A stretch of 44,070 nt of DNA, from NCBI GenBank assembly GCA_020833055.1, contig JAJHQZ010000008.1, positions 1-44,070 on the forward strand, written 5' to 3'. Within the stretch, counting starts at the first letter, position 1. Each line of letters begins with the position of its first letter. Source of the DNA: Candidatus Korarchaeum sp. (lineage in GTDB: Archaea; Korarchaeota; Korarchaeia; Korarchaeales; Korarchaeaceae). A program made the translations under genes and the position numbers. Below are positions 1 to 44,070 of the stretch, piece by piece. The notes under the pieces are model-generated. The model was not told where the DNA came from, made no database searches, and saw only the letters and a program-made list of their open reading frames with translations.

Positions 1-945
1 ATTCGGCAAACTTATCTCAAGTTCCTTACTCCTCTTACCAGATCGTACGCATAGATCCGCGGAGGCAACATAGCTCATGGCATCCTCGAACGGCAGCCAG
101 CCTGTGAAAATGACCCTATCCTCTAACTCCAGATCTTTAACTAAAGCTCTCAACTTCGGGAGCTCCATACCGTCGCCAACTACGATGAACTCGAGGTCCA
201 GACTCCCCTCAAGCTCCTTCACCGCTCTTATGGGTACATCAACCCCTTGATCATGAGCTAATCCTCCTACATAGACGAGCCTGAACCTCCCCCCTTTCTC
301 ATATTTCCTCTTTATCGCTTCCTCAACTCTCCGCATCTCATTAAGATCTACTACATTCTCGATACTCACAACTTTCTCACTTTTAGCCCCTCTACTGATT
401 ACATCTTCTCTGAAGGTCTCACTTATCGTAATAATGCCATCAGCCAACCTTATGACTAGTCTCTCCTCAATCCTGAGGAGGTAGTAGAGGGCTCTAGATA
501 GAAATCTCGAGAGGATGGAATCTGGTCTCGCCGATAAAAGCATTAAATCCGGCCAGTCTTCATGGAGATCGATTAGAACAGGCACTCTCAAGATCTTTCC
601 AGCGATTACTGAGGAAAATGCTGCCGGAAGGTCATGGACATGTATTAAACTATAATTAATCTTCCTCCTTCTCAAAGCTTCTAAGAGAGCTGAATGCCTG
701 AAGATCGCGTAGTATAATATACCATATAGGGTCCCTCCCCTCCTCTCCAGGGGGAAGCTCACACGCTTTATGGTGAGATTATCTCTCTCCTCCCTCTCCG
801 GCTCATCTTCTCCCCTCTTAACTATTAGATCCACATGGAACCCCCGCTCAATTAGAGTAGAGATCTCCTTCCTGACTCTAGGGTCGCGTGGGTAGTAATT
901 ATCGAAGAGGATCATCAGGATTCTGCCCTCTGTCTTCTTAGTCAT
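1..945 (-). CDS. GT4-like glycosyltransferase, C-terminus cut by the window edge
   Basis: I translated this reading frame by hand on the minus strand: it is open from an ATG at 945 to the left edge (315 codons, no stop). The N-terminus (RILMILFDNYYPRDPRVRKE) and the central LVYVGGLAHDQGVD / FIVVGDGMELPKLR / VIFTGWLPFEDAMSYVASAD blocks are typical of GT-B fold, family 4 glycosyltransferases, with the second block in the nucleotide-sugar binding Rossmann domain. The usual catalytic E(x7)E region lies beyond the edge. A TATA-like TTTTAAAATT at 967-976 sits about 26 bp before the ATG, so the transcript is probably leaderless. Its neighbour across the promoter region is a methyltransferase, a pairing common in cell-surface glycan clusters. 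The sugar and acceptor cannot be read from sequence. Confidence 0.85.
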   Translation of the reverse strand, partial: MTKKTEGRILMILFDNYYPRDPRVRKEISTLIERGFHVDLIVKRGEDEPEREERDNLTIKRVSFPLERRGGTLYGILYYAIFRHSALLEALRRRKINYSLIHVHDLPAAFSSVIAGKILRVPVLIDLHEDWPDLMLLSARPDSILSRFLSRALYYLLRIEERLVIRLADGIITISETFREDVISRGAKSEKVVSIENVVDLNEMRRVEEAIKRKYEKGGRFRLVYVGGLAHDQGVDVPIRAVKELEGSLDLEFIVVGDGMELPKLRALVKDLELEDRVIFTGWLPFEDAMSYVASADLCVRSGKRSKELEISLPN

Positions 946-1131
946 CGGTCGCGAAGTAACAGCTTAATTTTAAAAGCCTTGAGTAATGCTTGTTCCCTGT
1001 TTCCATGACAATATCATAAGGATATTCCACCCTCAAAGACTATAGTATAGTGAAGCGAACTCTTTTATGGCAAAAGTAAAATTAGATATAGTAGGTAGAA
1101 AGACTTAAAATTATCTAGTTACATATACCTT

Positions 1132-1900
1132 GTGCTCTCTTCAAGCGAGCTCAGGGAAGTTCTCAGTGATCTAGCGGAATGCGGTATACTAAGCGAGTTA
1201 GGTGCCAGAAAGTTTTATATAGCACATCCTATAAATGTATATATCTTAGCTTCTTATTATGCCAAAAGTTTAGAAGATCCTCTCTTCATATTGGATGTAG
1301 GGTGCAATATTGGATATGGGAGCCGTGTAATGTCTCACTTATTATCAAAAAAAGGGAGGAAATTTAAGATTGTTGGAATAGATATTGATTAATAATATCC
1401 TGAGCCTTGCTAGAAAATTTTCACCACAAATCGAGTTTAAATTAATTGATATCCTAGATTCTGATAATATCATGCGAGAGTTCAACAGGGAATCTTTTAA
1501 TATCATAATCGCTTCAGAGATAATAGAACATCTACCTAGGGAATATGTGAAGAAATTTTTCGAAAACATGGAGTACTTACTTAAAGAGGACGGAATCCTC
1601 ATTATATCGACACCCGAGAAGTATACTTACGATCTCTTCGCCTACACTGAGGATCACATCAATGAAATGACTATCTCCGAGCTGAGGAGATTCATTGAAG
1701 ATGAAACAAGATTCGCTATAGTGGACCATCTCGGCACTGCTTTCAATAAGATCGCTATAATCAAACTTCTTACGCAGGCAGGGATGTCTGCTCGATACAA
1801 CGAAGAGAAGAGAAAGTTCAATTTGTTTACTCAGATCCTGAGAGGTGCTATTTTCAATATACTCTTTCCACTGCTGCCGAATAGTTTACTTTACTCATGA
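1132..1900 (+). pseudogene. Class I SAM-dependent methyltransferase split by a +1 frameshift
   Basis: Two overlapping frames form one methyltransferase. The first (1132-1392, GTG start) ends with motif I (DVGCNIGYGSR) and the acidic strand-2 motif (VGIDID). The second resumes at once with a helix, then IIASEIIEHLP and LLKEDGILIISTPEKY (motifs for strands 4 and 5). Removing the single T at 1390 joins them, converting GAT-T-AAT-AAT to GAT-AAT-AAT. A TATA-like CTTAAAATTA about 25 bp before the GTG supports that start. The acceptor is unknown; the divergent glycosyltransferase suggests a surface-glycan role. The region is visibly AT-richer than the pterin or Liv genes. Either the gene is broken, the base is a sequencing error, or the ribosome shifts at the site. 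Confidence 0.75.
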
Positions 1901-2064
1901 GATCTCTACCATTCGACGATATTACGAAGATGCTTATCTTAATGAAGAGGAGATACTTGCCGAGGAGGGTAGAGGAAGCACTAGCGAGGGGCGAGATCCC
2001 AACATTCCAGATAGTTGTTCTAAGAAGAAAATTAAAAATTTCCCGGAAGCCAGGTAAAAATTAA
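1897..2064 (+). CDS. Small basic ORF overlapping the methyltransferase stop (hypothetical)
   Basis: A 55-codon frame begins at an ATG whose last bases overlap the preceding TGA stop (ATGA, 1897-1900), the usual geometry of translationally coupled genes. The product is basic and ends in VEEALARGEIPTFQIVVLRRKLK-like amphipathic sequence, with no recognisable domain. A competing overlapping frame (1845-2057) looks less protein-like because it runs through the end of the methyltransferase. It could be a real coupled small protein, a shifted tail of the methyltransferase, or chance. Confidence 0.3.
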   Translation: MRSLPFDDITKMLILMKRRYLPRRVEEALARGEIPTFQIVVLRRKLKISRKPGKN

Positions 2065-2082
2065 GCCAATAAAAGGTAGTTA

Positions 2083-2319
2083 TTAGTAAACCTTCCTGAT
2101 TATCCTCTCGGTGCCATCCATACTCCTGACGGAGTAAGATACTTCCACCCTCCCATCGTACCTCTTCCTTATCTCGAGGGAGAAGGGGCCCGATCTGAAC
2201 TTAGCTGAGAAATCCTCGGATATAGAAGCTGCGAACAAAAGGCAATCCCAAATCTCCTTACTCAACTTGAGGGAGAGGGATGCAGCCTCCTGGATCTCGT
2301 CCCCCTCCTTCCCCTCCAT
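2083..2319 (-). CDS. Small hypothetical protein (78 aa)
   Basis: The product is not recognised. It has an acidic N-terminal helix-like segment, then alternating basic and hydrophobic residues that look like beta strands (FSLEIRKRYDGRVEVSYSV, then a charged C-terminus). A TATA-like TTTTTAAG about 28 bp before the ATG at 2319 supports the start and a leaderless mRNA. It stands alone between the methyltransferase region and uppP. A strand-rich small protein of similar style lies at 3454-3693, but I see no clear alignable identity. Confidence 0.5.
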   Translation of the reverse strand: MEGKEGDEIQEAASLSLKLSKEIWDCLLFAASISEDFSAKFRSGPFSLEIRKRYDGRVEVSYSVRSMDGTERIIRKVY

Positions 2320-2387
2320 AAATCATCCGTCACATCACCCGCTTAAAAACATTGTGATGGGCGTTTAGTTCCGCTTAAAATCGGGGC

Positions 2388-3176
2388 CTATAGGAGAGAT
2401 AGGATAGCGATTCCTACTATAACGCAGTAATAGGAGAAGAGGTGAAGCTCGCCCCTCCTTATAACGGAGAGGAGGAACTTTATCGCGATCAAGCCAGTGA
2501 TGAATGAGCTCAAGAGGCCCACCAAATTCTCAGGATTCAATATCTCCTGAACTGGAGATACTATCAGCTCTAAGATGAGGAATCCAGTTAATGCGGGTAT
2601 TGAGAGGAGGAATGAGTACCTTACAGCTTCCTCCCTCTTCAAACCGCTCAGGAGGGCAGCTGATATAGTTGCTCCAGATCTAGATATCCCGGGGAATATA
2701 GCTATAGATTGAGCTAATCCAACTATGAGAGCCCTCCTGAGATCCAGGAGCCTCTCGCCTCCGGCCCATTTAGTGGAATAGAGTAAGGCAGCTGTGATCA
2801 GGAGACCTACCCCAACTATCTTCGAGCTCCCGAATATCTCATCGACGTATTTAGCTAAAGCCAAGCCCAGAACGGCTACAGGGACCGTGCCTATCAATAT
2901 GTAGAGGGGGAGCTTCCTCTCAGGAGAGGAGAACGCTGAACCCTTGGGGAGCTCTGAGATGCCCTCCAAGAAGGATTTAATAACTTTAAATACGTCCCTC
3001 CCGAAGGCCACGATCACAGCCAGCAGAGTCCCAGCGTGCACTAAAGCTATGAATGCAGCTGAGCTCCTAGATAATAAGATAATCTGAAGTAAGACTAGAT
3101 GGCCCGAGCTACTTATCGGAAGCCACTCAGTCAGTCCCTGGACTATCCCGAGGATGAGAGCTTGAGCTATTTCCAT
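2388..3176 (-). CDS. uppP: Undecaprenyl-diphosphatase / BacA family membrane phosphatase
   Basis: This BacA/UppP-type integral membrane protein dephosphorylates polyprenyl diphosphate carriers; in archaea the substrate would be a dolichyl- or other polyprenyl-diphosphate used for glycosylation. The signature QGLTEWLPISSSGHL is at residues 13-27 and the second motif PGISRSGATI follows in the middle. About eight hydrophobic segments span the rest, and the length of about 262 aa is normal. I start at the ATG at 3176 rather than the upstream one at 3200, because a TATA-like TTTAAATATTT (3200-3210) would overlap the longer N-terminus but lies about 30 bp before 3176. The left end of the mobile element at 3209 touches this promoter. 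Confidence 0.93.
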   Translation of the reverse strand: MEIAQALILGIVQGLTEWLPISSSGHLVLLQIILLSRSSAAFIALVHAGTLLAVIVAFGRDVFKVIKSFLEGISELPKGSAFSSPERKLPLYILIGTVPVAVLGLALAKYVDEIFGSSKIVGVGLLITAALLYSTKWAGGERLLDLRRALIVGLAQSIAIFPGISRSGATISAALLSGLKREEAVRYSFLLSIPALTGFLILELIVSPVQEILNPENLVGLLSSFITGLIAIKFLLSVIRRGELHLFSYYCVIVGIAILSLL

Positions 3177-3208
3177 TGCCGCTTCGAGGACCTCGATCAT
3201 TTAAATAT

Positions 3209-3431
3209 TTACAACCGAAAGCCTCGCCCTTCAGGGCGGGGATGGATAGAAAAGCTTATAACGCAGACCTAGTAGGAGCATACAACGTACTCATAACCCC
3301 GAGTCCCGAGAGGGATAGGGGTAATGGGCCGGAGACCCGGCCCGGGATTAAACCCTCAGGAAGAGGGGATGTAATCCCAAACCCCCTCGCTCTAGGGGAA
3401 CCATCGCACTTCAGGGCGGGGAGGAGGTCAG
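3209..3431 (+). mobile_element. IS200/IS605-derived non-autonomous element, copy 1 (MITE-like, tnpB 3' remnant)
   Basis: This 223-bp block is repeated base for base, inverted, at 5554-5776. It starts at TTAC, the target tetranucleotide used by IS608-type elements, followed by an 8-bp hairpin with a TTCA loop (3222-3241). It then carries a short open frame resembling a TnpB C-terminus (DRKAYNADLVGAYNVL), and ends with a second copy of the end hairpin (CGCAC-TTCA-GGGCG, one mismatch) just before GGTCAG. Subterminal hairpins at both ends with no terminal inverted repeats are the IS200/IS605 pattern. The interior folds into further stems: 3326-3332 with 3337-3343 (7 bp), 3366-3370 with 3374-3378, and 3383-3387 with 3394-3398. 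Most of tnpB and all of tnpA are absent. Confidence 0.85.
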
Positions 3432-3453
3432 CGAGCATTAGCTGGGGGTACTT

Positions 3454-3693
3454 ATGGAAGTGAGGGAAGGGGACCTGACAGCTGAGGTGAGCCTCAGGGA
3501 TGATGGGAAGGGATTATCGCTAGATTTAGAGCTCAGGAGGAATGGGAGGCTCGGACTTAAGCTACATGAGAAGCTATCTAATATTAAGGAAGTATTTGAG
3601 CTCCTGGAGAGGCCTACTTGGCTCGGTAAGGAATCCGATAGTTTAGTGAGGAGGGCCCTGCTCCTCATAAGTGAGAGTAGCGTTGGGGAGTGA
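3454..3693 (+). CDS. Small hypothetical protein (79 aa)
   Basis: The product is not recognised. It starts at an ATG 22 bp beyond the right end of mobile element copy 1. The first half alternates charged and hydrophobic residues (EVSLRDDGKGLSLDLELRR), suggesting beta strands; the second half is helical (NIKEVFELLERP, SLVRRALLLISES). Codon usage matches its neighbours, favouring a real gene over a shadow of the opposite strand. The upstream sequence would be the RNA guide region if the mobile element makes a reRNA. Confidence 0.45.
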   Translation: MEVREGDLTAEVSLRDDGKGLSLDLELRRNGRLGLKLHEKLSNIKEVFELLERPTWLGKESDSLVRRALLLISESSVGE

Positions 3694-3694
3694 G

Positions 3695-3915
3695 GCTTGT
3701 GAGCTGCCCCGCTCTAAAGAGCGAGGCTTCCGGCGTTAAGAGAGGCTTCACGCCTTTCCCCTCATCTGCCGGTTCGGGAACTCAGAACTCCCCCACCCCA
3801 TGCCTCCCATTAAGGCATCTACATCCTCCTGCGAGGGAACATCCCGAAGGACATTTAAGCTTTTTATATTTAAATTTTCCTCAAAATCCCCGCCTTTGAA
3901 GGCGAGGTTCTCGAT
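3695..3915 (-). mobile_element. Diverged IS200/IS605-derived element (third copy, different lineage)
   Basis: On the minus strand this stretch is bounded by two hairpins of the same geometry as those in the identical pair. The left-end hairpin (3888-3907) and right-end hairpin (3707-3726) each have an 8-bp stem, a 4-base loop and the CCTCG...CGGGG outer sequence. Between them a minus-strand frame ends in GMGWGSSEFPN...MRGKA, which resembles the Gly-Trp-Gly-x-Pro/Ser-Glu tail of many archaeal TnpB proteins. It also contains a 6-bp hairpin formed by ATGCCT and AGGCAT. The interior does not match the 223-bp elements, so it derives from another IS605 family. Boundaries are approximate. Confidence 0.6.
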
Positions 3916-3946
3916 TTCTTTATAAGCTGGCCTCACCTCCAGCGTT

Positions 3947-4222
3947 ATGAGGAGGCTCAAGGTAATCTGCAGGATCGATATGGTGTGCAGAGGAGCGGAG
4001 AGAGTTGATGAGTACAGAGCTGAGGGCTACTTACTCTCGGATCCTCCTGAAGTGATAGCTGTCATAGTTGAGAGGGATAATGAGAGGGGGACGACCCCTT
4101 ACATATGGCTGGGCACTTTCAAGAGCTCGGATGAAGCTATGAATTCCCTCAAGGATATGCTTTACAACATAGGGAGGAGGGAGGACAGGGGATTCGGGTG
4201 CCATGAGGCGGTAAAGGGATGA
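3947..4222 (+). CDS. Hypothetical protein (91 aa)
   Basis: The product is not recognised. Starting at the ATG at 3947, it has a strand-rich N-terminal half (RLKVICRIDMVCRG), a central segment EVIAVIVERDNERGTTPYIWLGTF, and a C-terminal amphipathic helix (SSDEAMNSLKDMLYNIGRR). There are three cysteines but no metal-site spacing that I recognise. It lies just beyond the left end of the diverged mobile element, within the accessory patch, and has no operon partner. Confidence 0.5.
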   Translation: MRRLKVICRIDMVCRGAERVDEYRAEGYLLSDPPEVIAVIVERDNERGTTPYIWLGTFKSSDEAMNSLKDMLYNIGRREDRGFGCHEAVKG

Positions 4223-4516
4223 GGCATAGCCTCAATATTGGAAGCTCACTCGCTTCCTTGCATTGAAGGCGTATCTGTTTTGGGAGCATCGTAAGGGAAC
4301 GCTCGAGCCGGCTATAGTAGTGAGGGGGATCAGCCGAGCCGGGATGTAGCTATCCGGATGGAGTGCTATCATATCCTTCGAGATTATAAGTGAGCTGAGG
4401 GAGTAAAGACAGTAAGGAGATCCAAATAAATCGAAATCCGGCGAATTTTATCGCATCACACCTTAGAGGTCTCGTAGTTGAGATGATCTCTCACTACAGA
4501 GAGCTTGGAGATCTAA
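4223..4516. other. Intergenic stretch with no assignable gene
   Basis: About 290 bp separate the hypothetical gene ending at 4222 from the toxin-antitoxin genes. A short hairpin GAGGC-ATA-GCCTC lies right after the stop (4222-4234) and could be a terminator. A plus-strand run at about 4270-4345 reads as protein-like for about 25 codons without a start or recognisable domain, so it may be gene debris. I see no tRNA, CRISPR or clear promoter. Confidence 0.4.
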
Positions 4517-4759
4517 TTAACCTGTCCAGACTTTAGCTCTCCTCAGTACTTCTATGAACTCATCGAGCGGGGCGTCAGCGACATGTTGAGCCTCTCTCAA
4601 GTCCCCCCTCTCTATGTAAACCTCTATCGCTTCCCTGAGCTCGGGAGATAATTTCCTTATGAAATCCCAATCAGCCCTCCTCTTCCTCAGTTCCCTGAGT
4701 TCCTCATCTATTAACTCCCACTCCTCGATGAGGTCACTCGATTCCGAATTCTCTGGCAA
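4517..4759 (-). CDS. Antitoxin-like small protein B, paralogue of the gene at 5279-5494
   Basis: This 80-aa protein shares most of its sequence with the small protein on the other side of the PIN gene: both have EEWELID.ELRELR, ADWD.IR, LREAIEVYIE.GDL and a C-terminal DEF.E...RA segment. The C-terminal half resembles UPF0175/VapB-like antitoxins, where a helix-turn-helix region ends in a toxin-binding tail. Its start overlaps the 3' end of the PIN gene by 26 bp, so the two are probably co-translated. Functional assignment rests on size, overlap with a PIN gene and that resemblance. Confidence 0.65.
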   Translation of the reverse strand: MPENSESSDLIEEWELIDEELRELRKRRADWDFIRKLSPELREAIEVYIERGDLREAQHVADAPLDEFIEVLRRAKVWTG

Positions 4760-5282
4760 CAGCTCTCACCTCCGAGGGGGAGAAGGAGTGATTCGAGTCC
4801 CTCTCATACTCCTCGATTAGTTCGAGGAAGCTAGTCTCTGGAGTTAACCCCCTCGCACATATGTAAGCCAGTAATCTGAGGGAATTCAGGACGATAGCTG
4901 GTGAGAACTTCTCTCTCATCAACCAATATGCTCTAATTATCCCTCTATTCTCAGTGAGCAGGGCTGAACCTAAGCGTCTAGCTAGGATAGAGCATAAAGC
5001 CTCCGGAGGATCTATCCTCGGGATCCTCGGGTCCCTCCTAGCATCTAATATCAAGCTCACTGCCTCTTCCTCAAGCTCCCTGGAATGAGGGTAGACAGTG
5101 AGCCAACCGTCTAAGATGAGCTCCCTCAGAGCTCTCAATGGCTTCTCTGTGATCACTTCCCTGAGAGTTATCTCGGGCATAAAGCCCGCGCTGAATATCT
5201 CCTTGATTAGATGCCTCCTTCTCCAGCGGGACCAATCTATTATGAAGCAGGCATCGAGCACGCAAGTAGATGGTAAACTCAA
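4734..5282 (-). CDS. PIN-domain ribonuclease-like toxin (VapC/DUF3368-like)
   Basis: This 182-aa protein begins with a PIN-type first strand (CVLDACFIIDW, Asp at residue 10), followed by a helix with a conserved-type acidic residue (ITLREVITE), then PPEALCSILARR and the strand ALLTENRGI. The last occupies the position of the LT(D/E)DRG motif that closes the PIN active site, although Asn replaces the usual Asp. A C-terminal extension of about 60 aa is helical. It overlaps a small antitoxin-like gene by 4 bp upstream and another by 26 bp downstream. PIN toxins cleave RNA and are neutralised by co-transcribed antitoxins; the target is unknown. Confidence 0.7.
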   Translation of the reverse strand: MSLPSTCVLDACFIIDWSRWRRRHLIKEIFSAGFMPEITLREVITEKPLRALRELILDGWLTVYPHSRELEEEAVSLILDARRDPRIPRIDPPEALCSILARRLGSALLTENRGIIRAYWLMREKFSPAIVLNSLRLLAYICARGLTPETSFLELIEEYERDSNHSFSPSEVRAVAREFGIE

Positions 5283-5494
5283 TGGAGGATCCCAGCCCTT
5301 ATCCTGATCTCATTGAACTCATCGGCAGTCATCCCAGCTATCTTAGCTGATATCCAGAGATCCCCAGTCTCTATGTAAACCTCTATCGCTTCCCTGAGCT
5401 TAGGAGGTAAGCCCCTTATGTAATCCCAATCGGCTTCTCTCCTCCTCAGTTCCCTGAGCTCCCCATCTATTAACTCCCACTCCTCCGAGGACAT
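5279..5494 (-). CDS. Antitoxin-like small protein A (UPF0175/VapB-like)
   Basis: About 71 aa, with an acidic helical N-terminus and a C-terminus LREAIEVYIETGDLWISAKIAGMTADEFNEIRIRAGI. The last part resembles the antitoxin pattern of a helix, a Gly, an Ala/Gly-rich turn and a final F...L..AGI helix found in UPF0175 proteins. The ATG at 5494 is preferred over the TTG at 5497 because a TATA-like AAATTTAAAAG (about 5517-5527) lies 28 bp upstream. It overlaps the PIN gene by ATGA-type coupling, giving the order antitoxin A, PIN, antitoxin B. The right end of mobile element copy 2 lies 30 bp upstream of the TATA box. Confidence 0.65.
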   Translation of the reverse strand: MSSEEWELIDGELRELRRREADWDYIRGLPPKLREAIEVYIETGDLWISAKIAGMTADEFNEIRIRAGILH

Positions 5495-5553
5495 CAACTC
5501 ATGAGTACTTCCTCCCTTTTAAATTTCTCCCAGTCCCCTCATCGGAGCGGAGA

Positions 5554-5776
5554 CTGACCTCCTCCCCGCCCTGAAGTGCGATGGTTCCCCTAGAGCGAGG
5601 GGGTTTGGGATTACATCCCCTCTTCCTGAGGGTTTAATCCCGGGCCGGGTCTCCGGCCCATTACCCCTATCCCTCTCGGGACTCGGGGTTATGAGTACGT
5701 TGTATGCTCCTACTAGGTCTGCGTTATAAGCTTTTCTATCCATCCCCGCCCTGAAGGGCGAGGCTTTCGGTTGTAA
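5554..5776 (-). mobile_element. IS200/IS605-derived non-autonomous element, copy 2
   Basis: This is an exact inverted copy of 3209-3431 by base-by-base reading over 223 bp. It shares the TTAC at the left end (5773-5776 on the minus strand), both end hairpins, the TnpB C-terminal fragment and the internal stems. Flanks differ immediately outside both ends, so these are independent insertions, not one segmental duplication. Perfect identity in sequence that should not be under coding constraint implies recent mobilisation, gene conversion, or selection on RNA structure. The left end abuts a decayed gene; the right end points at the toxin-antitoxin promoter. Confidence 0.85.
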
Positions 5777-6037
5777 CATATCATATGGTCCTCCAGAGCT
5801 TTACGAAATCCCTCGATGAAAAGCGAGTATTTGATCGATTTCAGCTCAAGGGATCCTCTCCAGTATTTTCACAGGTCTTCCCGCCCTTGAGCTCTCCTCG
5901 GATTCGCTCTCACAGCGTCGACAATCTCCTCCGGCGAATCTTCCTGAGGATCGTTGAGCTTCCGCTAGTATTTCCCCTATACTCTCGCCTTCCAACCATT
6001 GACTCATTTGCTTTAAATCTCGCCTCCTGAAATGCAT
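5777..6037 (-). pseudogene. Decayed minus-strand gene abutting mobile element copy 2
   Basis: On the minus strand, coding-like sequence jumps between frames. It opens as MSQWLEGESIGEILAEA (from an internal ATG of the frame beginning at 6037), then reads sensibly in another frame as NDPQEDSPEEIVDAVRANPRRA. After one in-frame TGA, the same frame continues as KYWRGSLELKSIKYSLFIEGFRKALEDHM up to the mobile element. One frameshift and one stop would reconnect about 80 residues. I cannot name the family. The element at 5554-5776 may have cut off the original 3' end. Confidence 0.4.
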
Positions 6038-6103
6038 TCATGATCAGAGTAGCGTTAAGCCGATAGAAGGGCATCCGCGAAAGACTGGAAGAGGAAATGA
6101 AAG

Positions 6104-6880
6104 CTACTTCCGCCGACCCGATATTCTTCCAGACTTTTCATACAAGCGACCGTAAATCGGCCTGAAGTAAGCGCATCTATCTGGGCTTATCTTAAGCTCC
6201 TCTGGATCGAAATCCCCGAACTCAACGGGAGCACCCCTTATTATCACGAAGGGGACCAGCTCATCCCCCTCACCCATGAGGAGGTGCGCTGCCGATGCCA
6301 GATCATCGGCCACGTTGAGAGTGGTCACCAATATCCTCTTCCCGTAAGCGTCGCTCTTCCCCCTGTAATCCCTTATCCCCCTGAAGCCAGCTATCCCTAG
6401 AGCGAATCCAGTAGTCCCCATCCTGAGTGGTGAGAGCCTGCTATCTACTATTATAACTCCTACATTCCTCCCCGTCCTCCTAGCTATCTCCTCCCTTATC
6501 CTCCTAGCCTCATAGTTCGGGTCCTCCGGCCATAGGGCTGCGAAACCTATAGGAGCGTTCTTATGATCTATCCCAGCATTAGCAACTAATATACCATCTT
6601 TGACAGTCAATATAGTCCTCTCGGCAGTCCCCAAAACTAGATCGGAGTTCCTTATGACTAGCTCGGCGAAACCGGGCTCCAAACCCGATTCCTCAGCTAA
6701 CTTCATGGCTTCCTCAGATGGCTCTATGTCATTATTAACGAACCTCCCCTGGCTTGCTGCTAGAGCTTTATCGGCAACAGCCACTATATCCAGATCCCGG
6801 GGATCGTAGAGGGAGAGGAGCAAGCTGACTATATCATCTCCCTCGACTATCTTACGGGTCCTTATGGCTATTAGCTCCAT
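6104..6880 (-). CDS. CofE-like gamma-glutamyl ligase
   Basis: CofE (COG1478) adds L-glutamate to coenzyme F420-0 with GTP. The protein shows the family backbone: NAGIDHKNAP, LWPEDPNYEARRIREEI, AGFRGIRDYRGKSDAYGK, VADDLASAAHLLMG and a PFVIIRGAP ending. The loop that reads DTxGRPxRxG in typical CofE is DSRLSPLRMGTTG here, which marks a divergent subfamily whose substrate may not be F420. I choose the ATG at 6880, preceded by a GGTGGGAGG ribosome site; it overlaps mptE by 10 bp, so the pair is co-translated. No other F420 genes (cofC, cofD, cofGH) are present, and the neighbours are pterin genes, so the acceptor could be a pterin. Confidence 0.8.
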   Translation of the reverse strand: MELIAIRTRKIVEGDDIVSLLLSLYDPRDLDIVAVADKALAASQGRFVNNDIEPSEEAMKLAEESGLEPGFAELVIRNSDLVLGTAERTILTVKDGILVANAGIDHKNAPIGFAALWPEDPNYEARRIREEIARRTGRNVGVIIVDSRLSPLRMGTTGFALGIAGFRGIRDYRGKSDAYGKRILVTTLNVADDLASAAHLLMGEGDELVPFVIIRGAPVEFGDFDPEELKISPDRCAYFRPIYGRLYEKSGRISGRRK

Positions 6881-7542
6881 CCTCCCACCTCGAGCGGGCA
6901 TCCCATCTCAATAGATAACTTCAGTAGCTCCCTAGCTATCTTAAGCTTCTCCATCTTCCTCCTTATGTCCTTGCCGGCAGCTATATCGTACTCGCTCACA
7001 GAATCGAAGTCCATGCCAGCCAGCCTTATGGACTTAGCCCCGCAGATGCAAGCGAGGAAGACCGATCTATCGCCATCAGTGAAGCCCCCGAAGTTATGAA
7101 CCCTCTCTGTCGGCTCCACTTGCGTCGTCGCTACTAACTCCTCTACCCTGGGGACGAGCTCGAGGATCCTCCCGATATTGTCCCCATGGGCGTGGAGCAC
7201 TTTGATGGATCTCATCGATAGTATCTCAGGAGGCCCATCCAGATCGCTCACTATGACTTCAGGCTCCCTACCGAAGAGCCTCAAGTATCTGAGTGAAGCA
7301 GCATCAGCTGTTATGACTATGCCATCGAAATCGAACCCCCTATTCAAAGAGGGGCCATTCCCCACGACTAAAACATCCTCTCCCTTTATCAGATCTTCCA
7401 GCTCCTCTGAGAGGTCCTTCTTCCCTATCATGAGGGAATCCATGACTCTAGTAGCTCTCCTATCCTCCTCAACATCTAGCTTCAGCCTCTCAGCTATTTT
7501 GAAGTAGATCGGCATCCAGAAGCTTAAGTCTATCTCCCTCAC
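6871..7542 (-). CDS. mptE: 6-hydroxymethyl-7,8-dihydropterin pyrophosphokinase, MptE family
   Basis: MptE (DUF115 fold, unrelated to bacterial FolK) activates 6-hydroxymethyl-dihydropterin with ATP for condensation with an aminobenzoate. Characteristic blocks are VLVVGNGPSLNRG, VITADAASLRYL, PEVIVSDLDGPPE, VLHAHGDNIGRI and HNFGGFTDGDRSVFLA...AGMDFDS. Length (223 aa) is typical. It starts with GTG at 7542, 25 bp from a TATA element shared with the divergent dihydropteroate synthase gene. It makes the direct substrate for that divergent gene's product and is co-translated with the CofE-like ligase. Confidence 0.88.
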   Translation of the reverse strand: MREIDLSFWMPIYFKIAERLKLDVEEDRRATRVMDSLMIGKKDLSEELEDLIKGEDVLVVGNGPSLNRGFDFDGIVITADAASLRYLRLFGREPEVIVSDLDGPPEILSMRSIKVLHAHGDNIGRILELVPRVEELVATTQVEPTERVHNFGGFTDGDRSVFLACICGAKSIRLAGMDFDSVSEYDIAAGKDIRRKMEKLKIARELLKLSIEMGCPLEVGGWS

Positions 7543-7560
7543 GGGGGCTAATTGAATTCA

Positions 7561-7584
7561 CTTTAAATAAGCTTAGCTAAGCTT
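7561..7584. promoter_or_regulatory. Shared bidirectional TATA element with a 16-bp palindrome
   Basis: CTTTAAATAAG (7561-7571) lies 25 bp from the mptE GTG on one side and 27 bp from the dihydropteroate synthase ATG on the other, so one TATA-like element could serve both strands. Immediately next to it is AAGCTTAGCTAAGCTT (7569-7584), a perfect 16-bp palindrome placed between the TATA element and the start of the plus-strand gene. That is a good position for a repressor operator. Confidence 0.6.
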
Positions 7585-7592
7585 CGGGGGAT

Positions 7593-8810
7593 ATGTTGTT
7601 CCTCAGAGCAGATCTCTCAGGGGTCAAGATAGGGTTGGGTGAGCCGGTCAAAGTGATGGGTGCGATAAACCTGAGCCCAGAGTCCTTCTACAAGGGATCC
7701 GTAGCTAAAGATCCCGATGAGGCCCTGAGGAGAGCTGAGAGGATGGTGGAGGAGGGGGCTTCCATAATAGACGTAGGTGGTATGAGCACAGCCCCATACC
7801 TGGAGACTCGAGTCAGCCCTGAGGAGGAGAAGAGGAGAGTGATACCCGTCCTGAGGAAGTTGAAGGATTTGGGTGTCCCGATCTCTATAGATACTCAGAG
7901 GTATGAGGTAGCTTCAGCCGCTGTAGAGGCTGGAGCCACGATAATAAACGATGTCTCCGGCCTCTCAGATCCCAGGTTAGCGGAGCTCATAGCGTCTATG
8001 GACCTCTCCCTGATCCTAGGGGCTAGGGGGAGCGTTAAGGGCGAGGATCCTATTAGGGAGATCAGGGGGCTCCTGAGGGAAGCTCTTAGGAGGGCTATCG
8101 GGATAAGAGAGGATAAAATAGCTATAGATCCACTGATAGGTTTCTTCAGGGAGGGGAAGCCCTGGTACATCAGGGACTCTGAAGTCATAAGGAGGCTTAG
8201 GAGCCTCCTAATACTCGGTAGGCCTATCTGCATAGGAGTATCGAGGAAGTCATTCATAGGGAAGATTACGGGTGAGGAAGATCCTGAGAAGAGGCTTTTC
8301 GGGAGCCTCTCAGCTACAGCAATAGCTGTTTACAATGGAGCCAGTCTGATAAGGACTCACGATGTCAAGGAAACTGTCCAAGCTGTGAGAGTAGCTGAGT
8401 TCATCAGGAAGGAGGTAGATCAGGTGAGAGTAGGGGATGTGGAGGCCTATCAATTCAGTTTCGATCTGAGGGCTGAGGACATGGAGGACTTCTTCATCGA
8501 AATAGGCTCTCATCCTCAGGGAGCAAAAAGGATGTCTGAGAAAGCTGAGATGAGAATAATATACATGAGGGGAGTCAGGAACCCGGTGGCTTTAGTCGTG
8601 AAGCAGGAGATGCTGGCATCAGGAGGGGAGGCCGCACTGCCATCCAGCTCCATAGTTTTCGGGGAGGAGAGGGTGGATTTAGTCATAATAGGGAACTTGA
8701 AGCAACTCAAGAGGCTTATTGAGAAGATGGATCTGAACTCGAAGATAGGGGGGAGCCTCTCGAAAGACTTCGGAGATGTCAGGGATGCATTATCCAATTT
8801 AATGGGATGA
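7593..8810 (+). CDS. folP: Dihydropteroate synthase with archaeal C-terminal extension
   Basis: Residues 1-275 are the DHPS TIM barrel: INLSPESFYKGS, ASIIDVGGMSTAPYLETRVSPEEEKRRV, ISIDTQRYEVA, GATIINDVSGL, DPLIGF and IGVSRKSFIGK match the pterin- and pABA-binding motifs. It joins hydroxymethylpterin diphosphate (from the adjacent MptE) to an aminobenzoate. Residues 280-405 form a separate alpha/beta domain (PVALVVKQEMLASGGEAA, VDLVIIGNLKQLKRLIEKM) seen in some archaeal DHPS proteins; its job is unclear to me. The STAPY loop differs from the bacterial STRPG loop that contacts pABA, so the acceptor may be a modified aminobenzoate. Its 3' end overlaps the convergent mptA by 12 bp. Confidence 0.87.
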   Translation: MLFLRADLSGVKIGLGEPVKVMGAINLSPESFYKGSVAKDPDEALRRAERMVEEGASIIDVGGMSTAPYLETRVSPEEEKRRVIPVLRKLKDLGVPISIDTQRYEVASAAVEAGATIINDVSGLSDPRLAELIASMDLSLILGARGSVKGEDPIREIRGLLREALRRAIGIREDKIAIDPLIGFFREGKPWYIRDSEVIRRLRSLLILGRPICIGVSRKSFIGKITGEEDPEKRLFGSLSATAIAVYNGASLIRTHDVKETVQAVRVAEFIRKEVDQVRVGDVEAYQFSFDLRAEDMEDFFIEIGSHPQGAKRMSEKAEMRIIYMRGVRNPVALVVKQEMLASGGEAALPSSSIVFGEERVDLVIIGNLKQLKRLIEKMDLNSKIGGSLSKDFGDVRDALSNLMG

Positions 8811-9680
8811 TATCTCTTTCCTAATCTCATCCAACCTGAAGGACCTCTCAGCGTATATATCGTGCATGTGGACGCTCTCCATACTCCTGACGGCAGCTAG
8901 TATACGCGTGTCCTCAGGCAGGTGCCCGAACTCCTCCAGGAAGAGGTGTATCATCTCCCTCACTACGTCCTCAGCTAGCTTAGCGTTGCTCAGGGATCGG
9001 ATCACTAGGCCCCCTTCATCGGGCCTCTTCGTATAAGTCCTGAGCGGGGAGCTCATGGCCCTCTCTATTATGCTAGCTAACTTATCGGGATCCGGGTGCT
9101 CGGCCTTAGTGCTCACCTCCAATATACCCAAGCTCCTCTGAGTGTGAGTTGCAGCAATCTCCGAACTCTTGTAAGCCCTTATGAGTTCAGCAGTGCATGG
9201 GCAAGCTGTCATTCCAAGAATTTCAACTCTAATCTTATTTATGATTTCATCAGAAGCTATAGAGCTTATCTCAACTCTGTAATACTTCAGGGACTCACCG
9301 TCCTGGAGGGGGGCATCGAACCTTATGGAGACGCCGGAGGAATCAGCGTAATCTAACTTCTCCAAAAGAGAGATTGCAGCTTCCCTGCAGAGGCTGAAAG
9401 GATCTTTTGGGGGATTTGAGAGCTCATATATAGCTTCAACCTGCCTGCTCAGGTCGACGCCCCTCCTCCCCTCAGGTAAGCTCACCCAGACATCAGCTTC
9501 AGCGAGTAAGAGGAAGCCCTTGAACTCGACCGGGACTTTTAAACCGAAGCTCCCAACTCTATCTAGCTTTATCCTGTGGGAAGGGGCCTCAGAATGTATA
9601 TCCCTCGCCCTCTCGAGGAGTTCCTCAGGGAGCCTCATGGGGCTGGGGATTAGAGAGCCCAATAAAACTCTTTCTATCAT
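8799..9680 (-). CDS. mptA: GTP cyclohydrolase MptA / FolE2 family
   Basis: This COG1469 enzyme opens GTP as the first step of archaeal pterin synthesis (MptA gives a dihydroneopterin cyclic phosphate; FolE2 gives dihydroneopterin triphosphate). Diagnostic motifs are GRRGVDLSRQVEAIYE, the metal-binding Cys segment GMTACPC, and THTQRS. The ATG at 9680 gives 293 aa. The internal ATG at 9638 (MRLPEELLERA) has its own TATA-like GTTTTATT about 28 bp upstream and gives a more usual N-terminus, so it may be the true start. With MptE and DHPS it supplies three consecutive stages of pterin cofactor synthesis within 3 kb. Confidence 0.88.
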   Translation of the reverse strand: MIERVLLGSLIPSPMRLPEELLERARDIHSEAPSHRIKLDRVGSFGLKVPVEFKGFLLLAEADVWVSLPEGRRGVDLSRQVEAIYELSNPPKDPFSLCREAAISLLEKLDYADSSGVSIRFDAPLQDGESLKYYRVEISSIASDEIINKIRVEILGMTACPCTAELIRAYKSSEIAATHTQRSLGILEVSTKAEHPDPDKLASIIERAMSSPLRTYTKRPDEGGLVIRSLSNAKLAEDVVREMIHLFLEEFGHLPEDTRILAAVRSMESVHMHDIYAERSFRLDEIRKEISSH

Positions 9681-9724
9681 ATAGGGTGAGAAAAGAATTT
9701 TAGCTGGAGTATCGTGGAGCCCTT

Positions 9725-11188
9725 ATGAAGCTGAGCATCCTCAATCACGTCATAGGCCCTGTGATAAGGGGGCCCTCTAGCTCCCACACTGGGGCATCTT
9801 ACTTCATCGGGAAGTTAGCTAGGGCCCTGCTCTCAGATGACCTCTTAGAGGCTAGGATAATATTCGATGTTAAGGGCTCCTACGCTAGGGTCTATAGGCA
9901 GGAAGCCAGCGATCTAGCTTTCGTCGCAGGCTTATTGGGATTGGATTTAGCGGATGAGAGGTTCAAGAGGTCCATAGAGTTAGCTGAAGAGCTCGGGATT
10001 AGGGTAGAGTTCTCCCTATCCGACCTAGGTGAGGGGGCCCATCCGAATGAAGTGGTCATAGAGATGAGGGGCAGGGAGAGGGAGCTAGTGGCTAGGGCTA
10101 GGTCCATAGGAGGGGGGATGTTCGAGTTCCTCGAGCTTAACGGCAGCCCGGTCAAGTTGACTGGGGAGGAGTACATCTATCTGGTAGAGGGAAGAGAGCC
10201 TGAGGGAGCCTCTCATTCCTTCGAATCTGGGGGGAGGAGGATCTGGATAGTCAAGAGCGCAGAGCCCCTCCCCATAGAGAGCGAGAGAGTTATAGAACCT
10301 GTATTCCTGCCAATGAAAGGTGAGGAGATATTTTCAAGCGGATCTGAGGTAGAGAGGTTCTGCGAGAGGGAGGGTATCAGCTTAGGGGAAGCGGGATTAC
10401 GCTATGAAGCAGAGCTCCTCGGGATGAGCGAGGGGGATGTGCTCAGGATGATGATCGAGAGGTACAGGATAATGAAGAGAGCGATAGAGGAGGGGCTGAG
10501 GGGTGAACTGAGCTTGAAGGTGCTGAAGCCCTCAGCTAGCACTATCTTGAGGAAGCTCGAGAGGGGTGAGCTAGCTGTAGGAGGTCCTCATACTAAAGCT
10601 GCAGCTCTATCGATGGCCGTAATGCACGCTTGCAATTCCAACGCTTTAGTAGTAGCTGCCCCAACTGGAGGGGCTTCTGGCACAATCCCAGGAGTATCAG
10701 TGACTCTAGAGGAGGAATTCGGCCTATCGGAGGAGGAGATAGCTAGATCTCTCTTTGCAGCTGGTGTTGCAGGTCTAATAATCGGGAAGAGAGCTACCTT
10801 TGCTGCGGAGGAAGCTGGGTGCCAGGTGGAGATAGGGGCAGCGGGTGCAATGGCATCGGCTATGGTAGTAGAGGCTTTCAATGGATCCTGCAGACAAGCT
10901 CTCGATGCCGCGGCTATCTCCCTTCAGAATATAGTCGGAATGGTCTGCGATCCAGTGGGAGGATTCTTAGAAGTGCCTTGTCATACTAGGAACGCTATAG
11001 CAGCTTCCTCAGCATTCGTCAATGCCGATCTGATAATAGGGGGATATGAGAACCCCATACCCTTCGATGAGACAGTCGATGCCATCTACTCAGTCGGGAA
11101 GATGATGGCGTGGGAGCTGAGATGCACAGCAATGGGGGGATTGGCTATCTGCCCATCCGCGATGAAATTCAAGCCTAAGATGGGCTGA
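9725..11188 (+). CDS. sdaA: L-serine dehydratase, single-chain iron-sulfur type
   Basis: This 487-aa protein deaminates L-serine to pyruvate with a [4Fe-4S] cluster. The N-terminal beta-domain has GPSSSHTG (residues 15-22) followed by an ACT-like regulatory region. The C-terminal alpha-domain has GGPHTKAAALSMAVMHACNSN, APTGGASGTIPG, EEAGCQVEIGAAGAMASA and MVCDPVGGFLEVPCHTRNA, which carry the cluster cysteines. Beta and alpha domains are fused as in SdaA/SdaB. A TATA-like GAATTTTAG lies about 26 bp before the ATG. The final C-terminal domain keeps AICPSAMKFKPKMG. A GGGC...GCCC hairpin follows the stop at about 11193. Confidence 0.92.
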   Translation: MKLSILNHVIGPVIRGPSSSHTGASYFIGKLARALLSDDLLEARIIFDVKGSYARVYRQEASDLAFVAGLLGLDLADERFKRSIELAEELGIRVEFSLSDLGEGAHPNEVVIEMRGRERELVARARSIGGGMFEFLELNGSPVKLTGEEYIYLVEGREPEGASHSFESGGRRIWIVKSAEPLPIESERVIEPVFLPMKGEEIFSSGSEVERFCEREGISLGEAGLRYEAELLGMSEGDVLRMMIERYRIMKRAIEEGLRGELSLKVLKPSASTILRKLERGELAVGGPHTKAAALSMAVMHACNSNALVVAAPTGGASGTIPGVSVTLEEEFGLSEEEIARSLFAAGVAGLIIGKRATFAAEEAGCQVEIGAAGAMASAMVVEAFNGSCRQALDAAAISLQNIVGMVCDPVGGFLEVPCHTRNAIAASSAFVNADLIIGGYENPIPFDETVDAIYSVGKMMAWELRCTAMGGLAICPSAMKFKPKMG

Positions 11189-11306
11189 TGATGGGCAAAG
11201 AAGCCCCGGATAGTCTAATTAGTTTATTGATAATTTCTAATTTTTCGTAAAATTTATTTCAAGAAGCTCGGCCCTCTTCATGCTAAAAGTTTAAAAGATA
11301 AAGCGA

Positions 11307-12362
11307 GTGATAGCTGATACTCAGACTAGGCAGGATGTAGGAGTGACTGAACTCAGGAGGCTCGATCAAGAGGGCGTGGTCGCGATCTTGGGGGCTTACA
11401 ACTCAGCAGTGACTTATCCTACAGCAGGCGAGGCCGAGAAGATAGGCCTACCTTACGTCGTGCCAGAGGCAGTTGCCGATAGGATAACGGCTCAAGGATG
11501 GAAATATGTCTTCAGGACATGCGCAAATGCCAGCAAATATGCTTACGATACCCTCTGGGCTCTATCCGATATGGCGAAGGCCAAGGGTGTCGAGATAAAG
11601 ACAGTAGCTTATATATACGAGAACTCCGACTTCGGAGTATTCACAGTCAATGGTCTCAAGAAGTTCCTCAACAAATTCTTCCCGGATGCTAAGGTCGTGT
11701 ATGAAGAGAGCTACCCAGCTGAGCAGGTAACTAGTATGGATGATATGGTCGCGAAACTCAAGGCCGCGAATCCGGATGTCTTATTTCACGTAGCTTACCT
11801 CAAGGATGCTGTGCTCTTCGTTCAGACGATGAAAAAGCTGGGATGGTATCCCAAAGCTTACATAGGGGCTGGAGCAGGAGGGCAGACGAGGGTGGAGTTC
11901 ATAGATCAGCTCAAGGGGGATGCCAATTACGTCTTCACTCAAACTGAATGGCAACCCGACTTCCTGATATCGAAGAGATTGGCTAAATGGGCTTGGATAG
12001 ACGAAGATTTCAAGAAGATATATGGGAGGAGCATGGTGGGAAGTTCGGGCCTCAACTACGTCGGTACTTATGTGCTAGCTGTCGCTATACAGAAGGCTCT
12101 GGACTCGGGAGCTGATCCGAATGATCTCGTAAACTTCAGGAAAGCTATAAGGGATGCTCTGGAGAGCCTGAAGATACCAGCTGGTGAGCTGCCCCTGATG
12201 CCGTGGGGAGTCGATTTCACAAGAGCTCCGAATCACCAGAACCCAGAGGCTGCTGTTGCGATGGCCCAGATATTGGAAGGGAAGTTCAGAGTAGTCTGGC
12301 CATTGGAGTTCGCACCCGTTGAACCCGTACTCCCAGCTCCAGGTTGGGGATCTAGATCCTAA
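11307..12362 (+). pseudogene. livK: Branched-chain amino-acid-type ABC substrate-binding protein, N-terminus missing
   Basis: The frame begins inside the first lobe of a Peripla_BP_6 / LivK fold: IADTQTRQDVGVTELRRLDQEGVVAILGAYNS normally lies about 90 residues into such proteins. The rest is intact (KYVFRTCANAS, VAYIYENSDFGVF, NPDVLFHVAYLKDA). No signal peptide or first strand exists upstream; 11189-11306 is AT-rich non-coding sequence with a TATA-like TTTAAAAG. A deletion has apparently joined the promoter region to the middle of the gene, so the product could not be exported. The four permease and ATPase genes follow in order, two of them also damaged. Confidence 0.75.
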
Positions 12363-12393
12363 ACTTCCTTTTTTTATAAAGGGGGGAGCGGTT

Positions 12394-13284
12394 TTGATAG
12401 AGTGGAGCGCTTACAGTCAACTCATAATATCATAGCTATCCTAGGTGGAGTTTACGCTCTCACAGCTCTGGGCCTCTCCCTGATATGGGGAGTTATGAGG
12501 GCCGTTAACTGGGCCCATGGGGACTTGCTCATGCTTGGAATGTATACAGCATACTGGATGGTCCTACTGCTCGGGATGGACCCATTGATAGCTGCAATAG
12601 TTGCCTTCTGCCTCCTAGGCGCCCTGGGCGGGATTATACATCTGATAGCGATAGAGCCCGTGATAGAGAAACCTGGGGGGCACGAGGCGACCCTACTATC
12701 TACTCTGGGGATCTCTGTGGCGATAGAGAGCATAGCCCTCATACTCTGGTCTCCGAGCCCCAGATCTTATGATAATATCTACAAAGGGATTTATCTGGAG
12801 ATCCTCAGGATAAGAACGAGCCTTGCTGAGGCCATCGCTTTCTCTCTATCATTAATAGCGATTTTCCTGGTAGATCAGTTTATGAAGAGATCTAGGTTGG
12901 GGAAAGCGATAAGAGCTGTGTCTCAAAATCCGATCGGAGCGAGAGTAGTCGGCATAAATGTATCTAGGATAAGGCTTTTCACCTTCTCACTCGGGGTGGC
13001 GCTCGCTGGAGTAGCTGGCGTGCTAGTATCAACATTGCTATCCTAATATAAGGCCCCTCGCGGGTTACGTCTGGGACATAGCTTCTTACGTCGTGGTCAT
13101 ATTCGCGGGCCTCGGATCGATATACGGTGTGATATTCTCGGGTCTCATAATAGGTGTCCTGGAAGGGATCGGCACGGTAATGTTCACGAACGCCTTCAGG
13201 CATATCCTAGTTTACTCAGTATTCCTAGTAGTACTCCTCCTTAAGCCGGAGGGGCTATTCGGGAGAGCGCTCAGGAGGGTCTGA
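12394..13284 (+). pseudogene. livH: LivH-type permease broken by two frameshifts
   Basis: A GGGGGGAG ribosome site precedes a TTG at 12394 that begins MIEWSAYSQLIIS, a typical LivH N-terminus. The frame then closes at TAG and continues one frame over as IAILGGVYALTALGLSLIWGVMRAVNWAHGD, so there is an indel near 12432. A second indel lies at about 13044: ...LVSTLLS meets TAA, while IRPLAGYVWDIASYVVVIFAGLGSIYG continues in another frame if one T is removed. The remaining sequence to 13284 is a normal LivH C-terminus (LLLKPEGLFG). About eight membrane segments are present once the frames are joined. Confidence 0.8.
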
Positions 13285-13285
13285 T

Positions 13286-14239
13286 ATGAGGAGATATCTG
13301 ATGATAGCTTTTCTTCTCCTCGCTCTGATAGTCCCTCTCTTCTTGGATGAGTTCTCGCTCACTGTCTTAGTTCAGATGCTCATGTGGGCTTACCTCGCTA
13401 TGGCCTGGGATGTTATAGGCGGCTATGGAGGTCAGTTCTCCCTGGGACATGCGGCTTTCCTGGGATTGGGGGCATATACTTCTACACTCCTCCTGGAGAA
13501 CTTCGGTTTAATTCCCTGGGTAGGGATCTGGATCGCGGGAATAATCGCTGGAGCAGCTGGTGCTCTCGTGGGCTTCGCTTCCCTCAGGTTAAGGGGGCCC
13601 TTCTTCGCTCTGGGCACGATAGCATTCGCTGAGTTGACGCAGCTGCTTCTCACTTACCTGAAGGATATAACCGGGGGGCCTCTGGGCATCATGATCAATA
13701 AGGTGGGATTCGAGTACATGGTGTTCGATAAGCAGATCTACTATTACTACTTGATGCTAGCTTTCTCTATCTTCGGGATCCTATTCCTCAAGCACTTCGA
13801 GAGATCTAAATTTGGAGTAGCTCTAATAGCTCTGAGGGAGGGTGAGGATGCTGCTGAAGCAGTGGGGATCGATGTCTATAGAGCCAAGGTACTAGGAGCT
13901 ACGATAAGCGCTTTCCTCACCGGGATAGGTGGGACTCTGTACGCCCAATGGATACATTACATAAGGCCCGATACTCTAGTCAGATTGGATTTCTCGACAC
14001 AGATAGCGGCGATAGATGTCGTAGGAGGGGCTGGGAGCCCCTACGGTGGCATAATAGGTGCTTTAATACTAGTACCCGTCTCCCTTTACTTAAATGCCCT
14101 CTTCGGCGGTATGATAGCGGGTCTGAGCGTCCTCCTCTACGGTGTAGTCCTGCTGATAGTAGTAGTACTCATGCCAGGTGGCATATACGGGTTCCTGAGG
14201 AGGTTCCTGGCGAGGAGGGGGGATCATGCTCGAGGTTAG
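13286..14239 (+). CDS. livM: LivM-type branched-chain amino-acid ABC permease
   Basis: The frame is intact, 317 aa, with about ten hydrophobic segments and the LivM hallmarks AWDVIGGYGGQFSLGHAAFLGLGAYTS near the N-terminus, LRLRGPFFALGTIAFAEL, and the EAA-type loop LIALREGEDAAEAVGID contacting the ATPases. It starts 1 bp after the livH stop and overlaps livG by 14 bp, so it belongs to the same operon. Its partners LivK, LivH and LivF are damaged, so the complex is unlikely to work unless it borrows subunits from the second Liv system at 32446-37308. Confidence 0.9.
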   Translation: MRRYLMIAFLLLALIVPLFLDEFSLTVLVQMLMWAYLAMAWDVIGGYGGQFSLGHAAFLGLGAYTSTLLLENFGLIPWVGIWIAGIIAGAAGALVGFASLRLRGPFFALGTIAFAELTQLLLTYLKDITGGPLGIMINKVGFEYMVFDKQIYYYYLMLAFSIFGILFLKHFERSKFGVALIALREGEDAAEAVGIDVYRAKVLGATISAFLTGIGGTLYAQWIHYIRPDTLVRLDFSTQIAAIDVVGGAGSPYGGIIGALILVPVSLYLNALFGGMIAGLSVLLYGVVLLIVVVLMPGGIYGFLRRFLARRGDHARG

Positions 14240-14948
14240 GGATGTAACGAAGAGATTCGGTGGATTGGTCGCTCTCAATAATGTCTCCCTAAGAGTCAGT
14301 AAGGGGGAGTTGCTCGGCTTGATCGGGCCCAACGGATCAGGGAAGACGACGCTCTTCAACGTGATAACAGGTTTCTACAAGCCGGATAGCGGCAGAGTGA
14401 TCTTCAAGGGGGTAGATATAACTGGGATGAGACCCCATGAGATCACTAGGCTGGGCATAGGGAGGACCTTCCAGATCCCGAAACCTTTTGGGAGGATGAC
14501 GGTACTTGAGAATGTGATGACCGCGGCTTTTTACGGTGGGAACGCTTCAGGCTCGGAAGCTAGGGAGATAGCGGAGAGGTGGATAGAATACGTAAAATTG
14601 AGGGAGAAGGCCCATCAGGAGGCCAGAACTCTCAATATAGTTGAGAGGAAGCTAATGGAGCTTGCAAGGGCTCTCTCAACGAATCCAGAGCTTCTACTTC
14701 TGGATGAACCCGTGGCGGGCCTCAATCCCTCGGAGACAATGGAGTTGACGAATTTAGTCAGGAGGCTCGTCGATGAATTCGGGATAACAGTCGTCATGGT
14801 AGAGCATGTCATGAGAGCTGTGATGACGATCTCTGACAGGATCTTCGTCCTCCACAGGGGGATGAAGCTCGCCGAGGGGACTCCTGAGGAGATATCTAGG
14901 GATCCGAAAGTCATAGAGGCTTACTTAGGGGAGCAGGTGAGATTATGA
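14226..14948 (+). CDS. livG: LivG-type ABC transporter ATPase
   Basis: The frame is intact, 240 aa. Walker A is GPNGSGKTTL (residues 37-46) and Walker B is ELLLLDEPVAGLNP, with H-loop VVMVEHVM. The LivG-specific insertion IGRTFQIPKPFGRMTVLENV is present. The signature region reads LNIVERKLMELARAL, a form common in LivG where the LSGGQ motif is relaxed. It hydrolyses ATP together with LivF at the membrane. It overlaps livM by 14 bp and livF by 4 bp (ATGA-type coupling). Confidence 0.9.
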   Translation: MLEVRDVTKRFGGLVALNNVSLRVSKGELLGLIGPNGSGKTTLFNVITGFYKPDSGRVIFKGVDITGMRPHEITRLGIGRTFQIPKPFGRMTVLENVMTAAFYGGNASGSEAREIAERWIEYVKLREKAHQEARTLNIVERKLMELARALSTNPELLLLDEPVAGLNPSETMELTNLVRRLVDEFGITVVMVEHVMRAVMTISDRIFVLHRGMKLAEGTPEEISRDPKVIEAYLGEQVRL

Positions 14949-15651
14949 TGCTGGAGTTGAGGGATCTGGATGCGGGCTACGGTGACCTCCAAGTCCTGTG
15001 GGGCGTGAGCCTCGATGTTGAGAGCGGGGAGATCGTGAGCCTCCTGGGGAGCAACGGGGCTGGTAAGACGACTCTCCTCAGGGCTATCTCTGGGCTCATA
15101 AGACCGTTTAAGGGTAAGATCTCATTCAAGGGGGAGGATATAACCCAGCTCCCGAGCCACAAGAGGGTCGAATTAGGTCTCTCTCTAGTTCCCGAGGGCA
15201 GGCAGCTCTTCCCGATGATGACTGTGATGGAGAACTTGGAGATGGGGGCTTACACCCCTAGGGCCAAGGAGAGGATGAGCGATAGCTTGGAGTGGGTATT
15301 CACGCTCTTCCCCGTCTTGAAGGAGAGGAAGGATCAGCTGGCCGGTACTATGAGCGGTGGGGAGCAGCAGATGCTCGCTATAGCCAGAGCCCTCATGAGC
15401 AGGCCGGAGCTCCTACGTTGGACGAGCCCTCGATGGGTCTAGCGCCGAAGTTAGTCGTGGAGATATTCAGGACTCTGGAGAGGATGAGGGATGAGGGAGT
15501 CACCATACTCCTAGCTGAGCAGAACGCTAGAGCTGCTCTCGAGATATCTGAGAAGGCTTACATAATTGAGACGGGGAGGATCGTGCTGCAAGGACCATCC
15601 AAGGAATTGATCCAGATGGATGAAGTCAGGAGGGCTTATCTAGGGATATAA
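14945..15651 (+). pseudogene. livF: LivF-type ABC ATPase with a frameshift before Walker B
   Basis: Residues 1-155 include Walker A (GSNGAGKTTLL) and the signature MSGGEQQML, then the frame derails at about 15417: RPELL is followed by RWTSPRWV and a stop at 15442. One base short of LLLLDEP, the next frame supplies TLDEPSMGLAPKLV, the H-loop ILLAEQNARAAL and a normal C-terminus ending at 15651. A single missing base in the CTA-C-G-TTG stretch explains it. As written, the protein lacks Walker B and cannot hydrolyse ATP. Confidence 0.8.
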
Positions 15652-15662
15652 TTATTCATTTT

Positions 15663-17525
15663 TTACTTTTTCAGATGCCGATCGAGCCAATCTAGGATCC
15701 TCCTCAGCCTCTCTATCCTATGCTTCGGCTTCCCGCTCCTGCTCAAATCGTGATTCTCCCCCGGGAATATGACGAGCTCTGTCTCAACACCCAGTACTTT
15801 CAGGGCTGTGAATAACTGGAGGGCTTGGTCCAACCAGCACCTGTAGTCCTCATCGCTGTGCAGTATTAGAGTGGGTGTCCTCACATTACTGACGTAGGCG
15901 AGGGGGCTCTTCTCCCAGTACTTGGAGAAGTTATCCCAGGGAGTCCCGCCTATCTGATCGGGGTTGAAGTAGAAGCCTATATCAGTCGTCCCGTAATCGC
16001 TTATCCAATTGCAGATACCCCTCATCGTCACAGCTGCTTTGAACTTATCGCTATGTCCTATTATCCAATTCGTCATGAAGCCCCCGTAACTCCCTCCCAT
16101 CACAGCTAACTTATTCGGATCAGCGTATCCCCTCCTTATTGCCTCATCTAGGGCTTCCATTAGATCCAGGAAATCCCTCTCCCCGTACCTCTCCCTTATA
16201 TCCCTGAAGTCCTCACCGTATCCCTCGCTGCCCCTGAAGTTGACTAAGAGGAGAGCGTACCCGTTCTGATTCAGGAAGTGGAGCTCGTGCATGAATGCAT
16301 TTCCGAAGGAAGTCGCTGGCCCTCCGTGAACGTACAGTATAGTTGGATAGGGAGGAGCCCCATCGGGAGCTAGGAAGAGGCACTCCACATCCACCCCATC
16401 AGAAGCCTTAATCACGAACTCCTCAGCCCTCTTCAATTTGACCCTTGAGAGATAGCCATCGTTCATCCCCGTCAATCTCCTCATCTCATTATCCACGACG
16501 TATATCTCAGATGGCCTATCGAAACTCATAGCTGTCAGGACTATCCTCCCGTTCTTAATATCGAAGCCCTCGACCGATATATCGGATCTTCCAACTACCT
16601 CCAGATCCCCATCCCTCAGCCTGAAGAGAGGAGCAGATTTCCCATCATGTATCACAGCGTACCAGGAGCCCTCATGCCATATCGGCCTGAGGTTCATTCC
16701 CCCTCTAACATCGCTGTTAAGAGAGTTTCCTACGCTCCTATCGACCTTAATCTGATCTACTGGATCCCATGAATCTATTGGAGTCTCGTATAAGTGCCTG
16801 TTAGTGGCAAGCCCCCTCCTCTTATCGTGCCCGACTACCCCGAGCCTCGAGTCCCCCTTCCAACTCACCTTACTCAAATACCAACTACCGTCGCCCAGCT
16901 CGTAAGCATCGCCATGGAGATCTGAGATGAAGAGGCTGACATTTAGGGGCTTCCCCTTGTCCTTTAGGGCCAGGAAAGCTATTCTCCTCCCATCAGGGGA
17001 TGCCTTGAAATCCAGAACCTCCAATCCCTCAGCTGAGATTGGCCAGGACTCCCCAGTCATTAAATCTATCCCGTAGAGCCTCCTGGTGAACCAGTAAGTC
17101 CATCCCTCCCCGTTCTCCCAGAAAGGTATGCTCCTTATAGTTCTGACATCATCCCTCTTACCCTCCCTCATTATAGCTGCAGCCACCTTCCCGGAGACCC
17201 ATTCAACTTCCTCTATCCCGTTCTCCCATTGTAGCACTTTATACTCCTCCGAAGGGGTCCAGAGGATTAAGCTGTTCTTCTCCTCCTTCCTGATGAATAT
17301 GAACCTCTCCCCTCCAGGCTCCCAGGAAGGGTTCCAGTCCTTGGGGCCTCTCGTCAGTGGCACTGGCTCGCTACCGATAGGGGCTCCCCATATCCTGTAC
17401 TCGTAGCTATCGCTATCTAAGAGAGCCCTCCCTCCCCTGAAAGCTAAGAAGTTACCATCGCCCCTCAAGAATGGGGGACCCAGGAGGAATATCTTGCAGA
17501 AATCCTCGACAGCTATCTGCCTCAT
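15663..17525 (-). CDS. S9 family serine peptidase (acylaminoacyl-peptidase type)
   Basis: 620 aa with the two-domain layout of S9C peptidases: an N-terminal beta-propeller of about 350 residues and a C-terminal alpha/beta hydrolase. The nucleophile is Ser479 in MGGSYGG. The catalytic Asp is in HSDEDYR (about Asp560), and the His is in FPGENHDLSRSG (about His592). The oxyanion region reads YVHGGPATSFGN. Such enzymes remove N-acylated residues or cleave short peptides in the cytosol; no signal peptide is seen. It is convergent with the broken Liv operon, and its stop is 12 bp from that of livF. Confidence 0.9.
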   Translation of the reverse strand: MRQIAVEDFCKIFLLGPPFLRGDGNFLAFRGGRALLDSDSYEYRIWGAPIGSEPVPLTRGPKDWNPSWEPGGERFIFIRKEEKNSLILWTPSEEYKVLQWENGIEEVEWVSGKVAAAIMREGKRDDVRTIRSIPFWENGEGWTYWFTRRLYGIDLMTGESWPISAEGLEVLDFKASPDGRRIAFLALKDKGKPLNVSLFISDLHGDAYELGDGSWYLSKVSWKGDSRLGVVGHDKRRGLATNRHLYETPIDSWDPVDQIKVDRSVGNSLNSDVRGGMNLRPIWHEGSWYAVIHDGKSAPLFRLRDGDLEVVGRSDISVEGFDIKNGRIVLTAMSFDRPSEIYVVDNEMRRLTGMNDGYLSRVKLKRAEEFVIKASDGVDVECLFLAPDGAPPYPTILYVHGGPATSFGNAFMHELHFLNQNGYALLLVNFRGSEGYGEDFRDIRERYGERDFLDLMEALDEAIRRGYADPNKLAVMGGSYGGFMTNWIIGHSDKFKAAVTMRGICNWISDYGTTDIGFYFNPDQIGGTPWDNFSKYWEKSPLAYVSNVRTPTLILHSDEDYRCWLDQALQLFTALKVLGVETELVIFPGENHDLSRSGKPKHRIERLRRILDWLDRHLKK

Positions 17526-17558
17526 CGGGAGCTCATATGAAGAAATAATAAAAAGTTG

Positions 17559-18467
17559 TTACTCAGCCTCCCCCTTAGAGGTCAGATATGCCCAGAGGAG
17601 TATAGTGCCTATAATAGCTAGGGAGACCCATGAAGGTATTTCTATCTCGAAAGCAGTCAGTAGGAACGCTATCCCCAAATACACTAAGTAGACCGCCAAC
17701 CCCCTCCCCAGGTTCTTTAGCTTCCTGACCCCATGCTCCAGTAGGAAGTAGAGGGACCTCAAGCCGAGGATAGCCATTATATTGGATGTGTAAGCCGTGA
17801 AGAATTCCCTAGTTATGGCTAGGACTGCTGGTACCGAATCGAAAGCGAACATTATATCGGTAGTCTCTATCGCTATCAGCACCAATATGAGGGGAGTGAA
17901 GAGCCTGGAGGAGGACCTCTTCACGATGAACTTCTGCCCCTCGTATTCATGAGTCAGAGGCAGGAACTTTTTAGCGAATTGCACGACTCTATTCTTCCCG
18001 GGATCAACGCTCTCAGCCCCTCCTTTCGCCATCTTATAGCCGGAGTATATGAGGGCGGCTCCGAACACGTAAACCATCCAGTGGTAAGTCTTGAGCAGGG
18101 CGACCCCGATTATTATGAAGGTGGCCCTGAATAGAGCTGCGAAAATTATCCCGAGGAACAGGACGAGGGGCCTAGCGTTGTAAGGCACCGCGAAGTATGT
18201 GAAGATTGCTAGGAAGACGAATACGTTATCCATCGAGAGCAGGTACTCCGTCACGTAAGCTGTTATATATTTTATGAACTCATCGACCCCATAATTGTGA
18301 AATATTAGGAAGGAGAAGCTCAGGCCTATCGATACCCATATCAGGACCCACTTCAAGCTGTCCCTGAAGCTCATCTCAACGTGGCGGTAGTGCCTCAGGT
18401 CTATCAGCAGGAATGTTATTATCACCCCGTGGAACAGGATCCAGAAGAACGGATCGCTTACCTCCAT
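17559..18467 (-). CDS. TerC family integral membrane protein
   Basis: About 302 aa with eight or nine membrane segments and the paired acidic motifs of TerC proteins: EYLLSMDNVFVFLAIF in the first half and ALIAIETTDIMFAFDSVPAVLAI-like sequence in the second (split here as VLIAIETTDIMFAFD, then SVPAVLAI). TerC/Alx proteins act in metal ion (notably manganese) export; tellurite resistance is the historical name. I place the start at the ATG at 18467 with an AGGTG ribosome site, not the GTG at 18515, because a TATA-like ATATAAAATTTT lies inside the longer version. It stands alone. Confidence 0.88.
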   Translation of the reverse strand: MEVSDPFFWILFHGVIITFLLIDLRHYRHVEMSFRDSLKWVLIWVSIGLSFSFLIFHNYGVDEFIKYITAYVTEYLLSMDNVFVFLAIFTYFAVPYNARPLVLFLGIIFAALFRATFIIIGVALLKTYHWMVYVFGAALIYSGYKMAKGGAESVDPGKNRVVQFAKKFLPLTHEYEGQKFIVKRSSSRLFTPLILVLIAIETTDIMFAFDSVPAVLAITREFFTAYTSNIMAILGLRSLYFLLEHGVRKLKNLGRGLAVYLVYLGIAFLLTAFEIEIPSWVSLAIIGTILLWAYLTSKGEAE

Positions 18468-18643
18468 GCCGCACCTGAGGGAAGGCGGAGGGGAATAACA
18501 TATAAAATTTTTCACTTACCTCATCGGATAAAACGTTCATAGTAAAAGGGAGATATTTTTAACTTTAATTTACTAGTCGCAGCTCTTTAAATTTTAATGA
18601 GTTTTAGCCGCCGAGAGGGATCGCTCATGGACGTCGGGGCGGC

Positions 18644-19450
18644 TCAGAGTTGCTCCAAGATCTTCTTCCCTACCTTGAAGAGCTTCTCCATGAGGAGGTA
18701 GTAGCTCACGGCCATCCCTCCATCCACTATGAAGGACTCTCCAGTTATATAGCTCGAGTCCTCCGAAGCCAGGAATAGCACAAGCTTCACGACGTCATCA
18801 GTCCTCCCCAGCCTACCTAGGGGGATCAGCCTCTTCCTTATCTCGAGCTGTTCCTCAGTGAACTCCTCCCTCAGCATATCCGTTTCGATAGGCCCTGGGC
18901 ACACAGCATTGACCCTTATCCCGTACTCAGCCCATTCAGCCGCAGCGAGTTCAGTTAGCATTATCAAGCCGGCTTTAGATGGGCTGTAGGCCCCGGAACC
19001 GACCATAGGTATGTAACCAGCTACTGAAGCTATGTTTATTATACTCCCCCCACCTGAATCTGCCATGAGCTTGAAGAAGGCCCTCATAACGTAAAAAGCC
19101 CCATTCAGATTGACTTCCATGACCCTCCTCCATTCCTCATATGTCACTTCCTCCAGGGGGCGCCTGAGGGTGATCCCAGCTGAATTAACTAATATATCGA
19201 GCCTACCGAACTCCTCCCTCACTACCCTCTCCATCTCTTCAACTTGCATTGGATTCGAGACATCCGCTCTCACCATCATAGCCCTGCTCCCTAGGGACTT
19301 TGCGGAATCCACTACTTCCCTAGCTTTAGCGTCATCCTTAGAGTAATTCACGATTACGTTCGCCCCCTCCCTAGCTAGGGCCAGGGCTATCGCTCTACCT
19401 ATCCCCCTAGAGGCTCCAGTTACTAGAGCCACCTTCCCGTCGAACCTCAT
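18644..19450 (-). CDS. Short-chain dehydrogenase/reductase (FabG-like)
   Basis: Classical SDR, 268 aa: cofactor motif TGASRGIGRA (residues 11-20), NSAG in NILVNSAGIT-like context, catalytic Ser in IINIASVAGY, YSPSK active site with Tyr and Lys, and PGPIETDM after it. The end IVDGGMAVSYYL is followed by a short amphipathic tail. Absence of an acidic residue after strand 2 (NYSKDD) suggests NADP(H). The substrate cannot be told; fatty-acid FabG is unlikely as the main role in an archaeon. A 7-bp GC stem with a 25-base loop (18606-18644) straddles the stop and might be a terminator. Confidence 0.88.
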   Translation of the reverse strand: MRFDGKVALVTGASRGIGRAIALALAREGANVIVNYSKDDAKAREVVDSAKSLGSRAMMVRADVSNPMQVEEMERVVREEFGRLDILVNSAGITLRRPLEEVTYEEWRRVMEVNLNGAFYVMRAFFKLMADSGGGSIINIASVAGYIPMVGSGAYSPSKAGLIMLTELAAAEWAEYGIRVNAVCPGPIETDMLREEFTEEQLEIRKRLIPLGRLGRTDDVVKLVLFLASEDSSYITGESFIVDGGMAVSYYLLMEKLFKVGKKILEQL

Positions 19451-19484
19451 GCTCTCTAGCCTCAGGATACCGGGATCCTTATAA

Positions 19485-20495
19485 TCATTCGCTCCGCTTC
19501 ACCGCTTCCCTTATCAAGCTTATGTCTATCACGGCCTCAATGATGTTCATACTGTAACCCAGGACCCTCTCTATGCTATTAGCCAGTATCTGAAGCCAGC
19601 TATCGCTCACGCTCCTGCTCTTCAAGGATCTGATAGCTTCATTTATCCTTCTAGCTACTTCATCGGCCTCCCATTGATCCAGTTCGAATAAGAGCCTCGT
19701 GGAGCTGTCGAAGAGATTTATCGACTCCCTGAGCTCACCCAAGATCCAATCGGGGAACTCCCTCCCCTCTGAAATCATGTTGAGGGATTCTTTAGCGAGT
19801 AGGACAGCGTGATCAGATATCCTCTCCATGGATCTGGCGGCTAGGAATATGTGAGGAGCTTCCGCAGCGCTCTCAAGTCCATAATCCTTTATCTTGAACG
19901 GTCTCATGAGCATGCTGGTGATCTGCTTCGTTATGAGTAAGTAAAGCTTATCCACGATCTGATCCTGCTCTATGACCCCTCTCAATACGTTCTGATCCAA
20001 GTTCCGCATCCCAGAATGCGTGTCCTCGAGCATATAGTGTGTATCTTCCCTAAGTTTAGCTAGAGCATCGCTCAACTTCATGCTATCCTCATCTATCACA
20101 GTATAGAACGTGAACTCAGATTTGCTCTCCCTGAGGACATCGAACCCGAGGACTGATGATTCTAGCATCCTCCTCACGCTTATGGCCTGATCTCTCAGCT
20201 CGGGATCGAACTTCAGAGTGACTATAGAGAAGCCAGCTAAATAAGCAGCTATTATCCTCCTCACGAAGCTCTCCACATCATCTCCTTTCCCCAGTTCCAT
20301 CTCCTTAGATAGCGTGGGCGTTTCTTTAGCCGGGTTGCTGTAGATCCTCAGGGAGCCATCCGGCATCTCCTCTAGATATATCTTCGATCCCTTATCAAGC
20401 CCCAGCATCTTCACCCATTCCTTGGGGACCGAGACCGTGTACGTAGCGTTCCCGGTGAGCTGGAGGTTCCTTATGTAGAGCTTGCCCATCCTCAT
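19485..20495 (-). CDS. AbrB-PhoU fusion, phosphate uptake regulator
   Basis: 336 aa. Residues 3-55 form a SpoVT/AbrB-type DNA-binding domain (LYIRNLQLTGNATYTVSVPKEWVKMLGLDKGSKIYLEE). The rest is two PhoU-like three-helix bundles; the last repeat carries ARSMERISDHAVLLAKE, which contains the acidic metal-binding residues of PhoU. This domain order is widespread in archaea for phosphate sensing. It is divergently transcribed from pstS, and three palindromes lie in the shared intergenic region, suggesting direct binding there. A TTTTATTTTC element about 25 bp upstream fits the start at 20495. Confidence 0.9.
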   Translation of the reverse strand: MRMGKLYIRNLQLTGNATYTVSVPKEWVKMLGLDKGSKIYLEEMPDGSLRIYSNPAKETPTLSKEMELGKGDDVESFVRRIIAAYLAGFSIVTLKFDPELRDQAISVRRMLESSVLGFDVLRESKSEFTFYTVIDEDSMKLSDALAKLREDTHYMLEDTHSGMRNLDQNVLRGVIEQDQIVDKLYLLITKQITSMLMRPFKIKDYGLESAAEAPHIFLAARSMERISDHAVLLAKESLNMISEGREFPDWILGELRESINLFDSSTRLLFELDQWEADEVARRINEAIRSLKSRSVSDSWLQILANSIERVLGYSMNIIEAVIDISLIREAVKRSE

Positions 20496-20543
20496 CCTAG
20501 ATACAGTAATTTAGGAAAATAAAACCTTGCATCCAGATACCCA

Positions 20544-20622
20544 CTCTATATAATAGAGCAAAAATCTATATAGACAATATAGAAGACCTCGATTAAGTAA
20601 TTTACTTACGAAGTGTTTATAA
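20544..20622. promoter_or_regulatory. Divergent control region of phoU-like regulator and pstS: three palindromes and a TATA box
   Basis: Within 65 bp are CTCTAT-ATA-ATAGAG (20544-20558), TCTATATAGA (20565-20574, perfect) and TAAGTAA-T-TTACTTA (20594-20608, perfect arms). They are followed by TTTATAAA (20615-20622), about 35 bp before the pstS ATG. The first two share a CTATAT core. The spacing places the last palindrome at or next to the BRE position of the pstS promoter, where binding would block initiation. Confidence 0.5.
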
Positions 20623-20654
20623 AATTTCCAAAATGGTGTAACTCAGGGGGTCAT

Positions 20655-21815
20655 ATGAGTCGTACTGTGATAGCGATATTATTGCTGGCCCTCGTCCTAG
20701 TGGCAGGAGCAATAGTCCTGCTCACGCTTCCTAAGACGACGACCAAGCCAGAGACGACAGTTACGGCAACAGCTACAACTACGGTCACGACGACAGTTAC
20801 GACAGGGCCGAGTGAGACCAAGCCGGCCAAGAAGGTGAGTTTGCTTGGCTCGGGAGCTACCTTCCCCTACCCTCAAATAGCGGCCTGGATAGATGATTTC
20901 ACGAAGAAGCACCCGGACATATCGATCAATTACAATCCGACTGGCAGCGGAACTGGACAGGAGCAGTTCTTCACGAAAGTAGTGGATTTCGCTGCATCAG
21001 ATCCTCCCATATCTAAGGCGAAGTGGGAGGAGTGGAAGGGTAAGTTCGTCCAGATGCCATTCGTAATAGGCGCCGTCGTCATGACTTACAACCTCCCCGA
21101 AGTCAAGGGACTACTGAAGCTGGATGCTGAGACGATAGCCCTCATATACAAAGGTGAGATACAGTACTGGAACGATGAGAGGATCAGGAAGCTGAATCCA
21201 GAGATAAATCTCCCGAATAAGAGGATAATAGCTGTCCATAGGTCTGATTCTAGCGGGACAACTGATGTATTCACGAACTTCCTTCACAAGGCAGCTCCGA
21301 ACGTTTGGCCTAAGGAACTAGTGGGCAAGTCAATAGAGTGGCCCGTGGATAAGCTCGGGAACGGAGTAGGTGGCAAGGGGAATCAGGGGGTTGCTGAAGT
21401 CCTCAGGACTACTGAGGGCTCTATAGGCTATGTGGAGCTCAATTACGCTGTTGAGCTCAACATGCCGACTGCCCTGATAAAGAACAGGGAAGGCTACTTC
21501 GTTATGGCTAATGAGACGACTATAATGGAAGCGGCCAGAGGAGCTCTGGCGAGATTGCCATCTAGCCCCGATGGTGACTTCAGTGGAGATCTGGACGCTA
21601 TACTCTACGCCCCAGGGAAGCTCTCCTACCCGATAGCATCGTTCAGCCATCTGCTCTTCTACACAAGCTATCCTGAGGACAAAGTGGCAGCGATAAAGGA
21701 GTTCATAAAGTACGTGAATACTGAGGGGCAGGAGAAGGTCATAAGGGGCTACATTCCGATACCGAAGGAAGTGAGGGAGCTGAACCTCAAAGCCCTAGAT
21801 ATAATAAAACCATAA
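20655..21815 (+). CDS. pstS: Phosphate ABC transporter substrate-binding protein
   Basis: From the ATG at 20655 (ribosome site GGGGGT just upstream) the protein has a short basic N-terminus and one hydrophobic segment (VIAILLLALVLVAGAIVLL). A Thr-rich linker of about 35 residues follows, likely glycosylated and holding the domain off the membrane. The PstS domain begins LLGSGATFPYPQIAAW, with phosphate contacts in NPTGSGTGQEQF, DFAASDPPIS and HRSDSSGTTDVF. Usual length is kept. No pstC, pstA or pstB follow, so the permease must be encoded elsewhere. The divergent AbrB-PhoU regulator is its probable controller. Confidence 0.92.
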   Translation: MSRTVIAILLLALVLVAGAIVLLTLPKTTTKPETTVTATATTTVTTTVTTGPSETKPAKKVSLLGSGATFPYPQIAAWIDDFTKKHPDISINYNPTGSGTGQEQFFTKVVDFAASDPPISKAKWEEWKGKFVQMPFVIGAVVMTYNLPEVKGLLKLDAETIALIYKGEIQYWNDERIRKLNPEINLPNKRIIAVHRSDSSGTTDVFTNFLHKAAPNVWPKELVGKSIEWPVDKLGNGVGGKGNQGVAEVLRTTEGSIGYVELNYAVELNMPTALIKNREGYFVMANETTIMEAARGALARLPSSPDGDFSGDLDAILYAPGKLSYPIASFSHLLFYTSYPEDKVAAIKEFIKYVNTEGQEKVIRGYIPIPKEVRELNLKALDIIKP

Positions 21816-21847
21816 ACATTTTTATCCTTCATCTCGGCCGGAATCTT

Positions 21848-22237
21848 ATGGGATTTGAGGAGCTCAATGTCGAATTGTACGCTTACCTCCCCCAGAAGGA
21901 GATAAAGAACCTGATCTCGATGCTCATATCTGAGATGGAGGCCCTGGGCTTCCTAGCGAGCCCCAGGGCTGAGGGATACGCTTTCCTCCCGGCCGGGCTG
22001 CCTGTAGCTACGCACATAAGGGCCGCTGTTTATGAGGGAGCTGTAACGGTCTGGGTCAGGGGAGGGAGCGAGATAGCTGAATCCTCCGCTCTCCTAAAAA
22101 TGAGCCCCCAGGAGTACTTCGAGAATCTGATGAGGGGCCTGAGGAAGGCTCGAGAGATATTTATGAAGTTCGAGAGCAAGGGTATAGTGAGAGCATATAT
22201 ACCGGGAGGAGATCCTGATGAGGGCGGCGATAACTGA
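21848..22237 (+). CDS. Hypothetical protein (129 aa)
   Basis: The family is not recognised. The N-terminal half has an amphipathic helix (QKEIKNLISMLISEMEALGF), the middle is strand-rich (THIRAAVYEGAVTVWVRGG), and the C-terminal half is a long charged helix followed by a Gly/Asp-rich tail. No cysteines or membrane segments. Its last 20 bp overlap the nicotinamidase start, and that gene's ribosome site GGAGGAGAT lies inside it, so the two are co-transcribed. That hints at a link with NAD metabolism but does not prove one. Confidence 0.6.
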   Translation: MGFEELNVELYAYLPQKEIKNLISMLISEMEALGFLASPRAEGYAFLPAGLPVATHIRAAVYEGAVTVWVRGGSEIAESSALLKMSPQEYFENLMRGLRKAREIFMKFESKGIVRAYIPGGDPDEGGDN

Positions 22238-22793
22238 TCGCTCAGCTCTCCTGATAGTCGATGTTCAGAGGGATTTCATGCCAGGAGGTCCCCTCCCGGT
22301 GCCAGATGGCGACTCCGTAGTTAAGCCCTTGAACGATCTGATCGGGAGGTTCGAGAGCAGGGGGCTCCCGGTAATCCTGACTAGGGACTGGCACCCGAGG
22401 GATCACATATCCTTCAAGGAGAGGGGAGGGCCCTGGCCCCCTCACTGCGTCGCCGGGACTGAGGGAGCTGAGTTCCACAAGGATCTGAGGATACCTAGGG
22501 ACTCTATAATAATTTCTAAAGCAACGGAGAGGGATAAGGAGGCATACTCTGGGTTCGAGGGGACTGACCTCGATGATGTGCTTAGAAAGAGGGGCGTTAG
22601 GAGGCTCTTCGTCGGAGGGGTGGCGACCGAGTACTGCGTGAGGGCAACTGTCATGGATGCGTTGAGCTCAGGCTACGAAGTGCTAGTAGTGGAGGAGGCG
22701 ATTAAGGGCATCTCCCCCGAGGATGAGGAGAGAGCTAAGGAGGAGATGGTCAGGAAGGGAGCGATAATCGTGAAGTTGGATGAGATCCTATAA
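22218..22793 (+). CDS. pncA: Nicotinamidase (isochorismatase superfamily)
   Basis: Hydrolyses nicotinamide to nicotinate for NAD salvage. The Cys-hydrolase triad is visible as Asp15 (LLIVDVQRDF), Lys101 (ISKATERD) and Cys140 (GGVATEYCV). The metal site is Asp57, His59, His63 and His76 in RDWHPRDHISF and GPWPPHCVAGTEGAEFH. Length of 191 aa is typical. The start at 22218 has GGAGGAGAT six bases upstream. It is coupled to the preceding hypothetical gene by a 20-bp overlap. Confidence 0.93.
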   Translation: MRAAITDRSALLIVDVQRDFMPGGPLPVPDGDSVVKPLNDLIGRFESRGLPVILTRDWHPRDHISFKERGGPWPPHCVAGTEGAEFHKDLRIPRDSIIISKATERDKEAYSGFEGTDLDDVLRKRGVRRLFVGGVATEYCVRATVMDALSSGYEVLVVEEAIKGISPEDEERAKEEMVRKGAIIVKLDEIL

Positions 22794-22802
22794 AAAATCT
22801 TT

Positions 22803-22843
22803 TTTGTAACTGAAAATCTCTCCTTTAGGGCGGGATAGCTCAT
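22803..22843 (+). repeat. Solo remnant resembling an IS605-type right-end hairpin
   Basis: Just after pncA the sequence CTTTAGGGCGGGATAGCTCA closely matches the right end of the diverged element (CTTTAGAGCGGGGCAGCTCA on the minus strand near 3720). The bases before it (GTAACTGAAAATCTC) recall the conserved left-end lead of the 223-bp elements. The stem is imperfect, so this is a decayed end or a coincidence. It also lies at the end of pncA, where a terminator would be expected. Confidence 0.3.
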
Positions 22844-23115
22844 TCTTCGCTCTTCCTCTTCTTCACAGCCCTATCGAAGACTATCCAGTTCCTGTACCAC
22901 TCCTCATTCTCCTGCCTCAAGTAGCTGAGCACGCTCTTCATTAGATCCTTAGTAGTCACCTCATTGATTCCTGATTTCAGTAAATCGCATTCAATGATCC
23001 TAGCTATCTTTCTAGCTACATCCAGGGGAGCTCCGGCCTTCAGGCAGCTCACAACTATCTTCTCAGGTGAGAACTCCTCCCTCCCACCGTCCCTCTTGAT
23101 TACGTATATCGGCAT
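22840..23115 (-). CDS. Stand-alone ATP-cone domain protein
   Basis: 91 aa made almost entirely of an ATP-cone: IYVIKRDGGREEFSPEKIVVSCLKAGAPLDVARKIARIIE, then VTTKDLMKSVLSYLRQENEEWYRNW. ATP-cones bind ATP/dATP and usually sit at the N-terminus of ribonucleotide reductases or in NrdR repressors. Here there is neither the NrdR zinc ribbon nor a reductase. It may act as a separate nucleotide-sensing subunit; that is inference. It stands alone, convergent with pncA and divergent from the eL13 gene. Confidence 0.8.
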   Translation of the reverse strand: MPIYVIKRDGGREEFSPEKIVVSCLKAGAPLDVARKIARIIECDLLKSGINEVTTKDLMKSVLSYLRQENEEWYRNWIVFDRAVKKRKSEE

Positions 23116-23243
23116 ATGTTATTTGGGAGGGGAACTTAATAAGCTTTATCGTTATATGAATCCTAGCATTCGTTAAAATTTTTATATATTTAGAAGGCCG
23201 ACTCTGGGCTTCAAATTTATTAATATGAGGTGCGAGTAGTCCT

Positions 23244-23450
23244 ATGAGGCCGCTGAGCCCCTTAGTGCTCACCTCGACGAAGCGATTCAAGAGGAAGAGG
23301 GTTGGAAGGGGCTTCAGTTTAGGTGAGCTCGAGAGAGCTGGTATAAGCATCGAGGAAGCGAAGAAGCTGGGCATCTACATAGATAGGAGGAGGAAAAGCG
23401 TGCATGAATGGAACGTGAATACTCTCCTAAGGCTCAAGTCCTCATCGTAG
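23244..23450 (+). CDS. rpl13e: Ribosomal protein eL13
   Basis: 68 aa, short and basic, with the conserved eL13 core [43 protein letters not shown]. It is a large-subunit protein found in eukaryotes and part of the archaea, mainly TACK lineages, so it is the best single taxonomic marker in the window. Archaeal versions are shorter than eukaryotic ones, matching this length. It lies alone, and its last 17 bp overlap the convergent radical SAM gene. Confidence 0.85.
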
Positions 23451-24552
23451 ATACCATCCTCCTGGCGAAAGCCCTCACTAAGTACTTAGCGACTCTCTCC
23501 CTCCTCACCCCTCCCCTGACTCGGAGGATCAGGCGCTCCCCCTCCACTTCGACATCCGCAGCTATGCCCAGGCTCATGAGCCCCTCCCTTATGTCCTCAG
23601 GATCTACCGCTGGGAGCTCGCCGAAGCAGGGGCCGAAGGAACAAGCGTGACAACCTAAGGAATGAGAATCCATATTGGCTGAGCATGCCGCGGGGAAGAC
23701 CCTCAACCCAGCTCTCAGAGCTACCCTCCTCAAGGAGGATTTAATTGAGGAAGTATCTATTGGGACCTGCCTCCCCCTCTTAATGTTTTTTGAAGTCAGT
23801 AGCTCCTCCAGCTCATGAATTCCAGCTTCTCTAAGCCTCTCTAAGATGCTGGGGGTCACCCTGAGGGTCCCCAAGACCACCCCGTTGGCGCCAGCCGATT
23901 TAGCGTTCTCTATTATCTTAGGTCCATCCAAATCAGCTACTCCCGGGATTATGGGCCTGAGGAAGAGGGAGGTGTGTATGGACTCATCCCTCAAGTTCCT
24001 TATCGTTTGGAACCTGAGCTCCGGCCTCGGGGCATATGGCTCAATCACCTCAGCTTTACTCAAGCAAGGTATCGTGACTAGGACGCTCAATTTAGGATCT
24101 ATCTCACCTAGAATCCTGGATTCCTCCTTTCCTATGTAGAATTTCGTCGATATCTGTGTAGGGTTCCCCAGGAGCTCGCTCACGGCCCTCAAGTACTCGA
24201 AGGTCCTCTCCCTTATACCGGGTAAGAAGGGCTCCGTTATGGAGCCGAAGGCGAGCATAGTCCCCTGCTCCGAGGGGAGGAAGAATGGGTTCGATAGTAT
24301 CGCGTAAACTAACTGCAAACCGCTGAGCTTGTAGCTCTCGGGAGGCCCCCTTATCCCCATATCCTCCAAGTAACAGTATTTGCAACCTAAACTGCAGCCC
24401 CTCCCGGGATGCACTGTGAGCCCGCACATCCTGGGCTCTCGCCTCGAATGAGAATCCGCTAAAGCCTCATTCCTCTCCCTTTGAGTGAGCTTCCTTTCCA
24501 GCTGATCCCTCAGCTCCCTCTTGAGTTCGAGGAGCTCGACGAACCTAGGCAT
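23434..24552 (-). CDS. Radical SAM protein of the SplB-like / COG1533 type
   Basis: The CX3CX2C cluster motif is in [18 protein letters not shown]. Downstream blocks ([60 protein letters not shown]) match the COG1533 TIM barrel. A C-terminal cysteine-rich stretch ([25 protein letters not shown]) could bind another iron-sulfur cluster. I start at the ATG at 24552 ([15 protein letters not shown]), not the longer frame from 24627, because GTTTTATACT lies 25 bp before it. The reaction is unknown; true spore photoproduct lyases repair thymine dimers, but archaeal relatives are mostly uncharacterised. Confidence 0.82.
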
Positions 24553-24571
24553 CTCGATCTCCCGCGGGCCG

Positions 24572-24581
24572 AGTATAAAAC
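24572..24581 (-). promoter_or_regulatory. TATA box of the radical SAM gene
   Basis: On the minus strand GTTTTATACT lies about 25 bp upstream of the ATG at 24552. It falls inside the longest possible reading frame, which is why the shorter start is preferred. The remaining 130 bp up to the M20 pseudogene hold no gene. Confidence 0.5.
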
Positions 24582-24710
24582 TGCTTTCATATTCCCGCCA
24601 AGTGTAGCGATAATAGATGCCGCGCATAGACTAATGCTGATGAAAAATCGCTTGAATGAATCAATGAATATAAGCTGAGGAAATGAGCGTTTGAAGGTAG
24701 AACTACATTA

Positions 24711-25750
24711 TCAAAAATTGCTGTGAGTAGCTTCGATTGAGTTGAAGGAATCGCTCAGTATCTCTATCGCTTTCCTATAAACAGCTACTGAGAACTCCAG
24801 ATCCTTCAATTGAATTCTCTCCCTGTCCGTGTGAGCTAAAGATGAATCCCCGGAACCGTAAGCTGCGCAGCTCCTCACGTAATTCGAAATATGATTCATA
24901 TCGCTCGATCCAAGCTTCCTGAGTAGGATGGGTTTAGCTCTAGAAGTTATTATAGCTCTAGTTAAGGCCCTCGGGACAGGATCCGTCGGCCTGACCGAGA
25001 CAGGACCCACGGATCCCTTCAGGATTATATCGCATCCATCCTCGATTTCAATCCGCTCTAGGATCTCCTGGAGTGAGTGGCCCACTGAGAACCTCAGATC
25101 CAGAGTGCACTCAGCTCTCCTAGGCAGCACGTTCTCATACTCCCCTCCCCTCATCACAGTCACCCTAGAGCTGACCCCCTCTATCCCCTTCAAGCTCCCC
25201 TGAATCCTCTCCAAGCACGAGATCAGCTTCTCTATGACCGAATCCCCGGGGGATGAGGAGTGCCCTCCGCTCGCTCTGCACCTCAGAATGAGCTTGGCCC
25301 CTCCTCTATACTCTATCGCTACTCCCACTGTATTCGTGGGCTCGCCCACTATCACGTGAGGGGGCAGCTCCCCCTCAATAGCTCCCTGACTCCCCTGCTA
25401 TCTCCCTCCTCCCCCACTACAGCGGCGACTCTCACGGGCCTCTCAGATAAAGAGGCCGCTACCAGCATCGCGGCCAGAGGGCCCTTAGCATCAACAGCCC
25501 CTCTTCCGGATACTGTCCTTTCCGGACACTGACTCTCAATTTCCCGGGTACAGTACCTTAGTGACCGAGCAGCATGATGCAACTATCCCCTCTTACGTCC
25601 TCTATAAGCAAGCTATTCGCTCGAGAGCTTGAGTAGGTGACCCCATGCTTCATATCGATCATGCCTGAAATCTGCAGCCTCGAACTATTCACTAGCTTCA
25701 CGCTTCGGATAAAATCGGGGAATTCGGAGCTCCGGATAGCGTCGCTTAAT
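24711..25750 (-). pseudogene. M20 family deacylase pseudogene (LysK/ArgE/DapE type)
   Basis: Reading on the minus strand, pieces of one M20 metallopeptidase lie in different frames. The degenerate N-terminus holds CIMLLGH, then a stop, then GTVPGKL, where the family has GHVDTVPG; the metal-binding Asp has become Gly and a TAA has appeared. After a frameshift comes SGRGAVDAKGPLAAM...VVGEEGDSRGVRELL (25352-25582). After another in a run of Gs, PHVIVGEPTNT continues into the dimerisation domain and YGSGDSSLAHTDRE at the C-terminus (24711-25355). At least one stop, two frameshifts and a lost ligand make it non-functional. LysK, the N-acetyl-lysine/ornithine deacetylase, is the nearest guess by sequence. 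Confidence 0.8.
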
Positions 25751-25756
25751 GTGAAT

Positions 25757-25817
25757 AAGGGGCATCTCGATCCGCGTTAATAATATGAAGGGCCATGGCT
25801 CCTAAAAGATGCCCCTT
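25757..25817. repeat. 11-bp perfect inverted repeat downstream of the acylphosphatase gene
   Basis: AAGGGGCATCT (25757-25767) and AGATGCCCCTT (25807-25817) are perfectly complementary with a 39-base spacer, and weaker complementarity continues outward (AATGTGAAT and TTCACATT). The structure lies immediately after the acylphosphatase stop and before the M20 pseudogene. It could be a transcript-ending stem or the ends of a small decayed insertion. Confidence 0.4.
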
Positions 25818-25825
25818 TAATCAGT

Positions 25826-26479
25826 TCACATTATCCCGGCCCTCTTAAGCGCCTTCTCTATCTCTACTATCCTATCCCGTATCTCCTTGAGGTTCTCCTG
25901 TATGTACTCCCTGAGATCACCTCTAAGTAACCTTATCTCCTCCCTCGTCTTCTCAGATTCCTCCCTTATCGCCTTCAGAATCGCCCTCCCCAGCTTTAAA
26001 TTCTTCTCTCCCAACTCAACCGCTTTCTCGCTCAGTGCTACTGCCCTCTCGCTTAACTTCAAATTCTTCTCTCCTAACTCCACAGCTTTTTCACTCAGCT
26101 TCAAGTTCTTTTCCCCTAACTCAACAGCTTTCTCGCTCAGCTCCACGTTCCTACAGAGGAGCCTCCCAGCTGCGTCCAGCCTCTCGAAGAGCTCCTCCGT
26201 CCAATCCCCTCTCCTTATTTCGAAGAAGCTGAATTCCCCTGTCGCCTCCTGCCAGGTAACTTCGAGATTCTCAACGAATATGGGGAACTTCTGTATCTTC
26301 ACCAATTCGATGAACTGTTTAAGCCTCTCCTCATCTCCCTCCGCTACTATCTTAACATCGTAAGGCTTCAGGTTCTCAACGTAGCCAGTGAGGCCCAGCT
26401 TCCTAGCGATCCTCTCCACTTCATCCCTGTAGCCGACCCCCTGAACCTCTCCCTTCGCTATGATCACTACTCTCTTCAT
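25826..26479 (-). CDS. Acylphosphatase domain fused to a repeat-built coiled coil
   Basis: Residues 1-90 are an acylphosphatase (VQGVGYRDEVERIARKLGLTGYVENL). Arg18 and Asn36 are spaced exactly as the catalytic Arg and Asn of the family, so it should hydrolyse acyl phosphates. Residues 100-217 are a long helical segment: LSEKAVELGEKNLK occurs at 114-127, 128-141 and 149-162, with a half copy LSERAVA between, followed by EESEKTREEIRLLRGDLREYIQENLKEIRDRIVEIEKA. Such 7/14-residue periodicity predicts a coiled coil and oligomerisation. Ordinary acylphosphatases are only about 90 aa. A TATA-like TTTTAAATT lies about 29 bp upstream. It is monocistronic. Confidence 0.85.
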   Translation of the reverse strand: MKRVVIIAKGEVQGVGYRDEVERIARKLGLTGYVENLKPYDVKIVAEGDEERLKQFIELVKIQKFPIFVENLEVTWQEATGEFSFFEIRRGDWTEELFERLDAAGRLLCRNVELSEKAVELGEKNLKLSEKAVELGEKNLKLSERAVALSEKAVELGEKNLKLGRAILKAIREESEKTREEIRLLRGDLREYIQENLKEIRDRIVEIEKALKRAGIM

Positions 26480-26629
26480 AACAAAATCTCCTCGTAGCTC
26501 CTAGAATTTAAAATTGAGGGATCGAGAGTCCCCATTATTTTAATCTCCTCCGCGAGTTGAGCTCTCTGGTTCTTGGAACCCGGGTGATAGAGGTTAAATA
26601 GATTGAGCCAGTAGGTATGGGGATGCGCT

Positions 26630-27787
26630 GTGAGCTCTAGGAACGTATCGGTGCTCTCAATAACTTCCTTCGCGATAGATGTAGCTTTTAGCTCGTGGTG
26701 GATGATCCTCCCCCTCTACTTGGAGAGGCTGGGGGCCAGCGTAGCAGAAGTTGGGATTAGCTTCTCCCTGGTAAATGTGGCCTGGGCCCTCTCCCAACTA
26801 CCCGGAGGCCTCCTCTCGGATAGATTCGGGAGGAAGGTAATTATCTTGCTATCGACATCTACATTCATACCTTTCTTCATCTCAATGCTCCTGCTCAAGG
26901 ACTGGCTCTCAGTCGCCTTAGCAGTAGCTATATCCTCCTTCTTCGCCGGCCTCCAGAACCCATCCTTCAGCTCGATGATAGCTGAGTCCTCGGAGAAGCT
27001 GGGAGTAGCTAGAGCATTCGGGTTCTACAACTTCCTCATGAACCTGGGCTGGGCTGTCGGTCCCCTCCTGGGATCCTTCATAATCTCATCCTATGGATTC
27101 GACCCCCTCTTCATACTAGGGATAGTGGTGAGCCTCTCCTGTCTCGCAGCTAGAGCTGCACTGCTTAAGGAACCCCCTAAAATAGAGGAGAGTTCCAGCT
27201 TCGGATTGACTCTCATACCCCTCCTCATCTCCCTCTCAGTGTTCCAATTAGCCAATGGGATAATCTCCCCCCTAATACCCATCTACGCTGAGAAGCTCAT
27301 GTACTTCTCTTTAGAGGAGATAGAGAGGATGTTCTTCTCAGCTCAGCTCCTTACATCGATCGCGAGCATCGCCGCGGGCTCCCTCATCATGAGAATAGGG
27401 GGATTGAGGGGCTTAATACTATCTTTCGTCTCCTCAGGCATCTTCTCCCTGCTATGGATCTTCTCAAGAGCTTACGCTGCATTCATCCTGATCTCGCTAT
27501 ACTACATAGCTCTCTTCTCCTTAGCTGAAGTCTCCTTCGGCACTGCGATCAGTGAGCTCACAGCTAGGGATAGGAGAGCAACTGCCTTCGGTACCGTCAC
27601 TATCCTCACGGGCTTATCTCACTCAGCCGGCTCATATTTAGGCGGGATCCTCTGGGAGGTATCTGGGCCCGAGGTACCATTCTTCCTAGCTTCATCAATA
27701 ATGCTTCTCTCTTCCATACCCCTCAGAGCACTCTCTAATGCCACTCCTCCACCTCGTTGTACCACTTCTCCTTCGTCCCTATCTTAG
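26630..27787 (+). CDS. Major facilitator superfamily transporter
   Basis: 385 aa with about 12 hydrophobic segments. MFS motif A appears after helix 2 as GGLLSDRFGRKVIIL, and GFYNFLMNLGWAVGPLLGS is a typical helix 5 motif C-like region (Gly-Pro). No substrate can be inferred. GTG start at 26630 with a TATA-like GTTAAATAG about 30 bp upstream. The last 53 bp overlap the convergent nucleotidyltransferase-like gene, and the C-terminal residues there (PPPRCTTSPSSLS) are low-complexity. Confidence 0.85.
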   Translation: MSSRNVSVLSITSFAIDVAFSSWWMILPLYLERLGASVAEVGISFSLVNVAWALSQLPGGLLSDRFGRKVIILLSTSTFIPFFISMLLLKDWLSVALAVAISSFFAGLQNPSFSSMIAESSEKLGVARAFGFYNFLMNLGWAVGPLLGSFIISSYGFDPLFILGIVVSLSCLAARAALLKEPPKIEESSSFGLTLIPLLISLSVFQLANGIISPLIPIYAEKLMYFSLEEIERMFFSAQLLTSIASIAAGSLIMRIGGLRGLILSFVSSGIFSLLWIFSRAYAAFILISLYYIALFSLAEVSFGTAISELTARDRRATAFGTVTILTGLSHSAGSYLGGILWEVSGPEVPFFLASSIMLLSSIPLRALSNATPPPRCTTSPSSLS

Positions 27788-28541
27788 CCCTCTTCTCCCA
27801 CTTCTTGGATTTGGGGGTCTCGTTCAGGTATTTGAGGAGCTCATCTATCCTGGATCTCACCACGACTTTATGGGATTCCTCTATATCGTATTCATCCAAC
27901 TTACTCCTGAGCAACTGGAGGTTCGTCGTCACTGTGTACCAGAACCCCCAGTCATCGAATAGGCCCTGTATCTTGAACGCCTCCAAGTTTATCTTATCGT
28001 TATCATCCCAACCGAGCTCATGAGCTCTAAGGAGAACTATGGAGTCCTTGAAGTCCTTATCATTCATCCTGACTATCTGAAGCTTCTCCAAGAGTAGCTC
28101 AGCTAATGGAAGCGTTAACGGATCTCTCTCAAGCCTCCCCTTGAACTCTATCGTGTGGTTCATCGCTAGCCTATCCAAGAAGACCTCGACCATAGGTATC
28201 CTCTCGCTGTAATAGATCTGCCTCACCCTACCGTAGTACATGAGGAGCCTCTGATCTACCTCATATCCCCTCTCAGCTAAGAACTTAGCTATCTTATCCC
28301 TCTCCTTAGAATAGCCAGCTAAGTCTATATCCGTGAATACCCTAGCTCCGAGTCTCTTTAGCCTCTTCCATAGATCCTCATATTCCTTGCTGTGCATGTA
28401 GATAGCCATCCCACCCATGACTCTGAGGGTAATTCCCCTCTCCTCAGCCCCCTCTACTATAGCAATAGCCTCATTTATGAACTCCTCCGGAGATGGATAC
28501 TCCTCTATCGGTATCTCGGAAGGTAACCTGAACCTCTTCAT
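27735..28541 (-). CDS. Nucleotidyltransferase-fold protein
   Basis: 268 aa. LRVMGGMAIYMHS followed by ARVFTDIDLAGY is the G-G...D-x-D pattern of the polymerase-beta-type nucleotidyltransferase fold, as in AbiEii-like and aminoglycoside-modifying proteins. VEVFLDRLAMNHTIEF supplies the third acidic residue. LPLAELLLEKLQIVRMNDKDFKDSIVLL is typical of the AbiEii/DUF1814-like helical part. It is 4 bp downstream of the metallophosphoesterase gene and co-transcribed with it. There is no sign of a cognate AbiEi antitoxin, so a toxin role is not supported. Confidence 0.65.
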   Translation of the reverse strand: MKRFRLPSEIPIEEYPSPEEFINEAIAIVEGAEERGITLRVMGGMAIYMHSKEYEDLWKRLKRLGARVFTDIDLAGYSKERDKIAKFLAERGYEVDQRLLMYYGRVRQIYYSERIPMVEVFLDRLAMNHTIEFKGRLERDPLTLPLAELLLEKLQIVRMNDKDFKDSIVLLRAHELGWDDNDKINLEAFKIQGLFDDWGFWYTVTTNLQLLRSKLDEYDIEESHKVVVRSRIDELLKYLNETPKSKKWEKRAKIGTKEKWYNEVEEWH

Positions 28542-28545
28542 GATC

Positions 28546-29478
28546 TCACCCGGACACGAATGAATACCTCTTGACTTTCCCCCTCTCTATATCTATCAGA
28601 ACTCCCTTGAGTATCCCCTCACCGTACTCACTCCCGGGGTTGAAGCATATGGTCCTCCCTATGTTGCAGAATCCCTTGGATTCGTGTATATGACCGTGGA
28701 GCCCCATCATCGGCTGGTACTTCTCTATAGCTCTCCTCACTGCTAAGCTGCCGACGGGTACCATCTCGCTGACGGAAGGCGTTAAATCCTTAGAGAGCTT
28801 TGGGGCTAGATCTAAGCCCGAATCGTATGGAGGGACGTGGAAGTTGAATATAGAGTTCTCGATATTCTCTATCTTCTTGACTAGATCCTCTATCATTTCC
28901 TCGAGCTTCTCCTCTGGGACCTCCCTAGGCGTGTTCCAGGGGGTCGGGTTGGAGTAAGGGAGCGTTATCATCTCATGGTGCTCATCGACCCAGACCTTCT
29001 TCATCCCAGCGTTTATCACGAAATCGCTCTCATTCAGGACTTCCTCTATCTCCATCGGGTCATCGTTCCCAGCCGATATGAATATCTTCACATTCTTATC
29101 CCTCAACCTCTCCTCAGCTAGCTTGATCCAGCTCCTCAACCTAGCCTTTATGTTCTCGATGAAGAGCCTATCCTTAAGCTCATGGTTCCTCTCTATCTCA
29201 TCCAACTCCTCCTTAGTCACGATTATCGGGTAATAGCCTGCTATAGAGATCCTCCTCTTGACATCATCAAGCTCCTTCTCCTTGAACTTGTAAGTCCCCC
29301 CGAAGAAAGTGCTCACGTAAGTGTTATCGGGGTTCCTCACTATAGGTATTAGGAGCTTACCAGATAAGTCCCCGAGGAGTATGCCTACGTCAGCTTTGTA
29401 TATAGGGATCGCGTTTACGAATTTCCTGAATACATACTCAGAGCCGTGGACATCCGTCACGAAGAGTATCCTGGTCAT
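28546..29478 (-). CDS. Calcineurin-like metallophosphoesterase
   Basis: 310 aa with the dinuclear metal motifs: FVTDVHGSE (D-x-H), GILLGDLSGK (GD), FISAGNDDP (GN-D/H), and the C-terminal MGLHGHIHES (GHxH) followed by NPGSEYGEG. The family hydrolyses phosphoesters from nucleotides to proteins, so the substrate is open. A segment of about 50 aa (residues 60-110) after the second motif is an insertion with a charged helix. It shares an operon with the downstream nucleotidyltransferase-fold gene (4-bp gap), suggesting that the two act on the same nucleotide or RNA. Confidence 0.85.
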   Translation of the reverse strand: MTRILFVTDVHGSEYVFRKFVNAIPIYKADVGILLGDLSGKLLIPIVRNPDNTYVSTFFGGTYKFKEKELDDVKRRISIAGYYPIIVTKEELDEIERNHELKDRLFIENIKARLRSWIKLAEERLRDKNVKIFISAGNDDPMEIEEVLNESDFVINAGMKKVWVDEHHEMITLPYSNPTPWNTPREVPEEKLEEMIEDLVKKIENIENSIFNFHVPPYDSGLDLAPKLSKDLTPSVSEMVPVGSLAVRRAIEKYQPMMGLHGHIHESKGFCNIGRTICFNPGSEYGEGILKGVLIDIERGKVKRYSFVSG

Positions 29479-29533
29479 ATTACCACCCTTCTACCGCAAA
29501 TCATCTCCTTATAAAAAATGTAGTGTGGGAGGA

Positions 29534-31174
29534 TCACTCTGGAGGGAGCTCCTTCCATGCGAGATCTATATCTATGCCCTCCTTCTTGTTCTTCCACCTC
29601 CAATATGCCCACCAGAGCATACCGCCAGTCCAAACGAATAAGAAGGCTATCAGTCCCTCTGGAGTTATACCTTCTAGCTCGGGCGTCGTGTAGTAGAAGT
29701 ACTCTATTATCGCGACGTTTATCAGATCTATTGCGGCAGTTATCGTCACTATGTGCAGGGGCCCTATCCTCCAGTTCCTATAGGGCGAGGTCTCCCATAT
29801 CGATCTGACCTTCTTGACGAATGGGAATATGAGAGCACCTATTGCAGTAACTCCCCACAAGGAGATGCCCTCCGTAGCCGGGCAGTCCAGTGAGGATATC
29901 GGACCAGCCCCTCCGAAGCAGTACAGAGCTATCCCTAGCTCGGAGGCTATGAAGAAGAAAGTCAAGTTCTTCACGGGTGATGCCCACTTTGGATTCACTT
30001 CGGAGAACCACTTGGGCCCCATCCTGTCCATACCCCAAGCTACAGCTATCCTGCTGGCAGCCACGTAACCCAGAGGGATGTACATGTAATCGCATACTAT
30101 GAAACTGAGGGCAGCCATTATAGCTAGAGCGTAGTGCAGCGGGTTAGATAGATCTAGGAAGACCCTAGTCACTCCCATGAAGTTAGGCGGGAAGGGCATG
30201 TTGTAACCATCGAGCCCCACGTTATCAGCTACTGAGAGAGCGTACATGAAGTCCCTTCCTACGACGCTCGGGAAGAGCACCGCGAACGCAAGGACGAATA
30301 TAGCCGGGGCAATTACGGAGCTTATCTGAGCTATCATTATGTTCCTCTGGGGCCTCTTTATCTCTCCAGCCATGACGTTCAGATCAAGACCGTACCTAGC
30401 CCACCAAGCGTTCACTACAACTAAGCCGAGGGTCCCCGTGACTACGGCTGCTGTAGGAGCGAACACCCTCGGATCAGTCTCCATAGCTGCTCTTATCATA
30501 CCCTCATAATCTAGAGAATTGTACTGAGCTGCCATAGCATTCCAAGCTGCCACGAACTCCTCGTGCGAGTGCATGCCCAGTATGATACCTACGATAACTA
30601 GGAATATTATGGAGAGGACCATCATCGTCCTCTGATGCCAGAGGTACCATCTCAAGCCATAGAAAGTGAATAGATAGCCCAGGAAGTTCACTATAGTAGC
30701 TATTATGAACATACCCAGTGGGGAGGCGCACCACTCAGCCGCTTCATGCATCTCGAGCATACCGAAGAGAGTCGTTAATCCGGGGTCAGCTACCCAAGGA
30801 GCTAATATTATCCCCCAGAGCCACCAGACGAAGTATTCAGCGAAGCTGACTGCCATCCCTATCGCTGGATGCAGTATCCTCGTATTGTAGACGTAGCTAC
30901 CTCCACTCCTTGGCATAGATGCCCCTAAGACTCCCCAAGTCAGGGCGGCTCCGAAGACGCCGAAGAAAGTCGCTATCCATATCGAGTTCAGCAGATCCCC
31001 GGATGGGAAGAGCCATATCCCCCAGCTCAGCAATGTCCATATAGCGACAGCTGGTCCCTGATTGAGGAAGCCGAAAGCGAAGGCATCTATAAGGCTGGCT
31101 TCCCTTACTAGACCGCTCGCCCTCCTCGCGAAAACCTCCTTTGGAACAATTCCACTAGATCCCTCTCCTGACAT
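29534..31174 (-). CDS. APC superfamily amino-acid permease
   Basis: 546 aa with about 12 membrane segments. The N-terminus FGFLNQGPAVAIWTLLSWG and the consensus GVLGASMPRSGGSYVYNTRILHPAIGMAVSFAEYF in helices 2-3 are typical of APC permeases, as is VMAGEIKRPQRNI in the middle. It would import amino acids in symport with H+ or Na+. It lies downstream of and co-directional with the imino-acid catabolic block, but with a 185-bp gap, so it probably has its own promoter. The long N-terminal charged region and C-terminal hydrophilic tail look normal. Confidence 0.87.
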   Translation of the reverse strand: MSGEGSSGIVPKEVFARRASGLVREASLIDAFAFGFLNQGPAVAIWTLLSWGIWLFPSGDLLNSIWIATFFGVFGAALTWGVLGASMPRSGGSYVYNTRILHPAIGMAVSFAEYFVWWLWGIILAPWVADPGLTTLFGMLEMHEAAEWCASPLGMFIIATIVNFLGYLFTFYGLRWYLWHQRTMMVLSIIFLVIVGIILGMHSHEEFVAAWNAMAAQYNSLDYEGMIRAAMETDPRVFAPTAAVVTGTLGLVVVNAWWARYGLDLNVMAGEIKRPQRNIMIAQISSVIAPAIFVLAFAVLFPSVVGRDFMYALSVADNVGLDGYNMPFPPNFMGVTRVFLDLSNPLHYALAIMAALSFIVCDYMYIPLGYVAASRIAVAWGMDRMGPKWFSEVNPKWASPVKNLTFFFIASELGIALYCFGGAGPISSLDCPATEGISLWGVTAIGALIFPFVKKVRSIWETSPYRNWRIGPLHIVTITAAIDLINVAIIEYFYYTTPELEGITPEGLIAFLFVWTGGMLWWAYWRWKNKKEGIDIDLAWKELPPE

Positions 31175-31358
31175 GTAAGACCCCCCAAATCGGGGCTCTA
31201 CTTATGGATCTATATTAAATTTAAGCATTGTGTTTCGACATTAAGCAGGGGAGATAGTTTGAAAAATTTTAACGATAAAAAGGGGCTATAGTGCTCCTCC
31301 AGGGAAGGGAGCTGAGATCCCCTCCTTCCGTATATTTCCTTATACGTAAGTACCCAGA

Positions 31359-32402
31359 TTACCTCAGGAAGAATCCGTATTTCAAGGGGTCCTCGGGATC
31401 TATGAGGAAAGTGTTCTTAGCTATTATATAAGCGTCCCCACCTACCTCGGGTATGACTGCTTCGTAAGGCCCGTACTTCACTCTCTCAACTATCCTCCCC
31501 GTGAACTTCGTATTTATTATGCTCTCGAATACTAGCTCCTCACCCAAGCTAATTTCTTTCCTCGCTAGTAAGAGGGGTAACCTCGCGCTGACCCCTGTCC
31601 CGGTGGGGCACCTATCGACCTCGCCCTCAGCGAAGACCGTGACGTGCCTGCTGTGGGACGCTTCATCTTCAGGTGGGCATACGAATATAGTCCCGTATAG
31701 GAAGCTGAGATCCCTCTCAAATGGATGCTCTATACTCAGGCTATTCATGACAGCCCTCTTTATCCTCATCCCCACATCTATGAGATCCCTGTACCCCTCG
31801 GGGACGCACTTCAATCCCAATTGCTCCGAGTCGACGAAAGCGTAGAAAGCCCCTCCGAACGCGACATCGTACTTCACCCTCCCGATCCCCTCAACTTCCA
31901 CCTCCTTATCTAGAGCGTAAACGAAGGAAGGGACGTTCCTGAACCTAACCTTACCTACCCTGCCATTCCTGACCTCCACGTAAGCTCTGACTAGGCCGGA
32001 GGGTGTCTCTATCCTCACTTCAGTGAGCGGCTCAGTGGCATCGACGATGCCAGTGAGGACAGCTACTTTAGCTAGAGCTATCACAGCGTGGCCGCACCCA
32101 GTGCTGTATCCCTCATTGTGCATGAATATTACCCCGAAGTGCGCTTCAGGGAGAGAAGGTTCAGTTATAACTGCACCGTACATATCCGCATGACCCCTGG
32201 GCTCCAAGATTAGAGCTCTCCTTATGTGATCTAAGTTCTTCATGAAGTACCTCCTCTTCTCAAGCACGCTCCTCCCTTCGATAGCCGGAATCCCTGATGT
32301 TATTATCCTGAGGGGCTCGCCCTCAGTATGCGTTTCTAAAGTAGTTATCCTCAACCAGCCGGCTGGCGGTTCCCAACCCCCGAGCTTAGCCAGAACCTCC
32401 AA
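31359..32402 (-). CDS. Proline racemase family enzyme, predicted trans-3-hydroxy-L-proline dehydratase
   Basis: 347 aa. TLETHTEGEPLRIITSG opens the protein, as in this family. The first catalytic site is Cys103 in NEGYSTGCGHAVIAL. The second reads DRCPTGTGVSAR with Thr267 where racemases and 4-hydroxyproline epimerases carry Cys (DRSPCGTG). A Cys/Thr pair is the signature of trans-3-hydroxy-L-proline dehydratases such as human L3HYPDH, which yield delta1-pyrroline-2-carboxylate. It follows livM by 43 bp in the second Liv operon. The reductase needed for the product is a good match to the gene at 38942-39916. Confidence 0.83.
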   Translation of the reverse strand: MEVLAKLGGWEPPAGWLRITTLETHTEGEPLRIITSGIPAIEGRSVLEKRRYFMKNLDHIRRALILEPRGHADMYGAVITEPSLPEAHFGVIFMHNEGYSTGCGHAVIALAKVAVLTGIVDATEPLTEVRIETPSGLVRAYVEVRNGRVGKVRFRNVPSFVYALDKEVEVEGIGRVKYDVAFGGAFYAFVDSEQLGLKCVPEGYRDLIDVGMRIKRAVMNSLSIEHPFERDLSFLYGTIFVCPPEDEASHSRHVTVFAEGEVDRCPTGTGVSARLPLLLARKEISLGEELVFESIINTKFTGRIVERVKYGPYEAVIPEVGGDAYIIAKNTFLIDPEDPLKYGFFLR

Positions 32403-32445
32403 GGTATCACCAGCTGGAAAATTGAGGTGGATAATAAAAAGGGAG

Positions 32446-33513
32446 TTAGGAGGAACTAGCTATACTACTCTTCACTCTCTCCCTAACGTCCTTAGGTATA
32501 TATGGCCTCTCAGGAAGGACTCCCTGAGGCCTGTAAATCAGTATGAGAGCTGTTATGGCACCTAGGAGTATCTGATAGAGCCAGATCACATCGAATGGTA
32601 GGATGCCGACGAACTCATGCTTGTAGTAAGTTATGAACCTGTCTAAAGCGACGAAAGTCGTAGCGCCTACTAACGCACCCTTGTTATTACCTAGACCTCC
32701 CAGTAATATCATGAGCCAGGGGAGGAAGGTCCAGTTGAACCTCACGAACTGCCCCGGCATCACGCTCCCATTGAAGAAGGCCCATAGGACGCCGGATATC
32801 CCGCAGAATGCGGACCCTATCACTATAGCTATAGCCCTGTATTTCACTAAGCTCTTGCCTAGAGCAGCTGCTGCGACTTCATTATCCCTTATAGCCTTCA
32901 TAGTCCTCCCCATCGGCGTCCTCCCTAAGTACTCAGCGTAAGCGTATATGATCAGGGCTACTATGAGCATGGCAACTGTCGTAGCAACTATAGTATTTTT
33001 CCCAGCCCAACCGAAGACCGACGGAACTTGCACTCCATATTCCCCACCTATCAATGGTCTATAAGCCCTAGCGATTACATTCATTATCTCCCCGAATGCG
33101 AGGAGAGTTATAGCTAGGTAGTCGATCCTCAACCTTATAGCGGGAGCTACTTGGATGATCCCGAGGACCGCGCCTATTACAGCGCCTATTACTAAGCATA
33201 ATATGAAGAGAGCTATAGATAGGAGGGGCTGGGAACTCAGGACAGGATTTATCAGAGCTATCACACCCGAGCTCTCATATATAGGATCTAAATTCGTCTT
33301 TATACCGAGGACCCATAGGGCTATTCTCGTAGAGAGGTTCCCTATTATATATGCAGCTCCAGCTGCGGGGAAGACCAATCCGAACTGCGGGATCCCGGCG
33401 AACCCTCTCTGTATGTTCAAGCTCACTGTCAGTATCAAGTACACGGAATATACTGCTATGAAGCTAGTGACGAACAATGAGATCTGCTCGAGTATCTGCT
33501 CCATCTCAGACAC
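32446..33513 (-). CDS. livM: LivM-type ABC permease (second Liv system)
   Basis: 355 aa, about ten membrane segments. It contains RIDYLAITLLAFGEIMNVI, the LivM counterpart of LRGxYFAIxTLA, and the ATPase-contact loop MKAIRDNEVAAAALGKSLVKYR. The C-terminus GVLPERPY is typical. Its start overlaps livH by 8 bp. It forms the channel with LivH and is clearly intact, unlike the first Liv operon. The sequence is quite different from the LivM at 13286, so the two systems are not a recent duplication. Confidence 0.9.
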   Translation of the reverse strand: MSEMEQILEQISLFVTSFIAVYSVYLILTVSLNIQRGFAGIPQFGLVFPAAGAAYIIGNLSTRIALWVLGIKTNLDPIYESSGVIALINPVLSSQPLLSIALFILCLVIGAVIGAVLGIIQVAPAIRLRIDYLAITLLAFGEIMNVIARAYRPLIGGEYGVQVPSVFGWAGKNTIVATTVAMLIVALIIYAYAEYLGRTPMGRTMKAIRDNEVAAAALGKSLVKYRAIAIVIGSAFCGISGVLWAFFNGSVMPGQFVRFNWTFLPWLMILLGGLGNNKGALVGATTFVALDRFITYYKHEFVGILPFDVIWLYQILLGAITALILIYRPQGVLPERPYIPKDVRERVKSSIASSS

Positions 33514-34420
33514 CCCTCCTCCTCATTATCAAGGGAGCCAGGCCCGTTGGAAGTGCTGCTAGCGTTATCACCATTATGCCTAGGGGTATTATCATCATGT
33601 AGTTTATTATATCGGGACCTACTACTGAGGCCAAGGAGGAGAGAAGCAATATCTTCGCGAATCCTAGGAGGAAACTCCCGATAGGTGCCCCTATTAAGTG
33701 ATCGAGCCCACCCACTATGCTAGCGCAGAACATCTCGGCTAAGTAATAGGTACCGGTGTAGACACTGCACATCTGGTAGAATGGGAGCAGAGCCCCAGCT
33801 ACTCCAGCAGTGGCTCCCGCTATGAACCAAGAGATCAGGAGCATCCTCGAGACATTTACCCCTAGAGTCTGCGCTAATGATGGGTTCTCCATGCAAGCTC
33901 TCAGTGCTACACCCAAGTCCGTCCTGTAGAGCAAGAGCTGGAGCGCTACCATCGTGGCGAGGAATGCCGCGAGTGATATGAAAACTATTCCCCGAATTCC
34001 GGCTATATCAAAATCCATTGGGACAAAGTATATATTCCTTGATAATATCTTGAACTCAAATTGGAGTATATCAGCTAGGATGTTGAGGACTCCGTACATC
34101 AGTATATCGAAGGAGAGAGTTGCTATCATGAGGAGGAATATCGATGCCTTCCTTCTCCTCAGAGGCTCCAGCATGTAGAAGAGCAATACAGCTTCCAAAC
34201 CACTCAAGATGAAACCTAGGGGTACTCCCCAGTATGGGTGGAAACCGAAAACCCAAGCTATTGTCGATGAGTATATACCAGTCGTTACGAAGGATGCGTG
34301 AGCGAAGTTAGGAACTCTAGTTGTTCTGTAAAGGAGAGTGATCCCTATAGCGGTTAATGAAAGTATGGAGGACCAAATTAGAGCTTGTATAAAGGTACCG
34401 AAGGAGATAACAGCTTGCAT
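33506..34420 (-). CDS. livH: LivH-type ABC permease (second Liv system)
   Basis: 304 aa, about eight membrane segments. Blocks SILSLTAIGITLLYRTTRVPNFAHASFV near the N-terminus and LGVALRACMENPSLAQTLGVNVSR (ATPase-contact loop) are diagnostic of LivH. It starts directly after the livF stop (34421) and overlaps livM by 8 bp. Frames are intact along the whole gene. Confidence 0.9.
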   Translation of the reverse strand: MQAVISFGTFIQALIWSSILSLTAIGITLLYRTTRVPNFAHASFVTTGIYSSTIAWVFGFHPYWGVPLGFILSGLEAVLLFYMLEPLRRRKASIFLLMIATLSFDILMYGVLNILADILQFEFKILSRNIYFVPMDFDIAGIRGIVFISLAAFLATMVALQLLLYRTDLGVALRACMENPSLAQTLGVNVSRMLLISWFIAGATAGVAGALLPFYQMCSVYTGTYYLAEMFCASIVGGLDHLIGAPIGSFLLGFAKILLLSSLASVVGPDIINYMMIIPLGIMVITLAALPTGLAPLIMRRRGV

Positions 34421-35128
34421 TCAATCACCCATCCCCAAATAGAGCTTCATTATCTCCCTCTCGCCCATGAGCTCCGAGGGCAGGCCCTTGAAGACCACCT
34501 GACCGCTCACGATCACATAAACCTTATCAGCAACTTCAAGGGCCTTATGAACGTTTTGTTCAACCATTACTATGCTCAACTCTTTCTGGTCCCTTATCTC
34601 ACCTATCTTCTTCGTTATAAGGCTCACGTAGAGGGGCATAAGACCTGCTGTAGGTTCGTCTAGTAGCAAGAGCTTCGGGTTCCTCACTAAACCTATGCTT
34701 ATAGCTAACATCTGCCTCTCCCCCCCGCTGAGAGTCCCAGCCCTCTGCTTCTTCCTCTCCTTGAGTATTGGGAAGAGCTCGTATACGTAATCCAGCATAT
34801 CCGAACTTTTGTCCTTGGAAAAGGCCATCGCGATCCTCAGATTTTCATCTACTGAGAGCTCAGAGAATATATTTATCATCTGCAGCACATATGCGACCCC
34901 CTTCCTCGCTATGCTGTGAGGGGGTAGCTTCGAGATCTCCTCACCATCGAGCTTTATGCTGCCTGAATAAATGTCAGCGATCCCGAAGATGCTATTCAGT
35001 AGAGTCGTCTTCCCCGCGCCATTAGGACCGAGTACAGCGACTATCTCCTTCTTCCCACAATCTATCGAGACATCATATAGTACGTGCAACTTCCCATAAC
35101 CCGAGTTCAGATTCTCGATCCTCAGCAT
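34421..35128 (-). CDS. livF: LivF-type ABC ATPase (second Liv system)
   Basis: I start at the ATG at 35128 (MLRIENLNSGYG), just after the livG stop (TGATATG). The longer frame from 35164 would overlap livG and add an unrelated N-terminus. Walker A is GPNGAGKTTLLNS, signature LSGGERQMLAI, Walker B KLLLLDEPTAGLMP, and the switch His position is occupied as IVMVEQNVHKAL. About 235 aa, normal. It pairs with LivG to power uptake. Confidence 0.92.
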   Translation of the reverse strand: MLRIENLNSGYGKLHVLYDVSIDCGKKEIVAVLGPNGAGKTTLLNSIFGIADIYSGSIKLDGEEISKLPPHSIARKGVAYVLQMINIFSELSVDENLRIAMAFSKDKSSDMLDYVYELFPILKERKKQRAGTLSGGERQMLAISIGLVRNPKLLLLDEPTAGLMPLYVSLITKKIGEIRDQKELSIVMVEQNVHKALEVADKVYVIVSGQVVFKGLPSELMGEREIMKLYLGMGD

Positions 35129-35129
35129 A

Positions 35130-35882
35130 TCAACCACCCACATAAACCATCCTGACTTGCTCATTCCTAGCTATCTCATCTGGAGTCCCGCTCGCTATTA
35201 TCCTCCCCTGGTGCATAGCATATACGAAATCGACGTATTTTAGGGCTATATCGAGCCTGTGCTCTATTATCAGGAAAGTGATTCTCATCTCATCCCTCAA
35301 TTTAACTATGTGCGAGAATATATTATGAGCGAGCTTAGGGTTCACTCCCGCGATTGGCTCATCTAAAGCGATCATCTTAGCTCCAGACATGAGAGCTCTA
35401 CCTATCTCGATTAACTTCAAAGCTCCAGCATCGAGAGAAGCTGGTTCCTTATCCCAATAGTTCTCAAGACCCAGTATCTTCATTACTTGGACAGCTCTAT
35501 CCACAATCTCCCTCTCATAATCCCTCCACGACGATCTGAGTAAGTGCTTCGTGAAGGACTCGCCGGGATGGTCTCTCGCTGCCAGCAGGAGGTTCTCGAG
35601 TACAGATAACTGGAGGAAGGGAGAGGGTATCTGGAAGGTCCTAACGAAGCCCTTCTCATACATCTTGTGCAGCGGCAGACCCGTGACATCCTCTCCCATG
35701 AAGTAGACCTTGCCGCCATCGGGCTTATAATAACCGCTCACTGCGTTTACGAAAGTGGTCTTCCCGCATCCATTCGGACCTATCAGTAGCGTTATTGAAC
35801 TATCCTCGACCCCTATGCTGACCTCATTAACGGCTATCAATCCCCCGAACCTCTTGACGAGCTTATCAGTTTTCAATATCAT
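35130..35882 (-). CDS. livG: LivG-type ABC ATPase (second Liv system)
   Basis: 250 aa. Walker A is GPNGCGKTTFVNA; the LivG insertion FVRTFQIPSPFLQLSVLENLLLA is present; the signature is relaxed (SLDAGALKLIEIGRAL); Walker B is KMIALDEPIAGVNP and the H-loop is FLIIEHRLD. It is separated from livK by 115 bp, which holds no gene but could contain an internal promoter or processing site, as is usual between an abundant binding protein and its ATPases. Confidence 0.92.
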   Translation of the reverse strand: MILKTDKLVKRFGGLIAVNEVSIGVEDSSITLLIGPNGCGKTTFVNAVSGYYKPDGGKVYFMGEDVTGLPLHKMYEKGFVRTFQIPSPFLQLSVLENLLLAARDHPGESFTKHLLRSSWRDYEREIVDRAVQVMKILGLENYWDKEPASLDAGALKLIEIGRALMSGAKMIALDEPIAGVNPKLAHNIFSHIVKLRDEMRITFLIIEHRLDIALKYVDFVYAMHQGRIIASGTPDEIARNEQVRMVYVGG

Positions 35883-35997
35883 GAATACACCCTCCTCAGA
35901 GTCTCGCTATCGATTAGCTTACTGCTTTTTAAAAAACCATTGTGGGGATGTAAAGCGAGTTGTGGTTATTCAAAACCTAAAAAATGTTAGAGTATGT

Positions 35998-37308
35998 TTA
36001 AGAGCCTAAGGGGTGATACCAGGTTATGCTGTCCGAGATTGGGTCGTACATACCCACAAGTACCATCTTGTTATTTATTATAGCCCATATCTCCTCGCTC
36101 TGCGACTTCCTGTCGTTCTTCTCGTTGAGCTCAGTGTTCCCGCTCACTCCCCAGTACATCTTGGCCACGTAGGGTATAGCAGCCTTTATAGCGTCAGCGT
36201 CATACTTCCCAGCCAGTAGAGTAGATAGAGCGAGCACCCAAGCAGCATCGTATGCCTGAAGCGCCCATATGTCGGGCTCCATCCCTATCTCCTTCTTGAC
36301 AGTCTCAACTATCCTCCTCTTCAGAGGAGTATCCGGCGCTGTGTACTGCACGCATACGACTCTTACTTTAGAGGCTAGATCAGCAGCGTTCTTGAGCACG
36401 ACATCAGCAGGGTATATAGTATCTGGAGTTATCCACTGTAGATTGAGCAGGAAGCTCTTCCTAGCGTTAGCCTGTGTCAGGAGCAGTGTGAGGTCCTCCT
36501 GCCATCCGTTGTCGAATACAGCTACCTTCTCCCCCTTATCAACGTAAGGCTTGGCAGCAGCCTCCATCTGATCCAATAGCGCTGAGAAGTCCTTCATATC
36601 AGGTGGATACACTGCATTGAGCAATACAGTGACTCCGTACTGCGGGGCCAAGCTCACGAAGGCGTCCCTAACTGCTAAGTTGTATACGTCATCTATAGTT
36701 ATAGTGACAACGTACTTTATCCCTAAGGTCTTGAGGACGTTGAGCAGGGCTTTGGAGTCAGGAATTGAGGACTCAGCGGTAATCCTGAATAGGTAACCGC
36801 CCGGAGGAGCCACCCTCTCCCTGGGAGCTGTGGATGCAGAGGACATGACTATGACCTTCTGTGTGTTAGAAAACTCAGCTAAGCTCTTCGTCTGCTTGCT
36901 CGTCAGTGATCCGAATATGACCTTGATCCCCTTGGCGGCGAGGGATTGGGCCCTCTGAAGAGTCAAGCTTGGATTTGTCTCATCATCCTCGAAGTAGAAC
37001 TTGAATCTAACGTTGAGCCCTATCGCCTTCACGAAATCATTTATGTCTTTCTCAGCTATCTTAGCTATGACCTCCGACTGAAGGCCTGAGGAGGCCCAAG
37101 TGCCGCTCCTGGATACGATCACTCCGAAAGGTATCTCGCTCGGAAGGGCTGCTGCTGTAGTGGTGATTGTCACAGTAGTCGCAGGACCAGTTACTGTCAC
37201 TGTCTGAACTGCTGCTGGCCTCGGGATGAAGTAACCGATTGCCACACCGATCAATAGCATTATTATTAGGAGCAGGGCTAGAACAGGGGTCGATATACCT
37301 CTCCTCAT
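35998..37308 (-). CDS. livK: LivK-type substrate-binding protein (second Liv system)
   Basis: 436 aa, with an N-terminal membrane anchor (VLALLLIIMLLIGVAIGYF) and a Thr/Val-rich linker like that of PstS, then a complete Peripla_BP_6 fold: EIPFGVIVSRSGTWASSG, YFEDDETNPSLTLQRAQSLAAKGIKVIFGSLTS, GGYLFRITAESS and DIWALQAYDAAWVLA. It captures an amino or imino acid outside the membrane. A TATA-like TTTATAAG lies about 32 bp before the ATG at 37308, making this the first gene of the operon livKGFHM plus the dehydratase. Confidence 0.92.
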   Translation of the reverse strand: MRRGISTPVLALLLIIMLLIGVAIGYFIPRPAAVQTVTVTGPATTVTITTTAAALPSEIPFGVIVSRSGTWASSGLQSEVIAKIAEKDINDFVKAIGLNVRFKFYFEDDETNPSLTLQRAQSLAAKGIKVIFGSLTSKQTKSLAEFSNTQKVIVMSSASTAPRERVAPPGGYLFRITAESSIPDSKALLNVLKTLGIKYVVTITIDDVYNLAVRDAFVSLAPQYGVTVLLNAVYPPDMKDFSALLDQMEAAAKPYVDKGEKVAVFDNGWQEDLTLLLTQANARKSFLLNLQWITPDTIYPADVVLKNAADLASKVRVVCVQYTAPDTPLKRRIVETVKKEIGMEPDIWALQAYDAAWVLALSTLLAGKYDADAIKAAIPYVAKMYWGVSGNTELNEKNDRKSQSEEIWAIINNKMVLVGMYDPISDSITWYHPLGS

Positions 37309-37498
37309 GGAGACCCTCGATATCTAATTTAGGCTTACTTATAAATGTGACTATCAGTCCTCGGAGGCACTCTCACAAGTACTTTATATCGGAAATTCTT
37401 TAAATATTCTTAAAATCATGGGATATTAAGTTAATAAATGGTTGTATATATGAAAATTTACATAATAATATCTCGAGTGATACCCTTTCGTCAAAATT

Positions 37499-38932
37499 TT
37501 AAAATTTGAATCGATCCCTCCAGAAGTTCAGGGGAGGAGTTAGGCTCTCCGGGATGAGGGGCTTGTATGTCCTGCCCCTCAGCCTCCTCGAATGATCCTC
37601 CTTCGCCCTCTCTAGCAGATCCTCATCAGTGAGGAGGTCGAGAGCAGTTAAGCTCATGACTTTTGAGGCGAAGATCAAAGATCTCCTCGCTAGAGGGGAT
37701 CCGGATTGAGCTGTGCTCTGCCAAGAGTGAGCTGGAGTCCCCAAGACCCAAGCAGCCGTATTGAATTCTACTGTGGGGGCCTTCCAGCTGACATCGCCCA
37801 CATCTGTGGAGCCCATCATGTAATCCCCATCACCCCAGGGCTCTGGGACCTCGTCATCGATCAACTTATCGATCAACCTCTCCCATCCGGGCCTCTTAGA
37901 TTTCCTCAGCTCATTCTCCTTCGTCTGTATCGGAATGGTCTTAGCTATCTCCTCAGCGAATCTCCTCTCCTCCTCGCTCAGCTCGGGGACTCCCAGGGAT
38001 CTCATGTTATCAACTATCTTAGCAGCGATAGGCCCGTTCGGGATCAAGTTGTACATAGCATCTAAGATCTCAACATCCACTCTAGTCCCGCTCATTAAAG
38101 CTGCTCCCCTGGCTATATCAACTACTCTCTCGAAGATACTCTCCAGCTGATCTACCTCAGGGGCCCTTATGTAATACCAGCTCCTAGCGTACTCCGGCAC
38201 TATATTGGGTTGCTCTCCCCCTCTCTCTATTATGTAGTGGATCCTGGCCCCCTGTATCACGTGCTCCCTCAGGTAATTCACCCCTATGTTCATCAGCTCG
38301 ACGCCATCTAGAGCGCTCCTCCCCTCCTCAGGGGACACGGAGGCATGAGAAGCCCTTCCGAAGAAGTGAAACCTGCAGGATCTCACAGCTAGGCTACTCA
38401 GAAGAGTTGCGGCATTCATATCAGATGGATGGTGGGAGAGGACAGCATCTACATCATCGAAGAGGCCATCCCTGACCATATAAACCTTCCCGCTGAAGTT
38501 CTCCTCAGCAGGAGTCCCGTAGAACCTCACAGTCCCCTTTATGCCTAGCTTCTCCATAGCTTCCTTCACCGCTAGAGCTGAAGCTAGGGCTGAGGTCCCG
38601 TGTATGTTGTGCCCGCACCCGTGCCCAGGGGCTCCCTCAACCAGAGGCTCCCTCCAAGGGACAGCTTTTTGGGAGAGTCCCGGTAGAGCATCGTACTCCC
38701 CAAGAAGGCCTATAACTGGCTTCCCATCACCCCAGCTCGCTATGAAAGCTGTAGGCATCCCAGAAACTCCTCTCTTAACTGAGAATCCGTTCCTCTCCAA
38801 GACTGATGCTAAGAGCTCTGATGATTTGAACTCCATCAAACCTAGCTCAGCATATTCCCATATCTTAATCGCTATCTCGAAGAAAGCATCCGCTCTAGAG
38901 TCTATGAACTCATTCACTATACTGAAGTACAT
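37499..38932 (-). CDS. M20 family amidohydrolase (AbgB-like)
   Basis: 477 aa. AELGLMEFKSSELLASVLERNGF, LLGEYDALPGLSQ, PGHGCGHNIHGTSALASALAVKEAM (metal-binding His/Cys) and YGTPAEENFSGKVYMVRDGLFDDVDAVLSHHP match the AbgB / aminoacylase branch, which hydrolyses N-acyl or peptide-like amides such as p-aminobenzoyl-glutamate. The dimerisation domain carries the substrate-gating His (HASVSPEEGRSALDGVELMNIG). It follows the reductase gene by 9 bp with a GAGGTAG ribosome site, so the two form an operon. It could free an imino acid from a conjugate; that is inference. Confidence 0.87.
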   Translation of the reverse strand: MYFSIVNEFIDSRADAFFEIAIKIWEYAELGLMEFKSSELLASVLERNGFSVKRGVSGMPTAFIASWGDGKPVIGLLGEYDALPGLSQKAVPWREPLVEGAPGHGCGHNIHGTSALASALAVKEAMEKLGIKGTVRFYGTPAEENFSGKVYMVRDGLFDDVDAVLSHHPSDMNAATLLSSLAVRSCRFHFFGRASHASVSPEEGRSALDGVELMNIGVNYLREHVIQGARIHYIIERGGEQPNIVPEYARSWYYIRAPEVDQLESIFERVVDIARGAALMSGTRVDVEILDAMYNLIPNGPIAAKIVDNMRSLGVPELSEEERRFAEEIAKTIPIQTKENELRKSKRPGWERLIDKLIDDEVPEPWGDGDYMMGSTDVGDVSWKAPTVEFNTAAWVLGTPAHSWQSTAQSGSPLARRSLIFASKVMSLTALDLLTDEDLLERAKEDHSRRLRGRTYKPLIPESLTPPLNFWRDRFKF

Positions 38933-38941
38933 GATCCTACC

Positions 38942-39916
38942 TCACAACCAGGGCAGATGAGTCCCTACGCCCTTCCTCCTCGCCTCCTCGTATATGAGCT
39001 TCCCAACGGCTACATCATGGCAGGCCAAACCCAAGTTCATGCACATAATCTTCTCTCTCTCGCTCTCCCTCCCCGGCTTCTTCCCAACGACCACTTCCCC
39101 CAGCTCCCCGAAGATCCTCTCTATCGGCCTTATCCATCCCCCCTTTATGGAATAGAGTAATTGCTCGATATCGTCCGTGTAGAACTTATCCATAGAGGCT
39201 ATTGCAGATGACTTCCAGTAGGAGTCGTAGTCCAGCGGGAAAGCTGAGACCCCGGGCTTCACCCAATCAGCCTCGATTACAGGATTAGGTTCCTTCAGGA
39301 GGAGGCCCGCTGTGACGATGACATCTGAGCCCTCAATAGCTTCCCTCGGGGAGGATGCCTTAATCACATCGATTCCCACTCTCTCCCTCACGAAAGCTTC
39401 GTAACTCGCTAGAGCTCTCTCATTAATATCGTAAGCCCTAACTACCTTTATCGGCAGTATCTTGCTCAACATCAGAGTGTTGGACCTACCCTGAGTCCCG
39501 CAACCCAGGACAGCTAGTACTTCGCTCTCCCTCCTGGCTAAGTACTTAGCCGCTACAGCAGTAGCTCCCGCTGTCCTATAAGCCGTCAGCCAAGTAGCAT
39601 CCATCACAGCTATCGGGAGCCCTGTCTCAGGATCGTTCAGGATGAGTAGCCCAGCTATATAAGGGAGCCCCCTCTTCGGGTTCTCAGGATTCCCGGAGAT
39701 CCACTTAAGACCAGCTGCATCACTTCCCTTCAAATAAGCAGGCATGGCATGTATGAAAGAATCCTTCCTAGGATGTATCCCAGGTTTAGGAGGCATCTCA
39801 ACTAATCCCAACCCTTTCTGCCTGAAAGAATCCTCAACAGCAGCTATAATTAGATCTAGCTCTATGTTGAGGGATTCGACATCCTTATAGGAAAGGTAGA
39901 GGATCTCTTGAGCCAT
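38942..39916 (-). CDS. Ornithine cyclodeaminase / mu-crystallin family reductase, candidate delta1-pyrroline-2-carboxylate reductase
   Basis: 324 aa. [61 protein letters not shown] is the family core, VLGCGTQGR is the dinucleotide-binding loop, and [14 protein letters not shown] bears the Asp equivalent to the catalytic one in cyclodeaminase. Members include ornithine cyclodeaminase, archaeal alanine dehydrogenase, ketimine reductase and delta1-pyrroline-2-carboxylate reductase (LhpI). Co-direction with a predicted trans-3-hydroxyproline dehydratase and an amino-acid ABC system favours the last. Followed 9 bp later by the M20 gene. Confidence 0.78.
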
Positions 39917-40031
39917 AAGGCGTCATACGCAGATAATTAATAACTTTTTCGATCTTTCGATAGCGTTGCGATTCAGGATATCCGGACGCGAAGATAAGTT
40001 AAGCTTATTAATGTCATATACTCAATGGCAT

Positions 40032-40805
40032 ATGGAACCGCTCGAATCTAGGATCTCTAAGGCTATTTGGGAATCCACATCTAAGGATTGGCTCGATATA
40101 ATCGATTCTGATGTTGTAATAGTCGGAGCCGGACCTTCAGGATTGACTGCCGCGAGTTACTTAGCGAGATCCGGATTAAAGACTACTGTCATCGAGAGGA
40201 GGTTGAGTTTCGGAGGCGGTATAGGAGGGGGTGGGATGCAACTGCATAAGATCGTTGTGGATGGGAGGGCATTGAAGGTACTCGAGGACTTCAAAGTGAG
40301 GTACAGCTACCTCGAGAAGTACGATCTATATGTTCTAGATTCCGCGGAGCTAATGGCTAAGTTAGCATCTGGTGCTATAGATTCCGGAGCGAAGCTGATA
40401 CATGGCCTCACTGTAGAGGACCTTATAGTCAGGGAGGATCCTTTCAGGGTCGAGGGCGTCGTCGTGCAATGGAGCTCAGTCATATTAGCTGGTCTGCATG
40501 TGGATCCCCTCTTCATACACTCCAGAGCTGTAGTAGATGCTACTGGTCACGATGCGGAGGTGCTCAGGATATTGGAGAGGAAGAACCCGTCCCTAGGGAT
40601 CAAGGTCCCCGGGGAGAGATCAGCTTACTCAGAGTTGAGCGAGCTCTCAGTCGTCGAGAGGACTGGCAAGGTAGTTGAAGGCCTTTACGTCACGGGTATG
40701 GCAGTAGCAGCATTGAACCAACTCCACAGGATGGGACCCATATTCAGCGGGATGCTCCTCTCAGGTAGGAGAGTAGCGGAGGAGATAATCAGGGATCTGA
40801 GTTAA
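40032..40805 (+). CDS. thi4: THI4-family thiazole synthase, His-type (sulfide-dependent)
   Basis: Forms the thiamine thiazole moiety from NAD and glycine. [32 protein letters not shown] is the FAD/NAD-binding Rossmann motif, [16 protein letters not shown] is characteristic, and [24 protein letters not shown] closes the protein. In the [10 protein letters not shown] segment His156 stands where yeast Thi4 has the sulfur-donating Cys205, as in methanogen enzymes that use free sulfide catalytically. I use the ATG at 40032 (258 aa); the longer TTG frame from 39966 would run through a TATA-like TTAAGCTTATTAA placed about 27 bp upstream. It is divergent from the reductase gene. Confidence 0.88.
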
Positions 40806-40840
40806 AATCCCTATACGAGGAGTCTCGTGAGGGTGCTATC

Positions 40841-41557
40841 TTGAGGAGGGGCCTGAGCCCGGATGAGTGGATCGATGTGATAGATGCGCTCGAGAGGACA
40901 GTGAGGAAGTATGAGCTAGTAAATAAAGTCATTTCCCTAGGCTACAGCTCGAGGATGAGGAAAGTCTTAGCAGATATGGCTTTCTTGGAGGATGGAATGG
41001 TAATACTGGATGCTGGATGCGGCCCCGGGCTCATGTCTGAGCTGCTGCTCTCCAGGCTCAATAGGGCCAAGCTATACTGCTTAGATCCGATCCCCTCCAT
41101 GCTTAAAGCAGCTTTCGATAGGCTCAAGCTCATGAGAGGGGAATTCTCCCTCAACTTCATCCAAGGAGTATTCGAGCAGATACCGTTGAGGAGCGAATCA
41201 GTGGACCTAGTGGTCGCTTCATATTCACTGAGGGATTCTATGGATTTCTACGGTGCGTTGGAGGAGTTCAGGAGGGTCCTCAAACCCGGGGGACAACTCC
41301 TAGTCCTGGATGTCACTAGACCAGATAATAAGGTAATCTCAAAACTGGGAGGCTTCTACCTCAAGCACATAGTTCCTATAATATCGATACCGATATATGG
41401 AGGGCTCAGGACCCCCTGGAAGGAGCTATATCCTACGTATGAGAGGATGATGACATCCTCAGAGTTCGTTAAGGAAATCGGGGAATATTTCGATGTCTTA
41501 AATGTTAAGAGGGGGCTCTTCGGGATTTTCACTGCATTGAAGGCTATAAGGGCTTAG
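40841..41557 (+). CDS. Class I SAM-dependent methyltransferase (UbiE-like)
   Basis: 238 aa from a TTG at 40841, with GAGGGTG 8-12 bases upstream. Motif I is VILDAGCGPGLMSELLL, strand 2 LYCLDPIPSMLKAA, strand 4 ESVDLVVASYSLRDSMDFYGALEEFRRVLKPGGQLLVLDVTRP, the last being close to UbiE/COQ5 quinone methyltransferases. It follows thi4 by 35 bp on the same strand. Substrate unknown: a quinone or lipid is the family guess. Its 3' end overlaps the convergent padR-like gene by 14 bp. Confidence 0.83.
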   Translation: MRRGLSPDEWIDVIDALERTVRKYELVNKVISLGYSSRMRKVLADMAFLEDGMVILDAGCGPGLMSELLLSRLNRAKLYCLDPIPSMLKAAFDRLKLMRGEFSLNFIQGVFEQIPLRSESVDLVVASYSLRDSMDFYGALEEFRRVLKPGGQLLVLDVTRPDNKVISKLGGFYLKHIVPIISIPIYGGLRTPWKELYPTYERMMTSSEFVKEIGEYFDVLNVKRGLFGIFTALKAIRA

Positions 41558-41873
41558 GTTTCAATATTATATCGATTATCCTAATGGCCCCATCCCCCAC
41601 TCTAGATCTGAATTCGTTCAGGGAACGCCTGCCCTTCTCAGTGAGCCCATATATCCTTCTATCCTCCTCTACGTGGGAACTGAGGAATCCCCTCCTCTCC
41701 ATCTCATTCAATATAGAATAGAAAGTGCTTATCTTGGGTTTGTGACCCGTTATCCTCTCCACTAGCTTCAATATCTGGTAGCCGTGCATCCTAGAGTGCT
41801 CAAGTAGGGCGAGTATCAGGAGCCTATAGCTGCCCCTCAGGAAGGCAGTTACCGGTTCCTCGCTGACCTTCAT
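41544..41873 (-). CDS. PadR family transcriptional regulator
   Basis: The PadR winged helix is clear: FLRGSYRLLILALLEHSRMHGYQILKLVERITGHKPKISTFYSILNEMERRGFLSSHVEEDRRIYGLTEKGRRSL. I start at the ATG at 41873 (MKVSEEPVTAFLRG), since a TATA-like GTTTATTAAC at about 41904 is 31 bp upstream; the frame also opens at 41981, giving 36 more residues that do not look like PadR. PadR repressors commonly control nearby export pumps, and here an ABC-2 exporter follows downstream on the same strand. A candidate operator lies upstream. Confidence 0.85.
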   Translation of the reverse strand: MKVSEEPVTAFLRGSYRLLILALLEHSRMHGYQILKLVERITGHKPKISTFYSILNEMERRGFLSSHVEEDRRIYGLTEKGRRSLNEFRSRVGDGAIRIIDIILKPKPL

Positions 41874-41930
41874 ACTACCCCCGCGCGACCCACTGTAGTA
41901 GTTAATAAACTCTTTGAGCACTCGAACCGG

Positions 41931-41955
41931 AATGTATATTAAATATTTTGACATT
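41931..41955. promoter_or_regulatory. Candidate PadR operator
   Basis: AATGT and ACATT form an inverted repeat with a 15-base AT-rich spacer (41931-41935 and 41951-41955). ATGT/ACAT half-sites are the usual PadR recognition pattern. The site lies about 60 bp upstream of the proposed PadR start and could mediate autoregulation. Alternatively it is simply AT-rich promoter sequence. Confidence 0.35.
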
Positions 41956-42187
41956 AGACTCTGCGTAAGATCATTGTTCACTAGAAAATCTTAATTAATA
42001 GCGGGGATGCAGCACGACAAATCTCAAATACTTGAAGGCTCGACATTGTTTGAGGATATCACGATAATAGATAGAATCCCGTAGAGTAAAGCTATAGCTA
42101 CTTTAAAATAATTTCTGTTGGATGGAGTCTTGATGCCTCTAACAGTAGTGATAAGTTACGTCAATTAAACGCTAGAAGCCCGGGGCG

Positions 42188-42204
42188 AAGCTCTCAAAGA
42201 GCTT
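42188..42204. terminator. Hairpin at the end of the ABC-2 permease gene
   Basis: AAGCTCT-CAA-AGAGCTT is a perfect 7-bp stem with a 3-base loop that ends at the permease stop codon. On the minus strand it is not followed by a strong T run, so its role in termination is uncertain. The 230 bp from here to the PadR regulator's longer frame hold no gene I can support. Confidence 0.35.
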
Positions 42205-43664
42205 TAGAGGGGCTCCCCCCTCATCTCATGCGAGAGGTATAGAGATGCCCCATACACAGCTACTAGAGATAGTGAAGAGAGCCAGAGGGCAAAGATAGGA
42301 AAGAACTGAGATATTATCACTAATGGGATGAAGAATATCGTCTGGATCATCAAAATGATAGTTATAGTCCATCTCTCGAATGTCTCAACGCTCCAATTTG
42401 CCGGTTCCTTTGGGAGCATCTTAGCGTATATCAAGCAGTTGAGGTAACCGGAGCCGGCTAAAGCCATTAAATATGCTGGGATCGAGGCCCAGATCCCTAA
42501 GTACATGAGGCCCATCGAGATCAGGATGAATGGGATAGAATTGAATGTGAGGAGGGATAGGGTCTTCATCGAAGCCACCTCCCTCCTGCTAATCGGGAGC
42601 GTGTAGAGAGCTCTAGCCCCACTCGAGTCGAGTAAGTAGAATGAATACGATGAGTATGCAGCTTGTAGCACGCCTAATGAGATTGAGATGACTGGGGCAG
42701 TTGAATCGAGCTTCCCAAACCCTTCGATCATCGAACTAATTAGGAATAATGGGAGAGCGATTGAATCCACTATCAGTGGAGCCAGCATCCTGGGGTTCCT
42801 CAGTGCTATCCTGATATCCTTCATCACTATGCTCTTAACTCCGGAACTCAGATTCCAACTCGAGCTCACTGGAGTAGCTTCCCCAGGGGAGATCGCAGCT
42901 CTCCAGAATCTGGAGGTTCCGTAAGCCAGTAGTGCTAGCGATAATGCGAAGGTAAGGGAGGATGAGATCAATGAGGTGAGGCTCCAATCTAAGAAGCTCA
43001 GTGGGGGCACTGCCTTCAGTAAATTCAACGCACTCAGATCCTCCATGGGGCTGAAGGTCCTCATGATAACGTTAAGGAAGAAGCCGAATCCAATGAGGAT
43101 AGTCCAGAGGAGTGTTGAGATGGCCCTCCTAGGTAAGCTCCTCGTGTACTTCCCCGCTATAGATCCAACTAAGTAGCCCAGGGCTAGGGAGAGGATCATC
43201 CCAGTTATAGATGCAGCGAGGTAACCGGCTAGGATAGAGGGATCGGAGAGTACAATCGATGATATGAGGCCAGCGGGTATCATAGCGAAGGGGAGGGCCA
43301 GGCCTCCCCAGTATATGCCGAGGAGCGAGAGGGCCTTCCTGAGATCCCTCTCCTCAATTGGTAAGTGCTGAATGGGTTCGAGTAGCTTATCCGACACTAT
43401 GACTTGGAGGCTCAGGGCCATTGAGAGAGTCCCCAACATTATCTCGACGATGAAGAGGGGTATGGAGACGAGTAATGCAGCTTCCCTCCCCTCTAAGGAA
43501 GCTAGGCCCGTCATTCCTGAGATGAATGAGAGGATCAATATTATGAAGATATTGTACCTCAGTATGCTGCCAGCTGTCATAATAGTCAGATTCCTCCTGC
43601 TCATCTCCCTCTGAGCTCTGTAGTTCGCTTCCCTCGCTATAGCTTCAGCTATCACCTTCCACAT
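42204..43664 (-). CDS. ABC-2 type exporter, permease subunit
   Basis: 486 aa with about twelve hydrophobic segments and few conserved motifs, as usual for ABC-2 permeases. The N-terminal SRRNLTIMTAGSILRYNIFII, the PISRREVASMKTLSLLTFNSIPFILIS segment (typical of ABC-2 proteins where the cytoplasmic loop enters helix 3) and the 8-bp gap after the ATPase gene support the call. It would be twice the usual size (two six-helix halves fused). Substrate unknown. Transcribed with the ATPase from beyond the right edge. Confidence 0.78.
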   Translation of the reverse strand: MWKVIAEAIAREANYRAQREMSRRNLTIMTAGSILRYNIFIILILSFISGMTGLASLEGREAALLVSIPLFIVEIMLGTLSMALSLQVIVSDKLLEPIQHLPIEERDLRKALSLLGIYWGGLALPFAMIPAGLISSIVLSDPSILAGYLAASITGMILSLALGYLVGSIAGKYTRSLPRRAISTLLWTILIGFGFFLNVIMRTFSPMEDLSALNLLKAVPPLSFLDWSLTSLISSSLTFALSLALLAYGTSRFWRAAISPGEATPVSSSWNLSSGVKSIVMKDIRIALRNPRMLAPLIVDSIALPLFLISSMIEGFGKLDSTAPVISISLGVLQAAYSSYSFYLLDSSGARALYTLPISRREVASMKTLSLLTFNSIPFILISMGLMYLGIWASIPAYLMALAGSGYLNCLIYAKMLPKEPANWSVETFERWTITIILMIQTIFFIPLVIISQFFPIFALWLSSLSLVAVYGASLYLSHEMRGEPL

Positions 43665-43672
43665 AATACCAC

Positions 43673-44070
43673 CTAAAGGGCCTTCAGGAGCTCCTGAAGC
43701 TCAGATGATAATCCTGTGACCTCCATGAAGTAGCTCTCCAGGTCCTTCTTCCCCTTCAGCTCGGAGATAGGGCCCCTAGCCACTACCTCACCATAGCGTA
43801 GTATAGTGATATAATCGGCGACCGCTTCAGCTAGCTCCAATACGTGGGTGGAGAAAATAACTACTCCTTCCTCAGCTTTCCTCCTCAAGATCTCCTTCAG
43901 GACCCTGGCTACCTCGGGATCTAGGCCGGAGAAGGGCTCATCCAATATCAGTACCTTGGGCTCCTTCATAAGGGCCGTTATCAGCATGACCTTCCTCTTG
44001 TTACCGAGGCTCAGTTCCCCTCCCAGCTTCCCCATGTGCTCCTCCATCTTGAAGACCGTTGTCGGATAGT
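43673..44070 (-). CDS. ABC transporter ATPase, N-terminus cut by the window edge
   Basis: The frame is open to the right edge, so the visible part is the C-terminal 132 residues: the signature region reads LSLGNKRKVMLITAL (the LSxGxKRK form common in ABC-2 ATPases), Walker B is KVLILDEPFSGLDP, the D-loop follows, and the H-loop is VVIFSTHVLELAE. Walker A lies outside the window. It partners the permease 8 bp downstream; together with the PadR regulator it resembles small drug/peptide-export loci. Confidence 0.9.
   Translation of the reverse strand, partial: YPTTVFKMEEHMGKLGGELSLGNKRKVMLITALMKEPKVLILDEPFSGLDPEVARVLKEILRRKAEEGVVIFSTHVLELAEAVADYITILRYGEVVARGPISELKGKKDLESYFMEVTGLSSELQELLKAL

Follow-up and report, generated by a model that had tools for sequence, protein, structure and literature searches.

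Two gene-less IS200/IS605 elements in a hot-spring Korarchaeum could aim an enzyme encoded elsewhere at their own sites

Two identical, inverted copies of a short element (copies A and B) in the genome of a hot-spring archaeon, Candidatus Korarchaeum sp., are non-autonomous IS200/IS605 elements, i.e., PATEs, the IS605 counterpart of MITEs, and to judge from their sequence they could aim an enzyme encoded elsewhere at their own site. Their parent resides in the same genome and has the same ends, the deletion junction can be read directly, the target is TTAC, and the structure of the retained scaffold is intact. The original prediction had treated an orphan omegaRNA locus and a MITE as alternatives; copies A and B appear to be both.

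Copies, parent element and target site

The window analyzed here is one entire contig (C8, 44,070 nucleotides) of a draft genome of 25 contigs and 1.39 Mb. As had been observed, the stretches 3209-3431 and 5554-5776, of 223 nt each, are 100% complementary, i.e., inverted, and their sequences split immediately beyond both edges. They lie 2,122 nt apart in unrelated flanks, and a chance origin of this identity is negligible. The hairpins at the ends and the GC stems inside were likewise found in both, as was TTAC at the start of each copy; however, TTAC is the target rather than a part of the element, and the element proper is therefore 219 bp (3213-3431; 5554-5772). The tnpB remnant, thought earlier to comprise ~17 codons, in fact comprises ~50, with its frame running from the RuvC-III motif NADLVGAYN across the scaffold. 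In relatives this frame ends at the TAG of the right-end hairpin loop (TTTAG), where copies A and B read TTCAG. The 3' terminus common to both copies is GGGGAGGAGGTCAG. The features are as follows, with C3, C10 and C13 denoting other contigs of the genome and the copies that they carry.

3209..3212, plus strand: TTAC target site and presumed TAM of copy A; open reading frames are reopened at C3, C10 and C13
3213..3431, plus strand: copy A of the PATE (219 bp), non-autonomous and derived from the IS605 element at C3:48035-49823
3219..3242, plus strand: left-end hairpin, presumed TnpA recognition site, also in the parent and other copies
3249..3261, plus strand: BRE/TATA-like box GAAAAGCTTATAA, centre 34 nt 5' of the scaffold, with the deletion junction at the 3' end of the box
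3260..3415, plus strand: in-frame 3' remnant of tnpB, ~50 codons from NADLVGAYN
3293..3431, plus strand: omegaRNA-like scaffold of copy A (RF02656 E=3e-7; model R1 162 bits; 35/36 consensus pairs)
3402..3421, plus strand: right-end hairpin, with a C-to-A change common to A and B that breaks one pair
3432..3451, plus strand: presumed guide of copy A (CGAGCATTAGCTGGGGGTAC), by the position rule of IS200/IS605 omegaRNAs
5773..5776, minus strand: TTAC target site and presumed TAM of copy B, as in copy A
5554..5772, minus strand: copy B of the PATE (219 bp), with the same sequence as copy A
5724..5736, minus strand: BRE/TATA-like box of copy B, as in copy A
5554..5692, minus strand: omegaRNA-like scaffold of copy B
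5534..5553, minus strand: presumed guide of copy B (TCTCCGCTCCGATGAGGGGA)

Further copies and a full element with the same ends, both of which had been anticipated, are present in this genome. The former include a third copy of the 223-bp type (97%, C10:11680-11902), and the latter is a tnpA+tnpB element of 1,789 bp (C3:48035-49823), the two ends of which correspond to the left 52 and right 172 bases of the 223-bp sequence. It encodes a Y1 TnpA that looks intact (PF01797, E=1.5e-37; PDB 2ec2, E=2.9e-59) and a 442-aa TnpB, whose gene is the sole OrfB_IS605 match in the genome. An internal deletion of 1,566 bp has brought the RuvC-III codons directly behind the left TATA box, the junction being marked by a 2-bp microhomology (AA); because this junction is a clean deletion, full insertion sequences with a gradually decayed tnpB are ruled out. 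Three copies (A, B and C10) have this one deletion form while an intact tnpA lies elsewhere in the genome, and the PATEs have probably been moved by TnpA in trans. Four substitutions are common to A and B against both C10 and C3, which indicates that one copy was recently copied from the other or that both were homogenised.

When the element is cut out behind TTAC, an open frame is restored at three copies (C3, C10 and C13), the restored C3 frame being that of a CPBP-type protein with EELGWRG. These precise empty sites mark TTAC as the target, and presumably the TAM, and rule it out as a part of the element. TTAC precedes A, B, C3, C10, C13, C1a, C1b and C5b, and it stands 5' of every left end found by pattern, a pattern that itself includes TTAC. 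Overall, the elements have near-terminal palindromes in common with an IS605-type element and no terminal inverted repeats, insert 3' of a fixed short target without duplicating it, and at 219 bp are too small for a transposase ORF.

Several other features were observed around the two copies. A TTTAAATA box at 3200-3208 abuts the TTAC of copy A on its upstream side, where bacA (2388-3200, minus strand) begins, and the insertion of copy A may have cut bacA off from its upstream region. A third, decayed hairpin-bounded element lies at 3690-3925 (minus strand), with palindromes at 3885-3908 and 3707-3733, ~200 bp apart, and partial relatives on contigs C5, C18 and C1; it probably represents another IS605-derived PATE family. 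In addition, a 125-nt direct repeat (4602-4726 and 5361-5485, 86% identical) has a weak PIN-domain match (4734-5282) next to it, and these are possibly duplicated antitoxin-like genes.

The retained scaffold

The retained 3' part is, as far as its sequence tells, a complete omegaRNA scaffold: a segment of conserved structure that overlaps the 3' end of tnpB and the right end of the element. In line with the original prediction, it matches, from end to end, an archaeal family of RNAs that overlap tnpB (Rfam RF02656, sot0042), aligning over all 174 positions (3291-3422, E=3e-7; parent, 8.8e-9), and the six loci matched genome-wide all belong to this element family. The scores are 34-45 bits against a curated cut-off of 88, and the assignment therefore rests on position and structure. 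The sot0042 family has been treated as haloarchaeal omegaRNAs (PMC12558985).

A search of relatives with the 223-bp DNA mostly gave just the shared right-end motif, and a covariance model was used instead. An alignment of 19 scaffolds was assembled, 8 from this genome and 11 from other archaea, most of them beside tnpB, and in its 36-pair structure 96.0% of pairs are standard. The compensatory stem changes that had been expected across copies and relatives are present, since 11 pairs are altered on both sides, compared with 3.9 +/- 1.3 in shuffled alignments and at most 2 with the structure slid along the alignment, the latter control being biased in favour of a structure derived partly from the same sequences. 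The covariation score is 0.157, versus 0.100 in shuffles. Copy A forms 35 of the 36 pairs, and C10 and C13 form all 36. Both the position of the presumed guides 3' of the right end and TTAC in the left flank would fit an omegaRNA; a search of viral contigs gave no exact match to either 20-nt guide, and the guides do not recur behind a TTAC within the window.

The scaffold (window 3324-3444; L098-L102) also gives a full-length match, with the same 3' end GGGGAGGAGGTCAG, to HgcC (Rfam RF00062), at 27-43 bits against a curated cut-off of 50. Among the papers searched, none names HgcC and TnpB together. This old non-coding RNA family may be an omegaRNA.

Gene-less loci and the promoter-like box

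The covariance model finds ten scaffold loci in this genome, nine of them without tnpB. A search by left ends, which avoids scaffold bias, finds the scaffold in 8/10 derivatives, a set to which C5a, with a left end too degraded to fit the pattern, was added. The scaffold-less exceptions are a ~195-bp form on C1 (C1:27096) and a 42-bp terminal-only form on C18 (G000:C18:10669-10710, L154), in which TTAC is followed by one hairpin and GGGGAGGGGTCAG, a left-end arm being joined to a right-end arm; this element adjoins a decayed right end on the opposite strand. Among 80 scaffold loci in 14 archaeal genomes, a selection from which, in one Wolframiiraptor genome, many loci linked to tnpB were omitted, 55 are without tnpB (at least 1 kb of upstream sequence available and <100 nt of tnpB), 14 are tnpB-linked, 5 have fragments, and 6 could not be assigned. 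In Wolframiiraptor allenii (G070; L191-L230), 59 scaffold matches were found in ~1.3 Mb, and many of them adjoin a tnpB gene that is either full or internally deleted; this is a case of large IS605 expansion.

The main rival to a functional scaffold is that it is a passenger: these would be plain PATEs in which the ends alone matter, the scaffold persisting within the last ~170 bp only because the deletions are recent, with no RNA acting in trans. We take this to be a real possibility, albeit not the one we would expect to hold. Such elements are well described in archaea, some as 52-bp terminal-only forms (PMC3119063), and the 42-bp derivative is of this kind; moreover, several orphan copies are decayed (C5a and C5b among them). 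Speaking against such a reading is where the deletions end on their right-hand side: four independent classes stop close to the scaffold's 5' edge, at about -41 nt (A, B and C10), -10 nt (C1a, C1b, C5a and C5b), 0 nt (the C13 lineage) and again 0 nt (the orphan of a Korarchaeum genome in one contig). In each of these four independent short classes, a BRE/TATA-like box is retained with its centre 25-34 nt 5' of the scaffold, a spacing at which archaeal transcription would begin at the scaffold edge. The box is absent in three single copies elsewhere (L255, L263 and L272), one of which is truncated into the scaffold.

Also set against the passenger reading is the tnpB-less C13-type lineage, in which promoter box, 5' domain and scaffold have all been kept in different phyla. 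Its elements measure 259-272 bp (~267 bp, n=17 measured), the distance from left end to scaffold being 126-131 nt, and occur in this genome, Desulfurococcales MAGs, a Thermoprotei MAG and Wolframiiraptor allenii. The promoter box has a mean column identity of 88%. Between it and the scaffold lies a 5' domain of ~75 nt (GGTGATGAG...TTTGAGCC...GCGATGATAAAT; L017:765-1033, L231-L236, L239-L243, L247-L249, L271, L191 and L192), which at the loci examined is always ahead of a scaffold (decayed in 1/17) and never within a tnpB element. RNAalifold gave no convincing structure for this domain in the orphan-only alignment, and a C/D-box reading (GTGATGA / CGATGAT) found no support in Rfam. In Zestosphaera there are at least 8 elements, mostly 337-342 bp in size, in which this domain is longer and contains a stem of 11 bp.

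Covariation among the orphans is weak and speaks for the passenger scaffold. In the C13 lineage alone, 87.3% of positions are paired versus 86.2% in shuffles (17/500), and 6 pairs are changed on both sides versus 6.5; only the number of cells changed on both sides (20 versus 11.8) is above chance. These near-chance values suggest that individual copies are mostly neutral after insertion and that conservation is a property of the lineage, and many orphan copies are probably decaying.

Proposed mechanism and comparison with known systems

The reading that we favour, and hold to be somewhat probable, is that A and B are PATEs that arose through the 1,566-bp internal deletion of the resident IS200/IS605 element and were spread in trans by its TnpA. 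The left-end TATA box would start a transcript just 5' of the scaffold, and this transcript would pass the right end into the flank, giving an omegaRNA whose guide is the adjoining host sequence. The TnpB encoded on C3 would load this RNA in trans and, after excision by TnpA, cut the empty site (TTAC plus guide), so that the sister chromosome would serve to restore the copy. A guide of this kind is specific to its locus, and every copy would therefore need a scaffold of its own; this would explain why the scaffold is kept in widespread gene-less forms. Counting against this mechanism are the near-chance covariation of the orphans, the scaffold-less derivatives, the broken pair in the right-end hairpin of A and B, and the low Rfam score.

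The resident TnpB may use such a cassette of promoter-like box, scaffold and flank. It has PF01385 and Cas12f1-like TNB domains, and its nuclease activity is not certain, given that its clade has a Gly (VGYPK) where the canonical RuvC-II has Glu. However, close homologues all share D208, D375 and E340, the last within a [DN]ExxTS motif, and this Glu recurs in more distant homologues; RuvC-II is rearranged in some TnpB clades, and an RII-r5 TnpB of this kind cleaves DNA (PMC10278001). An AlphaFold model built from eight sequences (pLDDT 39.8) was set aside. Homologues of 82-85% identity occur in Desulfurococcales MAGs, which makes a transfer of the element from one archaeal phylum to another probable, although MAG binning error is possible.

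The missing canonical Glu might also suggest that scaffold transcripts have been co-opted, for example to guide a nuclease-inactive TnpB that represses host genes, and copies do adjoin such genes, as copy A does at the bacA start (3200). We regard this as very improbable, because the relocated Glu (E340) is invariant in close homologues, the copies are young, probably mobile and at unrelated loci, and their guides are not repeated in the window behind TTAC. Still less probable is an assembly artefact, through duplication of one copy or inversion of the 2.1 kb that separate the repeats: 223-bp repeats are prone to misassembly, and these are identical on a window that is one whole draft contig, but both copies have distinct flanks on each side, and a further, independent copy (97%) is present on a different contig.

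Extending the favoured mechanism, we tentatively propose, at a confidence somewhat short of probable, that self-guiding PATEs form a mobile, horizontally moving gene-less lineage in several archaeal phyla that uses the TnpA of autonomous IS605 elements to move and their TnpB for retention. Its parts would be the TTAC target, left hairpin, BRE/TATA box, conserved 5' domain, omegaRNA scaffold and locus-derived guide. If gene-less elements do carry their own guide RNA, retention by TnpB would be a shared, genome-wide property rather than that of one element, the question of how short PATEs outnumber their parents becomes testable, and many natural locus-specific guides would be available for one nuclease.

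The closest known elements are the PATEs of Haloquadratum, which resemble A and B in lacking terminal inverted repeats, target duplication and a transposase gene and in having near-terminal palindromes of an IS605 parent with the core deleted; they are mobile, as A and B probably are (PMC3119063). They differ in that here a promoter-like box is followed by a retained segment recognised as a whole omegaRNA scaffold; the 2011 paper predates omegaRNA, and in the portion considered the elements are not treated as guide-RNA genes. The sotRNAs, or omegaRNAs, of archaeal IS1341-type tnpB (RF02656) have the same position relative to tnpB and align over their full length, whereas here tnpB is missing and the score is below the gathering cut-off (34-45 versus 88 bits). 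HgcC (RF00062) is likewise matched over its full length with the same 3' end, and differs in a score below its cut-off. Finally, stand-alone, trans-acting omegaRNAs of IscB systems were reportedly described by Altae-Tran and colleagues in 2021; these are, like A and B, guide RNA loci without an adjacent nuclease gene, but they belong to IscB, with another scaffold and another protein fold.
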